A stretch of DNA of 64,000 nucleotides, from IMG/VR virus record IMGVR_UViG_3300050120_000210, positions 85,125 to 149,124 of that record, one strand, 5' to 3'. Within the stretch, counting starts at the first letter, position 1, and each line of letters opens with the position of its first letter. Shown piece after piece: positions 1 through 64,000 of this stretch. A program made the position numbers and the translations under genes. This DNA is from a virus. A model generated the notes under the pieces. That model saw only the letters and a list, made by a program, of their open reading frames with translations, was not told where the DNA came from and ran no database searches.

Positions 1-1758
1 GCCTACATTGAGCCGGTCTTCGAAGTGGAAGGACACACCGCACCAAAGCTCGCCGTTTTCAATACGTGCGGTGTTGGCTTCGCGGGTGACGACCTCGCTG
101 ATTTGATGGAAGCCGGAGCTTCCACAAAGCTCCTGCAAGCACAGGGTGGCACGAACCACGGCGAGGGCCTGAAATATGCCTCGTGCAAGTTCAACGAACT
201 TGGCATTGTGGTGACCAGCCGCAAAGGCGACGTGATTACGCGAGTTAAGCTCTTCAAGGGCAGTGATGGTCTTTTCCATCGCGCCATGTATCTCGCGCCC
301 GGCCTTCGGCAACGCTATCTGAATCTCGGGCCGGGCGATCTGAGCGCGGAAGATACCGTGCGATATGAACGCCCCGGTGATTTCTACGACGTGAAGTTCT
401 TGGGCAACGCCACGGATCAGAACACGTTTGAGAATCCGTATGGTGTTGCGAACCCCGAACAGGATGTGATTCTCAAGGAAATCACCACACGATTTTCTAT
501 CATCGGATACATGTGCCCAAAGGCGCTGCGTCTGATTTATCGGGAACAAGATGGCACGGAAACTGTTGTTCGTTCCTTCTCGGATGCGGTGTGCGACCCC
601 TCCATCAAGTTCGAGCCTACGAAAGACCCAGTGACGGGTATTGAAGTTGATTTCTACTACTACGACGACTCCAAAACCAAAATCAATCCCTTCGAGAAGT
701 TCTTTGGTCACCAAGGTTCGCGAATTGCGCTGGAATACCGTGGTGAACAATTTGATGTTCTTCAGGGCAAGGATTGGTCCAACAAATCCGGCCAATACGG
801 ATTCGGTGGAATGGGTCGTAATATCAGCATCATCATTCGTGTGCCGGGTTGCAGCGACAATGATGATCGCACGTCATTGCTGGTCAACAGTGTTCCGGTC
901 ACTACCAAAGATTATATCAGCGAAATCCAATCTCTCATGCCGATTTGGATGGAAGATTTGATCCGCAACAATCGGCCAAAGGCCGAAAAGGATTTGCAGT
1001 CCGAATTCCAAAAGTTGCTTGATTCGCTGACGATGATTTCAGCCACCCAGTCTGCAACTGGTTCGGTGAGCGTTACTCAGCAAGTTCAGGCGACCGTGAC
1101 CAAGGGTCCGCCGCGCGGCCCAGTTATCAATCCCGGCGTCAGTCATCCCGGCGCCAAAACGCCCGGCGACGGAACCGGGACGGTCACTCAACCGAACGTC
1201 CTCGCCACTGTGACTATGAGCGGCCCGCAGTCCAAACAAGTCACAGCACCCGATGTGTCATGGGTTCTCAACCTGTCTGGTTTCATCGATCTTCAGGGTA
1301 AGGGTAGCATGTTCACCAAAGGGAGTGCCTACTATTACATGAACGAGAATTTCCCGGTCATCGACAATCTGATTAATCAGGTTTTGGTGAATTACGCTGC
1401 GCGTAGCACCAAAGCCGTTATCGGAGACGACGAGATTTATGAAATCACTCGCAACGAAGTGAAGGTCCACTGCGCGCGAGTGGTCGGGCGCTACATCGCT
1501 CGAAATCTCGCCAAGGTGAGCAATTTGGCCTATTCCGAAACGGACATTTATCGCCACGGTCTGTCAATTACGGCTCTTACGACGGTTTTCGAAAGCTGTC
1601 TTGAAGATGCGGCCGACGTTTGGAATCGTTTGCGCGGCACAACCGCATGGACGCACCGCATCGCCAAACTTAACAGCGTCACCAAGAAAGCCCACGTATC
1701 ACCGGAAGACATCGACAAGGTCGTCCCGTTCGATGCACCAACGGCCCTCACCGCCTAA
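1..1758 (+). CDS. GHKL (Hsp90/MORC-like) ATPase, 5' end cut by window edge
   Basis: The reading frame is open through the left edge, so the gene starts outside the window; the GTG at 25 is probably internal. The first visible residues carry a G1-like box (VFNTCGVGF, around residue 20 from the edge) and then GASTK and a glycine-rich G2-like box HGEGLKYAS followed by VTSRKGD. This order is seen in GHKL ATPases, closest in style to MORC/Hsp90 proteins. The N-box (E..N..D) expected about 40 residues earlier would lie outside. A Thr/Pro/Gly-rich linker (about residues 345-410) separates the ATPase part from a helical C-terminal domain of about 160 residues. A strong terminator follows at once. The G1 box has N where D is usual, so ATP hydrolysis is uncertain. 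ATP-driven conformational change is known of the family; the role in the phage is not known. Confidence 0.7.
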   Translation, partial: AYIEPVFEVEGHTAPKLAVFNTCGVGFAGDDLADLMEAGASTKLLQAQGGTNHGEGLKYASCKFNELGIVVTSRKGDVITRVKLFKGSDGLFHRAMYLAPGLRQRYLNLGPGDLSAEDTVRYERPGDFYDVKFLGNATDQNTFENPYGVANPEQDVILKEITTRFSIIGYMCPKALRLIYREQDGTETVVRSFSDAVCDPSIKFEPTKDPVTGIEVDFYYYDDSKTKINPFEKFFGHQGSRIALEYRGEQFDVLQGKDWSNKSGQYGFGGMGRNISIIIRVPGCSDNDDRTSLLVNSVPVTTKDYISEIQSLMPIWMEDLIRNNRPKAEKDLQSEFQKLLDSLTMISATQSATGSVSVTQQVQATVTKGPPRGPVINPGVSHPGAKTPGDGTGTVTQPNVLATVTMSGPQSKQVTAPDVSWVLNLSGFIDLQGKGSMFTKGSAYYYMNENFPVIDNLINQVLVNYAARSTKAVIGDDEIYEITRNEVKVHCARVVGRYIARNLAKVSNLAYSETDIYRHGLSITALTTVFESCLEDAADVWNRLRGTTAWTHRIAKLNSVTKKAHVSPEDIDKVVPFDAPTALTA

Positions 1759-1760
1759 TG

Positions 1761-1787
1761 AAAGGCCCCCGGATTTCGGGGGCCTTT
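1761..1787 (+). terminator. Rho-independent terminator after the GHKL ATPase gene
   Basis: An 11-bp perfect stem (1761-1771 with 1777-1787, arms AAAGGCCCCCG and CGGGGGCCTTT) with a 5-nt loop begins two bases after the stop codon and runs into a pyrimidine-rich TCTCTTGG tail. Confidence 0.85.
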
Positions 1788-1903
1788 CTCTTGGTCCATG
1801 TCACGCTCCCCGTCTATAGAGTGAGGGCTTGTTACCCACCGCCGTCTATGATGGTAGAGGGAGACTGTCTCGCCCTCGGACTAGATATCAGGAGGACGAC
1901 ATC

Positions 1904-2122
1904 ATGGGTTGGATCAGCAAGCGGTTCTCACAGAACCGAAGCAAGTGGGGCAAGACGATCTCGGAGGAAAAGCGCCGAGCGCCTCTCCGCAGGATCGTGC
2001 ATGTCATTCGCGCTCGCGAAAGTTTGTTCGACAGCGATTGGGTCGAACTGGAATGCGGGCATCAGGTTCACGCATTCGGCGACATCCGCGCACGATGCGT
2101 GAAATGTCTCAGACAGCCTTGA
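1904..2122 (+). CDS. Small zinc-binding-like protein, 72 aa
   Basis: Unrecognised small basic protein. The start at 1904 is chosen because AGGAGG lies at 1890-1895, 8 bases upstream; a longer frame back to 1829 has no such site. The C-terminal half holds CGHxV...ARCVKC, a C-x-H...C-x2-C set that could bind one zinc ion; the first 35 residues are rich in Lys and Arg. It stands alone between two terminators, so it is a separate transcription unit. The motif CGTCTATGATGG (1843-1854) upstream resembles a -10 region also seen before the 27745 gene. Nucleic-acid binding is a guess from charge and the zinc motif. Confidence 0.6.
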   Translation: MGWISKRFSQNRSKWGKTISEEKRRAPLRRIVHVIRARESLFDSDWVELECGHQVHAFGDIRARCVKCLRQP

Positions 2123-2143
2123 AGAGAATCGTGAGCAATAAAA

Positions 2144-2165
2144 AAGGCCGGGCGAACCCGGCCTT
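2144..2165. terminator. Bidirectional terminator between convergent genes
   Basis: A 9-bp stem AAGGCCGGG/CCCGGCCTT with a CGAA loop. It has AAAAA on its left (a U-run for minus-strand transcripts from the 2187-2621 gene) and TCTCTATTTT on its right for the plus-strand gene. Confidence 0.85.
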
Positions 2166-2186
2166 CTCTATTTTCGGTCGAAGACC

Positions 2187-2621
2187 TTACTTCTTCTTCG
2201 AACCGGCGTCGTCTTGGCTCGGCGCCGCCGGACGTTCCGGGCGGTGACCAGCTTCGAGGATCGGCATGGCGCCCTCGGTCGGCACGTAGATGATCTGATC
2301 GTGCGACGTGGCGAGGTTGTTGATGTAGAGGTAACGGAGGTAGTCCTCGTTGCCCTTCAGGCCGTCGCCGATGATCTTGTTGGCGTCGCGGACACCTTCA
2401 GCCCGGCGGACTTCCGCCTTGGCTTCGTAGTCGGCGCTTTCATACTTCGCCTTCGCCGTCTGGACGGCGACTTGCTTGCTGGCTTCGGCCTTGGCCAACT
2501 CGGCTTGCCCTTCCATCTTGGAAGTGTAGACGTTGTAGGACGGGCAGCCATATAGACCGGTGCCGACGCAGGCCAGAACGACGAAGAGCACGATGGCTCC
2601 GAGCTTGATGATTTGGGACAA
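2187..2621 (-). CDS. Membrane-anchored SPFH/Band-7-like coiled protein, 144 aa
   Basis: One N-terminal membrane segment (residues about 7-25) is followed by a long charged helical stretch rich in Ala, Glu and Lys (about 35-85), the pattern of the coiled part of SPFH/prohibitin-like proteins, then a hydrophobic patch and a Pro/Lys-rich tail ending in KKK. It is far shorter than full SPFH proteins, so it may be only the membrane anchor plus coiled coil. The start is TTG at 2621, supported by GGAG 8 bases upstream. A GTTGACC-type promoter lies at 2654-2681. Membrane scaffolding is inferred from the family; no partner is visible. Confidence 0.55.
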   Translation of the reverse strand: MSQIIKLGAIVLFVVLACVGTGLYGCPSYNVYTSKMEGQAELAKAEASKQVAVQTAKAKYESADYEAKAEVRRAEGVRDANKIIGDGLKGNEDYLRYLYINNLATSHDQIIYVPTEGAMPILEAGHRPERPAAPSQDDAGSKKK

Positions 2622-2653
2622 AACGGGGTCTCCTTTGAGTTGAACTTAATTGG

Positions 2654-2681
2654 ACCCTATCCTGAGTTTCAATCTGGTCAA
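2654..2681 (-). promoter_or_regulatory. Early-type promoter, TTGACC-N16-TAGGGT
   Basis: On the minus strand TTGACC (2681-2676) preceded by TTTTCG, a 16-base spacer and TAGGGT (2659-2654) lie 32 bases before the TTG start of the SPFH-like gene. The same -35 motif precedes many other minus-strand genes in the window. Confidence 0.5.
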
Positions 2682-2692
2682 CGAAAATGCGC

Positions 2693-2698
2693 TAAATA
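2693..2698 (+). promoter_or_regulatory. T4-like late promoter core TAAATA
   Basis: TAAATA ends four bases before the ATG at 2703. If it acts as a -10 element at the T4 spacing, transcription would begin at or next to the start codon. Confidence 0.5.
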
Positions 2699-2702
2699 TC
2701 GG

Positions 2703-3824
2703 ATGCGCTATCACGAGATCACCGAGGCCATTGCCAATCCGCCCCGTGCTCTGGGCGCTTACGTGCGTAAACGCATCTCCGAACTCAAGTCCATCGTCTC
2801 CGCAAGAGATCGCGCAGCCCAGATCGTTTCCGCAAACGAAAAACTTGGCGAGCCAATGCTGAATTATTTTCTGCGATATGGATCGGACAATGTCGAAGCG
2901 GCAAACGACCTCGGCTATGCGATCCATATCGCCAAGAACCTAGATCGCTATCGCCCGCTCGATCAACTGCTTTCCAATTTGGAAGCGTTCCTCGCGCACG
3001 GCCACGAGTTTCGTCGCTACGTGCTGAACTCATTCGCCTATGCGGAGCCGATCCCAGAAGATGCAAAAAAAACATTCTCGGTTCTTGACACGGCTGAGGT
3101 TGGCGCCGAAAAATACGGCTTCAAACCGAACGACCCCGACAACGCCAAAGACGAGGAGTTCGTAGCGGCCATGGCATTGCTTGAAGGTTTGCGACTTTTC
3201 GACGGAGCCTATCAGAAAGGCGAAACACTCTGGGCGGACGTGAGCCACAAAATTGGGCTCATCGGTCGTGGTCGCCCGGAGCATGATGCTGTTGAGACAC
3301 TCTACCACGCCACGGCGTTTGTTCCTGAGATTTTGAGAGACGGTTTTGCGGCCGAACGCCCACTGGATCGGCGCGGCCTCGGAAACCTTGGCGAAGTGAA
3401 CGCCACCATCTCCTTCACCCACGATCTCGACTTGGCGCGCAATCTAATGCGCTCGCTCAAGGAAATCTGGATGATTGCCCACGGTCAATTGAAGGCACGG
3501 CAGATCGTCAGTTGGATTCGCATCGAGGGGTTGGAGAAGCAAGTCAGTGGGATGTATCCCCACGGGACCAACCTCGACGCCCTGAACACACCGGAAGAAG
3601 CCGTCACACTCTATCGTTACTGGCTTGCGTTCTCGAAGATGCGTGTCGATCCCACGTTCGTTTCACCAGAACGTCTTCTCACGGTGATGGCTGATCGGAA
3701 AGAGTCCGACATCGGCGTGTTGGTCTGCGAAGTCGAGATCAGCATGAAGGATGAATATTTCGCGGGAGAATCGGAGTTCCGTTTGACGCCGGACAAAGTC
3801 CTATCGGTCAAACGCCAGTTCTAA
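2703..3824 (+). CDS. Predicted ADP-ribosyltransferase-like, head-packaged effector candidate, 373 aa
   Basis: The N-terminus MRYHEITE|A matches the shared leader of seven window proteins, with a possible I-x-E cleavage site after residue 8. Residues about 15-180 are helical. The C-terminal half has TLYHAT (199-204), then an ILRDGF segment, ISFTHDLDLA (236-245) and a late GESEFR (355-360). This order resembles the H / S-T strand / E set of ADP-ribosyltransferases; T4 Alt is a packaged and injected enzyme of that class. The start at 2703 is preferred over the upstream in-frame codon at 2613 because TAAATA sits four bases upstream and the leader motif begins there. There is no Shine-Dalgarno site. 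The stop overlaps the convergent gene 3821-4450 by four bases. The fold assignment is an inference from motifs. Confidence 0.55.
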   Translation: MRYHEITEAIANPPRALGAYVRKRISELKSIVSARDRAAQIVSANEKLGEPMLNYFLRYGSDNVEAANDLGYAIHIAKNLDRYRPLDQLLSNLEAFLAHGHEFRRYVLNSFAYAEPIPEDAKKTFSVLDTAEVGAEKYGFKPNDPDNAKDEEFVAAMALLEGLRLFDGAYQKGETLWADVSHKIGLIGRGRPEHDAVETLYHATAFVPEILRDGFAAERPLDRRGLGNLGEVNATISFTHDLDLARNLMRSLKEIWMIAHGQLKARQIVSWIRIEGLEKQVSGMYPHGTNLDALNTPEEAVTLYRYWLAFSKMRVDPTFVSPERLLTVMADRKESDIGVLVCEVEISMKDEYFAGESEFRLTPDKVLSVKRQF

Positions 3825-4450
3825 GCGCACGAGTGCCCCATGCGAAAACCCATGTTGGCAAACTTTTGCTGAAGACGTTTTCCTTCGAGTTCGTTCATCA
3901 TCCTGAATGACCACTGATTGATCTGCGTCTCCACGCCGCCGCGTGGCAGTGACTTACCGACGTTGGCGAACGTTTGCTCAATTTCCAACATCTCGCGATA
4001 GTCCAAATCGTGCTCCCATCGCCGCCGCCAGCGAATTGGCTGGAAATCGAACGTGAACATATGACTGTGGAGACCTTGATAAGTGTGCTCTTGGCGGACA
4101 CTGATGAGGCTGACCACGAAATCATTGGGCAACGTGGATCGAAACATGATTCCGTCCAACCAATCGGCGGTGGGCTCCCAGCTAAGAAACGATGTGAAAC
4201 CTTCTTCCCACAAAAACGTGGCGCGTTCGCGCGTCTTGACCATCGAACCATCGGGCATATGGGTCATCTCGATGGTGACCGGAACTCCGACGTTGAAATA
4301 TTCCTGAACGAGGTTCTTGTCGGTATCGACCCAGTTGTGGCCGCGTTTCCATTCGCCAACATGCAGGCCGCTGTGAGACAGACTTCGTTCGATGAACTCG
4401 GAGCCGAGAACTTCGTAGAGTAAGCGGGTCTCGACAACTTGCGAGATCAT
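3821..4450 (-). CDS. Uncharacterised protein, 209 aa
   Basis: Not recognised. It is a mixed alpha/beta-looking protein with many aromatic and His residues, including a YQGLHSHMFTFDFQP segment near the middle, and no signal peptide or membrane segment. Its ATG overlaps the stop of the 60-residue gene upstream (ATGA at 4447-4450), so the two are translationally coupled and share the promoter at 4669-4696. Its 3' end runs into the convergent effector gene. Confidence 0.6.
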   Translation of the reverse strand: MISQVVETRLLYEVLGSEFIERSLSHSGLHVGEWKRGHNWVDTDKNLVQEYFNVGVPVTIEMTHMPDGSMVKTRERATFLWEEGFTSFLSWEPTADWLDGIMFRSTLPNDFVVSLISVRQEHTYQGLHSHMFTFDFQPIRWRRRWEHDLDYREMLEIEQTFANVGKSLPRGGVETQINQWSFRMMNELEGKRLQQKFANMGFRMGHSCA

Positions 4451-4629
4451 GCAGCCAGCCGTTGTTTCGAGCCTTCGTAGTCGGCCCAGAATTGAATGGC
4501 CTGCTTAACGGCGTCGGCCGCGAAACCTTCTCGCAAGAGGATGCTTTCGAGATTCTTCAGCGAACGGATTTGCCGATCTTTGGCGATCTGAACCGCAGCA
4601 CGAACGGCTTCAAATACATCGTCGGGCAT
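4447..4629 (-). CDS. Small helical protein, 60 aa
   Basis: Not recognised. The acidic/basic helical sequence resembles short helix-turn-helix or three-helix proteins (EAVRAAVQIAKDRQ, then GFAADAVKQAIQFWADYE). GGAGG lies seven bases before the ATG. It is the first gene of a two-gene unit with 3821-4450, behind a GTTGACC promoter. A regulatory role is possible but unsupported. Confidence 0.6.
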   Translation of the reverse strand: MPDDVFEAVRAAVQIAKDRQIRSLKNLESILLREGFAADAVKQAIQFWADYEGSKQRLAA

Positions 4630-4668
4630 TCGAGCCTCCGGTCTGTTGAAAAATTCTATCCAGAACAG

Positions 4669-4696
4669 AAGCTACCACCATTTAGCAAGTGGTCAA
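4669..4696 (-). promoter_or_regulatory. Early-type promoter, TTGACC-N16-TAGCTT
   Basis: TTGACC (4696-4691) and TAGCTT (4674-4669) on the minus strand are separated by 16 bases. The -35 box directly abuts the TAG stop codon of the SprT-like gene (TTTTAG-TTGACC), so the promoter starts exactly where the upstream gene ends. Confidence 0.55.
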
Positions 4697-5470
4697 CTAA
4701 AAGGCGACCTCGACTAGCTTGTGACCCTTCTCGAAAATATTGGCCAATGCTTCCTTGTCGAGCATCTTGTAGAACGAGCCATCAATTTTGCGAGCGATGG
4801 GGAAACGCATCGCCATTTTGGTCCACTCCGGCGTAGCCACAGTATAGAGCCACATCTTGGTGTAGACTTTGCTCATGCGGCCCTGCCACTTGTGCTTGAT
4901 CGTTTCAAGTTCGGCATGGGCCAGCTTAGGAGAGATCAACGCGAACATGTAGGAGTTGTCGGCCTTCTGGACGAGGATCACGCCAACGGCCTTCAGCGCC
5001 ATCTCGTTGGCAAGTTCGTCGTCGGCCGTGCTGTCCTTCAACGGAACGCGAATGCCGCTGAGACGGCTGATCTCGCGCAGCTTGGACAAGAACTTCTGCC
5101 CATGATTTTCGGCCGTGTCCCCGATGTGGTAGAAATAGACGTGGATCATCTCGTGCAAAAGAATGCCGTCGATGGTCTCCGGGGTTCGTTTGAACATCGA
5201 CGAAATTTGCAAGATCATGCTACCGGGCACGAGCTTGGTATAGTGTGCCATCATATGGCGCGGAGCAGCTTTGTATTGCTTGCCGTTCCTAATTTTCACC
5301 GGGCCGGTATAAGTCGTGCGAGCTTTTACGACGCCACCGATGCCCTTCAATTGAGCAAACTCAACCGGAATCTTCGGGAGTTCACCGTTGAAATAGGCAT
5401 TGTTGAACTTATCGTATGTCCCCTGAAGGTCGTAGGCTTCGGGGTTTTCGTATAGCTCACGGTAGCGCAT
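4697..5470 (-). CDS. SprT-like zinc metalloprotease, head-packaged effector candidate, 257 aa
   Basis: Residues about 15-130 form a SprT-like domain: FNNAYFNGELPKIPV, then the zinc site HEMIH (106-110) and ENHGQKF with a third His at 123. SprT/Spartan proteases cleave DNA-bound proteins in other systems. The N-terminus MRYRELYE|N carries the shared leader with an L-x-E site after residue 8. About 130 C-terminal residues are unassigned. The start at 5470 is chosen because TAAATA (5480-5475) ends four bases upstream and the leader begins there; an in-frame extension to 5575 exists but overlaps the zinc-ribbon gene. Injection into the host with the DNA is inferred, not shown. Confidence 0.75.
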   Translation of the reverse strand: MRYRELYENPEAYDLQGTYDKFNNAYFNGELPKIPVEFAQLKGIGGVVKARTTYTGPVKIRNGKQYKAAPRHMMAHYTKLVPGSMILQISSMFKRTPETIDGILLHEMIHVYFYHIGDTAENHGQKFLSKLREISRLSGIRVPLKDSTADDELANEMALKAVGVILVQKADNSYMFALISPKLAHAELETIKHKWQGRMSKVYTKMWLYTVATPEWTKMAMRFPIARKIDGSFYKMLDKEALANIFEKGHKLVEVAF

Positions 5471-5474
5471 ACGA

Positions 5475-5480
5475 TATTTA
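5475..5480 (-). promoter_or_regulatory. T4-like late promoter core TAAATA
   Basis: Minus-strand TAAATA four bases before the ATG of the SprT-like gene. Its first three bases are also the TAA stop of the upstream zinc-ribbon gene. Confidence 0.5.
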
Positions 5481-5657
5481 GCGCGGGGAGGGCTTGCCCG
5501 GCTTGTCTCTGGTCTTGGTAGCACGGGAACCACACGTCTTACATTTCGATCCAGCCGTGACCTTATCTCGATCACAGCCCGAGCACCAAAATGATTTTGA
5601 GCGGGGCTCTCGCGAAGCTTCGCGATTGGTCAGTTCGTATTGGAAATCGTTTGACAT
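5478..5657 (-). CDS. Small zinc-ribbon protein, 59 aa
   Basis: A short frame beginning MSNDFQYELTNREASRE has two CxxC knuckles, WCSGC and CKTCG, spaced 11 residues apart, a treble-clef or zinc-ribbon arrangement, and a Lys/Arg/Pro-rich tail. The stop codon TAA is part of the TAAATA motif of the next gene. A GTTGACC box lies at 5689-5684, but no clear -10 and no Shine-Dalgarno site are visible. Nucleic-acid or protein binding is likely for such ribbons; the specific role is unknown. Confidence 0.6.
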   Translation of the reverse strand: MSNDFQYELTNREASREPRSKSFWCSGCDRDKVTAGSKCKTCGSRATKTRDKPGKPSPR

Positions 5658-5758
5658 TGTTTTTGAGTATAGTAGAAAACGCCGGTCAACAGAACCCTGA
5701 TGGACAACTCTGTTGGAACTGGTCGGGTGACTGGGCCTTTTTAACGTCGAATATCCAG

Positions 5759-5786
5759 TGGCCTCGGTGAGAAATCACCGGGGCCA
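5759..5786 (-). terminator. Strong hairpin with 4-nt loop after the 426-aa gene
   Basis: A 12-bp stem (5759-5770 with 5775-5786, one G-T pair) closes a 4-base loop, GAAA on the plus strand, just beyond the stop of the 5794-7074 gene. No U-run follows, so it may be a terminator of low efficiency or an mRNA 3'-end protecting structure. Confidence 0.4.
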
Positions 5787-5793
5787 TTGTCGT

Positions 5794-7074
5794 TTACGCC
5801 TTGGCGAAAACCTCGTTCATGTTTTCCTCTGACGCATACATCTTCGTGCCATCGGGCAGCTTCACGTCGTGGAACGTGGTCGGGAAGCGATAGAAGAACG
5901 TCGGCCGAGACATGCGGAACGTCTGAACGTAGGATTGCACGATGGATTGCTTCACGTTGAAACTCGAACCATCGGGGAAGGCGAAGGTCAGCAACGCGGT
6001 GATGATACCCGAGTTCGTGTTGATGCTGACGACTTTCTCTTGGAAGTCCCCACCCTTGGTCGTCAGGATCGGCGCCAGCTTGGCGGTGTTCTTGTAGACG
6101 AACTCGTTCTGCATGGCTTCGACTTGCTCTTCCGCGATGCCGTCGAGCTTGGTCTGCCAATCGGCATACAGAGCCTTCGTCTGGTAATCCATGAGCATCA
6201 TAATCAGAGCGGAGTCCCTCGCCATTTTCTTGGCGCGTTCCGGGTCGTTGGCCATGGAGTCGATGAAACTTTGCACCGACTTGGTCATCCATTCGATCAG
6301 GTGGACCTTCTGGGCGGCGCGAACGTCGTTGGTCATTTCCTTCAGGAGAGCGAAGATTTTCTTGGTCTGGGCGCTCGATGACGGCGGCGGGGTGTAGGGT
6401 TTCTTCGGGTCTTGCTTGGCTTGCAGCGGCTCCATGCCCAGCAGAGCCAAAATTTGTTCCATGAAATCGGTTTCGGTGGCGGCCCACTTGAAGAACGTCT
6501 CGAACGTCGTCGGGTTGACCGCGCCGTTTTTGTAGTCTCCGCAGATTTCGTAGGTCGCGCCGTCCGACGAGGTGACGACGTAGGCGCTGCACCACACGAA
6601 GAACTCGAAATCGATCTCGATGCGCTGATAAGAGCCGCGCTTGGACTCGGCTGCCCGGAGGTTTCGGATTTCGTAGCGGCCTTTCTTGCTCAGGTTGGCT
6701 TGCATGAGCGGAAGGACTTGTTCCTTCATCTGGGCGTAGGCGAGCTTGCTGCGGTCGTTCCAGTCGGAATCTCGCGACGATTCCGGCGCGGGGTCGAACT
6801 CGGCGTAGTATTTTATCTCATTGGAGTGGTAGGTCTTGCCGCCATGGTTGCCATACATCTTCTTGACCATGTCGCCGAACGGCGTCGCACCGAGCACCCA
6901 GCCACCGTCTGACGGCTTGAGCACCTTGGTGTTCTCGATCTTCCAGCCTTGCAGATTGCCGATGATTTCGGTCAGAAGCTTCGCATTCAGCGCAGCAGCA
7001 CCACCCTTCCGCATCTTGAGCATCATATGTTCAACGGCGGGGGTGAGGGATTCCATGATCTCGTGGGCGCGCAT
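5794..7074 (-). CDS. Uncharacterised head-packaged effector candidate, 426 aa
   Basis: Not recognised as a family. The N-terminus MRAHEIME|S is a good example of the shared leader, with I-x-E at residues 6-8. Residues 20-170 look alpha/beta and the middle (about 225-345) is strongly helical; a Pro/Ser linker PPPSSSAQ separates them. A C-terminal beta-rich part follows. No signal peptide or membrane segment is seen. GGAGG lies eight bases before the ATG and TAAATA (7102-7097) 22 bases upstream, so this late gene has a normal leader. Divergent to the giant adhesin gene. Confidence 0.6.
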   Translation of the reverse strand: MRAHEIMESLTPAVEHMMLKMRKGGAAALNAKLLTEIIGNLQGWKIENTKVLKPSDGGWVLGATPFGDMVKKMYGNHGGKTYHSNEIKYYAEFDPAPESSRDSDWNDRSKLAYAQMKEQVLPLMQANLSKKGRYEIRNLRAAESKRGSYQRIEIDFEFFVWCSAYVVTSSDGATYEICGDYKNGAVNPTTFETFFKWAATETDFMEQILALLGMEPLQAKQDPKKPYTPPPSSSAQTKKIFALLKEMTNDVRAAQKVHLIEWMTKSVQSFIDSMANDPERAKKMARDSALIMMLMDYQTKALYADWQTKLDGIAEEQVEAMQNEFVYKNTAKLAPILTTKGGDFQEKVVSINTNSGIITALLTFAFPDGSSFNVKQSIVQSYVQTFRMSRPTFFYRFPTTFHDVKLPDGTKMYASEENMNEVFAKA

Positions 7075-7096
7075 GAATAGTTCCTCCGTAATGTCC

Positions 7097-7102
7097 TATT
7101 TA
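7097..7102 (-). promoter_or_regulatory. T4-like late promoter core TAAATA
   Basis: Minus-strand TAAATA 22 bases upstream of the 7074 ATG, leaving a short leader with a GGAGG ribosome-binding site. Confidence 0.5.
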
Positions 7103-7177
7103 GAATAGCTCAGTTTGAGAGTAGCGCAAGGATAAAACAAGCATAGGTCGAGTAGAATATCGCTTTCTGGGTGGAGA

Positions 7178-7183
7178 TAAATA
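7178..7183 (+). promoter_or_regulatory. T4-like late promoter core TAAATA
   Basis: GATAAATAC on the plus strand, 68 bases before the preferred ATG of the giant adhesin gene; back to back with the minus-strand late site at 7097-7102. Confidence 0.5.
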
Positions 7184-7251
7184 CAAGCTCCCACACGCGT
7201 GCTGTTTGGATAAGTAAACCAAACACATCTTTGCAGAAAGTTATTACCCCC

Positions 7252-10200
7252 ATGGGCATCAAGTACGACGGTCTGAAACTTGTTTGGTTGCACCAGTTCG
7301 GGGGTTCGACGACTTTGCTGACGTGGGTCAGCCCGGATGAAGGTGATGTCGGCTCTTTTGTCGGCGGCGCCAAAGCATTCATTCCCGCCGCAGTTCGTGT
7401 CATCAATGGCCCGCGCCCGACTTTCAGCTTGTCTTCGGGTTCTCTGCCCACGGGCCTTAGCCTCGATACTTCGAGCGGCGCGGTCTCGGGTATCCTCAAC
7501 AACATCGTCGGAAGCTACTCCTACACCCTCAAGGCTCAAAGTGGTCAAGTCAGTGTTGAACGCACGTTCTCTGCAAACGTCGCGGTCAACCAAGCACCTG
7601 TGTGGAACACTCCGGCCGGTTCGCTGGGCAGCCAATTCGACAATACGCCCGTCAACCTGACGCTCGACGCTGTCGATCCTGAAGCTCAGCCCGTCACGTT
7701 CGCTCTGATCGCTGGTTCTCTGCCCGGCGGTCTGAACCTGTCCAACACCGGTGCGATCACCGGTCTGTTGAGCCCGGTCACCGACGACACGACGTTCTTC
7801 TTCACCCTGACCGCTTCGGATGGCGTGCTCAACACGCAACGTGCGTTCAGCTTCACTGCCCTGCTCGATCAAGCCCCGGTTTGGAGCACGCACGGCAATC
7901 TTGGCACGCCCATCGAAAGCAGTGCATTCACGTTCCCGCTGGTGGTCACTGGCGCCCGCGCTCTGACCTACACCGTCACTGGCGGCCAACTTCCCGTTGG
8001 TCTGACGTTGGATGCCAACACCGGCGTGATCTCCGGCACGACGCCCGCCGTCGCGCTCGACTCCACGTCTACTTTCATCGTCAGCGCGTCGGATGGCGTG
8101 AAGGCTACGGCTCAAACTCTGTCCATCATCGTCAAGAAGAACCTTCCCCCGGTTTGGAGTTCGAGCGGCACGGTCGCGACTGATTTCGGCGGCAAGGCAG
8201 TCAACTTCAACCTCATCGCGGTCGATCCCAACGGTTCGTCCGTCACCTTCACGTTGGGCAATGGTTCGGTTCTGCCGGGCGACCTGACTCTGTCGAACAC
8301 CGGTCTCATCAGCGGCAACCTGCCCGATGTGGTCGCGTCCACCGACTTCAGCTTCACGGCTGTTGCAAGCGATGGTCTGCTGACCACGCCTCGCGCCCTG
8401 AAGATTCGCACGCTCCTCAACCAACCTCCGGTTTGGGATACGGCTTCCGGCCTCTCCCCGGTTCTCGAAGAAATGGCGTTCACTCGCGTTGTGTCGGCTC
8501 ACGACCCCGCTGGTGTCCAAGCAATTCACTATAAGCTGGCGAGTGGTTCCCTGCCCGATGGCGTGACGTTGTCCAACAACGGCGTCATTAGCGGCACCCC
8601 CGGCACGGTGGTGTCTGACACCGAGTATGATTTCAACATCGAAGCGAACAACGGCGTCCTCGCGGCTTCGCAAGATTTCACGCTCATCGTCGCCAAGAAC
8701 GTGGCTCCGGTGTGGTCCAGCAACGCTGGCCTCATCAACACCGTCCAAGGTCTGTCGATCTATAACTATAACCTGTCGGGACACGACGGCAACGGCACCA
8801 TCCCGGTCTACACTCTGACGGCTGGCGCTCTGCCGGACGGCATCTCACTGTCCACGAGCGGAACCCTGTCGGGTACGGTCGGCAACGTCGCAAACGCCAC
8901 GCAGTATGACTTCACCGTCGCTCTGAACGATGGCTTCAATGCACCAGTCGGCCGTAGTTTCTCGATCATCGTCACACCGAACGCACTGCCGGTGTGGGTC
9001 ACCAACTCGGGCACCATCGCTTCGGCTTTCGAAACGGCTCCGATCAGCGTCTTCATCAACGCGTTCGACCCGGAAGGCGCGCAGATCACCTACTACATGG
9101 TTGGTTCTTCGAAGCTGCCTGATGGCGTGTTCCTGAACGGGTCCACCGGTCTCATTTCCGGCTCCCTGCCGAACGTTACGGAAGACACTGACTTCTCGTT
9201 CAACATCTACGCGGATGACGGCACCCCGAACAACGCCCGCCGCGCTGCTCGTATTTTCACGATCCACACAGTCTTCAACTCGGCGCCCGTGTTCCAGACG
9301 CCCGCAAACCTTGGCACGAGCATCGAAGGCCGCAACTATTCGCTGCAACTGAGCGCCACTGGTGTCGGTAACGGCCCGATGATCTACACCCTGTCGTCTG
9401 GCACGTTGCCCGCTGGTCTGACCCTGTCCCGCAGTGGTCTGATCTCCGGCGTGCTTCCGGCAGCCGCAACAGATACCGGCTACACCTTCACGGTCAATGC
9501 CTTCAACGGCATCAAGAACGCAACGCGTACCTTCACGCTGACGGTCGCCCACGATCTGCCCCCGGTGTGGACCAGCAACGCTGGCACGCTCGGCAGCTTC
9601 TTCGGCAACAACGCCTTCTCGATCCAACTGGCCTCGGCTGACCCGAATGGCGTTGGCGTCGTCTACTCGTTGGCGAACGCCACGACTCTGCCCCACGGCG
9701 TCTCTCTGTCTACCGGTGGTTTGGTTTCCGGTTCGCTCGACATCGTCGCGAACAACACGACCTACAACTTCACCGTTCGTTCGTCGGATGGTGTCTTGAG
9801 CGCCGACCGCAGCTTCTCGCTCACCTCGCTCGCCGAAGTGGCGCCGAACTGGGTCACCCCGGCCGGTCAAATCGCACAAGTGTTCAAGAACACGAGCTAC
9901 AGCAGCTTCTTGGTCGCTGCCGATTCGCAACATCTTCCGATCACCTACACCGTTGTGTCTGGGTCTCTGCCCACTGGTCTGACGCTGAACGCCAACACCG
10001 GCTTGCTTGCCGGTATCACGGCCAACGTTAGCATCAACACCGAATACGATTTCACTGTCCGTGCATCGAACGGCACGCTGACTTCCGACCGAGCCTTCTC
10101 GTTCGTCGTTCAATCGGTCGCAACACCAGCATGGGTCACACCGGCCGGGTCGCTGGGTTCGATCCTGTCCGGCTACACCGGTGTCTTCAGCATGGTTGCG

Positions 10201-13200
10201 ACGGACCCGCAGGGCCTTTCGCTCACCTATAGCTTCATCTCCGGCACGTTGCCCGCTGGTCTGTCGTTCTCTGGCGGGGGCTCGGCCACCATTCAGAAGA
10301 GCAGCCCGAGCGCAACTGTTCCGGTCACGTCTTCGGATCAAACCTATAGCTTCACCGTCGAAGTCACCAACGGCTTCGTGCCGGTCCAGCGCACCTTCTC
10401 GATCACGATCCTGAAGAACCTACCGCCGGTCTGGGTTTCCCCGACTGCTGGCAGCCTCGGCACCCAAAACGAAGGCACTTCCTTCACGGTCACCCTCGAC
10501 GCAACTGACCCGGAATCGCAAGGCATCTTCTATCTGGTGTCGGCGGGTTCTCTGCCGAACGGTTTTGGCCTGAATGCCAACACCGGCGTCATCAGCGGCA
10601 CCACGGGCACGGTCTCCAACACGACCACGTTCAACTTCACCATTGATGCAGACGACGGCAAGCAAACGACTTCGCGGGCCTTCAGCTTCACCACTACGTT
10701 CTCGTCCGCTCCGGCTTGGACGACGGCTTCTGGTTCTCTGGCGAGCCAACTCGAACAGACCCCGTTCTCCGTCACTGTTGCCGCCACGGCGGCTGGACAA
10801 GGTATCCACTACACGGTCGCCAACGCCAGCATTCTGCCCACCGGCTTGACCCTTGACGCAAACACGGGCGTCATCAGCGGCACCCTGCCGCCGGTGACCA
10901 CCGACACCGTTGATTCGTTCGACTTGGTCGCCACATCGGTCGTGACAGGCAAGGCAACGACTCGCTCGTTCAGCATCACCATCATCAACGATCTGCCGCC
11001 CGTTTGGAGCACGGCCGCTGGCCTGTTCCTCGACGATTTGGCTGGAACTTCGTTCACCAAGAGCCTGCTGGCCATCGACCCGAACGGCACCACCGTTACC
11101 TACACCATCGCCAATGGTACTCTGCCGGGTTCGGTGACCTTCAACCCCAACGCGGGTGGTGGCACGGCTTCGCTCTCCGGCACTCTGCCGACCGTTGCCA
11201 ACAACACGACGTATGCGATCACGGTTGGCGCGTCTGATGGCGCCTCGCAAGTTAACCGCACCTTCTCCTTCACATCCGAACTGGATGTGCCGCCGGTGTG
11301 GTCCACGAATGCTGGCGTCCTCGCCAACGCTGCCCCGGAATTCTCGACGTTCTCGACCACCGTCACTGCGGTCGATCCGAATGGTAAGGGCGTTGTCTAT
11401 GGCCTCGCAAACAGCACGTTGCTGCCGACCGGCCTTTCGCTGCAAGCCAACAACGGTTTGATCTCCGGCACGCTCCCGGCAGTCGCCAACGCTCTGGCCA
11501 ATGATACCTACAACTTCACCGTCCGTGCTTCGGATGGCGTGATGACCGCTGACCGCAACTTCTCCATCGTGGTGAAGCCGGATGCGGCACCGGTGTGGGT
11601 CACCAACGCTGGCTCTATCGGTAGCGTTCTCGAAAGCCAAACCTTCTCTACGCACCTCGTGGCAAGCGACCCCGATGGCGATACCGTCACCTATTCGTTG
11701 ACCAACGGCACCACGATGGCGCCGGGCTTCAGCCTACTCGCCAATGGTTTCGTTTCCGGCCGCGCTGGCACCACCACGGTGGACACCAGTTATCCGTTTG
11801 ATGTGGCCGCTTCGGATGGTCACAAGAGCACGAATCGTTCGTTCACTCTGACCCTGCAATTCGACACGACGAACCTCGACGCCAACTCCGCATCCGTCAC
11901 CATGCTGATGCCGTTCGAAGGCACGCCGGGCTCTAACGCTCTGGTCGATCAGCTTGGTCACGTTATCACGGACAACGGTGCGGTCATTTCGAGCACGCAA
12001 GTTCAGTTCGGCAACACTGCGGTGTTCTTCAACGGCTCTAGCTCGTTCACGACGCCGATGCTGCCCGACTTCAACATGCTCAACGTTGGCGTCTACACCG
12101 TCGAATTCTGGCTCTTCCCGACCGAGAACTCCTCGACCGAATATCTGATTTCCGAAAACGCTCTCGGAAACGACACCAACGTGAATGCTACCTACTGGGG
12201 CATCAAGAAGTCAGGCACGTCTTATGCTCTGAATGTTGGTCCGCAAACCCTGATTAACGCCAGTAGTGGTCTCATTTCGGTCGCGGGCGGCACGGTGCTT
12301 CTCAACCAATGGCAACATATCGCCGTTTGTAAGAGCGCGGCAGGCACGAAGACCTTCCTCAACGGTGTGAACATCGGCACGGCAGCCATCAATGGCACGT
12401 CCGGTAACACGGCCACGAACCTCGTCGTTGGCCTAGGCTTCACCGGTTATATGGATGATCTTCGCATCACCAATGCAGCCCGTTACTCGGCAAACTTCAC
12501 ACCCGGCAAGGCCCCGGCTATCCCCGTGTGGGTCACCCCGGCAAACACCGTGCTGGTCACCGGCAGCGAAGGCAATTCGATCACGAACGCCGTGGCGCTC
12601 TCCTTCACCGATTCATCCGGTCTCGGTATCAAGAACTACGTCACCGTTGGCGCTCTGCCGACTGGTGTGACACTTGATACTTCCAACGGCACCGTGGTTG
12701 GTGTCATCCCGCAGGCTGTCCAAGGTGGCCAGATCACGCTCACAGCGCAAGGTAAGGATGGCAACAACAACCTGACGGCCGCGCGTAACTTCATCATCCA
12801 ATCGAACGCGCTGTCGGCCCCGAGTGACCTGCAAGTTAGTTGGCGCTTCAACAAGCAGACTTCCGCGAGCGGTTTCTTGGCCGACATTGGCAATAGCGGA
12901 TTCGGAACACCGACTGCTGTGGGCACCTCATTTTCGTATGTGGCTGCTCCGAGCCCGCATGGAACAGACACCGCGCTTCAGTTCAACGGACAAACGGCAA
13001 TGTATATGTCCGACACCACGAACCTGCGGTTCTTGGAGCATAGCAATTGGACCATTGAGATGTGGGTCTGGATGTCGGATTTCACTGCCGGTAAGAGCGT
13101 TGGAACACGTCTGCTCAGCATTGGCGATGGCGCCAATGGCGGGAATGGTATTTTCTGGTTCACCGGTGGCACCGGTGCAATCGCGGGCATCTACCAAAAC

Positions 13201-16200
13201 ACATATTCTTCGACGTTCCCGCAACCGACAAATGGCGCGTGGAATCACATGGCGCTTGTTCGTAACGGGAACCAAATTACTGCCTACACCAACGGTGTTG
13301 CCGGGGCTCCGGGCACCATTACCGGAGAAGTGCCTGCCAACAATTTCGACAACTTGGGATTGGCCATCAACGGTCACTGGCAAGCGTCGCCTACCGCAAC
13401 CTTCTCGGTTGCTGGAACTATTGTGCGCGGTCTGAACATGTGGAGCACTTCGAAATACAACACCCCATTCACGCCGGTTTGGGATGACTTCCTCACGCCG
13501 GTTTGGGCGAACGCATCTGCGAATATCGCCAATGGTCTCGACGGCAACTCGTTCAATGCATCAGTCCTCGCATCTTCGTTTGGCAATACCTCCGTCACCT
13601 ATGCGGTTAGCAATGCCGGGACGATGCCTGCTGGTTTGAACCTCGTGTCGAACGGCTACGTGTATGGCACGATTCCGACCTTCAACGCCAATGCTCCGGC
13701 GACGAGTTTCTCGCTCATCGCCACGGACACGAACGCGCGGATCACCCCGCCCAAAACATTCACGGTTACTTCGCTCGATGCAAAACCGGTTTGGGTCAGC
13801 AATGGTTCGCTTGGCAACAACACCTCTAACGCAACGGTCAGCCTGCAATTGGTCGCGACCGACCCGCGTGGTGATGTTCCGGTAACCTATGCTGTCGCCA
13901 ATGGCGCTATTCCGGCTGGATTGACCTTGAACTCGAATGGTTTGATTACGGGTTCGCTCACTTTCCAGACGACGGATACGGTTTCGTCCTTCACGGTTAA
14001 TGCAGTCAACCATTCCGGCAAGTTCTCGATCTCTAATTCGCTTTCCTACACCGTGTTCACCGACTTCGATGTGAATTTTGCGAACACAATGACATTGCTC
14101 CATGCCGATGGGAACTTCACGAACAGCGGCAACAGCACTGTCACATGGTCGGCTGGTGGCACTGCCACTGTGCAGAACAGTGTTGTCAAGTTCGGCACTG
14201 GTGCATTCAGTACGACGGGCGTGGCCACTTCTTGGGTCCGTTCGTCTAACCTGTCCTCGCTATACAATCTGGGCACTCGACCCTTTACCACGGAGTTCTG
14301 GGTCAACGTCGGTGGGTTCGTAAATACAAGCGGAGCTTGGCAGGCGGCCATTCTATTCTATGGTTTGGGAAACACGACTGCCGGTAACCAAGGTAACGGT
14401 TTCGGTGTATTCGTGACCGGAACATCTGCGACCAGCGGTATTGTTAGCGTCGGTGCAGGCGGCTGGAACGCGGCTGGTACGGCTCAAAGCTTCTCGTTCG
14501 GTGGCAATATCACCGCCAATTTGAACCAATGGTATCACGTTGCTGCTCAACGTGACGCAAGCAACAATTTCTCTCTTTACTGGGATGGACAATTGGTTGG
14601 TGCAACAACTGCGGCAGTGACGGTTGGCCCGAATTTCACTACTTCTTATGTGTGGAACATCGGCACGTTGGCATCTGTTAGCGGATTTGAATATCCTCTC
14701 GTTGGTAAAGTCGATGACGTTCGTATCACTTACGATGTCGCTCGCTACACTGGAAACTCTATTACTGTTCCGAACAAGGCGTTCCCGAACACTGGACCTA
14801 TTGCTCCTGTGTTCACTTCGCCAGTTTCCTTGGGAACTTCAACCAAGCTCGCCGTGGTCAATACTACCGTGGTCGCCACCGCAAGTGTCGCTAACGCTAC
14901 ACCAATTACGTATTCTCTCGTTTCCGGGTCTCTTCCGGGCACCGCGACATTGGCCAGCAATGGCTTGATTAGCGGCCTCGCTGCGAACGTTGTCACGGAT
15001 ACCGTGGACACTTTTACTATTGCAGCAGCCGACACGCAAACCCACATCAGCAATAAGACTTTCACATATACAACATTGGTTGCCGGGGATCAGTTCTTCA
15101 GCAACGTGTCATTGCTTATCCACGGTGAAACAACCGCAAACAACGGTGTTGTCATTGACTCCGTTGGGGTCAATACATTCTCCACAAACAACGCAGCAAA
15201 CGTCTCGACCGCCGCTTCGAAGTTCGGCAATTCGGCTGTTTTCTTCAACGGAGCGAACAGCACGACAAACGTCATGAAGGGCCTTCAAGGGCCTCCGACT
15301 TGGTTATCCAATTGGTTGTCGGGAACCGATTTCACGCTCGAAGCGTGGATCAACCCCACCGATCTCCCGAACCTGACCGGCGGCGTCAACAAGACAGTCA
15401 TCATGTGCGTTGCCAACCCGTCAACACTTGCCAACTACTGGCAATGGACGCTTTCGGGCTCGAACGCGACGACGATCACCAATATGGATTGGGTCACTTT
15501 GACCCCCGGCACTGTGACCGATTTCCATACGACCGTCCCGGCTGGTTCGATTCCGATGAACGCTTGGACGCACATTGCGCTGACTCGCGCAAACGGTGTT
15601 GTACGCGGGTTCGTTAATGGTGTGTTGCTAGGCAACTCCATTGTTAACACCTCTGCATATAATGGTCCATCCTCTTTGTTCTTCGAACTCGGCGGCGAAA
15701 CGCTAACTGGTGCTCCGGGTAACTTCCATGGTTACATGGATGAAGTCCGCATCACCACCGGCACCGCGCGCTATACTGCAAACTTCACAGTGAGCGCGAA
15801 TGCATTCCCGAACTTGCTCGACCCTAGCCCGATTTGGGCGAACTCGGGCTCGCTTGGTTTTGCCTACAAAAACAGCGCGATCAACGTTCAACTTGCGGCA
15901 AACTCTCCGATCAACGCCGTACCGCTTACCTACAGCTTGCTGTCTGGTTCGTTGCCGGGGACCGCTACACTCTCCAACAGCGGATTGCTCTCGGGTGTGA
16001 CAAGCAACGTGTCTACGGATACTGTGAGCACGTTCACACTTCGTGCAACGGACGTATTGGCACACACCACCGACCGCACGTTCACCTATACAACGGTCGC
16101 AAATGCCGATGTCAATTTCGGTTTGACCTCCGCACTGTTCCACATGGAAGATACCCCAAACAGTTCGAGCACCACCGATACGTTCACCGATGCAACGGGC

Positions 16201-18651
16201 CGGACCACGATGGTCAAGTCTGGAACCACTGCCACGACTTCGACGGCGACTGCCAAATTCGGTAATTCGGCGATGTATTTCGCGGGGGCTACTAGCCAAG
16301 CAACCACAGGCTGCGCGCAGTCAACCGTCAACGCCGCAGGCTTTGGCTTCGGAACCAACGATTTCACTGTTGAATCGTGGGTTAACGTGAGTTCATTCCC
16401 GTCAACTGCGGTCGTGGCTACCTATAACAGCCCCACCACGGCCACTGTGACGAACGTCAATATTTCGTGGATTCTTCAGCTTACCGGGAACGCGACGACT
16501 ATCACGGGGATCGATTTCTACAACCAAGGCGACACCCATATCGCTAACACCGTGGTCTCCGATCTGCGTGTTACTGGTCTGAATATTCCGACCAAGACTT
16601 GGACTCACTTCGCGATCACACGTCAGGGTCAAAACCTGCGGGCCTTCGTGAACGGAACGGTTGTCGGCTCCACAATTATCACGGCCGGATTTAGTTATCC
16701 CACCATCTCGGGCAATACTTTGCAACTCGGCGGCGCCGTGGTTCCGGGCTTTGCTTCGATCTTGGATGGTTATCTCGACGAAGTTCGCATCTCCAACGGT
16801 GTTGCTCGCTATACCGCCAACTTCAGCGTGCAAACGTCGCCGTTCCCGAGCCTGATCGATCCTAGCCCGGTTTGGGCGAACTCGGGGTCGCTGGGTAGTG
16901 CTCTCCACAATAGCCCGATCAGCTTGCAATTGGTGGCGAACACCACCAACGCTGCCCCGGTTACTTACACCGTGCAATCGGGCGCTCTGCCGGGCACTGT
17001 TACGCTCGCCAGCAATGGTCTCGTGTCGGGTGTTACCGGAAATGCAGCTACGGACACGGTGAGCACTTTCACTGTTCGTGCGACAGATACGCTGACGCGT
17101 TTCACCGATCAAACGATGTCGTATACGACCATCGCAAATTCGGACGTGTTCTACAGCAACGTGTCTCTTTTGCTTCACGCGGAAGACACACCGAACGGCA
17201 CAACTATCGCGGATTCCAGCGGTAAGCAGACCTTCACTAAAAACTCGGCAAGTGTTTCGACTGCCAATCAGAAGTTCGGTAATTCTGCACTGTTCTTCAA
17301 TGGTGCAAATACGGCACTAATGGTTTCGACATCCAACCCGCCGGGTATCAGTTTCCCTACCGGAACCGATTTTACTGTCGAAATGTGGTTCAACATGACT
17401 AGCAACGGCGGAAGCAAATCAGCCGTTATGCTCGCGCATGGTCCGAATGCATTCAATCCCGCCAATACGAACAATATTTGGTGCATTCAGATTGATGCAA
17501 CGGCACCCGGTATTCAAGACATCCAGCTATACAATGGCGCTGGTGGAAATGGCGTGTCGGCTAACGTTACCAATCTTCCCTATGGAACATGGCATCACAT
17601 CGCCTTTGCCCGTCAGGGTGGCACACTCCGTGTCTTTGTCAACGGCGTTCTGAATAACACGAACCCGAATACCTTCAACTATGTCGGCAGTGCTGCAACA
17701 GCACTGACCGTGGGTGGATTGAATGTTGAAGCCTTTAGCTTGAACATGAATGGTTACATGGATGAGGTTCGTATCACCAACGGTGTTGCTCGCTATGTCT
17801 CTAATTTCTCGGTCGCCACATCGGCATATCCGAACCTTCAAGACCCGACGCCGATTTTCACGACTAACGCGGTTACTTTCACGGTCGCCAATGCGGTGAA
17901 CGTCAGCAACTCTGTGGTCGCCAATTCGCCTGTCAACCGGTCGCTCACCTATACACTGACCTCCGGTTCTCTAGCGAATGGCACAACGATGTTGAGCAAC
18001 GGTCTGATTACCGGCCAACCGTTCTCGGTGGGCAATTCGGTCTTCACCGTTTCGGCGGCAATCACGGATGCTCCGAACTCGTTCACGCCGACGACTCAGA
18101 CGATCACCTACAACGTGGTCTCGGCCGGTTGGGCAACTGCTCTTGGCGATACTGTGACCCTGCCGTCTTACCTGAGCCCGGTGTATACCGCTACAACTGG
18201 CAACAACTCCAACGGCTTCGGTGTGTTCAGCAACCTTCTTCCGGCAACTGGACAATACTTCATCGACGTTACCTTGGCCAGTGGTCAAGATTCGTCACCG
18301 GCGTCGGTTGGTTTCTTGGGCTTGTCTACAGTGGCAACCGGCTTCAACTTCAATACCTCTGCCAACTATAAGGCTTGGTATTACACGGGAGCTTGGTTCG
18401 GTGATGCAACGACGGTATCGTCTGGTGACTCGTCCAACCTCATCACCGGCACCTATCGTATCGCCATCGACCGCACCAACGGCCTGTTCTACATGCAACG
18501 GACCAGCGGAACACCTTCGACCGTCCGTTCAGCCCACCTTCCGGGCTCCGGCAATCTCTTCCTGATGATGCTTCCGCAAAGCACCTTCAGAGTTCCGGGT
18601 GTGACGATCATCAACGGTGGCATCCAAGCTGGCCACGGTGGTCTCTACTAA
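7252..18651 (+). CDS. Giant Ig-like/LamG adhesin or fibre protein, 3,799 aa
   Basis: The first about 1,530 residues are 16 tandem repeats of about 90-100 residues of the putative-Ig (He_PIG) type, each with PVW...DP.G..VTY, SLP.GL.L..NTG.ISG and DGV...R.F signatures. Then Ig-like repeats alternate with six LamG/concanavalin-like modules (approximately at 11885-12510, 12820-13470, 14070-14780, 15090-15810, 16110-16840 and 17150-17840), recognisable by KFGNSA.FFNG, FT.E.W and GYMDEVRI.NG.ARY. About 23 Ig-like repeats can be counted. The last about 170 residues form a different beta-rich domain. No signal peptide is present, as expected of a virion protein. Likely an extended fibre binding host glycans, by analogy. 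The start at 7252 (ATG) is uncertain: no Shine-Dalgarno site is visible and the frame is open back to 7171. A strong terminator follows. Confidence 0.8.
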   Translation: MGIKYDGLKLVWLHQFGGSTTLLTWVSPDEGDVGSFVGGAKAFIPAAVRVINGPRPTFSLSSGSLPTGLSLDTSSGAVSGILNNIVGSYSYTLKAQSGQVSVERTFSANVAVNQAPVWNTPAGSLGSQFDNTPVNLTLDAVDPEAQPVTFALIAGSLPGGLNLSNTGAITGLLSPVTDDTTFFFTLTASDGVLNTQRAFSFTALLDQAPVWSTHGNLGTPIESSAFTFPLVVTGARALTYTVTGGQLPVGLTLDANTGVISGTTPAVALDSTSTFIVSASDGVKATAQTLSIIVKKNLPPVWSSSGTVATDFGGKAVNFNLIAVDPNGSSVTFTLGNGSVLPGDLTLSNTGLISGNLPDVVASTDFSFTAVASDGLLTTPRALKIRTLLNQPPVWDTASGLSPVLEEMAFTRVVSAHDPAGVQAIHYKLASGSLPDGVTLSNNGVISGTPGTVVSDTEYDFNIEANNGVLAASQDFTLIVAKNVAPVWSSNAGLINTVQGLSIYNYNLSGHDGNGTIPVYTLTAGALPDGISLSTSGTLSGTVGNVANATQYDFTVALNDGFNAPVGRSFSIIVTPNALPVWVTNSGTIASAFETAPISVFINAFDPEGAQITYYMVGSSKLPDGVFLNGSTGLISGSLPNVTEDTDFSFNIYADDGTPNNARRAARIFTIHTVFNSAPVFQTPANLGTSIEGRNYSLQLSATGVGNGPMIYTLSSGTLPAGLTLSRSGLISGVLPAAATDTGYTFTVNAFNGIKNATRTFTLTVAHDLPPVWTSNAGTLGSFFGNNAFSIQLASADPNGVGVVYSLANATTLPHGVSLSTGGLVSGSLDIVANNTTYNFTVRSSDGVLSADRSFSLTSLAEVAPNWVTPAGQIAQVFKNTSYSSFLVAADSQHLPITYTVVSGSLPTGLTLNANTGLLAGITANVSINTEYDFTVRASNGTLTSDRAFSFVVQSVATPAWVTPAGSLGSILSGYTGVFSMVATDPQGLSLTYSFISGTLPAGLSFSGGGSATIQKSSPSATVPVTSSDQTYSFTVEVTNGFVPVQRTFSITILKNLPPVWVSPTAGSLGTQNEGTSFTVTLDATDPESQGIFYLVSAGSLPNGFGLNANTGVISGTTGTVSNTTTFNFTIDADDGKQTTSRAFSFTTTFSSAPAWTTASGSLASQLEQTPFSVTVAATAAGQGIHYTVANASILPTGLTLDANTGVISGTLPPVTTDTVDSFDLVATSVVTGKATTRSFSITIINDLPPVWSTAAGLFLDDLAGTSFTKSLLAIDPNGTTVTYTIANGTLPGSVTFNPNAGGGTASLSGTLPTVANNTTYAITVGASDGASQVNRTFSFTSELDVPPVWSTNAGVLANAAPEFSTFSTTVTAVDPNGKGVVYGLANSTLLPTGLSLQANNGLISGTLPAVANALANDTYNFTVRASDGVMTADRNFSIVVKPDAAPVWVTNAGSIGSVLESQTFSTHLVASDPDGDTVTYSLTNGTTMAPGFSLLANGFVSGRAGTTTVDTSYPFDVAASDGHKSTNRSFTLTLQFDTTNLDANSASVTMLMPFEGTPGSNALVDQLGHVITDNGAVISSTQVQFGNTAVFFNGSSSFTTPMLPDFNMLNVGVYTVEFWLFPTENSSTEYLISENALGNDTNVNATYWGIKKSGTSYALNVGPQTLINASSGLISVAGGTVLLNQWQHIAVCKSAAGTKTFLNGVNIGTAAINGTSGNTATNLVVGLGFTGYMDDLRITNAARYSANFTPGKAPAIPVWVTPANTVLVTGSEGNSITNAVALSFTDSSGLGIKNYVTVGALPTGVTLDTSNGTVVGVIPQAVQGGQITLTAQGKDGNNNLTAARNFIIQSNALSAPSDLQVSWRFNKQTSASGFLADIGNSGFGTPTAVGTSFSYVAAPSPHGTDTALQFNGQTAMYMSDTTNLRFLEHSNWTIEMWVWMSDFTAGKSVGTRLLSIGDGANGGNGIFWFTGGTGAIAGIYQNTYSSTFPQPTNGAWNHMALVRNGNQITAYTNGVAGAPGTITGEVPANNFDNLGLAINGHWQASPTATFSVAGTIVRGLNMWSTSKYNTPFTPVWDDFLTPVWANASANIANGLDGNSFNASVLASSFGNTSVTYAVSNAGTMPAGLNLVSNGYVYGTIPTFNANAPATSFSLIATDTNARITPPKTFTVTSLDAKPVWVSNGSLGNNTSNATVSLQLVATDPRGDVPVTYAVANGAIPAGLTLNSNGLITGSLTFQTTDTVSSFTVNAVNHSGKFSISNSLSYTVFTDFDVNFANTMTLLHADGNFTNSGNSTVTWSAGGTATVQNSVVKFGTGAFSTTGVATSWVRSSNLSSLYNLGTRPFTTEFWVNVGGFVNTSGAWQAAILFYGLGNTTAGNQGNGFGVFVTGTSATSGIVSVGAGGWNAAGTAQSFSFGGNITANLNQWYHVAAQRDASNNFSLYWDGQLVGATTAAVTVGPNFTTSYVWNIGTLASVSGFEYPLVGKVDDVRITYDVARYTGNSITVPNKAFPNTGPIAPVFTSPVSLGTSTKLAVVNTTVVATASVANATPITYSLVSGSLPGTATLASNGLISGLAANVVTDTVDTFTIAAADTQTHISNKTFTYTTLVAGDQFFSNVSLLIHGETTANNGVVIDSVGVNTFSTNNAANVSTAASKFGNSAVFFNGANSTTNVMKGLQGPPTWLSNWLSGTDFTLEAWINPTDLPNLTGGVNKTVIMCVANPSTLANYWQWTLSGSNATTITNMDWVTLTPGTVTDFHTTVPAGSIPMNAWTHIALTRANGVVRGFVNGVLLGNSIVNTSAYNGPSSLFFELGGETLTGAPGNFHGYMDEVRITTGTARYTANFTVSANAFPNLLDPSPIWANSGSLGFAYKNSAINVQLAANSPINAVPLTYSLLSGSLPGTATLSNSGLLSGVTSNVSTDTVSTFTLRATDVLAHTTDRTFTYTTVANADVNFGLTSALFHMEDTPNSSSTTDTFTDATGRTTMVKSGTTATTSTATAKFGNSAMYFAGATSQATTGCAQSTVNAAGFGFGTNDFTVESWVNVSSFPSTAVVATYNSPTTATVTNVNISWILQLTGNATTITGIDFYNQGDTHIANTVVSDLRVTGLNIPTKTWTHFAITRQGQNLRAFVNGTVVGSTIITAGFSYPTISGNTLQLGGAVVPGFASILDGYLDEVRISNGVARYTANFSVQTSPFPSLIDPSPVWANSGSLGSALHNSPISLQLVANTTNAAPVTYTVQSGALPGTVTLASNGLVSGVTGNAATDTVSTFTVRATDTLTRFTDQTMSYTTIANSDVFYSNVSLLLHAEDTPNGTTIADSSGKQTFTKNSASVSTANQKFGNSALFFNGANTALMVSTSNPPGISFPTGTDFTVEMWFNMTSNGGSKSAVMLAHGPNAFNPANTNNIWCIQIDATAPGIQDIQLYNGAGGNGVSANVTNLPYGTWHHIAFARQGGTLRVFVNGVLNNTNPNTFNYVGSAATALTVGGLNVEAFSLNMNGYMDEVRITNGVARYVSNFSVATSAYPNLQDPTPIFTTNAVTFTVANAVNVSNSVVANSPVNRSLTYTLTSGSLANGTTMLSNGLITGQPFSVGNSVFTVSAAITDAPNSFTPTTQTITYNVVSAGWATALGDTVTLPSYLSPVYTATTGNNSNGFGVFSNLLPATGQYFIDVTLASGQDSSPASVGFLGLSTVATGFNFNTSANYKAWYYTGAWFGDATTVSSGDSSNLITGTYRIAIDRTNGLFYMQRTSGTPSTVRSAHLPGSGNLFLMMLPQSTFRVPGVTIINGGIQAGHGGLY
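7330..11870 (+). repeat. Tandem array of about 16 Ig-like coding repeats
   Basis: The coding sequence repeats with a period of roughly 270-300 bases; phrases such as GGTCTGACGCT, ATCAGCGGCAC and CCGGTGTGG recur at matching positions. The similarity persists at nucleotide level, which allows expansion or contraction by recombination. Confidence 0.75.
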
Positions 18652-18661
18652 AACCAAGATG

Positions 18662-18690
18662 TGGCCGCCCTTCGGGGCGGCCATTTTCTT
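18662..18690 (+). terminator. Terminator of the giant adhesin gene
   Basis: Stem TGGCCGCCC/GGGCGGCCA (18662-18670 with 18675-18683) closed by a TTCG loop and followed by TTTTCTT. Confidence 0.9.
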
Positions 18691-19093
18691 ATGTGGGTGG
18701 TGGCCCGAAGCGATTGCGAATCTTCGTGCCGGGCATGACTACGAGCCACATGGCGATCAGCCATGCGGCAAGCCAACTCAGTTCATGAGCCTCTGTCGTC
18801 GCCGACAGGAAAGGCAGCAGGCTGGGTAGGAAAATCCACAGCAGATGCTTCGCTGACTTGTTCATGTCGTGCAGGCGCTTCGCGATGACGGCAAGATTGG
18901 CCCAAGTCGCCACGAGGCAGATTACGAGGACGATGCCGGTCGGCACAATGCGTCCGGCGCCGTGAATGGGAAGGACCGTCCAGATTCCCGCGAATAGGAA
19001 CACGGTCGTGAAAATGGTGATCGAGAAAACGAAGAACGCAGCGCGACGCATACGTCCTTTGAAGCTGAACAAGCCCTTGACGAAATCATCCAC
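18689..19093 (-). CDS. DUF805-family membrane protein, 134 aa
   Basis: The sequence has the DUF805 order: FSFKGRMRRAAF at the N-terminus, hydrophobic segments, then AKRLHDMNKS in the middle and NRFGPPP at the C-terminus. Three or four membrane helices are visible. The family is common in bacterial inner membranes and its biochemical role is unknown. The frame extends upstream to 19258; the GTG at 19093 places the conserved region near the N-terminus as in relatives, but an ATG at 19189 is also possible. It ends facing the adhesin terminator. Probably an early or host-derived gene, as a GTTGACC box lies at 19273-19268. Confidence 0.65.
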   Translation of the reverse strand: MDDFVKGLFSFKGRMRRAAFFVFSITIFTTVFLFAGIWTVLPIHGAGRIVPTGIVLVICLVATWANLAVIAKRLHDMNKSAKHLLWIFLPSLLPFLSATTEAHELSWLAAWLIAMWLVVMPGTKIRNRFGPPPT

Positions 19094-19407
19094 GACGCGT
19101 TTCCCGACCGATGGCAAAGCGTATCCACAAATTGCTGTTTCGTCTATTGAAATACACCCCCGGCCCGACTGGGGGCTCGTGTGTGACATCAAGCCGAGGG
19201 TGCTGCGTCTCCCGATTTCTCGAAGCCGCAAGAGGGAGGTTGATCCTCCTTTTTCCACCTGTCAACTGGTCAACGAAACTACGTAATTAACAGTGGTGTT
19301 TTGTCGCATATGGTGGGTGTAAATACACTTCCCCGTTGGACGCAACGAGGTATTGGCAAATATTTGACAAGCAAAATCAACTACTTATTAGCAAAAGAGA
19401 AAGTAAA
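19094..19407. other. Intergenic stretch between divergent genes
   Basis: It holds two minus-strand -35-like boxes (TTGACC at 19273-19268 and TTGACA at 19265-19260, no clear -10), a GC-rich hairpin CCCCC/GGGGG at 19154-19172, and a plus-strand late motif at 19320-19325. The part right of 19275 is clearly richer in A and T than the flanks. Part of the left half may code for an N-terminal extension of the DUF805 protein. Confidence 0.5.
19320..19325 (+). promoter_or_regulatory. T4-like late promoter core TAAATA
   Basis: GTGTAAATACAC on the plus strand, about 80 bases before the ATG at 19408; the leader between them is AT-rich. Confidence 0.45.
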
Positions 19408-19839
19408 ATGAATATCAATCAACCTTACAAAATCACACAAATCGTTCTGAATGCAAGTGTCAATGAGAACATTCTTCCTTCTGAAGGAGAACAGTTCGAT
19501 CTCTACACAAACTATCAAGAAAATACTACCATCAACGTCAAACTGCCGCCCGGTGACTTCGTTGGTGAAGAAAAAGTCATCCATTGGGTTGACCAATATG
19601 GCCATGGACTGGGCGATCTAGAAAATCCGGCACCAACTAATACTTCGATCTATATTCGATCCGAGGGTTGGATGGATGACCAGAGAACTGGTATTGTCCA
19701 TCGAACATTTACTGCCATTCGCGCAGGAGGTTACGCATTTTTCAAATGGGCTGGCGACCGCTGGCTGATTACCGCCTACTCGTCTAATGTCGATGAAAAT
19801 ACGGGGAATCCATATTTCTCGGGTGTATCCTCGGTTTAA
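19408..19839 (+). CDS. Uncharacterised AT-rich late gene, 143 aa
   Basis: Not recognised. The protein looks beta-rich (LPPGDFVGEEKVIHWVDQYGHG, then RAGGYAFFKWAGDRWLITAY) with no signal or membrane segment, a profile that fits a small virion or decoration protein. Base composition is markedly more AT-rich than in neighbouring genes, which suggests separate acquisition. The ATG at 19408 follows a purine-rich GAGAAAG; an in-frame TTG at 19336 could extend it. A late motif upstream and a terminator directly downstream make it a single-gene unit. Confidence 0.6.
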   Translation: MNINQPYKITQIVLNASVNENILPSEGEQFDLYTNYQENTTINVKLPPGDFVGEEKVIHWVDQYGHGLGDLENPAPTNTSIYIRSEGWMDDQRTGIVHRTFTAIRAGGYAFFKWAGDRWLITAYSSNVDENTGNPYFSGVSSV

Positions 19840-19845
19840 GAATGG

Positions 19846-19881
19846 CGGCCCCTTCCTCACGGTTGGGGCCGTTTCCTTTTT
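19846..19881 (+). terminator. Terminator after the 143-aa gene
   Basis: Stem CGGCCCC/GGGGCCG (19846-19852 with 19865-19871) followed by TTTCCTTTTT. Confidence 0.8.
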
Positions 19882-19883
19882 GA

Positions 19884-19889
19884 CTAAAT
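19884..19889 (+). promoter_or_regulatory. TAAATA motif upstream of tRNA-Val
   Basis: GACTAAATATCG begins directly after the T-run of the preceding terminator and lies 27 bases before the tRNA, so the tRNA appears to have its own late-type promoter. Confidence 0.45.
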
Positions 19890-19916
19890 ATCGTCACCGA
19901 CCTACATTGGTTTTAT

Positions 19917-19991
19917 GGACGCTTAGCTCAGCGGCAGAGCGCCTCGTTGACATCGAGGAAGTCAGTAGTTCGATCCTACTAGTGTCCACCA
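19917..19991 (+). tRNA. tRNA-Val (anticodon GAC)
   Basis: A full cloverleaf can be drawn: acceptor GGACGCT/AGTGTCC with one G-T pair, D-arm GCTC/GAGC, anticodon stem CCTCG/CGAGG with loop TTGACAT, variable loop AAGTC, T-arm AGTAG TTCGATC CTACT. The discriminator is A and CCA is encoded. It reads GTC and GTT codons. GTC is frequent in the giant adhesin genes. Confidence 0.95.
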
Positions 19992-20078
19992 ACACCGAAG
20001 ATGGTCATGCGTCACAAACCGCTCCCGCCTCTTCCGCGCAATCCGTTCTGGCCGTTGAGCCCGATCAAATCGACACCG

Positions 20079-20327
20079 ATGACGATTCACATCCCGGTCG
20101 ATTGTCTCCACAGCGTCAACCAACACGGCGCCGCCCTTAAGACAGAGGTGCGGCAATGGCTCGTCGAGAACACCACCTCTTATGCCTGTCGTGTGATCGA
20201 GAACATCTGGGTCACCCCGGCCGAAAATGCCGCGTGGCGAAACCACCCACTCAATCGCCAGAACATGGCCTTCATCACTTTCGAAAACGAAAATGATCTC
20301 CTGCATTTCAAAATGCGCTGGTCATAA
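20079..20327 (+). CDS. Small protein with C-terminal F..ENDLLHFKMRW motif, 82 aa
   Basis: One of a set of small proteins in this window that end in a strand-helix motif of the form F-x(4)-D-[A/L]-x-x-F-K-[M/L]-x-W; here ITFENENDLLHFKMRWS. The body starts MTIHIPVDCLHSVNQHG and is alpha/beta-looking. The frame is open to an ATG at 20001, ten bases after tRNA-Val, but that extension is Pro-rich and unlike its relatives, so 20079 is preferred. No Shine-Dalgarno site supports either start. Function unknown. Confidence 0.5.
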   Translation: MTIHIPVDCLHSVNQHGAALKTEVRQWLVENTTSYACRVIENIWVTPAENAAWRNHPLNRQNMAFITFENENDLLHFKMRWS

Positions 20328-20540
20328 ATCGGCTGCAACGCCGTCACGAAACCGTCAACCCCAACAATCTTCTTATCCACATATCTTTCATATTGCGTCC
20401 GGTGTGGGGCACGGTTAGAAAGAGATTGTTCCGGTCACGGACGGCTTCGGCCGACCAAGACCAGCACAGAAACCGAAAGGCCAATGTGTAGAGGGTAACC
20501 AAAGGAACTATCTAGTCACAGAACCATCGGTTCACCTCGT

Positions 20541-20616
20541 GAGTTACTGAGCAAACAGTGGTTAGCGCCACAAGGTTACTCAAAAAACAACGAATCAGAT
20601 CGTTAGTTACTGAGCA
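20541..20616 (+). repeat. Three-fold GTTACT(G)AGCA repeat with alternating hairpins
   Basis: GTTACT occurs at 20543-20548, 20575-20580 and 20606-20611, a spacing of 31-32 bases. The first and third copies read AGTTACTGAGCA, the second GGTTACTCA. Each copy is preceded by a short stem-loop: GAACC-ATC-GGTTC (20521-20533), GTGG-TTAGCG-CCAC (20558-20571) and AACGA-ATCAGA-TCGTT (20589-20604). Confidence 0.6.
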
Positions 20617-20833
20617 GGTATTCGGAGGATCGAAGAGCAACGCCTCACCGCCGCGCCCGTAGGTTCACGATAGGTCAAGGGTCCGCCCTTATAGCGGAGA
20701 CGAGAGGTAGCCGTCTTAAAAGGACTAACACTACCCGGAGACGAGATTACTCCGAAACCCGCAAGGGCCAACCCAATCTCAGGTCTCGCTTCGGACCTGT
20801 GACATTCGCGTTCGCGACACGATGGCACTTTAA

Positions 20834-20863
20834 GGGCCGGAAGTTTTGACCAGCTTCCGGCCC
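20834..20863 (-). terminator. 10-bp hairpin at the end of the five-gene minus operon
   Basis: Perfect stem GGGCCGGAAG/CTTCCGGCCC with a 10-base loop, 30 bases beyond the stop of the 20893 gene. On the minus strand it is followed only by TTAAAG, so termination would be weak. Confidence 0.45.
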
Positions 20864-20892
20864 TGAGCATGTCTGGGATCATTCTGGACCGC

Positions 20893-21171
20893 TCATTCGC
20901 CTCTCCAAAACAGTTCGAACATCAGAGCATCGCGTTCCTCGTAGAAAAGGATCGTCTCGCGTGTTTTCTCCTGCCATTGATTTTCTTGGCTGGGGGCCTC
21001 GATACGCTGGGAATAAAGTCCCCAGCCGCCCCTCGTATTCATATGCAGCCAATCCTTGATGTGCTGACGGACGCGCGACGAGCGCCAACTCGGCTCGCGG
21101 CGATTCACACCCGATTCGGGAATGTCGGCCTTGATGACGTGGGTTGAGCCGAAGGTAAAAGGTTCAAGCAT
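20893..21171 (-). CDS. Small DA..F-motif family protein, 92 aa
   Basis: Last of five overlapping minus-strand genes. It ends in TILFYEERDALMFELFWRGE, a version of the C-terminal motif shared with its four neighbours. The start MLEPFTFGSTHVIKAD (ATG at 21171) overlaps the previous stop by eight bases, which favours it over the in-frame start at 21216. Function unknown; the conserved C-terminal pattern among otherwise divergent proteins implies a common fold. Confidence 0.6.
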   Translation of the reverse strand: MLEPFTFGSTHVIKADIPESGVNRREPSWRSSRVRQHIKDWLHMNTRGGWGLYSQRIEAPSQENQWQEKTRETILFYEERDALMFELFWRGE

Positions 21172-21418
21172 CGGTGGACCCCCAGAACATGAAAAACAGC
21201 ACAGCGTCCCGTTCAAGCTCGAACAGCGCCACCGGCGAGGTTACCGATGGATGATAGAACAATGTGACGGTATACAACGCCTGCATATTTGCTTTGAGCC
21301 AGTCCGCGACTGTCGGCGTGAATTTAAGGCCGCGTGTGCCTTCGTAGTAGGCCCCGCCGCCGACGACTAGGTCTACCCGAAAACGATACGAGATACCATT
21401 GATGGGCTGCACGCTCAC
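21164..21418 (-). CDS. Small DA..F-motif family protein, 84 aa
   Basis: Begins MSVQPINGISYRFRVD and ends ALFELERDAVLFFMFWGSTDA, with the family motif close to the C-terminus. A central DWLKANMQALYT segment parallels the ..WL.....  helix in its neighbours. ATG overlaps the upstream stop (ATGA, 21415-21418). No known family can be named. Confidence 0.65.
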   Translation of the reverse strand: MSVQPINGISYRFRVDLVVGGGAYYEGTRGLKFTPTVADWLKANMQALYTVTLFYHPSVTSPVALFELERDAVLFFMFWGSTDA

Positions 21419-21729
21419 TCGAAACCCCAGAACATTTTGAAGAGGGCGGCATCAGATCGGGTGCGAAACAACACTCGGCAGAAATTAACGGTGAACGAAC
21501 TCTGGCCGCTGGCGTCTCGGCGCCAGCCATTCCCGAATTGCACCAGCCACCCCAATTTCGAGCTTCCGAGCAACCATGCGACCACTTCCGACTTGAGGGC
21601 CTTGTCGGCGAAATATGCCGGAGGCACATCGACGATGAACCAGTTCTTCAACAGAGGATCGGCCGGGAAGTGCACCGTTTCGCCGTCGTATCCGACCACG
21701 TCTTTCAGGATGTCTTCCGGCTCCCTCAT
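21415..21729 (-). CDS. Small DA..F-motif family protein, 104 aa
   Basis: Begins MREPEDILKDVVGYDGE and ends VLFRTRSDAALFKMFWGFE, a clear copy of the family motif. A middle helix SEVVAWLLGSSKLGWLVQ corresponds to the tryptophan-containing helix of the relatives. Both ends overlap neighbours by four bases. Function unknown. Confidence 0.65.
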   Translation of the reverse strand: MREPEDILKDVVGYDGETVHFPADPLLKNWFIVDVPPAYFADKALKSEVVAWLLGSSKLGWLVQFGNGWRRDASGQSSFTVNFCRVLFRTRSDAALFKMFWGFE

Positions 21730-21983
21730 GACCGGTCCAACGCCCAGACCAAGTTCCAGCGAATGCAGAACACCAGTCGGTCGGCCTCTGTGGCGAATTG
21801 AAGCTCACACGAATCGTCGGGCCAGTGCACGACAACTATGACGATGCTCGTTTCCGCGCACCATCGTGCAGCCTCGTCAGCCAATCGATATTCGCCGCAT
21901 TCGGCGTACACGCTCGGATCGTAGATGCACGCTTTCGCCGACGTGAAGACTTGGCCATCGGTCAGATGGAGGGAAATTGTCAT
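21726..21983 (-). CDS. Small DA..F-motif family protein, 85 aa
   Basis: Starts MTISLHLTDGQVFTSAK at 21983, where the ATG overlaps the upstream stop codon; a longer frame to 22040 would overlap the neighbour more deeply. Residues near the end read ELQFATEADRLVFCIRW, the family motif, followed by an unusual NLVWALDRS tail. Function unknown. Confidence 0.6.
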   Translation of the reverse strand: MTISLHLTDGQVFTSAKACIYDPSVYAECGEYRLADEAARWCAETSIVIVVVHWPDDSCELQFATEADRLVFCIRWNLVWALDRS

Positions 21984-22297
21984 GTCAGGTAGAACATCTT
22001 GAAGAGCACGGCGTCTTCCTTGGACCATATCGTGATCCACGTCAGGCCATAGCCCGCAAGAATGGAGATGTCATCGCGCTGGATGGACCGCAGCCATCCT
22101 CGCACATCTGCATTCAAGGTCGTGCGGCGCTGACCTTGGGGCGCGATATATTCCTCCATGATCTCGCCTTCACCGACTTTCGTTTCGTTGAACGTCTTGA
22201 GGAAGACATAGCGCCGCGATCTGTCGATGCGGTCGCGACCGGGCATCAACAGGTTAATGCGATAGAGCGGGTGCTTCATATCGTCGGCGATGGACAT
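21980..22297 (-). CDS. Small DA..F-motif family protein, 105 aa
   Basis: First gene of the five-gene operon. ATG at 22297 with GGAAAGGAAA just upstream; begins MSIADDMKHPLYRINLL and ends TIWSKEDAVLFKMFYLT. A middle segment LNADVRGWLRSIQRDDI matches the helix preceding the motif in relatives. A GTTGACG box at 22345-22340 lies 42 bases upstream, so the operon is likely early. Divergent from the effector unit at 22368. Confidence 0.65.
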   Translation of the reverse strand: MSIADDMKHPLYRINLLMPGRDRIDRSRRYVFLKTFNETKVGEGEIMEEYIAPQGQRRTTLNADVRGWLRSIQRDDISILAGYGLTWITIWSKEDAVLFKMFYLT

Positions 22298-22356
22298 GAT
22301 TTTCCTTTCCTCACCGCATGGTCGCATCAAACTTGTTTTCGTCAACCAAAAGCGCC

Positions 22357-22362
22357 TAAATA
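22357..22362 (+). promoter_or_regulatory. T4-like late promoter core TAAATA
   Basis: TAAATA ends five bases before the ATG at 22368, the spacing at which a T4-type -10 would start transcription on the A of ATG. Confidence 0.55.
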
Positions 22363-22367
22363 CCGAA

Positions 22368-22985
22368 ATGCGCGATCTCATCGACCTTGTCACGAACAGC
22401 CTCACAGACGTGATGCCGCTCGCCGAGAGCGTGGGAAGCCTCGAAACCCCCGCCGACATGGATCACCTCCACAGCGTGCTCTCTGCGCTCCGCAAGAGCC
22501 CTCTGGCGCCGTTCATTCGTATTTTCGGCTCAGCCGGTCAGGTTCCGGCGACCAAGGTCCCCGGCGACATCGACGCCTTCATCGACATGAGCGAAGTGGC
22601 GCTCGACAACGAAACTCGCAAGGAAGCTACTCGCGATTTGCTGGCCATTGCCGCAGCAAACTATGGCTCGTTCGATCCATTCATCCTGACGAAAAAGCAC
22701 GTCGGAACGGACCCCGATGGCAAGCCCGTCGTCCACCTGATGTTGTGGTCGCGAGACGACAACGCTCGGTCTTGGATTCCCTCCAAGAATGCCGTGAAGC
22801 TTACCAAGGCTGGCCGGGCTGGCATCCCACTGTCGGAAGTCAATCTGGGCGAGCTTCACGAGAAAGCGAACAGCAAGCGCGGCCGGAAGTTCGTCAAAAA
22901 ACACGAACAAGAATTCAAAGATCGGTACGGAGATGCGTGGAAACACGTCCTCTACGCCACCGCCAATAAAAGGTTCAAGGACTGA
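22368..22985 (+). CDS. Nucleotidyltransferase-like, head-packaged effector candidate, 205 aa
   Basis: RIFGSAGQ (51-58) and PGDIDAFIDM (65-74) form the G-S...D-x-D signature of the polymerase-beta-like nucleotidyltransferase fold. The linker between G-S and D-x-D is a little long, so activity needs testing. The N-terminus MRDLIDLVT follows the shared leader except for T where E is usual at residue 9; an alternative L-x-E site is PLAE|S at 17-21. There is no Shine-Dalgarno site. Its stop overlaps the next ATG (TGATG). Substrate unknown; enzymes of this fold modify tRNA, proteins or small molecules. Confidence 0.6.
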   Translation: MRDLIDLVTNSLTDVMPLAESVGSLETPADMDHLHSVLSALRKSPLAPFIRIFGSAGQVPATKVPGDIDAFIDMSEVALDNETRKEATRDLLAIAAANYGSFDPFILTKKHVGTDPDGKPVVHLMLWSRDDNARSWIPSKNAVKLTKAGRAGIPLSEVNLGELHEKANSKRGRKFVKKHEQEFKDRYGDAWKHVLYATANKRFKD

Positions 22986-23491
22986 TGCTACCCGTAGCCG
23001 ACGAAGCCATGAATGCGATCCGAGCAAAGCATGTTCGTGCTTTGGCGTTTGCGAACCGCCGGGCGCCGTCAATGACGCGCGTGATCGTGCGGCCGAATCT
23101 CAATTTCTCCGTCACTGGCGAGGATGGCAAAAAATATTCGATCCAGACGATCCACGACAAGGGCAGCATCAACGGCGGGGTCATTGGGTTCGATCTCTCG
23201 GCCACCGTCTGCGGGGTTCACTTCATCGTCGATGAGCAAGCTCGAACGAAGATCGCCGGTGGTCGTCACAAGTTTCCAATGGCCGGTGTTGCCGGTTTCC
23301 TTGCTCAGATCGAACCCAGCCTTGAAGGCGTGGAGATTCGATTCAACCCCAAGACCGACAACCTGTTCACGCGTGTCGATGACGGGCGGCCGGTCAAGAC
23401 TGCCGACTTGGTGACGGTGTTCCACAATCGCGTCTATGCTCGCGGGAAGATCACGTATTGGGAGGGCATCGCCTCGGATGCACCGGCTTAA
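22985..23491 (+). CDS. Uncharacterised middle gene of effector unit, 168 aa
   Basis: Not recognised. Begins MLPVADEAMNAIRAKHV and continues with a beta-rich body (RVIVRPNLNFSVTGEDGKKY, then GFDLSATVCGVHFIVD). No signal or membrane segment. Coupled by one-base overlaps to the nucleotidyltransferase-like gene before it and the metallopeptidase after it, so the three proteins are probably made together. It lacks the shared leader, so it might be a partner or inhibitor of its neighbours. Confidence 0.6.
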   Translation: MLPVADEAMNAIRAKHVRALAFANRRAPSMTRVIVRPNLNFSVTGEDGKKYSIQTIHDKGSINGGVIGFDLSATVCGVHFIVDEQARTKIAGGRHKFPMAGVAGFLAQIEPSLEGVEIRFNPKTDNLFTRVDDGRPVKTADLVTVFHNRVYARGKITYWEGIASDAPA

Positions 23492-24255
23492 TGCGCGTCG
23501 GTGACATCTTCGAAGACGCCCACGCCGACTTCCATGCCAACCGTCTTGCGACCACCATTGCGAGCACGTTCGTCTCATGGCTAGCTCAGCACAACGAGAG
23601 CACACCTCTGGGCGACTTGCTGCATCGCTATCGCTATCGAGACGATATCATCCTCTACGCAACTGGCCCCGAGATCGGCTTGCCCAATTGCCCGGACCTC
23701 TTCATTGGCTTCGCTTGGAATCCCAAGAAGGCAGCCAACGGTGAACCCTACGGCGCCACCAAGGGCTATCACTCTCCGGCAAAGAACACGACAACCGGCG
23801 AGATGGTCTACTTCGTCGTGGTCACCGAAGATCGCGATCCATCAAACGAAACCGACGTGGCATTCGGCGTGAGCAGCGAGTTTCTCGTCCACGAGCTTAC
23901 GCATTATCTCGACCGCAAGCGCCAGTCGCCGACCGCGAAATATGCGGGACCGAATGCGTCGAGCGACCCAGCCGGTTACGTCAACAGTCCCTTCGAATTC
24001 AACGCGTTCTTCCAGCAGGGAATGCACAACATCCTGAAGGATTTGAACCGGCGTTCGACCAAAGACGAACTCGCCACGTTTGAAAGTTTCCAGAAAAACA
24101 ATCTCTGGCATTTCGACCATGGCTTCCGGGCGAACCTGTCGCCTGCCAACCAGCGCCGGTTCACCAAGCGTCTCTATCGTCTGTGGATGCTCATCAAGGC
24201 CAACTATCCGAACATGCACCTCATCGCCAAACAGGCGGACGCAATCACGGATTGA
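23491..24255 (+). CDS. Zinc metallopeptidase-like, head-packaged effector candidate, 254 aa
   Basis: FLVHELTHYLD gives an HExxH zinc site (134-138), and NSPFEFNAFF supplies a possible third ligand, Glu 169. The N-terminus MRVGDIFE|D fits the shared leader with I-x-E at residues 6-8. It overlaps the preceding stop (TAATG). The sequence differs from the SprT-like protein at 4697-5470, so the window has two unrelated metalloprotease types carrying the same leader. The 3' end overlaps a convergent small membrane gene by 11 bases. The substrate is unknown. Confidence 0.65.
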   Translation: MRVGDIFEDAHADFHANRLATTIASTFVSWLAQHNESTPLGDLLHRYRYRDDIILYATGPEIGLPNCPDLFIGFAWNPKKAANGEPYGATKGYHSPAKNTTTGEMVYFVVVTEDRDPSNETDVAFGVSSEFLVHELTHYLDRKRQSPTAKYAGPNASSDPAGYVNSPFEFNAFFQQGMHNILKDLNRRSTKDELATFESFQKNNLWHFDHGFRANLSPANQRRFTKRLYRLWMLIKANYPNMHLIAKQADAITD

Positions 24256-24379
24256 AGAAACGATGGCGCTCCGTGAGCCAAAGATCGAGCGCGATCATCA
24301 GTCGATACACCGGCGGAAACTGGATCGCTGCGGCGATCATGTAAACCGTGAGAGAAGTGTATCCGATGATCGATAACAT
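24245..24379 (-). CDS. Small membrane peptide, 44 aa
   Basis: The frame MLSIIGYTSLTVYMIAAAIQ has one strongly hydrophobic segment (about residues 2-19) followed by an amphipathic, positively charged tail ending HRFFNP. Its ATG overlaps the TGA of the upstream gene (TGATG), the same coupling used throughout this phage, which is the main evidence that it is expressed. Function unknown. Confidence 0.45.
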   Translation of the reverse strand: MLSIIGYTSLTVYMIAAAIQFPPVYRLMIALDLWLTERHRFFNP

Positions 24380-24813
24380 CACCTCTCGAATTCAGGATCA
24401 AACTTCGGAGGCTGCGACACCAACAGCCGAATGGCTTCCAATTTTGCAGCAGCCTGCTGCGCTTCCTCCTCGACCCACCCCACCGTCTGTTTCAGGTCTT
24501 CGAGGACAGATGCCTCGACAGCCTCGCGACTGGTCCAGAAATACGGGGTGTAGGAGGGGTTGAAGGCGTTGATCTTGAACGACCGTGGCCCGATGTGCTC
24601 GAACTCGACCAGCCATTCTTCTTCGACGTGGTCACCGCGTTTCTGCATTCCGACCTGTTCAACCTTGGTCACGGTGTCACGAAAGATGGTCGGCTCATCG
24701 TAGTCGTATTTGACGTGATGCCAGAACACCGACCAGAGCACATCGCCGACCTTCAAAGGCCGGGGATCGAAGCTCGGGGTGTCACCATCGGTGACAGCGT
24801 AGTGGCCGCCCAT
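24379..24813 (-). CDS. Uncharacterised protein, 144 aa
   Basis: Not recognised. The N-terminal part (KVGDVLWSVFWHHV) looks like a small beta barrel start, and the C-terminal third is a long helix (EAVEASVLEDLKQTVGWVEE). It follows the YqeY-like gene with a three-base gap and is coupled to the small membrane gene downstream, so it belongs to the ThrRS operon. Confidence 0.65.
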   Translation of the reverse strand: MGGHYAVTDGDTPSFDPRPLKVGDVLWSVFWHHVKYDYDEPTIFRDTVTKVEQVGMQKRGDHVEEEWLVEFEHIGPRSFKINAFNPSYTPYFWTSREAVEASVLEDLKQTVGWVEEEAQQAAAKLEAIRLLVSQPPKFDPEFER

Positions 24814-24816
24814 GGA

Positions 24817-25422
24817 TCAGCCTTTCGCGATCTGACTGGCCATCTTGCCGTCGTAGAGACCGGCGAAATTGGTTTTCAGATGGGCCATGATGACGCCCAT
24901 GTTCGCGTCGGGGTTGGCCGCCTTGAAAGTCGAGACCGCCTCTCGCAATTCGTCCTCCGTCATCTGCTTGGGCAGATAGCTGGTGAGGATTTCGATTTCA
25001 CGGTCGGTGGCGCGCATCTTCGGCACGATGTTCGCCATGAACTCGCGTTGACCGTCTTCCAGCAGACGGGTCTTACCGTCAGTGGACGGGTGACCCATTG
25101 CACGCTCGAACTCCTTTTCAAGAAGCTCGGCGTTCGACTTCGCACCCTTCAGGAACTTGGTGATGGTCGCGATGACCTTCTCGTCCGTGATGGGAACGGT
25201 GACCGGGATCGGAGGCACCACGAAGCCGTCACCGGACGCCCGCCGCGCATCACGATCTTCGACACTCTCAGCTTTGAGAGCGACGGCTTCGGCCGCCTTG
25301 AACTCGTCTTCGGTCACCATGCTGGCTTCGCCGAGCAGAGTCGTCAGTAAGGTCGCAGCAACGGTGTCGCGCGATTTGCGAGCTTCGAGTTGGTCGGCCT
25401 TCAATTTGGCGATCAGGCTCAT
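24817..25422 (-). CDS. YqeY/GatB-C-terminal-like protein, 201 aa
   Basis: The start MSLIAKLKADQLEARKSRD and the end ILTSYLPKQMTEDELREAV... GLYDGKMASQIAKG follow the YqeY pattern, a helical domain related to the C-terminal tRNA-binding domain of the GatB amidotransferase subunit. Bacterial YqeY is about 150 residues; this copy has an insert of roughly 50 residues (about 40-95, with a Pro/Val-rich PPIPVTVPITDE). It shares an operon with the threonyl-tRNA synthetase, which fits a tRNA-linked role, although the function of YqeY itself is not settled. Confidence 0.75.
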   Translation of the reverse strand: MSLIAKLKADQLEARKSRDTVAATLLTTLLGEASMVTEDEFKAAEAVALKAESVEDRDARRASGDGFVVPPIPVTVPITDEKVIATITKFLKGAKSNAELLEKEFERAMGHPSTDGKTRLLEDGQREFMANIVPKMRATDREIEILTSYLPKQMTEDELREAVSTFKAANPDANMGVIMAHLKTNFAGLYDGKMASQIAKG

Positions 25423-25431
25423 GGTAGTCTC

Positions 25432-25812
25432 CTACGCATCTTCATCCGATGCTTCGATATGTTTTAGTTCATCGTAAAGCATTTCGAGAAAGGAAATGAC
25501 TTTGCACTCGTCGTTTGGGCTCCAAACATCCGGCGCGTCGATTTCCACACCCGTGCCTTTGCTCTTAGCACTCACCAGCCAAAAATACAGCCCCTCGTGT
25601 TCAAGATGCCAAATATCGAAACGAAACTCGCTGGTGAACGTCTGTTGACGTTTTCCGAAAATCTTTGCGAGTGTTTCGCGTTCCGCACCCATGACGGTCA
25701 TCGTGCGGTCGAAACCAAGACGCTTATCTCCGTGGCCCGCGAACCAGTCCCGCACAGCGGGTAGATTGGACGAGTTAAGCGGATGAGCATCTTTGTATCG
25801 TGCACGAGTCAT
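25432..25812 (-). CDS. Uncharacterised protein, 126 aa
   Basis: Not recognised. Begins MTRARYKDAHPLNSSNL; a middle part FRFDIWHLEHEGLYFWLV looks beta-rich and the tail is acidic (HIEASDEDA). There is no ribosome-binding site before the ATG at 25812, but TTGACC-N17-TAACGT ends eight bases upstream, so the message may start at or next to the ATG. A longer frame to 26094 exists but is not supported. Next gene follows after nine bases. Confidence 0.6.
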   Translation of the reverse strand: MTRARYKDAHPLNSSNLPAVRDWFAGHGDKRLGFDRTMTVMGAERETLAKIFGKRQQTFTSEFRFDIWHLEHEGLYFWLVSAKSKGTGVEIDAPDVWSPNDECKVISFLEMLYDELKHIEASDEDA

Positions 25813-25819
25813 AAACTCG

Positions 25820-25848
25820 ACGTTAGGCAGCACCGACTTTGTGGTCAA
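25820..25848 (-). promoter_or_regulatory. Early-type promoter, TTGACC-N17-TAACGT
   Basis: TTGACC (25848-25843) and TAACGT (25825-25820) with a 17-base spacer. The ATG at 25812 is seven bases beyond the -10 box, so a transcript from here would be nearly leaderless. Confidence 0.4.
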
Positions 25849-26081
25849 CCAATTTTGGTGCCGAGTATGATATCGTTTCCCAATTGCCAACGACGGTTGA
25901 CCATGATTTCCAGAACAGCCGGAATCATGACAAGCAATTGGCCAGCCGATGATCCAGACAAATGCAGCCCTTGCAGGTTGGTGCAGTCGGTATAAAAGCG
26001 AGGGGCCGCGCCCGGCGGTGAATATGCAACTGGAACAGTCTTGATCGTTGACCGCGAGGGTCGCGACTGGACTAGTTGCAA
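25845..26081 (-). CDS. Possible small protein, 78 aa
   Basis: A frame with TTG start ten bases after the ThrRS stop, reading MQLVQSRPSRSTIKTV and a hydrophobic middle QLLVMIPAVLEIMV. Its TGA falls inside the GTTGACC box of the next promoter. There is no clear ribosome-binding site and no known family. It is kept because it fills an otherwise empty 280-base gap inside an operon; it may not be expressed. Confidence 0.35.
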   Translation of the reverse strand: MQLVQSRPSRSTIKTVPVAYSPPGAAPRFYTDCTNLQGLHLSGSSAGQLLVMIPAVLEIMVNRRWQLGNDIILGTKIG

Positions 26082-26090
26082 TATCAGGCG

Positions 26091-27353
26091 TCACCGACCG
26101 AGAACCAATGCCGCCAAATCTTCTCGCTTGACGATATGTTGACCCTTCTCGCCAAGATTTCGAACTGCCGCCGTTCCGGCTTCTTGTTCTCGTCCGCCAA
26201 CCGCGATGATGTAGGGCACAGCCATGAGACTATGCTCTTTCACCTTCTGAGAAACGTTCTCGTCCCGCACGTCCAAACTGACACGGGCGCCAGAGGCTTC
26301 CAGATCGTCACAGACGGCCTTTGCGTATTCTGCGGCCTCCGGCTTGATCGACATCACAACGGCCTGCACAGGGCTCAGCCAAGCCGGTAGACGGCCATCG
26401 TAGTGTTCCAGCAGGATACCGATGAACCGTTCCATCGATCCGAGGATCGCACGGTGTAGCATGACGGGAGTATGGGCCTTGCCATCTTCGCCGGTGTAAC
26501 GCGCGCCGAGCGCCTGTGGCAGCACGAAGTCGAGTTGCAGGGTGCCGCATTGCCATTCGCGACCCTTGTTGTCCTTGAGGGCGAATTCGAGCTTCGGGCC
26601 ATAGAAGGCGCCCTCGCCCGGATAGACCTCATAGACCAGCCCAGCAGCGGTCACAGCCTGAGCCAAAGCGGCCTCGGCACGATCCCACACTTCGTCCTCG
26701 CCAGCACGGACTTCCGGCCGGGTGGAGAAACCGATCTTCACGTCTTCGAACCCAAAGTCCTTGTAGACGGCAAGCAGCAGTTCGCAGAAAGCCTTGGTCT
26801 CGGCCACGACCTGATCTTCAGCGCAGAAAATATGCGCGTCATCTTGAGTGAATTGACGAACGCGCATGATGCCATGCAGTGACCCGGAAGGTTCGTTGCG
26901 ATGGCAGCAACCAAACTCGGCCATCCGCATCGGAAGCTGGCGATAGCTCACGGTATCGGCGTTGAAAATCTGAACGTGGGCCGGACAGTTCATCGGTTTG
27001 AGCACATGAGTCGCCTTGGCGGCTTCATGCAGATCGCCGGGCACGAAATGTCCGCCGGAGCCGATATCGTCGCGATAGCTGTAGAAATCCCCGGTAGAGA
27101 AAATCTTGTCACCATAGTTCGCCCAGTGTCCCGATTTCTCGAACAGGGATCGGTCGAACAGTTGCGGGGTCTTCACCTCGAAATAGCCACCCGCCTTCAG
27201 CTTGCTGCGGATATAGTTCTCGATGGTGTTGAACAGGGTGAAGCCATTGGCGTGCCAAAACACGCTGCCTGCGGCTTCTTCTTGGATGTGGAAAAGACCA
27301 AGCTCGCGGCCGAGCCGTCGATGGTCGTTGTCAGCAAGCGAATCGTCGCTCAT
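26091..27353 (-). CDS. thrS: Threonyl-tRNA synthetase lacking N-terminal editing domains, 420 aa
   Basis: Charges tRNA-Thr with threonine. The catalytic class II core carries the zinc ligands Cys in KPMNCPAH (Cys 123), His in DDAHIFC (His 174) and His in [13 protein letters not shown]; motif 2 is seen in [10 protein letters not shown] (152-161). The C-terminal about 90 residues are the anticodon-binding domain ([19 protein letters not shown]). Bacterial ThrRS is about 640 residues with TGS and editing domains before the core; here the core begins within 20 residues of the start, so editing of Ser-tRNA-Thr is absent in cis. Located in an operon with a YqeY-like gene. Truncated editing-less ThrRS forms exist elsewhere, so this need not be a damaged gene. 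Confidence 0.92.
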
Positions 27354-27364
27354 GGGAGTAACCT

Positions 27365-27745
27365 CTAATCCGAGAGGCCCCCGACCAATCGGAGATCACT
27401 CTCTGTAAGTGTGATATTTTGGAAATTGGGCTCGTGGGCCAGATCGCGGATTTCCGCGAGTCGGTAAAGGTCGCGTTTGGCGTTCAGAACCTCTCGTTCT
27501 TCCTGTCTGCACCAACCCCACGGGTATTGGCTGTTCAGATAGGCGATAGCTTCGTCACGCGTCCTAGTTCGACGCGTCCAAAATGTCTTCTTTGTTTCGA
27601 TAGTCTTGGTGATGATCGCGTCGCTGGCGGCCTCATAGGCGGCCTCGGCCACGGCCAATTGTTCGGCGACGACTTCAGTCCGTTCGTTGGTCATGCGAAC
27701 GAGTTCGTCGTTGGCGACCTTGGCGGTGATGACTTCGTCGGACAC
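27365..27745 (-). CDS. Uncharacterised coiled protein, 126 aa
   Basis: Not recognised. A helical, Ala/Glu-rich stretch (residues about 10-50) is followed by [17 protein letters not shown] and a [11 protein letters not shown] segment, then another helix. First gene of the ThrRS operon; the ATG has AGGAG eight bases upstream and a TTGGAA-N17-TATGAT promoter before it. Association with ThrRS suggests a translation-related role, by context only. Confidence 0.6.
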
Positions 27746-27768
27746 GGTGATGTTCTCCTGAAGCCGCC

Positions 27769-27797
27769 ATCATAGACAGCTTCAAATGGTTTTCCAA
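27769..27797 (-). promoter_or_regulatory. Sigma-70-like promoter, TTGGAA-N17-TATGAT
   Basis: TTGGAA (27797-27792) and TATGAT (27774-27769) with 17 bases between, 24 bases before the 27745 ATG. The phrase GTCTATGATGG around the -10 recurs at 1844-1854, and GTCTATGATATAC occurs upstream of the 55663 gene. Confidence 0.6.
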
Positions 27798-27831
27798 ATT
27801 GATTTATCGCCAACCCGCTCGGTAGACGATG

Positions 27832-28341
27832 TCAGGAAGCATCGCGGATAACTCTCACGAACTTACTGCATACTCCGAAATAATCTGTCGTGTTGAACTC
27901 GGAAGGATCGTCAAACCATCCCTTCGCCCATTCTGGTTGATTGCGGATGCTGCTATAGTTCAGCTTTCCACCGGGGTAGGTCCAAACAAACCCACGACTC
28001 GTCAGGGTGTAATCGTCATTTTGGTGCCAGAAATAATTGGCGTTCGCCAGTCGGATTGACAACAAGGGATCGGAAAACTCCACACCCAAATGGGACATGA
28101 GTGTCATACGAGATAGAGCGTCGAGGTTCTTGCAGTGAATCCAAAGACCTTCTTTCGAAAGGAAGTTGTCATCCACTTCATACGTCGCTTCGTCGTGGCC
28201 CAGCCACCATTTGCCGTCGATCAAACGCACGTCGATCTCCGCATTGAACCCTTCGGCCAATGCTTGTTCGATCTGCTCGGGAAGATTTTCCCGAGCTTCA
28301 TCGTAACCGTTGAAGAGACCTCGGTGCGCGATCAGGATCAC
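27832..28341 (-). CDS. Glycerophosphodiester phosphodiesterase-like protein, 169 aa
   Basis: MILIAHRG (1-8) followed by ENLPEQIEQAL, AEIDVRL and GHDEATYE reproduces the HRG...EN, E-x-D and GH-D metal/active-site pattern of GDPD enzymes, which cleave glycerophosphodiesters. The protein is shorter than most members (about 230-250), so it may have a trimmed barrel or a different sugar-phosphate substrate. It overlaps the FkbM-type gene by four bases and closes the glycan cluster. Enzymatic activity is inferred from motifs. Confidence 0.65.
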   Translation of the reverse strand: MILIAHRGLFNGYDEARENLPEQIEQALAEGFNAEIDVRLIDGKWWLGHDEATYEVDDNFLSKEGLWIHCKNLDALSRMTLMSHLGVEFSDPLLSIRLANANYFWHQNDDYTLTSRGFVWTYPGGKLNYSSIRNQPEWAKGWFDDPSEFNTTDYFGVCSKFVRVIRDAS

Positions 28342-28949
28342 TTAATCGGCCGGAAATAGATGTTGTCCTCGTTCTGTTGCTTCATAGTCTTGAAGACTTC
28401 GTATCCCTTGTCACTCAAGAAATCCAAAGCCTCTTCCATGGTGTGCTGGCCTTTGTAGAGCATGACTTCTTCGCTCTGCGGAACTTCGATGACGCCTTCT
28501 TGGATCAGGGCAAAATAATCGGCCATACCACGAAGAACCGCCAGATCACTTCCTTGCGTGTCACAATGGAAGAAGTCGATTTTGTTGATCTTGACCACTT
28601 CCAGCCACGTATCCAGACGAATCACCGGCACCACGAGGGATGTCTCGTAGAAGAAATCTGTCCGATCCGGCCAAGTCACGTCGAGACCGTCAGCAAATTC
28701 CAGCAAGGAACTGCAACCCCAATCTGCGTGGGCGGTGATGTTGAACTTGGCGACGCCATTGAAGTCGCTAACAGCAGACGGGATAGCGGAAAATCGCTCC
28801 CTGAACGGCGCGCTCTGTTGCATGAGATGCACGTACAATTCCGGCGTCGGCTCGAACGCATACGCACGATAGTGCGGGTTGTTGCGAGTAATGTCGAGAC
28901 AGTCAGCGCCCCAGTTGGCCCCCACGTCGAAAAGAGTGAACTGATCCAT
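28338..28949 (-). CDS. FkbM-family methyltransferase, 203 aa
   Basis: FDVGANWGADCLDI (7-20) is the S-adenosylmethionine-binding glycine motif, with AFEPTPELY and a long second half containing IDFFHCDTQGSDLAVLRG, the FkbM-type DxxGxxxxVLRG signature. Such enzymes O-methylate sugars or small molecules. ATG at 28949 has AGAGG nine bases upstream, and GTATAAATAC lies upstream, overlapping the previous stop codon. Its position among sugar genes points to methylation of a glycan. Confidence 0.85.
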   Translation of the reverse strand: MDQFTLFDVGANWGADCLDITRNNPHYRAYAFEPTPELYVHLMQQSAPFRERFSAIPSAVSDFNGVAKFNITAHADWGCSSLLEFADGLDVTWPDRTDFFYETSLVVPVIRLDTWLEVVKINKIDFFHCDTQGSDLAVLRGMADYFALIQEGVIEVPQSEEVMLYKGQHTMEEALDFLSDKGYEVFKTMKQQNEDNIYFRPIK

Positions 28950-28970
28950 AAAAAACCTCTGTAATAGCCG

Positions 28971-28976
28971 TATTTA
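28971..28976 (-). promoter_or_regulatory. T4-like late promoter TATAAATA
   Basis: Minus strand GTATAAATACGG, a full match to the T4 late consensus, 22 bases before the FkbM ATG. The TAA is also the stop codon of the upstream glycosyltransferase-like gene. Confidence 0.6.
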
Positions 28977-29678
28977 TACGGGTTGATATTGACCAGCCGG
29001 AGTGTGCTGGATTGTTTTGTTAATGTGGAACTCATTCCACGGCAGACCCAATTTCTGGATGTGATGGACTGATAAAGTGTGGGGGCAAAGCAGGCCCGTC
29101 TCGGCGTAATATTCTTCGAGCTTCATGCCGATTGTCGCGAAACGAGAGACGTTCTCATAGGAGCCGATCTGGAACATATCGCCGGTCCCGCCGCCCATGT
29201 GGTTGCGGTGAGCCAGCGTATAGAACGTGTTCGGATCGAAGTTCGGCATGGCGTCGTGCAAGATCATGTCCGGCCGCATCCGAATCACGAGATCGTATTT
29301 CTTGCCGGTCTGCATGATGTGCTCTTCGAGCAGGTTCATGGCGGCGCCCATCTTGTAGAACATCGAGATAATGTTCCGGGGCCGGTGATAGAAGTTCGGG
29401 AACCCTTCGGCACGCTTCGCGAAAGTCGTCAGATAGTTGTCGAAATGCTCGACCACCATCTTGATCGGCTTGTATGCATCACAGGCCGCGTGCGGGTCGA
29501 GGGCATCACTCTGCTCATGAATGCCGATGGCGCCTTCCTGCGGCACCCACCAGCCTTCGTTGTCCCACGTATGGATGAAAACGTCGGGACTGTAGCGGTC
29601 GATGAACTGCTCTTTGAAATTGGGGAACACTTGGTTCCAGCAGCGCATGTGACCAGAAAGAACAACAGCGACGTTCAT
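28974..29678 (-). CDS. Glycosyltransferase-like protein, 234 aa
   Basis: MNVAVVLSGHMRCWNQVF at the start and YDLVIRMRPDMILHD (about 130-145) match a group of putative sugar transferases with an N-terminal LSGxxR strand and an RxRPD motif taking the place of a DxD. Two Asp/Trp-rich segments (DVFIHTWDNEGWW) lie between. No membrane segment. The gene overlaps its upstream neighbour by four bases. Donor and acceptor sugar are unknown. Confidence 0.6.
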   Translation of the reverse strand: MNVAVVLSGHMRCWNQVFPNFKEQFIDRYSPDVFIHTWDNEGWWVPQEGAIGIHEQSDALDPHAACDAYKPIKMVVEHFDNYLTTFAKRAEGFPNFYHRPRNIISMFYKMGAAMNLLEEHIMQTGKKYDLVIRMRPDMILHDAMPNFDPNTFYTLAHRNHMGGGTGDMFQIGSYENVSRFATIGMKLEEYYAETGLLCPHTLSVHHIQKLGLPWNEFHINKTIQHTPAGQYQPV

Positions 29679-29917
29679 TTGCCGTTTAGCCCTTCGAGGA
29701 AAGGCGTGATGACATCGCCGGGAATCTTCTGGCCACGCGGTGCGTGACCCATTTGCCTGACGAAAATGTTCACGGCTTGCCGAATGGCATCAGCTTCAAG
29801 CTGAAGGCCATACGCCTTATAGTCGTCACAGACCGTGCCGCGACAGTTGTTGGCTTCTTGCTGAAGTCGATCACCCGCCTTTTGGAGGATGTAGACCATC
29901 TCTTCGTTAATTACCAT
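29675..29917 (-). CDS. Small uncharacterised protein, 80 aa
   Basis: Not recognised. Begins MVINEEMVYILQKAGD; a long amphipathic helix is followed by CRGTVCDDYKAYG with two cysteines and a second helix (QLEADAIRQAVNIFV). The ATG lies inside the last codons of the 61-residue gene upstream. An in-frame start at 29935 is also possible. Its place between sugar genes is the only functional clue. Confidence 0.55.
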   Translation of the reverse strand: MVINEEMVYILQKAGDRLQQEANNCRGTVCDDYKAYGLQLEADAIRQAVNIFVRQMGHAPRGQKIPGDVITPFLEGLNGK

Positions 29918-30092
29918 CAGCAGCCTCGTCAGCAATAACCAAATTGAGATTGTCTCGGGCGACGTTCAGTTTTTCGATTGCTTTCTCAAGGTGAAAATTG
30001 TCTTCACCTTCAATGAACTCATCTCGAATTTTAGACATCGTCTCCTCGATTTCAGACACGGTGTCAGTCAACCTATCAGCAAGAGCGGTCAT
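29907..30092 (-). CDS. Small acidic coiled-coil protein, 61 aa
   Basis: Not recognised. Begins MTALADRLTDTVSEIEET; heptad-like spacing of hydrophobic residues throughout indicates a coiled coil. Its ATG overlaps the stop of the bifunctional sugar gene (TGATG). Probably a minor operon member of unknown role. Confidence 0.55.
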   Translation of the reverse strand: MTALADRLTDTVSEIEETMSKIRDEFIEGEDNFHLEKAIEKLNVARDNLNLVIADEAADGN

Positions 30093-31471
30093 CAGACTTT
30101 GCCCTTGTATTCTTGGAGGAAGGCATTCAGGTCTTCGGGCGTGCCGATGCCCCACATCGCGTCGATGGTCTTAACGCGAATTTTCTTGCCGTCTTCGATG
30201 GCTTGGTTGAACACCGGCGCCACGTAGAACTCGCCGTTGACACGAATGTCTTTCTCGATCATCTGCTCGGCGTATTTCACGAAATCCGATCCGTGCTGCC
30301 AGTAGTAGAAGCCAACCGTGGCTTGGTCGCTGATGACGCGTTTCTCAGCCACCTCGGAGACGAAACCGTCTTCGCCGACCTTGGCGTAGGACCACTTCGG
30401 GTGGTTGGCTTCGAATGTTAGGATGCCGCCGTCGATGGTGTCGGCCTTGAAGGCATACATGCATTCGTTGGCGTTCCACTGCACGAATTGGTCAGAGTTG
30501 GCGAAAAACAACGGAGCATCGCTGTCGATGTGCTTTTTTGCCAAAAGGGCTGTGCAAGCTGCACCCTCGGTGATGCCCTCGGTGAGCACGATCTTACAGC
30601 CCGGCGCGATCTTTGTCAGAACGTTTTCCAGATCGTATTTCTCGTAATGCTCTTTCTGAGCGACGAAAATGTAGTTCGCCTCGATGTTGAGGTTCTCGAC
30701 GACCACTTGGATCATGGGTTTGCCGTGGACCTCAATCAGCGGCTTCGGGAACGTGTAGCCCGCTTGAGCGAACCGCGATCCGGCGCCAGCCATTGGGATC
30801 AGAACGTTGAGCTTCTTGTCCCGCCAAGGAATAGCCTTGCCGGTGTTCTTGTTTTCCATGACTGCGATTTCCTCAAAGATGCGAGCTTGGTCCCAGTCGG
30901 CGGCGTGCTCGACGGGCAAAAGGTGGGCTCCCGAATCTAGCGCGCCTTGGCGGCCGATGTGAGAGTCTTCCACAATGATGGTGTTCTTGGGCAACGCGTT
31001 GAGCGCCGTCATGCACTGCCAATACATTTCAGGATAGGGCTTGGTGCGTTTCACGTCCTCATTGCTGACGTAGAAATCCACGTATTCGAGCACCCCGATG
31101 GCCATGAGCGCCAGCTTGACCGTCTCGCGAATGCTGTTGCTCGCGCAGGCGATTTTCCAACCGTGGGCTTTGATCGCCTTGAAGGTCTCGACCGCACGCT
31201 CATCGACCGGAAATTGCTTGATGAGTTCGAAGGTCGCGGTCTGTTTGTCCTGCCACACCTTGTTGTAGGCGCCCTTCGGAAGACCCTTGCGCTCACTGAG
31301 CATCTCAAGTTTCCGCGTGGTGTTGAGACCATCGTAGAGGCTGAGATGTTCTTCGCGCGAGATGACGAATTGCTCGCCCGCATCAGCCAGCGCCGCGTTC
31401 AAGGCATGGTAATGCAAGTCCCGACTATCGAGCAGCACACCATCCAAATCGAAGATGATGAGCCTAGTCAT
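30092..31471 (-). CDS. Bifunctional HAD phosphatase / sugar-phosphate nucleotidyltransferase, 459 aa
   Basis: Residues 1-205 are a HAD hydrolase: motif I FDLDGVLLDS (7-16), Lys of motif III near KPYPEMYW (144), motif IV VEDSHIG (167-173). Residues 220-459 are a nucleotidyltransferase of the sugar-1-phosphate type: PMAGAGSRF (226-234), FPKPLIEV (241-248) and a later AMWGIGTPEDL. Together they could dephosphorylate a sugar phosphate and activate a sugar as an NDP-sugar, as in capsule or LPS precursor pathways. The fusion order (HAD first) is unusual. The gene overlaps the YibB-like gene upstream by eight bases. Substrate not predictable. Confidence 0.8.
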   Translation of the reverse strand: MTRLIIFDLDGVLLDSRDLHYHALNAALADAGEQFVISREEHLSLYDGLNTTRKLEMLSERKGLPKGAYNKVWQDKQTATFELIKQFPVDERAVETFKAIKAHGWKIACASNSIRETVKLALMAIGVLEYVDFYVSNEDVKRTKPYPEMYWQCMTALNALPKNTIIVEDSHIGRQGALDSGAHLLPVEHAADWDQARIFEEIAVMENKNTGKAIPWRDKKLNVLIPMAGAGSRFAQAGYTFPKPLIEVHGKPMIQVVVENLNIEANYIFVAQKEHYEKYDLENVLTKIAPGCKIVLTEGITEGAACTALLAKKHIDSDAPLFFANSDQFVQWNANECMYAFKADTIDGGILTFEANHPKWSYAKVGEDGFVSEVAEKRVISDQATVGFYYWQHGSDFVKYAEQMIEKDIRVNGEFYVAPVFNQAIEDGKKIRVKTIDAMWGIGTPEDLNAFLQEYKGKV

Positions 31472-32285
31472 TGTAGTCACGGAACACGATGAAGGGATCG
31501 TTGTAATCGAGCGGATGAAGCTCGAACAGGTCCGGGTTGCCGAAATAGCACATGAGCCACAGACCTTGGTCGTCATCGACCAACCCAACGTTCATGAGGT
31601 TGTCCAAGGACTGCTGCATACCTTCGGCGAGCGGCTTCCAAAATGAGCGGTTCGCAACGACCATGGCGCCGAAAATCACCACGCTGTTGTTGGTGACCGC
31701 GTGCATGATGTGCTCGTTCATTTTGTCCACTTGCGGAACTTGGCAGTTCCAGAAATGGACTTTCTTGGGATCGAAATCGTAAGTCCATTTGCGCTTGCCA
31801 GCGAGCGACTTGGTGTCTCGGCAATAACCGAAATCCAGCCATGCCACGGTGGTGTTGCTGACCAGATCGCGAGCAATGGCTTCCTGAACGAAGTGGGCTT
31901 TCAGCGAAGTGACCAGCACGTAATCCTCGCACCAATATTCCGGGTTGCGGATTTGGCTCGGGTTGATCTTGGCCGGGAAATTCGGGTCATCCATGACGGC
32001 CCGGATTTGAGCGCGTCGTGCCGCGAACTCGGTATTCAAGTCTACTTCTTGAACACGGAAATTGACCTTGGCTGCTCCAAGTTCTCGCAGCTTGGGGGCG
32101 ATCTCAGGAGAGGTGAACACGATCACTTCATTGTCCAGAGCCAGAAGGTGCGCGAAGCGGTCGATGTAGGTATCGGTGCTACGCTCAAGATAGTGAGGCA
32201 AAGCGCCGCCTCGTTGCTGCACACTTTGGTTCCAGCCTCCACGACCAATGTCGAAGAAGGCAGTTACAATGGTAATATCGGTCAC
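31464..32285 (-). CDS. HtrL/YibB-family glycosyltransferase-like protein, 273 aa
   Basis: ITIVTAFFDIGRGGWN at the N-terminus, then a region with R..YI.RF..LL.LDNEVIVFTSP and WLDFGYCRD (about 165) match the HtrL/YibB group, whose members occur in LPS-modification loci. GTG start at 32285 with GGAG seven bases upstream. Two TAAATA motifs precede it (32311 and 32345), so the glycan cluster is late-expressed. The specific sugar is unknown. Confidence 0.65.
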   Translation of the reverse strand: MTDITIVTAFFDIGRGGWNQSVQQRGGALPHYLERSTDTYIDRFAHLLALDNEVIVFTSPEIAPKLRELGAAKVNFRVQEVDLNTEFAARRAQIRAVMDDPNFPAKINPSQIRNPEYWCEDYVLVTSLKAHFVQEAIARDLVSNTTVAWLDFGYCRDTKSLAGKRKWTYDFDPKKVHFWNCQVPQVDKMNEHIMHAVTNNSVVIFGAMVVANRSFWKPLAEGMQQSLDNLMNVGLVDDDQGLWLMCYFGNPDLFELHPLDYNDPFIVFRDYND

Positions 32286-32310
32286 GAATACTCTCCGAGG
32301 ATTATAGTAG

Positions 32311-32316
32311 TATTTA
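32311..32316 (-). promoter_or_regulatory. T4-like late promoter TATAAATA
   Basis: GATATAAATACT on the minus strand, a full TATAAATA match, 25 bases before the GTG start of the YibB-like gene. A second TAAATA at 32350-32345 overlaps the stop codon of the gene before it. Confidence 0.6.
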
Positions 32317-32347
32317 TATCCCACGAAAGTAATGGTGTTGGCGATAT

Positions 32348-32884
32348 TTACTCGCTCATCATGTCTGCATATTCTTCTTCGATTTTCTTCTCACGCAGCA
32401 ACGTGAACAGCTTGCCGAGCACAACCATGGCCGTGCGTTCGGGGTTGAAACCCCGTTGATCTTTCATACTCAGATGGTAGCCAAGTTTGACCAGTCGTGC
32501 TTCGAGCACGCGAGCCATTTTGGTATAGAGTTCACCCCGGCCGGTTGTGACCTTACCGACGAACTCCACACCATAGGGATGACGTTGGTTAATGAACGTT
32601 TCCAAGCATTCGAGAGCTTTGCCAAACACTTTGACGCTCTGCGTTCCGACCTTACCGGTGTTGTCAATACGATCCTTGACGCCATCTTCGGCGGTGGGGT
32701 CTGCTTCGGCGGCGTAAAACAGGAAATGGTAGAAATTGCTTCCACCCGCATCTTGGATGAACTTGGCAACAAAGCTCTCGCCGCCGACTTCGAAAGTCGC
32801 AGTCTTGTAGTCTGTCCAGTTTACACCGGTCGAATCGAACAGTTCGTCAATTCGATTTTCGACTAGGTCGATTAGCTCTCTCAT
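32348..32884 (-). CDS. Uncharacterised head-packaged effector candidate, 178 aa
   Basis: The N-terminus MRELIDLVE|N carries the shared leader with L-x-E at residues 7-9. The body is alpha/beta: VKVFGKALECLETFINQ, then VEFVGKVTTGRGELYTKMARV and GYHLSMKDQRG. This layout (FG-x-V..., then ...R-x-x-LY-x-x...) is one I associate with small phage proteins of unknown function, but no family can be named. ATG overlaps the stop of the preceding ADP-ribosyltransferase-like gene (ATGA), so the two are co-produced. The stop overlaps a TAAATA motif. Confidence 0.55.
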   Translation of the reverse strand: MRELIDLVENRIDELFDSTGVNWTDYKTATFEVGGESFVAKFIQDAGGSNFYHFLFYAAEADPTAEDGVKDRIDNTGKVGTQSVKVFGKALECLETFINQRHPYGVEFVGKVTTGRGELYTKMARVLEARLVKLGYHLSMKDQRGFNPERTAMVVLGKLFTLLREKKIEEEYADMMSE

Positions 32885-33729
32885 TTAAGTTTCCGCCGAT
32901 ACTGCGTCGCGTTCTGAATGACCCATTTGACGCAACTCTCAAAATCACCAGTGAACAGAGTAGTTTCCCCGTTGCGTAGGCGATACCGACTCTTGACGTT
33001 CCAGTCGTCGCGCTTCGACGCGCGATAGAGAACGACAATGTCTTGCGGCGAAACGTCGGCGCCCCAAAACATGACCTGATCTTCTTCGTCACCGTGGTGA
33101 TAGGCGTGAACACCCGAGTTTTGAAAAAGGACTGCACACTGTCCATAGCTTCCTTTGTTCGCTGCATTGCTTGCGTAGCGGCTCTGTGCAGTGAACGCGA
33201 AATTGTAGCCGCCTTCTTTTTTGTCCCATCCGTCGTTCTTGAACCACGTCGTGAGACCGAGTTTGTCCATTTGATCGATGCCGATGGTGAAACCCTGTGC
33301 AGCGATGTCGTAAGGATGATCGGTGAAATGAACCAACCACGTTGTTCTCGGCAGAAGCGTTTTACCTTTGCTCTGCATGTGAGCCCACGTCGGGGCTTCG
33401 GCCGGATCATGTTGGAGGAGTTCTTCGACCACGTCTTCGGCGCTTCGGCTCTGAAGGTCTTCCGGCAGCTTGTAGAAGATTTCCGGGTCTTCTTCTTGAA
33501 GCTGTTCTTCGTCGTGGATTTCGTGCCCTGCGGCCTCTGACGCTTCTTCCAGATAGCCGTTTCGGGCCAGCCAGTTGCACACGTCATTCCAGTGACGATA
33601 TGGATCGAACTCGCCTTTTTGCATATACTGTTTCAAGTAGACGTTGTCGCGCGTATACTTCTCATCTAGCTCCGGGGCTTCAGCCACCGTCGCCTCTACA
33701 ATGTTGATGAGTTTACGCATTCCCGACAT
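32881..33729 (-). CDS. Predicted ADP-ribosyltransferase-like, head-packaged effector candidate, 282 aa
   Basis: WLVHFTDHPYDIAAQGF (131-147) supplies an H in the ART-like position and a GF loop, NFAFTAQSRYA follows as the second strand, and EEDQVMFWGADVSPQDIVVL (about 216-235) gives a Q/E-rich third motif. This resembles the H-Y-[E/Q] arrangement. The leader MSGMRKLINIVE|A contains the shared motif three residues in. The ATG at 33729 is five bases after TAAATA; an ATG at 33720 would start exactly at the leader. It is distinct in sequence from the candidate at 2703-3824. Fold and activity are inferred. Confidence 0.55.
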   Translation of the reverse strand: MSGMRKLINIVEATVAEAPELDEKYTRDNVYLKQYMQKGEFDPYRHWNDVCNWLARNGYLEEASEAAGHEIHDEEQLQEEDPEIFYKLPEDLQSRSAEDVVEELLQHDPAEAPTWAHMQSKGKTLLPRTTWLVHFTDHPYDIAAQGFTIGIDQMDKLGLTTWFKNDGWDKKEGGYNFAFTAQSRYASNAANKGSYGQCAVLFQNSGVHAYHHGDEEDQVMFWGADVSPQDIVVLYRASKRDDWNVKSRYRLRNGETTLFTGDFESCVKWVIQNATQYRRKLK

Positions 33730-33734
33730 AGGAT

Positions 33735-33740
33735 TATTTA
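33735..33740 (-). promoter_or_regulatory. T4-like late promoter core TAAATA
   Basis: Minus-strand TAAATA five bases before the ATG at 33729, the spacing that would place transcription start on that codon. Confidence 0.5.
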
Positions 33741-33779
33741 GGCTTGACCTCGCTTTCGAAATTGGGTTTGGTTCCCCAG

Positions 33780-34517
33780 ATGAGTCAGACCGGCACCAAT
33801 GGCATCACAGTCACTTACAATGTGACCTGTTACACCACGAGCGGTGTGACCTACGCTTCGAATGATGTGAAGCTCACTCCGAAAGAACGCAGGCGGCGAG
33901 AGAGCACGCGCAAGTGGCTCGAAAAATGCCGCGTTCGTTTTGAAGCTAGCCACAAACTCGAAATGGCTCGGATTCATGCCGAATCCAAAGCCAACGCATG
34001 GCGCCCGCATGTTTCCAGCGGGAAGGTGAGCAATCCCTACGAGTTCAATTTTTGGACGATCACGCCCGGCGAAGAGAACGAGATGGACCGACTGTGGCGG
34101 ACGACTGTCGTTCGCTACAAGAAGGGTTGGTGCGGCATGACCCTGAACGATCCGAGTCTCTACGAGCGGGAGCGGATCGATGCCTTCATCAAGAAACTCG
34201 GCAAGAAAAACGTCCTCATCGATCACGATGGGACGTGGTTCGAATGGGATGAATCCTGCGGTCATATCGGCAGCTTCACGGCCGTGCAAATGGGCGTGTG
34301 GTTTCGCACGCTCGACGATCACAATGCGTTCGTCGCCTTGATCCAAAGTTTTCCGAAGCGGGACCAGATGTTCATTCTGGGAGATGCGGCCGACGTGGGC
34401 GCCATTCGACATTTGCTCGAAGGCGAAAACTATCTAATCGTCAAGGGCAGCCACGGTGTTGCGCTTACGATGCCTACGGGCAACAACGCCGTTCTTGTTA
34501 AGATGTTTGTCGGGTAG
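33780..34517 (+). CDS. Uncharacterised protein with C-terminal VLVKMF motif, 245 aa
   Basis: Not recognised. Begins MSQTGTNGITVTYNVTCYT, a Thr-rich beta-looking start, followed by a basic helix (KERRRRESTRKWLEKCRVRF). Two related halves in the C-terminal region each end in a hydrophobic helix like the small family proteins (AVQMGVWFRTLDDHNAFVAL and ALTMPTGNNAVLVKMFVG), so this may be a two-domain relative. ATG at 33780 is chosen over a TTG at 33744; no ribosome-binding site is clear. The last 84 bases overlap the convergent 34434-34808 gene. Confidence 0.55.
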   Translation: MSQTGTNGITVTYNVTCYTTSGVTYASNDVKLTPKERRRRESTRKWLEKCRVRFEASHKLEMARIHAESKANAWRPHVSSGKVSNPYEFNFWTITPGEENEMDRLWRTTVVRYKKGWCGMTLNDPSLYERERIDAFIKKLGKKNVLIDHDGTWFEWDESCGHIGSFTAVQMGVWFRTLDDHNAFVALIQSFPKRDQMFILGDAADVGAIRHLLEGENYLIVKGSHGVALTMPTGNNAVLVKMFVG

Positions 34518-34808
34518 CACTTTCAGAGTCATGTGCTCGCCGTAGTGCAGCTTGAAATAGACGGCCTCTGCCTCAGACTCGAACTCCATCGTCAGAATGA
34601 CCGTGTGCTGAAGACCATCCGGGCGTTCGTGCGTGAGCACTTGGGCGCGGACGTGGGTGATGAACAGATTCCAATCCACGATGTCGGCCGCCGGGTCCAC
34701 CTCCCGTTTCAGCGCATCGCGCATCAGATTGACGACGGCCATGTGGATCGCGTCTTGGCGATTGTAGGCGGGGCCACAGCCCATCCGCATGACTTCGTAT
34801 TCGAGCAT
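34434..34808 (-). CDS. Small DA..F-motif family protein with extended tail, 124 aa
   Basis: The family motif appears at TMEFESEAEAVYFKLHYGEH (about residues 76-95), but unlike relatives it is followed by about 30 residues rich in Lys and Arg. The tail coincides with the antisense overlap with the 33780-34517 gene, so the ancestral stop may have been lost. ATG overlaps the upstream stop (TGATG). Begins MLEYEVMRMGCGPAY. Last gene of the LysRS operon; function unknown. Confidence 0.55.
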   Translation of the reverse strand: MLEYEVMRMGCGPAYNRQDAIHMAVVNLMRDALKREVDPAADIVDWNLFITHVRAQVLTHERPDGLQHTVILTMEFESEAEAVYFKLHYGEHMTLKVLPDKHLNKNGVVARRHRKRNTVAALDD

Positions 34809-35089
34809 CAGAACCACCGAAGCTTGAACAGTGTCGCGTCTTCAACGAACTCGAACCAGACCAGATAGGCGAACGAACCATCCACGATGTCCATGCCGGA
34901 TGCGTAAATCTTCGGAGAGACTTCGACTGCGTCGTAGTGTCCGCGCATGTTCTTCTTGCACCATGTTTCGCAGGCAGGCTGGAACACCGGCTTGGTCGTC
35001 ACGGGCATATCGCCACGCAAAATTTGCTCGAAGGCGATGTCGAGTGGCAGATGGACCCGCGTGGCCTGACGGGCGAAGTCCATGCTCAT
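34808..35089 (-). CDS. Small DA..F-motif family protein, 93 aa
   Basis: Begins MSMDFARQATRVHLPLD and ends AYLVWFEFVEDATLFKLRWF, a textbook copy of the motif. The ATG at 35089 overlaps the stop of the membrane protein before it (ATGA); a second ATG two codons later is possible. GGAAG lies about 11 bases upstream. Function unknown. Confidence 0.65.
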   Translation of the reverse strand: MSMDFARQATRVHLPLDIAFEQILRGDMPVTTKPVFQPACETWCKKNMRGHYDAVEVSPKIYASGMDIVDGSFAYLVWFEFVEDATLFKLRWF

Positions 35090-35262
35090 GGAAGGCGGAA
35101 CTTCCCGCTGAACCATTTCACCACGAGATAGAGAACAAAGGTGACCCCGATGCCCCAGATGAGCAACCACGCCAAGGCGTGAGCGATCCACGACAACGGG
35201 ATGGCGATGACCAGCCCGAGACACAGTCCGAACAGGAACGCTTCTTGACGAGAGAAATGCAT
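35086..35262 (-). CDS. Small membrane protein, 58 aa
   Basis: MHFSRQEAFLFGLCLGLV opens a first membrane segment (about residues 8-27), then ALAWLLIWGIGVTFVLYLVV forms a second (28-50), and the protein ends WFSGKFRLP. Overlaps genes on both sides by one or four bases. Two-helix hairpin in the inner membrane is likely; no holin family can be assigned, although the size and topology would fit one. Confidence 0.6.
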   Translation of the reverse strand: MHFSRQEAFLFGLCLGLVIAIPLSWIAHALAWLLIWGIGVTFVLYLVVKWFSGKFRLP

Positions 35263-35636
35263 CAGGCGGCTTTCTTCAAAAGTTTTTCGGCTTCGGCGTA
35301 GCCCTTGGCGGTTGGCGCGAGGACCGACCATGTGATGTCGTTGGACCCGCCATGGGATGACGACTTCACCCTGAAGTTGACCATCTTCAACAGGCCATCC
35401 TTGACCAGTCGCCGACAGTGGCGGCAGTAGGCTCGCCCACCCTCGTGATGCAGAGACACGCCGGGGACGCCCAGATAGCCGGGTTTCACCGTTCCGTTTC
35501 GGACAGCAGTCGCTTTCTGCACAGCTTCAAGCAGAACCTCACGGCGGATGTCCGCACCCTTCTTGACGAAGGCCGACGCACCCCACCAGTAGGACCAGCG
35601 ATAGTCTGCAACGGGTTTGATGTTTCGACCGATCAT
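35262..35636 (-). CDS. Uncharacterised protein with zinc-like C-H motif, 124 aa
   Basis: Not recognised. Begins MIGRNIKPVADYRWSYW; the middle has YCRHCRRLVKDG with a CxxC, preceded by HHEGG, a possible single zinc site, and the C-terminal helix is AKGYAEAEKLLKKAA. The helical arrangement around the cysteines and a following basic strand would fit a winged-helix DNA or RNA binder. The start at 35636 is supported by the TGATG overlap; an in-frame ATG at 35654 also exists. Confidence 0.55.
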   Translation of the reverse strand: MIGRNIKPVADYRWSYWWGASAFVKKGADIRREVLLEAVQKATAVRNGTVKPGYLGVPGVSLHHEGGRAYCRHCRRLVKDGLLKMVNFRVKSSSHGGSNDITWSVLAPTAKGYAEAEKLLKKAA

Positions 35637-35824
35637 CAGAAGTCGCGCTCCCATTCCTCGTCGGACGCTTCATCGAGCATCTTCTTGGCGTCAGCACGCC
35701 ACTTGTCCCGTTGCTTGGATGACATGGCGCCCCACGACGGAGACAGACCCGGCGGCGCGGCGCGCACATGGCTCTCGTAGAGAGCGATGGCCACGAGTTC
35801 GAGATGAGCAACATCCTTTTTCAC
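35636..35824 (-). CDS. Small helical protein, 62 aa
   Basis: Not recognised. GTG start overlapping the LysRS stop (GTGA). MKKDVAHLELVAIALYESH is followed by LSPSWGAMSSKQRDKWRADA and an acidic end. The pattern W..M....R..W...A is common in small phage proteins of unknown function. Coupled to genes on both sides. Confidence 0.6.
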   Translation of the reverse strand: MKKDVAHLELVAIALYESHVRAAPPGLSPSWGAMSSKQRDKWRADAKKMLDEASDEEWERDF

Positions 35825-37356
35825 AGGACGCTCCGCAAGAGTTCGATGGATCGCTCACGACCATAGGCGGCGATAAACGAGCCGAAGCGCGGCCCTTGTT
35901 CGTCGCCGAAATAGACCTCGTAGATGGCCTTGAACCAGTCGCGCAGCGGCTCGAACATGAACGACTTGCCAATCTCGTAGACATGCCACTGGTAGCCTTC
36001 ACCATCCAGTTCATCACTGAGGTTTTCGAGGGTGTCAGCCAGTTCGGAGAACGCTCGTGCTTCATACTCGGTCGGGGGGCGGCGGGGCTTCCGCTCAACA
36101 TGCTCACGCACGTAGGCGATGACACCGGGAACAAGGCTCCCAATGAATGCGCGGTCGCCAACACTCAGCGACTTGTATTGGTCGAGGTAGTTCATCAGTG
36201 TTTCGGCATCCTGCGCGCCCGAAACGGTCGCGAGGTTGATGAGCAGGCTATAGCTCACGTCCGCGTTGTAGGGCGGGGGCGAGCCTTCATGAACGTGCCA
36301 CACGGGCGAGTCGAGGCGAGCCTTCCCTTCGAGCGCCGGGAAGGCGGTAAGAGCCTTGAGATATTCATCGGTCACACGAGGGATCACCGAAGGCGTAAAC
36401 GCCTTCGCCGAGCGCGGCGACATGAACATGAACTGTGCCAGTGGGCCGGACGCACTATAGCGGTTCCACGTTTCCGTGGTCATGCCGTTGCCCAGCGACT
36501 TCGAAAGCTTGCGGCCTTCGTCGTCAAGGAACAGTTCATAGAAATAGGTCAACGGCGCCTTGCGGCCGACCGCCTTGCAGATACGGGTACTGAGCACGGC
36601 GCTGTCGATCAAATCCTTGCCGTGCATCTCGTAATCGATGTTGAACGCCATCCAGCGCATCGCCCAGTCAACCTTCCATTGAAGCTTGACCTGACCACCA
36701 AAGATGCTGGTCTGATGAATCGAACCGTCTTCGTCGGTGAACGTGATTTCGTAATCGCCGAGAAGACACACGTTCGCATTGTCCAACACCTTGCCGGTGT
36801 TGGGGCTGAGCGGCATGAACGGCGAATAGGTTTCGGCACGATTGCCGCCTTGACCACCGAGCGACGGCAGCATGATCTTCATGACCGCGTCATAGTGATC
36901 GTAGATGAGCTTCAGAGCTTCATTGAATCCACCACCGGCATAAATCTCCGTGGACGACACGAACTCGTAGCCCACTTCCATGCGGTCCAAGAAATGTCGA
37001 AGAGCGATGTTGTTTCGGGCGGCGAAACTCGAAAACTCACCGAACGGATCACACACACGCGTCAACGGAAGACCGATGTCTTCGCTCATTGATGCGGGCA
37101 TACCGTCCGGTACGCGGCGGAAGCCGTCGTAATCATCCGAGAAAACGATCAGACGAGTTTCGACCTTACCTTCGGTCAGTTCCTCGAACGCGCAGCGGAC
37201 CATGTTCGTGCGAACGACTTCACCGAACGTGCCGATGTGCGGGGCGCCAGAAGGACCGAAGCCAGTCTGAAAAGTCACGAGGGGTTGCCCTTCCACACGC
37301 TGCAACAGCGCGCGGGCTTGTTCGAACGGCCATGACTTGGCTTCGAGGGCACTCAC
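35821..37356 (-). CDS. lysK: Class I lysyl-tRNA synthetase, 511 aa
   Basis: Charges tRNA-Lys. The class I signature is present as GFGPSGAPHIGT (32-43), the HIGH-equivalent, and RKLSKSLGN (282-290), the KMSKS loop. Length is near that of alphaproteobacterial and archaeal class I enzymes (about 510-530), with the helical C-terminal anticodon-binding part intact. GTG at 37356 is chosen over an upstream ATG because GGAG lies 8 bases before it and the gene upstream stops at 37370. Class I LysRS is the usual form in alphaproteobacteria, so it points to host origin. It sits in a long operon of small genes. Confidence 0.93.
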   Translation of the reverse strand: MSALEAKSWPFEQARALLQRVEGQPLVTFQTGFGPSGAPHIGTFGEVVRTNMVRCAFEELTEGKVETRLIVFSDDYDGFRRVPDGMPASMSEDIGLPLTRVCDPFGEFSSFAARNNIALRHFLDRMEVGYEFVSSTEIYAGGGFNEALKLIYDHYDAVMKIMLPSLGGQGGNRAETYSPFMPLSPNTGKVLDNANVCLLGDYEITFTDEDGSIHQTSIFGGQVKLQWKVDWAMRWMAFNIDYEMHGKDLIDSAVLSTRICKAVGRKAPLTYFYELFLDDEGRKLSKSLGNGMTTETWNRYSASGPLAQFMFMSPRSAKAFTPSVIPRVTDEYLKALTAFPALEGKARLDSPVWHVHEGSPPPYNADVSYSLLINLATVSGAQDAETLMNYLDQYKSLSVGDRAFIGSLVPGVIAYVREHVERKPRRPPTEYEARAFSELADTLENLSDELDGEGYQWHVYEIGKSFMFEPLRDWFKAIYEVYFGDEQGPRFGSFIAAYGRERSIELLRSVL

Positions 37357-37369
37357 GTCGAGACTCCTT

Positions 37370-37639
37370 TTAGGCGGCGGCCAATTCACGTTGCCGCGCC
37401 TTGCTCAATTGGTCAGGCGACGGGCGATTTCGCCAGTCGTATACCAAATCGATCTGCTTGAAAACCACCGGCGTGGCAGTCTCCGCACAGGGTTGGCCAT
37501 TGTCCAACATGATGTGGCCACGGCCACCGTTCGCCGGACCCGGCACGATGCCCCCGCCGAACAGACTGGTCATGAACGCCAGACGTAGTTCACCATTATG
37601 CCGGACTAAGGTCCACGGCTTGTAGAGATTGCTTCGCAC
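37370..37639 (-). CDS. Small uncharacterised protein, 89 aa
   Basis: Not recognised. GTG start with a perfect AAGGAGG six bases upstream. Begins MRSNLYKPWTLVRHNGELR, then Gly-rich GGGIVPGPANGGRG and a basic helical end (DQLSKARQRELAAA). The first of a late-promoted pair with LysRS, since TAAATA lies at 37675-37670. Function unknown. Confidence 0.6.
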   Translation of the reverse strand: MRSNLYKPWTLVRHNGELRLAFMTSLFGGGIVPGPANGGRGHIMLDNGQPCAETATPVVFKQIDLVYDWRNRPSPDQLSKARQRELAAA

Positions 37640-37653
37640 AGTGATCCTCCTTG

Positions 37654-38169
37654 CTAGGTAGGCAGAATGTATTTACTGAACAACAAAGTGAATGAAGCGA
37701 ACGACGCCATGATATTTGTTCGTAGGGGAAGCTTATACACCGACATGCTCGATTTCATAAGCATAATGTTGTGCGTAATCCCGAGATTTTCCGAACACCA
37801 AACACATACACGGTCGGTAACATTGCTAAACATCGGATTTACGGCGGCACTTCTGAGTTTCGGATTGAGGCGAATTTCATCCGACAGTTCTCGATACATT
37901 TCATCGGCTAACTGACTCAATTCAGCAGTCAATTGCCCTACCAGTTCCCAACATCGCGCATCAAAGTCTCCGGGGTCATCATGCCGCCGGTATTTCATCT
38001 CTCTGAAAAAATCCCGTGAATCCTCAGTGGGACCGCCCATGAATGTTTTTACCAATGCGCTGATTTCGGCATCGGTGGGGTTTTCGAACTTCACGGGCAA
38101 GTTGGGTTCCGTGCCGACAATAATTCGAGCAACCGAAATCTCATAGTCGGGATCAAGATACTGCCTCAT
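37654..38169 (-). CDS. Uncharacterised protein, 171 aa
   Basis: Not recognised. Starts MRQYLDPDYEISVARII (ATGA overlap with the upstream stop). The middle is helical and acidic (WELVGQLTAELSQLADEMY); a cysteine pair appears at RVCVWCSENLG, and the C-terminal 30 residues are hydrophobic and Met/Ser-rich with a possible membrane segment. AT-rich 3' third compared with neighbours. The late motif for the next gene lies inside its last codons. Confidence 0.55.
   Translation of the reverse strand: MRQYLDPDYEISVARIIVGTEPNLPVKFENPTDAEISALVKTFMGGPTEDSRDFFREMKYRRHDDPGDFDARCWELVGQLTAELSQLADEMYRELSDEIRLNPKLRSAAVNPMFSNVTDRVCVWCSENLGITHNIMLMKSSMSVYKLPLRTNIMASFASFTLLFSKYILPT
37670..37675 (-). promoter_or_regulatory. 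T4-like late promoter core TAAATA
   Basis: CAGTAAATACAT on the minus strand, 30 bases before the GTG at 37639 and inside the 3' end of the preceding gene; would drive the LysRS part of the operon late. Confidence 0.5.
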
Positions 38170-38489
38170 TCCAGCAACATCTTCAGATAGAGCAGATCGC
38201 CCGGTTTGCTGAACGCGAGAACAAGCGTCATTGGCCCGCGTGTCAACAGGCCAATCCACGGCGACAATTGTTGTCCTTCGTTTCGAAGTTTGATGATCGC
38301 GGGGTTGATTGCTTGCCCCATTGGCGTGCCGAGCGAATATTCCAAGACGTGCTCGAACCCCGCCGCCTTCAGCGCAGCAATTGTCCCGACTCTGTCTTCA
38401 AGATTGATGCCCGGAATGTCCGCAGACGATACCGAGCCCACGTTGTAGGCGACCCAGAGATCGCCACGCCGGTGCTTTTCCGGCTTCAT
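38166..38489 (-). CDS. Small DA..F-motif-like protein, 107 aa
   Basis: Begins MKPEKHRRGDLWVAYN and ends TLVLAFSKPGDLLYLKMLLE, a looser version of the C-terminal motif (D-L-x-x-x-K-M). A central LKAAGFEHVLEYSLG precedes it. Overlaps its neighbours by four bases on both sides. Function unknown. Confidence 0.6.
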   Translation of the reverse strand: MKPEKHRRGDLWVAYNVGSVSSADIPGINLEDRVGTIAALKAAGFEHVLEYSLGTPMGQAINPAIIKLRNEGQQLSPWIGLLTRGPMTLVLAFSKPGDLLYLKMLLE

Positions 38490-38722
38490 GCCCGGCGAGC
38501 GATGGCCGTGAGCGCATCTTCCAAGGCGTCGGCCGCGCGGTTGTAGTCTTCTTGCTCTTGGGCGTAATAATCCTTGGACGACCACTGGCCGGTGTAGTTC
38601 GGCACCTTGCCTTTGGCGACGGTCAAGTCTCTGTCGGCCGCGAGGAACGCGGTCAGAGCCGCACCAAGCACCGCCGCTTCCGGGCGCGCGGGAGTGGGCT
38701 CTTGTTCTCCGTAACCAAACAT
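38486..38722 (-). CDS. Small uncharacterised protein, 78 aa
   Basis: Not recognised. First gene of the LysRS operon: GGAG seven bases before the ATG, GTTGACC box at 38780-38775. Begins MFGYGEQEPTPARPEA; an Ala-rich helix is followed by a Tyr-rich GQWSSKDYYAQEQEDYN and another helix. Function unknown. Confidence 0.6.
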   Translation of the reverse strand: MFGYGEQEPTPARPEAAVLGAALTAFLAADRDLTVAKGKVPNYTGQWSSKDYYAQEQEDYNRAADALEDALTAIARRA

Positions 38723-38774
38723 TGCGGACTCCTGTGAAATGATCTCAGGATCATCCTCTCACGGAAGTCGATTT

Positions 38775-38780
38775 GGTCAA
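38775..38780 (-). promoter_or_regulatory. GTTGACC -35-type box before the LysRS operon
   Basis: Minus-strand TTGACC directly after the TAG stop of the nuclease gene (AAATAG-TTGACC). No TAGnnT is found at 16-17 bases; GAGGAT or AGGATG occupies that place, so this is a weaker match than others. Confidence 0.35.
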
Positions 38781-39305
38781 CTATTTCTTGGTGGTGATTA
38801 CCGTGGTCACAACTGCCGCCGGAGCGACAGGCGCGCTGGGAACGACAACTGTTGGTTTGACTACCGGGCACCAGATAGACTTGGTGCCGCCGTCATATGG
38901 CTTGGCGAACCCGCCATCAACCATGAGCTTTCCGTAGTCTCGGCCATCCTCAAGCGTAACCGTTCCGAGCAGGCGGCCGTATTTGTCATGCTTGGTGGTG
39001 TCGTAGTGCACAACGACCGTCGAACCCAAACGAATGACCGTCTTTGCGTAGGCGGACGCTGCTTCTCCGAGTTTCACTTCGCATAGGCTCTTGCCGGGTG
39101 GCATACGCTTTTCGGGGGTATCGATACCGTCGATCCTCACATCATCGGGATTGTAAGGCACGGGCCAACCGGCGATCACAACCTTGATGGTGTCGCCGTC
39201 GATAACCTTGATGACTTTGGCTTGGTAGTCGATTGTCGCTGCGGCGGCGGGAGCAACTCCCAATAGATTGAAAGCGGCCAGCAGGATAAGTGCATACTTT
39301 TTCAT
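38781..39305 (-). CDS. Secreted staphylococcal-nuclease-like (thermonuclease) protein, 174 aa
   Basis: Signal peptide MKKYALILLAAFNLLGVAPA with AAA cleavage region (residues 1-23) predicts export. The SNase domain follows: VIDGDTIKV (35-43), VRIDGIDTPE (56-65, with Arg 57, Asp 62 and Glu 65 at catalytic places) and KYGRLLG with the second catalytic Arg. These enzymes cleave DNA and RNA. A Pro/Val/Thr-rich tail follows. Start ATG is four bases after TAAATA. A periplasmic or released nuclease made late could degrade DNA of rivals or recycle nucleotides; this is inference. Confidence 0.85.
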   Translation of the reverse strand: MKKYALILLAAFNLLGVAPAAAATIDYQAKVIKVIDGDTIKVVIAGWPVPYNPDDVRIDGIDTPEKRMPPGKSLCEVKLGEAASAYAKTVIRLGSTVVVHYDTTKHDKYGRLLGTVTLEDGRDYGKLMVDGGFAKPYDGGTKSIWCPVVKPTVVVPSAPVAPAAVVTTVITTKK

Positions 39306-39309
39306 CGTG

Positions 39310-39315
39310 TATTTA
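39310..39315 (-). promoter_or_regulatory. T4-like late promoter core TAAATA
   Basis: ACTAAATACACG on the minus strand, four bases before the nuclease ATG and 12 bases after the tRNA-Asn 3' end. Confidence 0.5.
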
Positions 39316-39327
39316 GTATGCAGTGAA

Positions 39328-39403
39328 TGGCTCCCTCGGCAGGACTCGAACCTGCGACAACTCGATTAACAATCGAAAACTCTACCAACTGAGCTACAAG
39401 GGA
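39328..39403 (-). tRNA. tRNA-Asn (anticodon GTT)
   Basis: Cloverleaf on the minus strand: acceptor TCCCTTG/CGAGGGA with one mismatch-tolerant T-G pair, D-arm GCTC/GAGT, anticodon stem TTCGA/TCGAG with loop TTGTTAA, T-arm GCAGG TTCGAGT CCTGC, discriminator G and encoded CCA. Reads AAC and AAT; AAC is abundant in the giant adhesin genes. Confidence 0.95.
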
Positions 39404-39407
39404 TCAC

Positions 39408-39438
39408 CTGTCCCCATGTCTATCGGGGACAGTCTTTT
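39408..39438. terminator. Hairpin between small membrane gene and tRNA-Asn
   Basis: CTGTCCCC/GGGGACAG stem with a 9-base loop; followed by TCTTTTT on the plus strand. On the minus strand it lies between the stop of the 39442 gene and the tRNA 5' end, where it could act as a processing structure. Confidence 0.5.
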
Positions 39439-39441
39439 TCG

Positions 39442-39543
39442 TCAAGCAATATGCGCGATGAACGATCCGGCCAGCAAAAACGGAATGGCCAAGAAGAACA
39501 GCGAGCTAAGCTTGTCGAGTTTGGTTGCAAATGTGGTTTTCAT
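39442..39543 (-). CDS. Tiny membrane peptide, 33 aa
   Basis: Frame MKTTFATKLDKLSSLFFLAI continuing PFLLAGSFIAHIA: a charged N-terminus and one membrane helix (about residues 14-31). AAGGA lies seven bases upstream and a TAAATA motif (39583-39578) 34 bases upstream, so a promoter and a ribosome-binding site both point to this short frame. Inserts in the inner membrane; role unknown. Confidence 0.55.
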   Translation of the reverse strand: MKTTFATKLDKLSSLFFLAIPFLLAGSFIAHIA

Positions 39544-39577
39544 AACTAGGTTCCTTTCAATTTCTTGATAATGAACC

Positions 39578-39583
39578 TATTTA
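39578..39583 (-). promoter_or_regulatory. T4-like late promoter core ATAAATA
   Basis: ACATAAATAGG on the minus strand upstream of the 33-residue membrane peptide and tRNA-Asn. Confidence 0.5.
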
Positions 39584-39618
39584 TGTTGCGCTGCAATATC
39601 TATCTGAACAGTGTTTAC

Positions 39619-40140
39619 TTAGGCCCAATTCTCGAACTTCACGAGATCATCATAGGGCAAATTATAGCAATCCGCCGAGACCTTCCAACCGTTCGATGGA
39701 TCAACGTCACCGACCTTCAGGAACTTTGCCCGATCCTTGTAGGTCTCTTTCTGAATGATGCCGATGATATATCCACGCGTGTAGTCTCCGGTCTCCTTGA
39801 CGCGGTAGAGCGACACGAACACATAGAAGTCGGCGCGTTGAGCCGTGTTGAAGTTCGCGACCGATGCTTCGTAGCCAGCGCGCGGCGCCACGGTACGATC
39901 CTTGGTCTTCACCTCAAACGATGTGCCTTCGAAAGTGATGTCATGCTGATAGGTGTTGTGGGACTCCGAACCACCCCAAGCAGCGAGTACGATTTCCTCG
40001 CCCAAGAAGCCTGCAAGATTACCGGAGCCCCTGCGGATCGAGTTACGCAGTTCACCCATCTCCTGAGCCTTCTCTGAGGCTCTATCGACCATCTCCTGAG
40101 TGATATCGATCTCGATGAAACCTTCGCGGGTGATGTTCAT
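39619..40140 (-). CDS. PD-(D/E)XK nuclease-like protein, 173 aa
   Basis: Residues about 45-85 show GFLGEEIVLAAWGG, QHDITFEG and SFEVKTKD, an E...D...E-x-K array typical of the PD-(D/E)XK nuclease fold. A beta-rich second half follows (FYVFVSLYRVKETGDY). Proteins of this fold include restriction, repair and phage recombination nucleases. The ATG overlaps the stop of the upstream gene (TGATG). DNA target unknown; the core acidic residues look complete. Confidence 0.6.
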   Translation of the reverse strand: MNITREGFIEIDITQEMVDRASEKAQEMGELRNSIRRGSGNLAGFLGEEIVLAAWGGSESHNTYQHDITFEGTSFEVKTKDRTVAPRAGYEASVANFNTAQRADFYVFVSLYRVKETGDYTRGYIIGIIQKETYKDRAKFLKVGDVDPSNGWKVSADCYNLPYDDLVKFENWA

Positions 40141-40520
40141 CAGATTGAGTGCCGCATTTGGACTGCCTGATCGCGCGCCGCATTCATTACGACTTGCGCG
40201 ATGGGCGGTAGGTTGGTCGCCTTGGCGAAGTTGAACGTCAGGCCATCGGCCGCAGCGAGAAGCGTGAAAAACGGTGCTTCTCCGTCCGGGGTGAACACCG
40301 TGACATTGACTTCAAACGGTCTGCCACCGGCCCGGTAGCGGAACCACTGGCCGTTGCAGTCGTAGGTGGCCTCTCGCGTGCCCTTGTTGAACGAAAGTTG
40401 GGCGGCCATGACCAAGGTCTCACCAAGTAGTCTCGGTTCGGTTCGACCATAATGGAGTGCGGGAGGTGGCTTGTCGTCGAGATGATCTTCAATTTCGACT
40501 TGGGCAGCGGCAGTCAACAT
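40140..40520 (-). CDS. Uncharacterised protein, 126 aa
   Basis: Not recognised. Begins MLTAAAQVEIEDHLDD; beta-rich middle (REATYDCNGQWFRYRAGG, then FEVNVTVFTPDGEAPFF) and a C-terminal helix. Translationally coupled to the nuclease-like gene, so it might be its partner. Upstream lies the long gene-free tract. Confidence 0.6.
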   Translation of the reverse strand: MLTAAAQVEIEDHLDDKPPPALHYGRTEPRLLGETLVMAAQLSFNKGTREATYDCNGQWFRYRAGGRPFEVNVTVFTPDGEAPFFTLLAAADGLTFNFAKATNLPPIAQVVMNAARDQAVQMRHSI

Positions 40521-40750
40521 GGGCCATCACTTGTCAGGAATGAACCTTCAAAGTAGCCCGTGCACGGACCTATCTGCAATATTTTCGTAAACCAAAATAG
40601 GCCCACCGGGTGGGCACATGGCGTGACCGGTGGGCCGTAATGGCTTCGGACGGGCTGCCATCAACCGTTCAGGAGCCCGGCGCCGAACATCCTGACTCAG
40701 GGGTATGTCCTAAAAGGGCAGTGACCGTTCTGATCCTTACCCTAGACACG

Positions 40751-40781
40751 AAAAAGCCGCCCCGGATTTGCCGGAGCGGCT
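40751..40781 (-). terminator. Strong terminator of the minus-strand RNA unit
   Basis: On the minus strand AGCCGCTCCGG-CAAAT-CCGGGGCGGCT, an 11-bp stem with one G-T pair, followed directly by TTTTTCG. It closes the transcription unit that contains the structured RNA and tRNA-Cys. Confidence 0.92.
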
Positions 40782-41205
40782 GGGAGTCCCGCGCTAGTCG
40801 GGATATGAGAACTGCCGGAGCAGTTTGATGTTAAAGCCGTGAGACTACAGGCTTAATGACTGGCCTTCCGAGATTATAGCCCACTTGCGATGGACCTTCC
40901 CCGATCATCCACCCTCTGCTCTTGCGAGTCAAAAGGTAACCAGCCGATGCCGCCTTTTCCCTATCGAAGCCCGAAGGCATAGGCGAGTGGCTTATCTCGC
41001 GTCGTAGTGTGTCCTCGGCGGTTCCTTCTCCGTTGACCATCGCTGGCCATTCAGGGTTGCAGCCCCTACGAAAACCTTCCCACCAACGTCCGGTTGCCTT
41101 GCGAGCTTCCGACCGTCTCGGTTCCAAATCGCCACCCGAAGATGACGACCCAGCCGAGAATTAGGCATCTTGTTACACACTACCGGGGCAGAACTTTGCG
41201 TTTTT
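40782..41205 (-). ncRNA. Hairpin-rich region downstream of tRNA-Cys, no protein gene
   Basis: No supported reading frame. On the minus strand it has TTCG-loop hairpins (CATC-TTCG-GGTG near 41134-41145, GCC-TTCG-GGC near 40970-40978), AACTGC...GCAGTT and TCCCG...CGGGA near the terminator, and GGGCTATAATCTCGG. Being co-transcribed with tRNA-Cys and terminated at 40751, it is either the 3' part of a large structured RNA or a separate RNA. Confidence 0.4.
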
Positions 41206-41279
41206 CTAAGACAGTTGGAATTGAACCAACGACCTCATCCTATGCAGGGATGCGCTCTACCAGAGTGAGCTATATCGCA
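41206..41279 (-). tRNA. tRNA-Cys-like (anticodon GCA), imperfect acceptor
   Basis: D-arm GCTC/GAGC with TGGTA, anticodon stem CATCC/GGATG with loop CTGCATA (anticodon GCA), variable AGGTC, T-arm GTTGG TTCAATT CCAAC are all perfect. The acceptor pairs TGCGATA with TGTCTTA: five or six pairs with G-T wobbles and one C-T mismatch. The discriminator is G and CCA is not encoded, so the CCA-adding enzyme would be needed. The weak acceptor leaves open that it is a decoy or part of a larger RNA. Confidence 0.75.
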
Positions 41280-41982
41280 ATCCACCAAGACGTGCTGCCC
41301 CAGTTGCTTCACCAGCCTTTCAGCCGACAAAATACAACACGCCTCATCCCTTTCATCCGGCTAAGACTACTCAGGTGTCCTTTTGGACCTAGTGACGTTT
41401 TCACGCCCCAAGACCCTGAAGACTGCCACCCGCCCTAAGCTGCGAAGCCTCGGACCTGATGACTACCCGTTAACTCTCGACCATGGACGTGCTTTGCATG
41501 TCTCGGTGCAGGACGCAAACCCCGCTTGGACCGACCTGCTTTCCCCACCGGCGAACCGACAAGGGCATCGAGCCTAGTCCTATCCCCTCTCAGGGACCAA
41601 AACGCACATCGTCCGATCTATCTCCTATCCCGAAGGTAGAAGACCCTCTTTAGGAGGGTAGTTCGGGCCTCTTTGGATGGACTACAGTTGCCTGTAGGGA
41701 CGGTATGTGGACCTTCCGCCCTTATCCCACCTCGCGGCGGGTTATCCGATTATACTGGCGCCAAATCGCCAGTTCTCAACACCCGTCCTATCGGTCGAAC
41801 GAACTACCCCGCACATCGACCGAAGCCGACGTGCAAAGTGATCCAGTAGGATCGAAGAGACGTTCCGCACGCCGCCCGAAGGCGACTTAACCCGACCGAA
41901 GCCGAGAGGCACGGAGTGCCGAAACTTGTGTGCTAGGAGCGGGTTTTCCCGCTCTCAGCGAAATTTTTTGGTCTGTGACCGA
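41280..41982 (-). ncRNA. Candidate large structured RNA, about 700 nt
   Basis: No reading frame is supported. On the minus strand stable hairpins with special loops are dense: a 10-bp stem with TTCG loop (41811-41834), CGCC-TTCG-GGCG (41873-41884), CTACAG-GCAA-CTGTAG (41682-41697), ACCCTC/GAGGGT (41643-41659), CTGGCG/CGCCAG (41755-41772), GAGCGGG-AAAA-CCCGCTC (41937-41954), and GAAA-closed stems nearer the tRNA. C(TTCG)G and GNRA loops are stable only when this strand is the RNA. It starts at an early-type promoter and runs into tRNA-Cys. Size, phage location and tRNA neighbour recall GOLLD and ROOL RNAs; identity is not shown. Confidence 0.55.
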
Positions 41983-41988
41983 AACACC

Positions 41989-42017
41989 AACCTAACAACT
42001 CGCCATTTTCTGGTCAA
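41989..42017 (-). promoter_or_regulatory. Early-type promoter of the RNA unit, TTGACC-N17-TAGGTT
   Basis: TTGACC (42017-42012), 17-base spacer, TAGGTT (41994-41989) on the minus strand, preceded by AAAAAGTAG. There is no protein gene downstream before the terminator at 40751. Confidence 0.6.
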
Positions 42018-42445
42018 CTACTTTTTACGATCTCTCGTAATTATTTTCGTTCACCAGATGGTGGAAGCCGTTGGGAGAGCGCCGCTGCCCCAGCCGTGAT
42101 TTGGAAAGTAGCGACCCCTTTCGGAAGACGCAATATCCTTTTTCGCAATTTCGTGACGAAGCCTGTGGATAACTCGCAAACGAAACAACGAGGGGTCGTC
42201 AAGCCGTTTGGCCCGGCATTCTCGTTGAGCCAGCAGCCTCGTATCTTGATGACTGAGAGCAAACTCCCGCCTGTGGGAATGGCGTCCCCGGCACGTTCCC
42301 GAGGCCCTCCACTCAAAACCGCACAAGGCTCCAAAGCCCGCCGGTCCACAGCCCGTGTCATACCACGGCGCCACTCGTCCAGTTCTGATTAGCAGACAAC
42401 AAGTTACCAGTCAATCTGCGCGAAAACTCCAATTTTGAGTTTCGA
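42018..42445. other. Gene-free stretch upstream of the RNA promoter
   Basis: 428 bases with several overlapping open frames on both strands (such as 42096-42392 plus and 42041-42361 minus), none with a ribosome-binding site, a promoter or a recognisable protein. GC-rich arm-like words are present, but I see no clear long stem. Could be an additional RNA or a decayed gene. Confidence 0.4.
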
Positions 42446-42451
42446 TAAATA
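42446..42451 (+). promoter_or_regulatory. T4-like late promoter core TAAATA
   Basis: CGATAAATACTC on the plus strand, 30 bases before the preferred ATG of the second giant protein. Confidence 0.5.
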
Positions 42452-42481
42452 CTCGAAGCCTAATTGGATCATCTCCCTTCA

Positions 42482-45400
42482 ATGACACTGCGTCTCACAA
42501 CTCTGAATCTATCAGGATCGCTCACAGTGGGTAGGGATACCAATCCCGCTATCATGTGGGTTGCTCCGATGAACAAGGTTCTGGGTGCATTCAACGAAGG
42601 CGACGAGATCGAAACCGTCTTCAAGGCGACCGGCAAGAACCTCACCGCGCCCATCACCTATGAGCTTCACGTTGGTTCGCTGCCGGACGGCATCAGCTTT
42701 GATGAGACCAGCGGTTTGATGAGCGGTATTTTCACCGATCAAGTTGGCCTGTTCGATATCATCATTCGCGCGCAGAGTGGCGGAACGTTCCTCGATCATC
42801 CGTTCCGGCTCATCACCGGGCCGCATCCGTCGCCTGTCTGGATCACGCCTTCAGAGATTCTTGATTTTGGAAACGTAAACGAAACGGCGAACACCGCAGT
42901 TGAAGCCGTCGATCCCTATGAGCTTCCGGTTCAATATTCTGTGGTCGGCGGGCAGCTTCCGAGCGGGGTGTTCTTGGACCCCAACACCGGCGCCATCACT
43001 GGCACCTACCCGAACCTCGACGATGACCGCGAATACGATTTCACGTTGGCCGCGTCGAACGGCGACACCGCAGTGTTCCGTGACTTCAGCATCTATGTCG
43101 CAGCCGTCCCGCCTGAGTTCGCTTCGATTTGGGTCACTCCGGCCGGTTCGATTGGCTCTGGTTACGAACTCTCGTTCTTTGAGAGCACCGTGCTGGCCAT
43201 CGACCCGCGAGACGATCACATCACTTACGTGCGTGTGGCTGGCAACATTCCGCCGGGTCTGCAACTGGACGCGAACACCGGCCTGATGTCTGGCACGCTC
43301 GACGCGCAGCCGGACGACACCGAGTTCAAGATGATCTTGGGGGCGCGAAACAGCGTCTACACCACGAAGCGTCTGTTCCTCATCACCGTCAAACACGACG
43401 TTGCCCCGAGCTTCGAGATTCCGGGCGGGGACACGGGTCATCCGTTCCCCATCGGTCAGTTCATCGAAGGTTTCTCGATGAGATTCACACCGAACGTCAC
43501 GTCGAATCCTGAACTCCCGATCAGCTACACGGCGGTCGGTCTGCCTGATAACGTTGGCATCGACGTGAACAACGGCATGGTTTCGTCCGATTCCTTGCCG
43601 CTGGTGCCAGAGCCGCGCAACAGCGACGAGACCGTTCAGTTCTCGATCACCGCATCCGATGGTTTGAAGTCAGCTTCGCATCAATTCGTTTTCGTGATCC
43701 TGCGCGACTTGCCGCCGGTCTGGCAGCCGGTCGGCAACAGCCTCGGCCAAGATTTCGGAGGCACGGTGTTTGCTTCTCCGTTGCCGCTCGCCGTTGATGT
43801 TTACGCCCGTCCCGTTGTCTACACGCTATCCGATCAAACTCCGCTTCCCGATGGTCTGACGTTCGACCCGGATCAAGGCGAAATCAGCGGCAACCTTCCG
43901 CCCACACCCGATGACGATATCGACATTCCGCTGACGATCACTGCGGTCAGCGGTGTCAATCCGGCGATCAAGGATTGGACGATTACGGCATGGCACAACA
44001 TCCCGGCTATCTGGGATACTGACGCTGGCTCGCTCGGCATCATCATCGAGAACACCAACTCATCGGTAAGCGTCGCCGCGCACGATTTCCACGGTGAGCA
44101 GGCCGTGACCTACGCGATGGCGAACGCGACAGTTCTGCCGCCGGGTCTCACGTTGATCGCGAACTCAGGCGCCATCGTCGGCACGACGCAGAGCATTTCC
44201 GATCCCAATCTGGAAACGACGGTCTTCACCATCGAAGCGTCGTTCAACGGTCTGCTGCCGACCACTCGCGATTTCTCGATCAGCGTGCAAAAGAACTATC
44301 CGCCCGTGTGGGACACCCCGGCCGGAAGCCTGCTCTCTGTCCTCGCCCAGCAAGATTTCGGCGTTTCCGTCGTCGGTCACGATCCGAACGGCTCGCCGTT
44401 GATCTATGCGATTATCGACACGAACATTCCTGATATTCCCGACATCGTCACGACGCCCACTGACGTGACGGGTCGATTCCCGCCGACAACCGTCGATCAA
44501 ACATTTTTCTACAAAGTTTCGATCAGCGATGGCGTGAACCTGCCTATCGAACGAGACTTCACGCTGACTTCGTTGGCCAACTTGCCGCCGGTTTGGGTGA
44601 CGAACGCGGGTACTATTCTCGACGCATTCGAACATACTGACGTGAGCATTCAACTCGATGCGTTCGACCCAGAGGGTGCGGATATCGAGTTCTACATCAC
44701 GCCCAACACCAACGATATCTACAAAGAAGGCAACACTGTCTACCTTACGATGTCAAACACCGGCCTCGTCACCGGCACCCTTCCGCACGTCGATTCAGAC
44801 ACGACCATTTCGTTCACCGCAATTGCGTGGGATCAAACCGGCGAGCGCGGTAACAATCGCTATCTGGCAACGAGCCAGAGTTTCGACATCGTCGTGCGGT
44901 TCAACACCCCGCCGACGTGGAATACGGCCGCCGATATTGAAGGTCTTGAACGCACTGCGTTCTCCTTGACGTTCAGCGCCAGCGGCGCGGGTAATCTTCC
45001 GCAAATCGTTTACACGCTGAAGAGTGGATCGTTCCCCACAGGTCTGACCATGGATGCCAACGGCGTGCTGAGTGGTATCCTTCCGGCCGTAAGCTCGGAC
45101 CAAGATTTCATCTTCACGATGACCGCCGACAACGGCATCAAGCAGTCCGACCGAACCTTCACATTCACGGTGGTTGAGAATGTGCCCCCGGTTTGGGACA
45201 CCCCCGCCGGAGAGTTCATCAGTCATCTTGGACAGATTCCGTTCAGCGCCCAAATCATCGGCCACGATGACAACTCGCCGCTTGGTAACCCGGTGACGTA
45301 TACCCTCACCGATGTGGGTAATGTGCCTGTCACCGTCTCCTTCACCGCCGCCAATCCGATCACCGCCAACTCGAACATCACCGGCGTGATGAGCGGGCAT

Positions 45401-48400
45401 TTGCCGCTCGTGGAGAACTCGGACGCGCTTTACACCTTCACCGCCGCACTGAACGATGGTCTTGCCCCGCCGGTCAGCCGCACGTTCACAATTCGCAATC
45501 TGGCCGACCGTGATCCCCTGTGGGGAACACCCGCTGGCTCGATTGGCGTCGGCACTGAAAACAAGCCCTTCACGTTCACGCTTGGTGCAACGGACCCCGA
45601 AGCAAACACGGTTGTGTATGCTCTCGCCAATGGCACCAATTTGCCGGATGGACTTACGCTTTCGAGCAGCGGCTTCATCAGCGGCACTATGCCGCCCGCA
45701 GCATCCGATACCGATTATCCGTTCTCGGTTTTCGCGAGTGATGGAACACACGAATCGTTCCGCGATTTCACCGTCACGGTGCAGCATGATTTCCCGCCTG
45801 TCTGGGTTACTCCCGCAGGTAGCTTGGGCACGATCCTTGGTGGTTTCAGTTCAAGTTTCCGCATCGAAGCGACCGATCAAAACCCGCACGACACGGTCAC
45901 TTACAGCGTGGTCAGTGGCTCATTGCCGCCCGGCCTTGCGCTACTAGACACCGGTTTCATCAACGGCGCCATGGACACTATCCCTGCCGATGAAGACTAT
46001 AACTTCACGGCACAAGCGACAGACGGCACGAACCCGATCACACGGGCGTTCGCGATCTCTGGTGTGCGAAACCAGCCTCCGGTGTTTGTGCCGGGTGGCA
46101 GCCGCCTTGCTCGTCAAAAAGAACAGACGAACTTCACCGCGTTCATCGACGTGTTCGATCCTGACGGTGGTGATATTGCCGAACGCAAAGTCACCGGCTT
46201 GCCTGATGGCCTGACCTTCAACACCAGCACATTCAACATCGAAGGTGTGCTGCCTGCGGTCACCGAAGACAAAACGTATTCGTTCGATTATCTGGCGAAT
46301 GACGGCATTGTCGCGAACACGCAGACTTACACCATCGACGTGCTGTTTAGCTCTCCACCGGTCTTCCAAGGGTCTTCTACGCTCAATCGAGCGGTTGAGG
46401 GTCAAATCTACGCTGGCGACCAGATCACGGCCCTCTCAAATGGGTCCACGGTATTCTATTCGGTGTCTGGTGGCGAAATGCCGGACGGCATCAACTTGGC
46501 GTCCAACGGACAGGTTACCGGCGTGGCGCCGGGTATAGACACCGACACCAACTTCATCTTTGACGTGACCGCATCGACTGGCATCAAGTCCAGCGTTCGC
46601 ACCTACACGCTATCGGTCATCAAAAACCAGCCGCCTGTGTGGGACAGCAATGCAACGATCTCGCCGTTCGCGCAAGAAGGCCAGCACATCTCCTACTCGT
46701 TGGTCGCTCACGACATCAACGGGCAGAACCTCACTTACACCTTCCAGAGCGGTGCGATCCCTTCCGGTTGGATTTACAACGCTACCAGCAATGGCGTGAC
46801 CATTTCGGGGACCGGTCAAGACCTGACCTCTCTGGCCAACGACGCGGTCTATACCTTCACGATTGGCGCGTCGAACGGCTTCATCCGTACTGATCGTCTG
46901 TTTACGATTGTCGTGCATTACAATTCGCCGCCGATTTGGGGTGGTAATTCCGTCGTCGCGAACGTGGTCGAACAGACTGCGGTGGTGACCAGCGTGCACG
47001 CCACCGATCCCGAAGGCAACGCGGTGACTTACGCGGCCAACACCGCGACCTTTGGTTTCCCGTCGTGGCTGACGCTCAATGCGAACAGCGGGCAACTGAG
47101 CGGCACCGTGCCGCCGGTGCTCTCCAATTCGTCTGTGCCGTTTACGATTGCAGCGTCGGACGGCAATCGTTCGGCCAATCGCGACTTCTCGATCAACATC
47201 ATCCACAACGTCTCGAAGGTCGATCCCTTCGCAAATGCCGTGTCGCTCATCATGCACATGGAAAACTTCAACGACTTCGCGACGCTTCCTCCGCGCACAT
47301 TCTCGGTGACTTCTCCGGCCGCGTTGTCTTCCGCGCAGTTCCTCTTCGGGAGCAAGAGCCTGTTCGCCAATGGCGGCGCCATCACTACCCCATCTACGAC
47401 GGACACGTTGCTGGCGAACTCTGAATGGACTGTGGAGTTCTGGGCTTTCCCGACTTCCACGGGAACACAGCGCGTGTTGAACAGCAACGGACCTACCAAT
47501 TTCTGGAACGTGAACATCGCTTCTGGAAATTGGGTGTTCAACGCAACGAATAGCGGCGGGACGATCATCGGTGGTGGGCTCACTCTTGGCGCCATCGTCT
47601 TGAATCAGTGGCAGCACGTCGCGATCACCCGAGGCACGGATGGTGTCATTCGTGGGTTCGTCAATGGTGTCGTCGCTGGGGCCACGATCTCTGGCGCCGT
47701 CAGCAGCAGCGGCGGTAGCGGCTTGTTCTCGATTGGCGGCGATAGCAATGACAGTGTGTTCTCGACCGTCTTCATGGACGAGGTTCGTATCACGCAGAAG
47801 CAACGCTACACCGCGACCTTCACGCCCGTCACAAACCCGTTCCCGAATCCGCCTCTGTGGTTGACCGCCAACGCAACACTGATCGCTAGCGGCCCGGAAA
47901 ACAGTGTCGTGACAGCCCCAACCCCGGTGGTTGCTTACGACAACGACAACACTGGCTCAATGTCGTCATATACGATCACTTCGACAACGCCATTCTCCTA
48001 TGGCGTTGCGGGGAACACCGGCGTCTTGAACGGTTTCTTCCCGACGCTAGTGACTGACGCGAACTTCCCGATTGTGACTGTGGCCCGTGATGGCAACGGC
48101 AACTGGACCGCACCGCGCACTTTCTTCGCCAAGTCCAATGCCGCCACCGCCGCCAACATGGTCATGTCGTGGCGCTTCAACAAAGACATGACTTCGAGCG
48201 ACTTCTCGCTATCGACTGGCAACGCGGTTGTTGGACAACCGGGCATCAGCGGAGGCACGGCGACTTATGCTCAGGCGCCCGCTCCGCATGGCACTGAAAC
48301 AGCCATGTGGACAGGGAACACCGGCACCGGGCTCTCGTGGGATACAGGTGTTGGTCATTTCAACTTCCTGTCCGGCTCGTTCACGCTTGAAATGTGGGTC

Positions 48401-48841
48401 TATATGGCTGGCGGTTATCCGCAAAATGTGGGCGGCGGAAACCGGGCGCTATTCATCATCACGCCGTCAGCCTTCAACAGCAATTTCCGACTGTTCCGAT
48501 ATGAGTCGTCGCCATCTCCGACCGGAAACATGGCTATGACCTTCATGGACATCAACCGACCGGCCGGGTGCCCAACGGGTCAGGATTTGGTGCCAAATGC
48601 ATGGCAGCACGTCGCGTTCACCAGAAACGCAACCACCAGCACGAACACGCTTTGGTTGAATGGTGTTGCCGGGCCGAGCACAACGACATCAAGTCCCGCA
48701 ATCGGGACATTCGATAACTGCAACCTGCTGATAAACCCGGCGGCGTCCACAGCTTATGTGAACGTCTTCTATCACTCGATCATTTTCTGGAACGTGCTGA
48801 AATACACGAGCACGTTCACCCCGGTCTGGCCGGGCTACTAA
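42482..48841 (+). CDS. Second giant Ig-like/LamG adhesin or fibre protein, 2,119 aa
   Basis: About 17 Ig-like (He_PIG-type) repeats with SLP.G..., NTG.I.GT.P and FTI.A.DG...R.F signatures fill residues about 20-1580, followed by LamG-like modules at about 47220-47830 and 48150-48838 (MDEVRITQKQRYTATF; ALFII...W.HVAFTRN). It has the same design as the 7252-18651 protein but is shorter and more diverged between repeats. No signal peptide. Likely a virion fibre or whisker that contacts the host surface. The start ATG at 42482 is uncertain because a TTG at 42464 is in frame and neither has a Shine-Dalgarno site. Its stop overlaps the convergent gene. Confidence 0.8.
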   Translation: MTLRLTTLNLSGSLTVGRDTNPAIMWVAPMNKVLGAFNEGDEIETVFKATGKNLTAPITYELHVGSLPDGISFDETSGLMSGIFTDQVGLFDIIIRAQSGGTFLDHPFRLITGPHPSPVWITPSEILDFGNVNETANTAVEAVDPYELPVQYSVVGGQLPSGVFLDPNTGAITGTYPNLDDDREYDFTLAASNGDTAVFRDFSIYVAAVPPEFASIWVTPAGSIGSGYELSFFESTVLAIDPRDDHITYVRVAGNIPPGLQLDANTGLMSGTLDAQPDDTEFKMILGARNSVYTTKRLFLITVKHDVAPSFEIPGGDTGHPFPIGQFIEGFSMRFTPNVTSNPELPISYTAVGLPDNVGIDVNNGMVSSDSLPLVPEPRNSDETVQFSITASDGLKSASHQFVFVILRDLPPVWQPVGNSLGQDFGGTVFASPLPLAVDVYARPVVYTLSDQTPLPDGLTFDPDQGEISGNLPPTPDDDIDIPLTITAVSGVNPAIKDWTITAWHNIPAIWDTDAGSLGIIIENTNSSVSVAAHDFHGEQAVTYAMANATVLPPGLTLIANSGAIVGTTQSISDPNLETTVFTIEASFNGLLPTTRDFSISVQKNYPPVWDTPAGSLLSVLAQQDFGVSVVGHDPNGSPLIYAIIDTNIPDIPDIVTTPTDVTGRFPPTTVDQTFFYKVSISDGVNLPIERDFTLTSLANLPPVWVTNAGTILDAFEHTDVSIQLDAFDPEGADIEFYITPNTNDIYKEGNTVYLTMSNTGLVTGTLPHVDSDTTISFTAIAWDQTGERGNNRYLATSQSFDIVVRFNTPPTWNTAADIEGLERTAFSLTFSASGAGNLPQIVYTLKSGSFPTGLTMDANGVLSGILPAVSSDQDFIFTMTADNGIKQSDRTFTFTVVENVPPVWDTPAGEFISHLGQIPFSAQIIGHDDNSPLGNPVTYTLTDVGNVPVTVSFTAANPITANSNITGVMSGHLPLVENSDALYTFTAALNDGLAPPVSRTFTIRNLADRDPLWGTPAGSIGVGTENKPFTFTLGATDPEANTVVYALANGTNLPDGLTLSSSGFISGTMPPAASDTDYPFSVFASDGTHESFRDFTVTVQHDFPPVWVTPAGSLGTILGGFSSSFRIEATDQNPHDTVTYSVVSGSLPPGLALLDTGFINGAMDTIPADEDYNFTAQATDGTNPITRAFAISGVRNQPPVFVPGGSRLARQKEQTNFTAFIDVFDPDGGDIAERKVTGLPDGLTFNTSTFNIEGVLPAVTEDKTYSFDYLANDGIVANTQTYTIDVLFSSPPVFQGSSTLNRAVEGQIYAGDQITALSNGSTVFYSVSGGEMPDGINLASNGQVTGVAPGIDTDTNFIFDVTASTGIKSSVRTYTLSVIKNQPPVWDSNATISPFAQEGQHISYSLVAHDINGQNLTYTFQSGAIPSGWIYNATSNGVTISGTGQDLTSLANDAVYTFTIGASNGFIRTDRLFTIVVHYNSPPIWGGNSVVANVVEQTAVVTSVHATDPEGNAVTYAANTATFGFPSWLTLNANSGQLSGTVPPVLSNSSVPFTIAASDGNRSANRDFSINIIHNVSKVDPFANAVSLIMHMENFNDFATLPPRTFSVTSPAALSSAQFLFGSKSLFANGGAITTPSTTDTLLANSEWTVEFWAFPTSTGTQRVLNSNGPTNFWNVNIASGNWVFNATNSGGTIIGGGLTLGAIVLNQWQHVAITRGTDGVIRGFVNGVVAGATISGAVSSSGGSGLFSIGGDSNDSVFSTVFMDEVRITQKQRYTATFTPVTNPFPNPPLWLTANATLIASGPENSVVTAPTPVVAYDNDNTGSMSSYTITSTTPFSYGVAGNTGVLNGFFPTLVTDANFPIVTVARDGNGNWTAPRTFFAKSNAATAANMVMSWRFNKDMTSSDFSLSTGNAVVGQPGISGGTATYAQAPAPHGTETAMWTGNTGTGLSWDTGVGHFNFLSGSFTLEMWVYMAGGYPQNVGGGNRALFIITPSAFNSNFRLFRYESSPSPTGNMAMTFMDINRPAGCPTGQDLVPNAWQHVAFTRNATTSTNTLWLNGVAGPSTTTSSPAIGTFDNCNLLINPAASTAYVNVFYHSIIFWNVLKYTSTFTPVWPGY

Positions 48842-49059
48842 AGATAAAGCGAGATCGATTTGCGGAAATCGTCAACCTCACGCTTTTGCGTGGGATTGAG
48901 ATTGGCCGGATGCGTTCGTTTGCCATCCAGTGACACCGAGATACCGGACAATGTTTTGTGGTGCTCACGCCATGTCCAGAGCGGCGGGCCAAACGGAACC
49001 GGTAGACCTTTCATGATCCAACGCGGGGGCGGTGGAACTGGCATAGGAACTCCGGTCAT
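48838..49059 (-). CDS. Small proline-rich protein, 73 aa
   Basis: Not recognised. MTGVPMPVPPPPRWIMKGLP and PFGPPLWTWREHH form a Pro/Trp-rich N-terminal half; the rest is basic (KREVDDFRKSISLYL). ATG overlaps the upstream stop by four bases. The stop overlaps the giant gene's stop on the other strand. Confidence 0.5.
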   Translation of the reverse strand: MTGVPMPVPPPPRWIMKGLPVPFGPPLWTWREHHKTLSGISVSLDGKRTHPANLNPTQKREVDDFRKSISLYL

Positions 49060-49553
49060 TTGGATTTCACGAGTTCCGCGAAATCCTGCATAAGCCACAT
49101 GAGCATAGTGGTGTCGTCCACGGGCAGCTTAATACAGCGCACTGGATCGACGTTGACTACGTTATGCCGCCATTGATCTGGTGGCACTCGTTCGCCGTTC
49201 CGAACGGTTGAGCGAGCCTTCAGGCCACCGAGCCGCGTCAATTCCAAGACTTTGCCGATTTCCAAGGCGTGCGTGTTGCTGGTCTTCACCGAATAGCACA
49301 CGTAGGAATCAACGACGATCTCGCGGCCGGTCATATCCATGACTGGAAGCACTTTTGGATCACCGAACTCGTCCAATTCTTCCAGTGCCGAGTAGTGCAG
49401 GTTGATTTCGGTTCCACTGTCGAGAGACAGGTAAATCTTGCCCCCACTTTCGTATTGGAATTTACCGAAGTTGCCCTTGTCTTTGCCGGTCGCCACGTAG
49501 AGACGTGGACGATCCTTGTTCTTCACGATACGCTTGAACTGCCACTGTTTCAT
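49056..49553 (-). CDS. Uncharacterised protein, 165 aa
   Basis: Not recognised. Begins MKQWQFKRIVKNKDRPRLY. Beta-rich first half (YESGGKIYLSLDSGTEINLH) and a second half reading GREIVVDSYVCYSVKTSN that looks like a small SH3-type barrel; C-terminal helix MLMWLMQDFAELVKSK. Overlaps both neighbours by four bases. Confidence 0.6.
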   Translation of the reverse strand: MKQWQFKRIVKNKDRPRLYVATGKDKGNFGKFQYESGGKIYLSLDSGTEINLHYSALEELDEFGDPKVLPVMDMTGREIVVDSYVCYSVKTSNTHALEIGKVLELTRLGGLKARSTVRNGERVPPDQWRHNVVNVDPVRCIKLPVDDTTMLMWLMQDFAELVKSK

Positions 49554-50074
49554 GAAAACTTCAGCTTCGCATTGATCGCATCCACGCTCGACTCGAACGT
49601 GATTATCATGGTCGTCTTGCCTTGGATGTGAAAGCGGTTACGGAGGTTGGCGATGCACCATTCCGACACGATTTCTTTGTCTTCACCGTTGCGGACTTCG
49701 ATTGTGTAGAACTCGCCATTTGCGTCGCGCTCCCACGTCTGCGCTTGCACGCTTTTCAGACGACTGAACTGACGATGCGTCAGGCGTTTGCCCTCATGGA
49801 ACGGAAGAACCATTTGAGTGCGGGCGCCGTAATCGGTTGGGTGCAGAAGACGGAACCGGTCATCGATTTTGGCGAAGAGAGATACTTTGAAATGATGGCG
49901 TGTGTAAGGAGCCGTGGGCTCCGGGTCTGGGTGCGATTGAAAGATCGCTCGATCCATGAATGAGAACCACAGTTGGCGAGGATCATACTTGCCGCGCATC
50001 ATCATGAAGTCGTCGCCGACCACATAGAAGTTACCCTGTTCCGGGGTCTTAGCTGCAAGCTTGGTGACGCGCAT
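49550..50074 (-). CDS. DA..K-motif family-like protein, 174 aa
   Basis: Begins MRVTKLAAKTPEQGNFY. The C-terminus TMIITFESSVDAINAKLKFS follows the family motif of the small proteins (F-E-x3-D-A-x3-K-L-x-F), here on a longer body with WLxFxD and a HHFKVSLFAK strand. First gene of a three-gene unit. No ribosome-binding site is clear (CGTTTACCAC before ATG). Function unknown. Confidence 0.6.
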   Translation of the reverse strand: MRVTKLAAKTPEQGNFYVVGDDFMMMRGKYDPRQLWFSFMDRAIFQSHPDPEPTAPYTRHHFKVSLFAKIDDRFRLLHPTDYGARTQMVLPFHEGKRLTHRQFSRLKSVQAQTWERDANGEFYTIEVRNGEDKEIVSEWCIANLRNRFHIQGKTTMIITFESSVDAINAKLKFS

Positions 50075-50139
50075 GTGGTAAACGAAACCCTCTCAGTTCT
50101 GGACTTTACTCGAAGGGAATCGGTGGTGCAATAAACGAA

Positions 50140-50169
50140 AAGCTCGAAGCCATTTCTGACTTCGAGCTT
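50140..50169 (-). terminator. Terminator after the 50205-50621 gene
   Basis: Stem AAGCTCGAAG/CTTCGAGCTT with a 10-base loop; on the minus strand followed by TTCGTTTATT. Confidence 0.85.
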
Positions 50170-50204
50170 CGTTATCCAGAGTAAGTGGACAGGGAGGGTC
50201 ACAC

Positions 50205-50621
50205 CTACTTATGTCGGGTTTTACCTAGTTCTAAGTGGTCTTTTTGGACCAACAAAGATCGAGCATCATAGGCCGACAGGCGACGCAAAAGCTCGTATTT
50301 GTCCCACTCGCGATCCCACTCGTCATTCGCGTCCGAAAGTTGCTGTTTTCCGTCACGCCCGAGTGGTTTTCTCTTCAAAGGAACCAATTTACTGGTCCAA
50401 ATGCTCAACAAAACGATTAGTTGTTCATTGAGGTTTGGGTACTGTTCGAGCGCCGTGATTGTCCGATCTTGCGAATAGGGCAAAACAAAAATCTTCTTGA
50501 ACGCGGTATCAGCTTCATCGGCCGTCATTCCGATGTCCAAGGCATCATGACGTGCCTTTAGCGAGCGGGCGAGCAGCAGAAGGGAATAGGGATCGAGGAT
50601 AATTTCGTTCAAGGTCCCCAC
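50205..50621 (-). CDS. Uncharacterised helical protein, 138 aa
   Basis: Not recognised. Mostly helical, begins MGTLNEIILDPYSLLLLAR, with a Leu/Ile-rich middle and a charged WDREWDKYELLRRLSAYDAR part. GTG start inside the end of the upstream gene (13-base overlap). Last gene of a long minus operon (from 54197 or earlier) that ends at the terminator at 50140-50169. Confidence 0.55.
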   Translation of the reverse strand: MGTLNEIILDPYSLLLLARSLKARHDALDIGMTADEADTAFKKIFVLPYSQDRTITALEQYPNLNEQLIVLLSIWTSKLVPLKRKPLGRDGKQQLSDANDEWDREWDKYELLRRLSAYDARSLLVQKDHLELGKTRHK

Positions 50622-50815
50622 CCATGTTCGGCCACGCGGTGTCGGCCGGACAAGAAGACCTCGGTGAACGCCTTGGCGTCGTCAAAACGCGCCATACGAA
50701 ATGCCTTGAGGCTATCGTAGCTCCAATCGATCTGACCTTTATCCAACACAAGATACATCGGGTGACTTTGCTCTGAATCTTCGTGCTCGATGCACCAACC
50801 GTTTTCCCAACCCAT
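50609..50815 (-). CDS. Small uncharacterised protein, 68 aa
   Basis: Not recognised. MGWENGWCIEHEDSEQSHP is followed by MYLVLDKGQIDWSYDSLKAF and RFDDAKAFTEVF; the last part resembles the strand plus D-A-x-x-F helix of the small family proteins, without the K-M-x-W end. TGATG overlap with the gene upstream. Confidence 0.55.
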   Translation of the reverse strand: MGWENGWCIEHEDSEQSHPMYLVLDKGQIDWSYDSLKAFRMARFDDAKAFTEVFLSGRHRVAEHGWGP

Positions 50816-51144
50816 CAGTCGGTCATTTTCATGAACAAAAGTTCGCGAGCGAATTGACCTTCATCGTATATCGTGACGCTACCGGTGTTTCCGGCTTCTT
50901 GGCTCCGAGTCGTCGGCAAGACGTAGAACCATCCACTACCGGGGTGGCCAGACTGAAGCGATTGAATACCGTGGTGATGGTATTCCAGCATCAATTCCAT
51001 TCCAGCTTCCGATAACTTAAAGCGCGAAACCACATCGAAGATTGTCCGCGCCAGAGGCAAGGTCACGTCCTTATGCCTCCGCACCTGAGAGACGGCGCGG
51101 AGCAGAAGGTTGAACTCTTCCTCGGTTGGGACGTGAGTCCGCAT
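50815..51144 (-). CDS. Uncharacterised protein, 109 aa
   Basis: Not recognised. MRTHVPTEEEFNLLLRAVSQ begins a helical half; GSGWFYVLPTT and SVTIYDEGQFARELLFMKMTD end it, the latter a distant echo of the family motif. ATG overlaps the TGA of the large gene upstream (TGATG at 51142-51146). Function unknown. Confidence 0.55.
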   Translation of the reverse strand: MRTHVPTEEEFNLLLRAVSQVRRHKDVTLPLARTIFDVVSRFKLSEAGMELMLEYHHHGIQSLQSGHPGSGWFYVLPTTRSQEAGNTGSVTIYDEGQFARELLFMKMTD

Positions 51145-52616
51145 CACATCGCGTTGAGGGCGATTTGGAGCATCAGGTTTTCCTTGAACCCACGCGAGTT
51201 CATGTCGAACGAGATGTGGTTCCAATCGCGGGCGTTCGAACGATAGAGGCCCGGCCCGATTTCCTTGAAGTCCATCGGCAGGAGGTGTTGGATGTCGAGC
51301 GGTTGATCCCACATCTTGCCGTGCTCTTTGAAGTAGCTCTTCGGTGTCACGTAGATGATCGTGCCGTGCACGGCGCCTTCGTAGTTGCCGCAGAAAATGA
51401 ACTCGCCCGGCTTGATCGTCTTCCGGTTCGCGTCCTTCTCGGCCTTCTTCATCTTGCGGATTTCCTTCGCGCGGAAGTTCCACACGCGGGGATGTTCCTC
51501 GCCTTCGCGATCCGCATCGACGACTTGCACGCCTTTGGGCACGAGTCGCTCACCGGCGTCGTTGACCGCGTAGGTCTCGACGGTCATCCCGGCCGCGACG
51601 AGGAACGCCACGGTTTCTTCGGCCTGCATCTGGCGAATGAAGGTGAACCAGCAGCCCACAGCGTTGTTGCGTTGGACGATGGCCGTATGGTTCAGGTCGA
51701 TTTCGTTAGTCAGGAGCAGCGCCCGCACTTCGGCGAGCTTCGACCCGGTGACTTCGACCTTGTGATAGATGGCGATGACGCCCTTCGTATCGACTTCGAG
51801 GTTTTCGTCGTCGGCGTCCGCATCCGGCTCTTTGGACAGGTCTTCGAACGCGCCGCGCAGTTCGTCCAGAAGAGGGTTCGACGCGTTGGCGATGGAATTG
51901 GCCAGCGTGGCGCCCGGCTTGTTGGGATCGTGCGGAACCTTCATCCGGTCCTCATAGGTGTCCCCTTCGCCCTCACGAGGCTCGTAGAGGCCCTTGACGG
52001 CCAAGACGGTGTCGATCTCGATGTTGCCGTCATCGTCGCGCACGGCCTTGATATCGGTGACGGTGGCAAGCGGGTTGCCGTGTTCGTCGGTCGTCTTCTT
52101 CGGCTTCTTGCGGTTCGGGTTCGGGCCGAAGGAGTCGCCGGAAATGTCTCCCTTCTTCTGAGCCTTGTTGAACTCTTTCTTGTCTTCTTCGTCCTTGGCC
52201 TTTTGCTCGTCGCTGCGTTTGTCCCAGCGATCATCGACATCGAGACCATGAACTTCTTCGATGGGACGAAGATCGGTCGCCTGTGCGGAATAGGGATCAG
52301 GCACGGCTTCGAGCAACATGTCTTCTTGCTTGCCCACGACGGCGTTGCGCTTCACGATGATGATGCCGAACTTCTCGATGAACGCGTCACGCGCGGTCGG
52401 CGTCGGGTGTTCGACCACGACCGGGGCTTTCTTGAAGCCTTGGAATTTGTCTTCGGTCAGCATGTCCATCAGCGAGGCTTGTTCGGCGCTCACGATGCCC
52501 AGCGTTTCGGCCGGAAACCGAGTGGTGTCGGTGGCCATCACGAAGTCTTCGAACTCGACCAGCGTATCGGCGGCGCCCACGATGGTAGTCAGCGATTCTT
52601 GAAATGCATAACGCAT
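51144..52616 (-). CDS. Uncharacterised protein with disordered lysine/acid-rich middle, 490 aa
   Basis: Not recognised. MRYAFQESLTTIVGAADTLV is followed by a globular part to about residue 110; residues about 125-190 are very rich in Lys, Asp and Glu and probably disordered; a beta-rich part (NLEVDTKGVIAIYHKVEVTG) and a C-terminal domain with FIFCGNYEGAVHGTIIYV follow. The MR...QES start loosely resembles the shared leader but lacks I/L-x-E, so it is not counted with that set. Located mid-operon. Confidence 0.55.
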   Translation of the reverse strand: MRYAFQESLTTIVGAADTLVEFEDFVMATDTTRFPAETLGIVSAEQASLMDMLTEDKFQGFKKAPVVVEHPTPTARDAFIEKFGIIIVKRNAVVGKQEDMLLEAVPDPYSAQATDLRPIEEVHGLDVDDRWDKRSDEQKAKDEEDKKEFNKAQKKGDISGDSFGPNPNRKKPKKTTDEHGNPLATVTDIKAVRDDDGNIEIDTVLAVKGLYEPREGEGDTYEDRMKVPHDPNKPGATLANSIANASNPLLDELRGAFEDLSKEPDADADDENLEVDTKGVIAIYHKVEVTGSKLAEVRALLLTNEIDLNHTAIVQRNNAVGCWFTFIRQMQAEETVAFLVAAGMTVETYAVNDAGERLVPKGVQVVDADREGEEHPRVWNFRAKEIRKMKKAEKDANRKTIKPGEFIFCGNYEGAVHGTIIYVTPKSYFKEHGKMWDQPLDIQHLLPMDFKEIGPGLYRSNARDWNHISFDMNSRGFKENLMLQIALNAM

Positions 52617-52618
52617 GG

Positions 52619-53035
52619 TCAGCCTCCGATAATTTCAAGGGCGAACGAATTGGGTTCGTTTACCAGATTGAGAATGTTCAGCCAATAGGAACCCGGCAGA
52701 ACTCCGATATTGATGCCCTCCGTCGCCGGGGCATCGGACAGCAAATCATAGACCACGACGATGCGCTTTTGCATCGCCGTGATGTTGAAGTTCGCATCGG
52801 CAGCCGGTGAGTCGATCACCGGGTTGCCGCCCTGTTGATTGCTGATCCATCCGCGCATGGAAAAGTCCTGCGGGCGGTGATCCGGGTCGGCGATCAGTTG
52901 GTTCATGGTCAGCACGATGTGACCACCGCTCGCGACGGTGAACGGGATCACGCCGAGTTGGCCGGACGGGATCGTGTCACGCACTGGGTCACCACCCGGC
53001 GTCGGAAGTTCGAAGGCGATCACTGTGTAGAGCAT
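52619..53035 (-). CDS. Uncharacterised beta-rich protein, 138 aa
   Basis: Not recognised. MLYTVIAFELPTPGGDPVRD, then LGVIPFTVASGGHIVLTMN and a C-terminal SYWLNILNLVNEPNSFALEI: alternating beta-strands, as in a jelly-roll. No cysteine and no signal. The gene begins inside the end of the polynucleotide-kinase-like gene (16-base overlap). A structural or sugar-binding role would fit but is not shown. Confidence 0.5.
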   Translation of the reverse strand: MLYTVIAFELPTPGGDPVRDTIPSGQLGVIPFTVASGGHIVLTMNQLIADPDHRPQDFSMRGWISNQQGGNPVIDSPAADANFNITAMQKRIVVVYDLLSDAPATEGINIGVLPGSYWLNILNLVNEPNSFALEIIGG

Positions 53036-53625
53036 AGGGCCGCCTCTTCGTTCATGAACGCCACCACGTCGAACTCATCGAGCGACGGCGCCTCGTAGCT
53101 TCCGAGCATGTCTTGCACGACTTGGCGCGGGATCGTCTTACCCGTGGCCACGCCGCGCGCAAACAGGCGTTGATGCAGAATGGCCAGCGGCAGTTCGAAC
53201 ACGAGGGCGATGCGGACATAGTGCTTCGGCACCTGAGACATCCACCGATTGCGCGACTTCACGCGCATGTTGGTGCGGTCCACGATGATGTCCTTACGCT
53301 CGGCGACCGCCGTGCGAAGTTGTCCACCCATCACGCTTTCCAGCGCCTTCATGTCGATCCCGGCCGCATAGACTTCAGAGTAGGTCTTGCCTTCGGCTTG
53401 GCCCTTGGCTTCGATCTGATCGTCGCTGCTCAGCACAACGACATCCCGCGTGGTTTCGTCGAGGTGCTGCTTGATCCAAGTGCTCTTGCCCGTGCCCGGA
53501 GCCCCAACGGGGATAATGAGATTCGGACAGCGATCCATCACCCGTCCAATCGAAATCAGACGGTGTTCGATGACCGCACGTTCGCGCTCCGAAAGCGCCC
53601 CGATGATTTGTTCCACCGACTTCAC
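53020..53625 (-). CDS. P-loop kinase resembling T4 polynucleotide kinase domain, 201 aa
   Basis: Walker A PVGAPGTGKSTW (39-50), LSSDD (67-71) and IIVDRTNM (115-122) follow the order of the 5'-kinase half of T4 Pnk. No C-terminal phosphatase domain is present (the protein is 201 residues, against about 300 for T4 Pnk). It could phosphorylate RNA or DNA 5' ends during tRNA repair or another small substrate. No RNA ligase lies in the window. ATG overlaps nothing critical; the downstream gene overlaps its 3' end. Confidence 0.75.
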   Translation of the reverse strand: MKSVEQIIGALSERERAVIEHRLISIGRVMDRCPNLIIPVGAPGTGKSTWIKQHLDETTRDVVVLSSDDQIEAKGQAEGKTYSEVYAAGIDMKALESVMGGQLRTAVAERKDIIVDRTNMRVKSRNRWMSQVPKHYVRIALVFELPLAILHQRLFARGVATGKTIPRQVVQDMLGSYEAPSLDEFDVVAFMNEEAALCSTQ

Positions 53626-54197
53626 GCGGCTTCTCCAAGAAATTGATCGATCTGCTCTGCCACGGAAGGGTCCAGCAGGACTTCGAAATGGTTTTGCGGG
53701 ACGGTGATGTATCGCGGGCCGGGCAGGGCCATTTGGCTCCGCACGGTGACAACCCCGTCCGTCCGTTCACCCATGACGCTCAGACCGGAGTCGGTCACGA
53801 ACGACAGGATTGGAATCTGCGGCGGATCATTCTGAAGCGCCGCAAGGATGGGGCTCTGCTGACTGATGTCCCGCATAAGCTGGGTGGGCATGAACCAGCG
53901 CATGACCGATGCCGCGAAACTTCCACCGAAGGGCGTTCCCATGGTGGCGATCTTGGCAACCGGCGAGACTTGGGCCACCGACGCGGCGATTACACCGCCG
54001 AGGCTGTGACCGATGATAATCGGCGGGACCGTGCACTTCGCGACTTCGGCGCGGAGGTAGGAGATGGTTTCGACCAGCGGAGTGATGCTCTCGTAGGAAA
54101 TATCCACTGCTTCATGCGGACGCAGTTGCCCCTTCAGCCAATTAAAGCTGAGAGAGGTGCTCGCTGCACCGTGTATGAACCAGATTTGAGGCTTCAC
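53622..54197 (-). CDS. Alpha/beta hydrolase (lipase/esterase-like), 191 aa
   Basis: WFIHGAAST (6-14) gives the oxyanion region, IIGHSLGGVI the nucleophile elbow (Ser 65), RTDGVVTV a likely acid and QNHFEVLLD the catalytic His near the end. The triad is complete. Small cytoplasmic alpha/beta hydrolase; substrate unknown. GGGGAAGC precedes the ATG; a TTGACG-N17-TAGTTT promoter lies upstream. It leads the operon that ends at 50205. Confidence 0.8.
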   Translation of the reverse strand: MKPQIWFIHGAASTSLSFNWLKGQLRPHEAVDISYESITPLVETISYLRAEVAKCTVPPIIIGHSLGGVIAASVAQVSPVAKIATMGTPFGGSFAASVMRWFMPTQLMRDISQQSPILAALQNDPPQIPILSFVTDSGLSVMGERTDGVVTVRSQMALPGPRYITVPQNHFEVLLDPSVAEQIDQFLGEAA

Positions 54198-54229
54198 GCT
54201 TCCCCGCCATAGTTGGACACTTACGAACC

Positions 54230-54258
54230 AAACTATGGTGGAATATCAATTTCGTCAA
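54230..54258 (-). promoter_or_regulatory. Early-type promoter, TTGACG-N17-TAGTTT
   Basis: TTGACG (54258-54253), preceded by ATTTTCG, and TAGTTT (54235-54230), 33 bases before the hydrolase ATG. Confidence 0.55.
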
Positions 54259-54264
54259 CGAAAA

Positions 54265-54711
54265 TCAGTTGCCTTTGGCTGCGGCATTTCTCGCAGCATT
54301 CGTGGCTCGCTCCGTTGCGTCCCCTGCTCGTTTCGCAGCCGCGCTGGCGTTCTTCATCAGACCGTCGATGCTGGTGTCCACGCCCTTGAACAAGCCGTCC
54401 ATTGTGCGGTCGAAGTCCTTGAAGATCGTGTCCATGTCTTCGTCGAAAGTGGCGATGGCTTCGTCCATCATCTTCCGAGTTTCGTCGTCGAGTTCGGCGT
54501 CCGTCAAATGTACGGTCTCACCATTGCGAGTGAAGGTGAACGATCTGCTCGTGGTGGTCGCGCTACCTGATGGATTCGTGAATTTCTGATAGCTCGACGA
54601 GGACGAGTAGTTCGTCCCGGCGCCCATGATCGAGGCCATGCCTTCGAAAATCGAGGCGAGACCTTCACCGAGTGAAGCAAAGCCGGAACGGAAAGAGCGC
54701 AACATGGACAT
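54265..54711 (-). CDS. Uncharacterised Ser/Ala-rich helical protein, 148 aa
   Basis: Not recognised. A hydrophobic amphipathic start (MSMLRSFRSGFASLGEGLAS), a Ser-rich segment, then a long helical region with repeated D-x-x-x-(D/G)-x-x-F-K spacing (FDEDMDTIFKDFDRTMDGLF) and an Ala-rich tail. Likely a coiled-coil or membrane-peripheral protein. There is no ribosome-binding site before the ATG; TTGACG-N17-CATATC ends only six bases upstream. Confidence 0.55.
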   Translation of the reverse strand: MSMLRSFRSGFASLGEGLASIFEGMASIMGAGTNYSSSSSYQKFTNPSGSATTTSRSFTFTRNGETVHLTDAELDDETRKMMDEAIATFDEDMDTIFKDFDRTMDGLFKGVDTSIDGLMKNASAAAKRAGDATERATNAARNAAAKGN

Positions 54712-54717
54712 TTGGAA

Positions 54718-54746
54718 GATATGGACCGATTTTGTTAGATCGTCAA
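54718..54746 (-). promoter_or_regulatory. TTGACG-N17-CATATC, possible leaderless promoter
   Basis: TTGACG (54746-54741) and CATATC (54723-54718) with 17 bases between; the ATG at 54711 is six bases beyond. Confidence 0.35.
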
Positions 54747-54789
54747 GACCGCTAAGTAATTGAGTAATCGCGAAAAGTAAGGTCTACCC

Positions 54790-54948
54790 GTGAAGAAAAA
54801 CATGACCAAAGCCATCTTTGTTATCCTTCACTTGCTTGCAATGATGGCGATCATGGCTGGGCTGAACTATTTCCAGATGCGAGCCATGCAGAAAGCTGCT
54901 CATCCGGCGCCGCATCACACCACGATCACAACGATTACCGCATCTTAA
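54790..54948 (+). CDS. Small membrane-anchored peptide, 52 aa
   Basis: GTG start with AAGG seven bases upstream; MKKNMTKAIFVILHLLAMMA continues to a single membrane helix (about residues 6-25), then a Met/Ala/His-rich exposed tail (HPAPHHTTITTITAS). Topology as a type II anchor or an uncleaved signal. Its end overlaps the convergent 54935-55663 gene by 14 bases. Function unknown. Confidence 0.5.
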   Translation: MKKNMTKAIFVILHLLAMMAIMAGLNYFQMRAMQKAAHPAPHHTTITTITAS

Positions 54949-55663
54949 AGACCAACGCATCCTTGTCATTGGTGAAGAGCCAACCGTTCGACATTCGATA
55001 GACCGGATGGCTGCAATGGCCGACGATCCACGCCCACGTCGTCAAGTCTCCGAGCTTGCGAGGATTTGAAAACGTGATGTATCCGTTCGAATCAGGAACC
55101 GGCAGAGGGTCCTCGAACCAGATGCCTTTCACTTCCCCGGACGAGAGCGTCGGAATCTTCGTTTCGGCGAGGTCAAAATCGTAGAAAAATGTCCACTTGT
55201 AGTGATCGAGCCATGAGACGAAATGCTCACGCGTCTCTTCTGATCCGAACGCAGGGACTATCCCGATTCGGCTACGAAGCACGGCGCCGTAGTCCGTCAA
55301 ATCCGCCCCGTGCAATTCCACCCAGACCTTGTAGTGATGATGGTTGCAGGCATTGTCGTCGATCCTCATTTCTACGAGGAAGAGTTCATTGCAGAGATTG
55401 AACGTTTTGCCCTCCGGCATCTCGCCGCCGGGTCCGCCAAGAACAAGACCGGAAAGAGAGATAGCCTGTGACGAACCAATCGTCACAGTAGTGGCGTGGC
55501 CATATCCGAACCCCATGCCTCCGGCCACACCCATTCCGATGCCACCAGCGCCACCCGCGCCAACTATGCCGTGTATGATGCCGGTATTTCCGTTGAATAC
55601 TCCTCCCGTGGGATAAGGAACAGCGGCGGCAGTTAGATTGGGTTTGGTTATGGTCGTCTTCAT
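54935..55663 (-). CDS. Glycine-rich protein with DA..FKM end, 242 aa
   Basis: The N-terminal third is Gly/Ala/Val rich (GGAGGIGMGVAGGMGFGYGH), as in flexible or low-complexity phage proteins. The rest is globular, with WVELHGADLTDYGAVLRSR and WLDHYKWTFFYDF. The last residues GWLFTNDKDALVFKMR carry the small-family motif, placing that motif at the end of a longer protein. ATG at 55663 is chosen over one at 55675. Divergent to the CCA-adding enzyme gene. Confidence 0.55.
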   Translation of the reverse strand: MKTTITKPNLTAAAVPYPTGGVFNGNTGIIHGIVGAGGAGGIGMGVAGGMGFGYGHATTVTIGSSQAISLSGLVLGGPGGEMPEGKTFNLCNELFLVEMRIDDNACNHHHYKVWVELHGADLTDYGAVLRSRIGIVPAFGSEETREHFVSWLDHYKWTFFYDFDLAETKIPTLSSGEVKGIWFEDPLPVPDSNGYITFSNPRKLGDLTTWAWIVGHCSHPVYRMSNGWLFTNDKDALVFKMR

Positions 55664-55735
55664 GAAATACACCAAAGTATATCATAGACAGTATCGTGGG
55701 TCGTGGTATCATGTATATATTGAATTGGAGAACCC

Positions 55736-56893
55736 ATGGACCTGACCACGATCATCACCCCCGAACTGGCCCGCCTGCGCGGCGCCTTTGTCGCGGCTGG
55801 GTTTGATCTGCGTCTGGTCGGTGGTGTGGTTCGCGATCTGCTGCGCGACATCGACCCCAAAGATATCGACCTGTGCACGGACGCCAACCCCGACGAGCAG
55901 ATCGCGATCTACAAAGCCGGTGGCTTCAGCTACCACGAAACGGGTCTGCAACACGGCACCCTGACCGTGGTTCTGGATCACGAGCCCTACGAGATCACGA
56001 GCCTGCGAACCGAAAGCGACCACGATGGTCGCCATGCCGTCGTGGATTATACCCGCGATTGGCTGGCCGATCTGGGTCGCCGGGACCTGACCTTCAACGC
56101 CATGTCCCTGACATTCGATGGCGAACTGTTCGACCCGTTCGGCGGCGTCAAAGACCTACACAACGGCATCGTTCGCTTTGTCGGCAATCCCGATGATCGA
56201 ATGCAGGAAGACTATCTGCGTATCCTGCGTTGGCTGCGGTTCCATGGGCGGATCGCTCCGAACAGTCCGCTGGATAAAGCCACGGTCGAAGCGGCCATGC
56301 GGAACGCCAAAGGTCTGATCGGTATCTCCCGTGAACGAGTTTGGATGGAAATGTCCAAGATCGTCGTGGGGCGGGCGGCGCCCGCTCTGGTGGACTCCAT
56401 GTATGACATGGAACTGGCCGGGCCGATGGGACTGCCTGCGGGTCACGTTGAGCGAATGCTGGACATTCAGGGCGTCACTGCCAATCCAGTCACCGTCATG
56501 GCCGCACTGGTCATGGTGGACGATCCCGGCATCGACGCACACACCGTTTCCAAGCTGGCTACGGACTGGAAGTGGAGTGCGGCCGAGCGCGACCTGATCG
56601 TGTTTCTGGCCAAGAACTTCGATGTCAACGGTTCAGACTACATGTGGCTGCTGGCCCACGACGGCTACCCGCGCGAGTGGGTTGTTGAACTGGCCCGGCT
56701 GGGTGGATCAAAGGTCGTCGGCGATGGTCTGATGACCATGGACATCCCTGTGTTCCCGGTCGCCGGACAAGACCTGATCGACGCAGGTATGGCGCCGGGC
56801 AAGGAAATGGGTGTGGCTCTGAAGAACATGAAAGTTCGGTGGGCCACCAGCCGTTACACCCTGACCAAGGACGATCTGCTGGCCAATGGGTAA
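55736..56893 (+). CDS. cca: CCA-adding tRNA nucleotidyltransferase, 385 aa
   Basis: Adds or repairs the CCA end of tRNAs. Class II family signatures: LVGGVVRD (27-34), KDIDLCTDA (42-50) with the catalytic D-x-D, RRDLTFNAM (about 114-122) and EDYLRILRWLRFHGRI (about 160-175). The length of 385 is normal; no HD domain signature is seen at the C-terminus. GGAG lies eight bases before the ATG. Upstream is a TATATAT-rich stretch of about 70 bases between divergent genes. Two of three tRNAs in the window encode CCA and one does not. Confidence 0.9.
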   Translation: MDLTTIITPELARLRGAFVAAGFDLRLVGGVVRDLLRDIDPKDIDLCTDANPDEQIAIYKAGGFSYHETGLQHGTLTVVLDHEPYEITSLRTESDHDGRHAVVDYTRDWLADLGRRDLTFNAMSLTFDGELFDPFGGVKDLHNGIVRFVGNPDDRMQEDYLRILRWLRFHGRIAPNSPLDKATVEAAMRNAKGLIGISRERVWMEMSKIVVGRAAPALVDSMYDMELAGPMGLPAGHVERMLDIQGVTANPVTVMAALVMVDDPGIDAHTVSKLATDWKWSAAERDLIVFLAKNFDVNGSDYMWLLAHDGYPREWVVELARLGGSKVVGDGLMTMDIPVFPVAGQDLIDAGMAPGKEMGVALKNMKVRWATSRYTLTKDDLLANG

Positions 56894-57107
56894 GTCTCAG
56901 GAGCAGGAAGAGTGTGATTCTCTGAACATGCTCTTCCTGCTCTTCGAGATAGACGCATACCTCTGGTACGGGGCGGCGAACCCGTCTCCCTACTATCTGT
57001 CTTGGAGGCGCGTCCGGCGCGGCAAACTATATCGCCGATGGTTCACGCGCGTCGAAAGCGCCGAACGCTACGCGAAGAAACACTTGTTCAAACCCCCGAC
57101 AGTTTGA
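56886..57107 (+). CDS. Small uncharacterised protein, 73 aa
   Basis: Not recognised. Overlaps the end of the CCA enzyme by eight bases. MGKSQEQEECDSLNMLFLLF is followed by an aromatic and Arg-rich part (YLSWRRVRRGKLYRRWFTR) and a helix ESAERYAKKHL. Basic and compact; nucleic acid or tRNA binding is a possibility by charge and context only. Confidence 0.5.
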   Translation: MGKSQEQEECDSLNMLFLLFEIDAYLWYGAANPSPYYLSWRRVRRGKLYRRWFTRVESAERYAKKHLFKPPTV

Positions 57108-57423
57108 GCAGAGACGCGTCACGCATCCAGCGATCAAAACTGCCCCGACCATACCATTTGTCGTCAGTCATCATCGTATGATTGACCGGATCAAACGTCA
57201 TCTCTACGGCCCATTTGTCCGTATAGATCGCGTAGTAATACATGAGTATTCTAGCTTTGATATCGGCTGATCGCTCGGTGACGCGTTCGTATGTCAGTTC
57301 GATACCGAAGATTGTCTTCTTCGCAACGAAGGCATCCGTTATAGCCTTATCGGGCGAGGCTGATACGATAGCTTCGCCTAGATGGGTCATGAATAGATCA
57401 TTGTCCAGCACCCATCTATCCAT
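57088..57423 (-). CDS. Small DA..LKL-motif protein, 111 aa
   Basis: Not recognised beyond its C-terminus FDRWMRDASLLKLSGV, which echoes the D-A-x-L-x-K-L motif of the small family. Begins MDRWVLDNDLFMTHLGEA; the middle is beta-rich (ADIKARILMYYYAIYTDKWA). ATG overlaps the glutaredoxin stop (TGATG). Last gene of the minus unit; its 3' end overlaps the plus-strand 56886-57107 gene. Confidence 0.55.
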   Translation of the reverse strand: MDRWVLDNDLFMTHLGEAIVSASPDKAITDAFVAKKTIFGIELTYERVTERSADIKARILMYYYAIYTDKWAVEMTFDPVNHTMMTDDKWYGRGSFDRWMRDASLLKLSGV

Positions 57424-57692
57424 CAGAAATCCTCGTCGAACTTCCCAGCATTGAAACGATCAGCGACATCGCTTTGGGTCAAATCAGTGTAACCGCCGAC
57501 GCGGGCATCATCCACGAAAATCTGCGGAACAGTGCGCTGATTTCCTTCGAGACCGAAACGGTCATACATGGCCGCGCGCTCTTTTTCGTCATCGTAGACG
57601 AAAAGTTCAAAGGGGATATTGCGTTCGTTCAGCCATGCCTTGGCTTTTACGCAATAGGGGCAGTCGGTCTTGGAGTGAACATCAATCTTCAT
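57423..57692 (-). CDS. grx: Glutaredoxin, 89 aa
   Basis: Thiol-disulfide oxidoreductase, probably reducing ribonucleotide reductase or phage proteins. KTDCPYCVKAKAWL has the active CPYC (11-14), then RTVPQIFVDD (cis-Pro loop) and GGYTDL. Length and order match class I glutaredoxins of about 80-90 residues. An in-frame extension to 57965 is unrelated sequence and not used. The ATG at 57692 overlaps the stop of the MazG-like gene. Confidence 0.9.
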   Translation of the reverse strand: MKIDVHSKTDCPYCVKAKAWLNERNIPFELFVYDDEKERAAMYDRFGLEGNQRTVPQIFVDDARVGGYTDLTQSDVADRFNAGKFDEDF

Positions 57693-58362
57693 CGTCGTTT
57701 TCTTCGGGGAGCCTTTCGAGTTGTTGCAGGATATCTGCCGCTTGACGGAGAAGGTATTTACGTTCGTGTGAACCTTCGATCTCGTCGCCCTCGGCTGCTG
57801 CGCGGATATCGCAGCAAAGATTTTCGAGCTTGCGATGGCGGGTGAGAAAATCATCCATGTCGAACACACCGGCATCCGCCGCCTCGGCAATAGCCTCCTT
57901 GAAAGGCTTGGGCTCCGGTGTTTGCAGGAAATGAATTGCCTTCTCGACGTGCGGAATTGCGGCATGGGCCGGACGCCAGATGCGATCCTCGCCCTGTCTC
58001 GTCATGGCATTGAGATAGCCAAGAAGTTCTTGGAGCGAGTCAATGATGAGATTCGCTTCGTCTTCCGGTTCCGGTTCCGGGGCGGAGATCATTTTGTAAC
58101 CCCAATGCTGATCGAGCTTTTGGAGTTTCCAATCCACACGCGCGTGAATTTCGTCCGTCTGAAACGTGCCCATGTTCAGGAGCAGAGACATGATCGCGTA
58201 GACATCACCGATCTCGTCGGTGGCGAGCGTGCGATTGTCTTTACCACTCGGATCATAGGGGTTTTTGCTGTCGAAGCCGAAGCGCCGAACCTTGGAAATG
58301 ATCTGAATGACTTCGGCACATTCTTCTTGAAGAAGGCCGAGCAGTTCGAGTTCGTTATTCAT
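57682..58362 (-). CDS. MazG-like all-alpha NTP pyrophosphohydrolase-like protein, 226 aa
   Basis: The N-terminal 100 residues have LLQEECAEVIQIISK and LATDEIGDVYAIMSLL, the EExxE and ExxD metal-binding helices of MazG/dUTPase-like NTP pyrophosphatases, which hydrolyse NTPs to NMP and PPi. The second half is helical and unassigned (NLIIDSLQELLGYLN, then RHRKLENLCCDIRAAAEGDE). The start at 58362 (eight-base overlap with the upstream gene) is preferred. MazG proteins in phages may modify ppGpp or nucleotide pools; here this is by analogy. Confidence 0.7.
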   Translation of the reverse strand: MNNELELLGLLQEECAEVIQIISKVRRFGFDSKNPYDPSGKDNRTLATDEIGDVYAIMSLLLNMGTFQTDEIHARVDWKLQKLDQHWGYKMISAPEPEPEDEANLIIDSLQELLGYLNAMTRQGEDRIWRPAHAAIPHVEKAIHFLQTPEPKPFKEAIAEAADAGVFDMDDFLTRHRKLENLCCDIRAAAEGDEIEGSHERKYLLRQAADILQQLERLPEENDDED

Positions 58363-58786
58363 CGAAGGATTGCCTAGCGGCGGTGTTCCACTTGCGGGAG
58401 CGCCATTTTGAATTGCGGGGAATTGCGTCACTGTTGAAAATATCCTGCACGGCGCTGGTCAGGGCCGAACCTTCTTTCGCGGTGAGCACTTGCCGCGAAT
58501 TACCAAGCCCCGCGTTTCGCGGGTTGCAGCATGACCAGCAAGAACAACGCTTCGGATTGTCACGGTTTTTCTTGGCCATATGATCGAGGTAGCACACGTA
58601 ATGGTAACGCGTGTCTACACGAACATCGATTGTTTCCGTAACGCTGTTCTTCTTTTCGTAAGTAAACCCGTACCCTCGACCACTATCGAGGCCCCAACCC
58701 CAAGTGTGGAGCGTGAATTGCGTCTGACGAAGATAGCGAACTTTCAGGTCGCCTTTCCATCGCCGCCACGCACGCCCCCTACACAC
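58355..58786 (-). CDS. Cys-rich basic protein, 143 aa, start uncertain
   Basis: Residues about 75-100 hold KRCSCWSCCNPRNAG, a C-x-C-x2-C-C-NPR motif, within a basic protein. The GTG at 58786, five bases after the rIIB stop, gives 143 residues; an internal ATG at 58579 (MAKKNRDNPKRCSCW) would give 74 and is also plausible. The upstream part has an aromatic, Gly-rich GWGLDSGRGYGFTYEKK. Zinc binding is likely, function unknown. The family name is not known to me. Confidence 0.5.
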   Translation of the reverse strand: MCRGRAWRRWKGDLKVRYLRQTQFTLHTWGWGLDSGRGYGFTYEKKNSVTETIDVRVDTRYHYVCYLDHMAKKNRDNPKRCSCWSCCNPRNAGLGNSRQVLTAKEGSALTSAVQDIFNSDAIPRNSKWRSRKWNTAARQSFDE

Positions 58787-58790
58787 CGGT

Positions 58791-60221
58791 TCAGTCCTTT
58801 TTCGCCGCCTTGGAGATTTCAGCCACGAGGCGGGCGAAAGCTTCACGGACGGCATCTTCCGTGGCGGGAGAGATATTGGCGGGCTCATAAGCAAGCGGAT
58901 CGGGCGCTTCACTGCCTTCTTCGACCACGTCGATCAGGTGACGCATCACCTCGCCATCTTCGGTATGAGGCGTTTCGACCGTGTCCATGATTTGACGCAT
59001 GTCTTCGCCTTCGCCGGACAGAAATGCCGGAGGCACTTCATCAGCGACGGCGTTCTCGTTGCCCTTGTAGTAACGAGCGATGTCGAAAGTAGACAGAGCC
59101 GAGTTATCCGGCACCAGCGCATCGGCCGCTTTGGCGATCAGGGCCGCGCGTTCCGCACGATGTTCATATTCGCGCTCCTGTGCGAGACGTTTGAACTCCA
59201 TAGCTTCTCGGGCGGCGCGCAGGGCAGCCTCGGGACCTGTTTCCGGCACAATGGCTTCGACCGAACACGCTTCTTCTTCGGCCATGTCTTCTAGTTCATC
59301 GGACATGTCTTCGACATCGTCATCGACGAGTTCGTCCGATTCCCATTCCATGACATCGTCGTCATCATCGGCATCGAAATCGTCGTCCGACCAGACGGCC
59401 TTCGTTCCCAGAAGGTCTTCCTTGTCGTCGCCCGTGTATTCGGCGAGGACTTGGTATTCGCAGCAGCGAACCTTGGCGTGATCGTAGTCGATGGGGACCG
59501 ACACGATGTCGCGCGGGTTGACCTTCACGATGACAATTTTGTCGCCGGGACCACAGCCGTAGTGTGGCAGATAGGACATCGAACAGAAATGAAGGCCCTT
59601 GGAGCACGTCCGGCGGCCGTCATCGTCCACCTTGTTGCGCTTCATCTGAACAATCTCGCCGGGCGAGTTGTCGAACTTGCCGGAGTAGATGTCGCGGAAG
59701 TTTTCCTTCACCTTCTTGTAGCCGAGGATATAGCCATCGGCTGTGATCCCCATGTTGTTCTTTTCCATAAAGGAATACATCTCGTCCACGGCGCGGGCGG
59801 ACGGGTTTTCCATGGCATTGTCGAGGAACAACATGTAGGCAGTCATGTCGAAGCCTTCCGACAGACCTTGCAGGATGCGTTCGGTAACCGCGCTGTTGAC
59901 CGGCTCTTCTTCGTAGTAGACGACACCCGCGACCACGGTAACGCGTCCGGCGCCAGCTTCGATGATTTTGCGTGTCGGAGCGGCCACCAATTCGGCCAAG
60001 CTCTCGTGGCAATCCTCGGGAGCACCGTGGGGGTTGATCGCATTGTCGCGGAAGATCGCGACAGCGTTCTCGGCATCCCACTTCATGGAAGCCTGAATTT
60101 GCTTCACAGCGTCGCGGATAGCCAGCCAGTTCTTGTGGGATTCCGTAACGTTGTGGACTTTGCCGTCAGGTGTCGTGAACGACACCGATTGCGGCGTGAT
60201 GATAGCCGAAAATTGGGTCAT
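58791..60221 (-). CDS. rIIB: rIIB-like protein, 476 aa
   Basis: Homologue of the T4 rIIB protein, which with rIIA allows growth on lambda lysogens and affects rapid lysis. The N-terminal half aligns by pattern: VTESHKNW, FMEKNNMGITADGYILGYKKV, MKRNKVDDD and GLHFCSMSYLPHYG, ending in VNPRDIVSVPIDYDHAKVR. The C-terminal 200 residues are acidic and Ala/Glu-rich (AEEEACSVEAIV) and probably a separate, partly disordered extension, since T4 rIIB is about 312 residues. Follows rIIA with 32 bases between. Confidence 0.85.
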   Translation of the reverse strand: MTQFSAIITPQSVSFTTPDGKVHNVTESHKNWLAIRDAVKQIQASMKWDAENAVAIFRDNAINPHGAPEDCHESLAELVAAPTRKIIEAGAGRVTVVAGVVYYEEEPVNSAVTERILQGLSEGFDMTAYMLFLDNAMENPSARAVDEMYSFMEKNNMGITADGYILGYKKVKENFRDIYSGKFDNSPGEIVQMKRNKVDDDGRRTCSKGLHFCSMSYLPHYGCGPGDKIVIVKVNPRDIVSVPIDYDHAKVRCCEYQVLAEYTGDDKEDLLGTKAVWSDDDFDADDDDDVMEWESDELVDDDVEDMSDELEDMAEEEACSVEAIVPETGPEAALRAAREAMEFKRLAQEREYEHRAERAALIAKAADALVPDNSALSTFDIARYYKGNENAVADEVPPAFLSGEGEDMRQIMDTVETPHTEDGEVMRHLIDVVEEGSEAPDPLAYEPANISPATEDAVREAFARLVAEISKAAKKD

Positions 60222-60253
60222 GAAATTGCTTTCTAATATGAACGTAGATTACG

Positions 60254-62371
60254 TCAGACCTTGGTTGGAACGCAATTTTTATCGACCAACGAAATATATT
60301 GGGCGGTTTCGTTTGCAACCCGATCCTCTTGCCGATCCCACCGACTGATCGATAGGACGTAGTTCAGCATCGGGTAATCCTTCGCGGATTCTTTCCACAA
60401 AGAGACCAGATCATGCGTGCCCTTCATCGGGATCGGGATGCCGAGCGTCGCCGACATGCTGAGGTGTTGCACATAGTCTTTCGGAACCAGAGTTTCTGAC
60501 CACTTGGTCACGAACTTACCGAGCGCATGATTCTCGGGGAGACGCTTGGACAGCATTTCCAAGAACGGGCGCTCCCCCGAAACCTTCGGAAAGGCGTCAC
60601 TGAACCTCTTGAGGGCTTGGATTTTGGCAAGATCGTTGCCCCACTTCTGCTCTTCCATGATGCGCGAAAACTCCGCGCGAATGAGAGAGAAGAAATCGAC
60701 CCAGCCATCTTCCTCGGTGAAATTGGCCGCCAGACTTTTCGGGATCGAGTAAAGCTCGTTGTCGGTCGGCTTGAACAAGTCCAGCTTGATCGCTTGCCCA
60801 TAGAGGCTTGAAAAATTGGACACCCGCTCGCCAGCATCATTCTGAATGGAGCCGGACAGCGTCCGCACGAACACCCCGCCTTCGGCGGGCTCAACGATGG
60901 TCCTCTCCCACGAGTCGCGCTTGATGTTGTAGCCCGATTTCTTTTCGTAGGCGGACAGCTTGAGCACGCTGGTGGGCTGCCGTTGCTGAACCGGGCTCTT
61001 CGGGAGAGTCGAGATCAGGATCGGCGTGACGCCTTCCATTCGCGCGAGGAACGCATCCAATTGCTCTTGGTCGCCGTAGCGGATCACGAACACATCTGCG
61101 TCCGGGTGGTCCTCGTGATATTGCCGGACGCGAGTGACCGTGTGCACACCACGCATGTCGTCGATGATGAGCGTCAGATTGTCATTGGCGGGCAAGGAAA
61201 CGTCGAGAGAGCGATCTGAACTGAAAATCGCGGCGGACGGCTTGCTGTAGTCGAAGCTGTAGTGGAGGAACGTCAGGCCCTTGAAGTCTTCCCGCAAATT
61301 GATGCGGAAATGACCGCCATCGATCATCCGGCCGCGATACAAAATGGCCGAGCTTGGGAACAGGCGTTTCAACGCCGGGAAACGATTGAGGAACTTGCCG
61401 TAATAACGACGTGCCGCGAACTCGGTTTCGCACGCCATCACATCCCTAAAAATTCGGCGCGTAAGATCATCCATGATCGAATCGACCCGCGCCGAAATCG
61501 TGTTCTTGGTTTTCTGATCGTAAGAAAGTTCTTCACGGCCTGCCGTGATTTCGATCTCACCAACTTCGAACCGAACATCGAGTGCGGTGCTGCTGATGAA
61601 ATCGCGACCCACGCTGGTCAGCTTAACCGAACCGGCATCGAGCGGATAAGCGACAACCCCCATGATGGCGTGCGAATTACCGTGACCCGCGACGAGTTCG
61701 TATCCCGGCCCAGCCATAACGACTTCCGGCACATCCACCTTGTATTCGCCGCTGCCAATCACATTCGGCTGGGGATCGAAGTATCGAAAAACCTGCTGAG
61801 CTTTTTCTTTGAACTCTCGGTAGGATTCCGACCGAACGGCCAGTTGCACTTCAAGCCCGGCTTCTTCGAACGTGTCGGGCTGGCTGATATCATCTTCGGA
61901 CATCAAGACGATGGAAGGCGTATCCTGCTCGTCGAAGAACACGGTGTAGGTGCGCTTGAAACCCTCGAAGCGCGAGATGACAGTGAAACTATCCACGTAG
62001 GCGAGAGGGGATTTGCACCCGAGACCAAAGCCACCGATCTGATCGTTGGTCTCCGTTTTGGTGCTCTCGAAGTAGGTGGTGAACACGTTGGCGATCTGGT
62101 CGGGCGAGAGCGCCGGGCCATAGTCGCGCACGGAGAAAAACGGTTCGAAATTGTTGGGCAGATGCACGTCGAAGGGTCGGGCGGCCCAGCCCGCCGACAC
62201 ATGGGCGTCGAAGGCGTTGCACGAAAGCTCGCGGACGATTGCGAGGATTTTTTCCTTGTAGAGGCTGCTCGACAGAATGCGAAAAGCCTTGCCGGTCGCC
62301 TTGATGGTGAATTGGCGTTCGGTGTTAGTGCTGATGCGGTCAATCGGCCGCTCGACAGTGGCGAGCTTCAT
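60254..62371 (-). CDS. rIIA: rIIA-like GHKL ATPase, 705 aa
   Basis: T4 rIIA homologue. N-box RELSCNAFDAH (47-57, E48, N52, D55), G1 RDYGPALS (82-89) and G2 GGFGLGCKSPL (113-123) mark an intact GHKL ATPase. The length is near that of T4 rIIA (725). The rest has no motif I can name. rIIA and rIIB are membrane-associated exclusion-escape factors in T4; here the pair may serve against host defence. A weak TTGACT-N16-TAAACC promoter lies upstream; there is no strong ribosome-binding site. Confidence 0.9.
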   Translation of the reverse strand: MKLATVERPIDRISTNTERQFTIKATGKAFRILSSSLYKEKILAIVRELSCNAFDAHVSAGWAARPFDVHLPNNFEPFFSVRDYGPALSPDQIANVFTTYFESTKTETNDQIGGFGLGCKSPLAYVDSFTVISRFEGFKRTYTVFFDEQDTPSIVLMSEDDISQPDTFEEAGLEVQLAVRSESYREFKEKAQQVFRYFDPQPNVIGSGEYKVDVPEVVMAGPGYELVAGHGNSHAIMGVVAYPLDAGSVKLTSVGRDFISSTALDVRFEVGEIEITAGREELSYDQKTKNTISARVDSIMDDLTRRIFRDVMACETEFAARRYYGKFLNRFPALKRLFPSSAILYRGRMIDGGHFRINLREDFKGLTFLHYSFDYSKPSAAIFSSDRSLDVSLPANDNLTLIIDDMRGVHTVTRVRQYHEDHPDADVFVIRYGDQEQLDAFLARMEGVTPILISTLPKSPVQQRQPTSVLKLSAYEKKSGYNIKRDSWERTIVEPAEGGVFVRTLSGSIQNDAGERVSNFSSLYGQAIKLDLFKPTDNELYSIPKSLAANFTEEDGWVDFFSLIRAEFSRIMEEQKWGNDLAKIQALKRFSDAFPKVSGERPFLEMLSKRLPENHALGKFVTKWSETLVPKDYVQHLSMSATLGIPIPMKGTHDLVSLWKESAKDYPMLNYVLSISRWDRQEDRVANETAQYISLVDKNCVPTKV

Positions 62372-62408
62372 TTGGGAAAAATGCTTTCATCGAAATGATC
62401 TTAATTTT

Positions 62409-62436
62409 GGTTTACCAAAAACGTAAACCAAGTCAA
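62409..62436 (-). promoter_or_regulatory. Possible early promoter of rIIA, TTGACT-N16-TAAACC
   Basis: TTGACT (62436-62431), 16-base spacer, TAAACC (62414-62409). The spacer contains TTTACG...TTGGTAAACC, an inverted repeat GGTTTAC/GTAAACC. Confidence 0.35.
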
Positions 62437-62642
62437 TTGCGAAAATCGGCGAGCATCTCTCCCCCGCCCGTTACGACCCAGACTTCCTGAAAATAGATGA
62501 AATCGGCCCGCAGATTATCCGGTTGGAAACGCTGCACCCAGTCCAAAAAATCAACGGTGATCCCGTCATCAGCGATGCTCTTCACGCGGCCTTCACTGAA
62601 CCATTCGCCGTCGTATATGCGAACGGGGTCGTTGATCTTCAT
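62433..62642 (-). CDS. Small KOW/SH3-like protein, 69 aa
   Basis: MKINDPVRIYDGEWFSEGRV and IADDGITVDFLDWVQRF have the spacing of a single small beta-barrel (KOW, SH3 or Tudor-like: V.iydGew..GrV). The ATG at 62642 is preferred to one at 62693 on that ground. No ribosome-binding site; a GTTGACG box is at 62710-62705. RNA, protein or chromatin-like binding is possible but unproven. Confidence 0.55.
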   Translation of the reverse strand: MKINDPVRIYDGEWFSEGRVKSIADDGITVDFLDWVQRFQPDNLRADFIYFQEVWVVTGGGEMLADFRN

Positions 62643-62722
62643 GTTACGCGCACCACTCGGGTTAACCATTTTCGTAAACCATATCTCGCCCATCTAAACG
62701 GGCTCGTCAACCACCAACTCGC

Positions 62723-62728
62723 TAAATA
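62723..62728 (+). promoter_or_regulatory. T4-like late promoter core TAAATA
   Basis: GCTAAATAGATGC on the plus strand; five bases separate it from the GTG at 62734, the inferred leaderless start of the lipase gene. Confidence 0.5.
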
Positions 62729-62733
62729 GATGC

Positions 62734-63549
62734 GTGAATTTTCTAGGAATCTCTCCCCCTCTCCAAAGCCAAGTCACTGAGTTGACGAGTCGGATCATCA
62801 TGCCTGTCATGGACATGGATTTCGGAACCCAAGCGCATCTGTTCTGCGAGCTTTCAATTCTCGCCTATTTCGATCTGCCGGGGGCGACCATGTGGGGCAC
62901 CCAGATGGGTTTCACCCGGATCACGCAGACGGCGATTCCCAACGATCTCGCAGTCACCATTTTTTCAAACGACTCCGATATTATCATCTCGTTTCGAGGC
63001 ACACAGGATTTCGACAACGTCGAAGAAGACCTAGCCGTCGAATTGGTCGCGGACGGCGACCTACAAGGGAAAGTCCACGAAGGCTTCCTCACCAGTTTCA
63101 ATCGTATCTGGGAAAAATTGCTCCCCTGTATCGATGCTCGCAGGCACCGTGTCTGGGTGACTGGTCATTCACTCGGTGGGGCATTGGCTGCAATCGCGGC
63201 CGTCCGAGCAGCACGACGTGAGGGCGCCAATGTGGATGGCCTATTCACTTTCGGGCAACCCCGCGTAGGCAGCGCCGCATACACCGCGAGCTTGGGCATC
63301 GATTCGTATCGATGGGTCAATCATTTGGACCTAGTTCCCGCTCTCCCTCCCCGGTTCATGGGATATTCTCATTTCGGTAAAGAGTTCTACATCGACAGAC
63401 GAGGAATCGTCCGAGAACGAACAACCTTCAATTTGTTCAAGAGGTTGATCGACAGACTCTACCTCACTCCCACAGCAATTGGAGATCACAACATGCTCAA
63501 ATACAGAGCCGCAATTTTGCGAACTAACCAAGAAAGCATTCATGGCTAA
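62734..63549 (+). CDS. Class 3 lipase (alpha/beta hydrolase), 271 aa
   Basis: Lipase_3 signatures: IIISFRGTQD (83-92), WVTGHSLGGALAAIA with Ser 146, FTFGQPRVGSAAY, NHLDLVPALPP with the catalytic Asp, and GDHNMLKY with the catalytic His. Probably hydrolyses an ester of lipid or other acyl substrate; role in lysis or membrane breakdown is conjecture. No signal peptide is visible. GTG at 62734 is chosen because it lies exactly five bases after TAAATA; an internal ATG at 62800 (MPVMDMDFG) is the alternative. The stop lies inside the IF-1 start. Confidence 0.85.
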   Translation: MNFLGISPPLQSQVTELTSRIIMPVMDMDFGTQAHLFCELSILAYFDLPGATMWGTQMGFTRITQTAIPNDLAVTIFSNDSDIIISFRGTQDFDNVEEDLAVELVADGDLQGKVHEGFLTSFNRIWEKLLPCIDARRHRVWVTGHSLGGALAAIAAVRAARREGANVDGLFTFGQPRVGSAAYTASLGIDSYRWVNHLDLVPALPPRFMGYSHFGKEFYIDRRGIVRERTTFNLFKRLIDRLYLTPTAIGDHNMLKYRAAILRTNQESIHG

Positions 63550-63760
63550 AGACGATATTATGCGCTTCGAAGGACGTATCATCGACGTTCTTCCAAACAC
63601 CAATTTCAAAGTAGAACTTATCAACAAGATGGTTCTCCTCTGCCATTTGAGCGGAAAGATGCGGAAGAACAACATCCGTGTGCTCATGGGAGACAAGGTC
63701 GAAGTCGAACTCAGTTCATACGATTTGACCAAGGGGCGTATTGCATTCCGCCATCGGTGA
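63542..63760 (+). CDS. infA: Translation initiation factor IF-1, 72 aa
   Basis: Full-length match to bacterial IF-1: MAKDDIMRFEGRIIDVLPNT, VLLCHLSGKMRKNNIRVLMG and YDLTKGRIAFRHR reproduce its OB-fold landmarks (SGKMRKN.IR, GD.V.VE...YDL.KGRI..R). IF-1 binds the ribosomal A site during initiation together with IF-2 and IF-3. Length is exactly normal. Overlaps the lipase stop by eight bases, so it is coupled to it, under the late motif at 62723. Its AT-rich composition differs from its neighbours, and a phage-encoded IF-1 is uncommon. Confidence 0.95.
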   Translation: MAKDDIMRFEGRIIDVLPNTNFKVELINKMVLLCHLSGKMRKNNIRVLMGDKVEVELSSYDLTKGRIAFRHR

Positions 63761-63766
63761 TTATTG

Positions 63767-63794
63767 TTGACGGAATCTAGTTCCGGGGTAGCCT
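63767..63794 (+). promoter_or_regulatory. Early-type promoter on the plus strand, TTGACG-N16-TAGCCT
   Basis: TTGACG (63767-63772), 16-base spacer, TAGCCT (63789-63794). Start of transcription would be near 63801, inside the hairpin described next. Confidence 0.5.
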
Positions 63795-63816
63795 CCAAGT
63801 AACAATTCTTGGAGGC
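63791..63816 (+). promoter_or_regulatory. Hairpin that can hide the ribosome-binding site of the Tat-signal gene
   Basis: GCCTCCAAG (63791-63799) pairs with CTTGGAGGC (63808-63816), nine perfect pairs, loop of eight bases. The right arm contains GGAGG, the ribosome-binding site four bases before the ATG at 63821. Transcripts reading through from the lipase/IF-1 unit would contain both arms, transcripts from the promoter at 63767 only the right arm. Confidence 0.6.
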
Positions 63817-63820
63817 ACAT

Positions 63821-64000
63821 ATGAATCTCAATCGTCGTGGATTTCTCGCCACCATCCTCGCTTCCCTCGTCGGCGGCACGACCGTCTCCGTTAGCACCGA
63901 AGCACTGGCTGACCCGGTGCTGGGTCGCTACGCCATGGCGATCAAGCTTCAGCAAGACCTCTACGCCAAGAACCTGCGCTGTCGCGAACTGGTGCAGGCG
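63821..64000 (+). CDS. Tat-signal protein, 3' end cut by window edge
   Basis: MNLNRRGFLATILASLVGG has a twin-arginine motif (NRRGFL), a moderately hydrophobic stretch and ALA before DPV as a likely cleavage site (about residue 30). The 60 visible residues end in a charged helix (KLQQDLYAKNLRCREL). GGAGG lies four bases upstream, in the hairpin. The folded, exported product is unknown because the rest lies outside the window. Confidence 0.6.
   Translation, partial: MNLNRRGFLATILASLVGGTTVSVSTEALADPVLGRYAMAIKLQQDLYAKNLRCRELVQA

Follow-up and report, generated by a model that had tools for sequence, protein, structure and literature searches.

A diverged phage GOLLD RNA with a predicted tRNA-Cys-like cloverleaf as its linker

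Introduction

GOLLD is a large RNA family that assembles into hollow cages and is transcribed as one RNA, raised during lysis; the structure of the cage has been solved. Here we ask what kind of RNA is encoded on the minus strand around positions 40751–42017 of a 64,000-nucleotide stretch of viral DNA (positions 85,125 to 149,124 of IMG/VR record IMGVR_UViG_3300050120_000210; hereafter the window), and what a tRNA-Cys sequence is doing within it. An initial annotation, made from the letters alone, had suggested a large structured RNA that was either a diverged GOLLD or ROOL RNA or the first member of a new family. Judged by sequence comparison, the window carries a phage GOLLD whose linker is a tRNA-Cys-like cloverleaf, and the lineage to which it belongs keeps a tRNA-like element at that site, which provides a testable clue to the role of the cage.

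In the cryo-EM structure of GOLLD env-38, 14 copies form a cage with the linker inside, and it has been suggested that tRNAs, which are sometimes found in GOLLD linkers, could be enclosed by the cage (Kretsch et al. 2025, PMC12286853). GOLLD membership as such, and tRNAs in GOLLD linkers (PMC12286853, PMC6582537), are thus already known. Apparently new here are a lineage that scores around the Rfam cut-off and in which tRNA-like linkers are near-universal, a contrast between embedded and free tRNAs, a set of anticodon-loop alleles and two permuted linkers; parts of this may be known already.

Identity of the minus-strand RNA

The Rfam model for GOLLD (RF02032) matches the window over its full length (model positions 1–416) at 41345–40835 on the minus strand, with a score of 143.4 bits and an E value of 1.1e-39. 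The gathering cut-off for this family, which is a curated threshold and no biological feature, is 150 bits; a default Rfam scan therefore misses the GOLLD and reports tRNAs only. The match surfaces only under an E-value threshold, where tRNA is the sole other Rfam match in the region; ROOL, OLE, HEARO, raiA and the other Rfam families, several of which the initial annotation had listed for checking, gave no match up to E 10 on 40600–42300.

Short DNA patterns gave mostly chance contigs, and the GOLLD relatives were found with a gapped pattern of the 3′-end and with a profile. The closest relative, contig L048, is 84% identical to the window in the 3′ domain and scores 159.3 bits against the GOLLD model, and is thus over the Rfam cut-off, as are L002, L003 (193.5 bits), L004 and L014 (188.3 bits). 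A leave-one-out profile, built from the relatives without the window, matches 41776–40818 with an E value of 5e-127, spanning both domains. GOLLD matches of 142–194 bits were also obtained in Caulobacter, Erythrobacter and Mesorhizobium phages, where a tRNA again lies at the place of the linker. In an alignment of 23 sequences, 53 of the 61 predicted pairs of the 3′ domain show compensatory change, as do 27/38 pairs in a second alignment (A3) that takes in the 5′ domain together with the helix preceding the linker, many of them in helices adjoining the linker. Stems without covariation had been named at the outset as an observation that would speak against a structured RNA; the covariation is strong, and the idea stands.

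The alternative that the RNA forms a new family unrelated to GOLLD could draw on the score below the gathering threshold and on a blastn search with the 5′ half of the unit, which returned no phage match (among the blastn matches of the whole unit, many are tRNA matches in unrelated phages). It is ruled out by the E value of 1e-39 over the full model, by the relatives that pass the cut-off and by profile homology through both domains, and we give it hardly any credence. The minus-strand unit is almost certainly a diverged GOLLD RNA, and neither a ROOL RNA nor a new family. With the known GOLLD RNAs (RF02032, env-38) it shares its setting in a phage genome (a virus record of 149,124 bp), a tRNA near or in the linker (tRNA-Asn 1.8 kb off, tRNA-Cys inside), the full structure of the 3′ domain, a pseudoknot around the linker and a separate 5′ domain, which is structured, less conserved and recognisable by homology as far as 41776. 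It is unlike other GOLLDs in falling just below the Rfam cut-off and in having a 5′ start without homology to the members compared. Since the cut-off misses members of this lineage, the lineage is easily overlooked.

Architecture of the unit

The whole GOLLD RNA gene is placed at 40751 to about 41990 on the minus strand on the basis of the Rfam match, the leave-one-out profile, minus-strand folding and an intrinsic terminator, which sets its 3′ end. Its most 5′ part is a hairpin-rich stretch with UUCG loops (41777–41990), which has the strongest minus-strand folding of the region and lies outside the match to the relatives, among which no homologue of 41777 to about 41990 was detected; the 5′ domain may start here in a way specific to the lineage. 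The GOLLD 5′ domain proper (41346–41776, minus) is defined by the profile of relatives and by the compensatory pairs in A3. It is followed by a conserved helix directly before the linker (41288–41344), formed by AGGCGTG (41344–41338) and CACGTCT (41294–41288), which corresponds to A3 columns 601–658 and to the Rfam model structure. A pseudoknot (41183–41303) formed by CTGGGGCAG (41303–41295) and CTGCCCCGG (41191–41183) brackets the linker; of its 9 pairs, 7 have changed on both sides, and 91% are paired across 26 sequences. The GOLLD 3′ domain (40835–41199, minus) runs from the conserved GCAAAG to GTAGTCTCA.

The 300-nt segments 41701–42000 and 41551–41850 are the second and third strongest in folding among all of the 64 kb, with residual z values of -3.2 on the minus strand versus 0.0 and +0.4, respectively, on the plus strand, which bears out the earlier observation of stable structure on the minus strand only. 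The proposal of a hairpin-rich tract upstream of the tRNA holds insofar as structured RNA is present there; the boundary given to it does not, as structure lies on both sides of the tRNA and homology extends over 41776–40818.

The terminator (40751–40781, minus) consists of an 11-bp stem with 9 G-C pairs followed by a T-run; L048 has an equivalent hairpin and TTTTT at this position, in support of the original assignment, and terminator-like sites occur in the region at chance frequency (2 found versus 1.9 expected). The promoter proposed at 42017–41989 fared less well: the letters TTGACC-N17-TAGGTT are present, but TAGGTT agrees with TATAAT at just 3/6 positions, a scan for consensus promoters made no report there, and 0.8 better sites are expected by chance, such that the site is no better than chance. 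The unit had also been described as lacking a protein frame. In its 98-aa ORF (41127–40831), substitutions relative to L048 are spread evenly over the codon positions (17/17/15), and a coding origin was rejected; codon-like conservation, another finding that was to count against a structured RNA, is absent in this comparison.

The tRNA-Cys-like linker

A tRNA-Cys(GCA) is predicted by ARAGORN at 41280–41205 on the minus strand, in agreement with the Rfam tRNA match (52 bits) at 41279–41206; the element, which we place at 41206–41279 with its anticodon at 41245–41243, was thus correctly recognised from the start, as was its position inside the RNA unit. It makes up nearly the whole GOLLD linker, which is the poorly conserved stretch of the model. 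The cloverleaf is present with its GCA anticodon and U33 (loop CTGCATA), but a sound acceptor, U73 and an encoded CCA, as expected of a functional tRNA-Cys, are lacking: the acceptor contains one mismatch (C3-U70) and two G-U pairs, position 73 is G, and AAA stands where CCA is expected. By contrast, both free tRNAs of the window encode CCA. Compared with L048, the window shows 84–89% identity in the GOLLD body and 63% in the tRNA element; the anticodon loop is unchanged, whereas the anticodon stem has changed with compensation.

These features bear on whether the linker is a working tRNA-Cys gene, released by RNase P and a 3′ nuclease and given its CCA by the host, with the GOLLD halves remaining joined by the pseudoknot and the cage or transcript acting as a mere carrier. 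Such a gene is favoured by the intact GCA loop in L048 alongside a changing stem, by covariation in the D, anticodon and T stems, and by the CCA encoded by four relatives (see below); the mismatch, G73 and absent CCA of the window element speak against it. So do the 13/15 distinct elements without CCA at loci where most free tRNAs encode it, the loss of U33 in several relatives, a stop anticodon, and Leu, Ser and Tyr anticodons on bodies with a short variable arm. Taking both sides together, we regard release of a working tRNA as rather unlikely.

tRNA-like linkers across the lineage

Among 129 loci carrying the GOLLD 3′-end pattern, a few of which are chance matches, 19 have an ARAGORN tRNA between -450 and -387, counted from the 3′ end, and none was placed elsewhere between about -950 and 0. 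When sequences were read by eye, 32 of the 33 complete linkers of the window's lineage (a tally in which a few loci are near-duplicates) contained a tRNA-like cloverleaf, 31 in natural order and 1 circularly permuted, and one was without; none of the 45 GOLLDs that Rfam confirmed beyond this lineage had a detectable tRNA-like linker. In a 3′-domain tree, built on a short alignment, the GOLLDs with a tRNA group on one side (support 0.8), and three further members fall with them: two that have no tRNA and one that is truncated by the end of its contig.

Pairing in the D, anticodon and T stems and in the pseudoknot around them reaches 93% across 26 aligned linkers; the covariation score is three times the shuffled value, and 0/500 shuffles scored as high. 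CCA is encoded by 2/15 distinct embedded elements versus 179/268 free tRNAs of the same loci (P 5e-5), and acceptor mismatches, mostly in pairs 1–4, are commoner in the embedded elements than in free tRNAs (P 1e-9); the distinct elements are few and the loci related. In some relatives a Leu, Ser or Tyr anticodon sits on a body that lacks the long variable arm, a stop anticodon occurs among the linker elements, and U33 is missing in several. The pattern has exceptions, as four lineage members have fair acceptor stems and an encoded CCA.

Could the linker merely tolerate insertions, with tRNAs from neighbouring phage arrays dropping in and decaying as functionless relics? In other GOLLDs the linker varies freely in both length and sequence, the acceptors of the elements are degraded, and the tRNA evolves faster than the GOLLD body, all of which would fit; relics would not be expected in nearly every member of the lineage, nor with three strongly covarying stems, and we consider this quite unlikely. 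A little less likely still, in our estimate, is a purely structural module (a folding aid, domain spacer or cage filler) in which the anticodon is irrelevant: the fold is kept while isotype changes freely, and a cloverleaf is retained even in permuted forms, but GOLLDs outside the lineage manage without the element and the env-38 cage forms despite a disordered linker (PMC12286853).

The permuted look-alikes were observed in the GOLLD linkers of L082 (2254–1720, minus) and L187 (13747–13244, minus), in the order T-arm, 3′ acceptor strand with CCA, hairpin, 5′ acceptor strand (7 pairs), D-arm and anticodon-like arm; the acceptor strands are CGCCCGC/GCGGGTG and CTCCCCC/GGGGGAG, respectively. In a limited literature search, we found no permuted tRNAs in phages or GOLLDs.

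Several further loci are recorded here as observations. In L014, a 607,744-bp viral contig (GOLLD at 1091–1616, plus, 188 bits), the linker element is missed by ARAGORN, and the 5′ strand of its acceptor (TTTCGC) is complementary to the downstream GOLLD base GCGAAA; the window counterparts are TTGCG and CGCAA. Considered as a general feature, this pairing of the acceptor 5′ strand with the GOLLD base was rejected, as it holds in part of the lineage only. A lineage GOLLD with an embedded tRNA-like element that lacks U33 lies on a 391-kb contig of the bacterium Pseudaminobacter soli (L199, 1131–2029, minus), presumably within a prophage, and the viral contig of L128 (G034) has two GOLLD copies on the minus strand (36280–36673 and 19736–20149), ~16 kb apart.

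Anticodon-loop alleles in Caulobacter phages

The Caulobacter phages phiCbK, CcrKarma, CcrMagneto, BL57 and others belong to the same lineage as the window, and carry their element at the same linker site, likewise without CCA and with a broken acceptor tip, but with a Gly(TCC) or Lys(CTT) anticodon in place of Cys(GCA). Public phage records label linkers of the lineage, those of the Caulobacter phages included, as plain tRNA genes.

Around the linker, the Caulobacter GOLLDs hardly differ. Nine records match phiCbK exactly in this region, with the loop CGTCCTA and annotated as tRNA-Gly; eight records of five phages are annotated as tRNA-Lys, with the loop CTCTTAA in all five phages; the BL57 loop is CATCCTA. 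In the interval -118 to +124 relative to the tRNA start, phiCbK and CcrMagneto differ at five adjacent loop bases and nowhere else. As adjacent base changes are not independent, the Gly/Lys change may be one event, and the Caulobacter loop changes as a whole may represent a single event plus a separate change in BL57.

Possible function of the linker

Unlike the identity of the RNA as a GOLLD, the function of its tRNA-like linker is something we infer. We tentatively propose, with somewhat less than even confidence, that the linker is a tethered tRNA mimic which displays an anticodon loop as bait or decoy for a tRNA-binding factor. With its acceptor tip degraded and its CCA missing, the element should be hard for RNase P to release and hard to aminoacylate, and would thus stay in the GOLLD chain. 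By analogy with env-38, each cage of the window RNA would hold up to 14 such tethered elements. Each would offer a tRNA elbow and an anticodon loop, and might bind, during infection, some host factor with affinity for tRNA bodies or anticodon loops, be it the ribosome, a tRNA-modifying enzyme or an anticodon nuclease; on this view, close phages that differ in the loop would also differ in their targets.

This tethered-mimic proposal draws on the restriction of tRNAs to the linker and to the lineage (32/33 versus 0/45), on covariation of the D, anticodon and T stems as a sign of selection on the fold, on the departures from normal tRNAs when compared with free ones (CCA rare, acceptor mismatches), and on the Caulobacter loop alleles on an otherwise invariant element. 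It is also consistent with a mycobacterial tRNA cluster, where a tRNA-like sequence is likewise predicted inside a GOLLD gene and this pseudo-tRNA, as its authors term it, has no detectable expression on its own (PMC6582537); that GOLLD belongs to an actinobacterial chromosomal cluster and, as far as tested, lies outside the window's lineage. Against it stand the four lineage members with CCA and fair acceptors; moreover, host enzymes could add CCA, and the Caulobacter loop change may be one event. The linker of the window differs from that of env-38 in being almost entirely tRNA-like, and the cage is known for env-38 only.

Other systems offer partial parallels. YrlA and other bacterial Y RNAs (Chen et al. 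2014, cited in PMC9569102) are noncoding and, as here, have a tRNA-like domain whose role may lie outside translation; they are small, unrelated in sequence and form no cage, such that the resemblance is one of principle only. Phage tRNAs with altered anticodon loops have been proposed to evade host anticodon nucleases (eLife 2023, PMC10264068). Fold-selected linkers, degraded acceptors and exchangeable loops would together suggest the cage interior as a display site for tRNA-like elements, a question that can be tested in ordinary laboratory systems, for example Caulobacter infected with phiCbK or CcrKarma. A wider version of the tethered-mimic proposal, which we offer as speculation and think improbable enough to hold loosely, is that the lineage's linker has become a standing tRNA mimic, permuted forms included, whose cage of tethered, exchangeable anticodon loops would act as bait or decoys in a conflict over host tRNAs.

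Neighbouring genes

A class I lysyl-tRNA synthetase is encoded in the window at 35821–37389 on the minus strand (Pfam PF01921, E 8.7e-100), for which tblastn found no relative in 50,697 phage records. In several such phages a tmRNA gene lies near the GOLLD (L002, 2092–2531, minus; L006, 3548–3956, plus; L187, 5882–5489, minus), and in phiCbK and BL57 this tmRNA is of the permuted type. On the plus strand of the window, 42464–48841 encodes a protein of 2125 aa in which putative Ig domains (He_PIG) are numerous and two lectin domains are laminin-G-like; it may be a tail fibre or adhesin.
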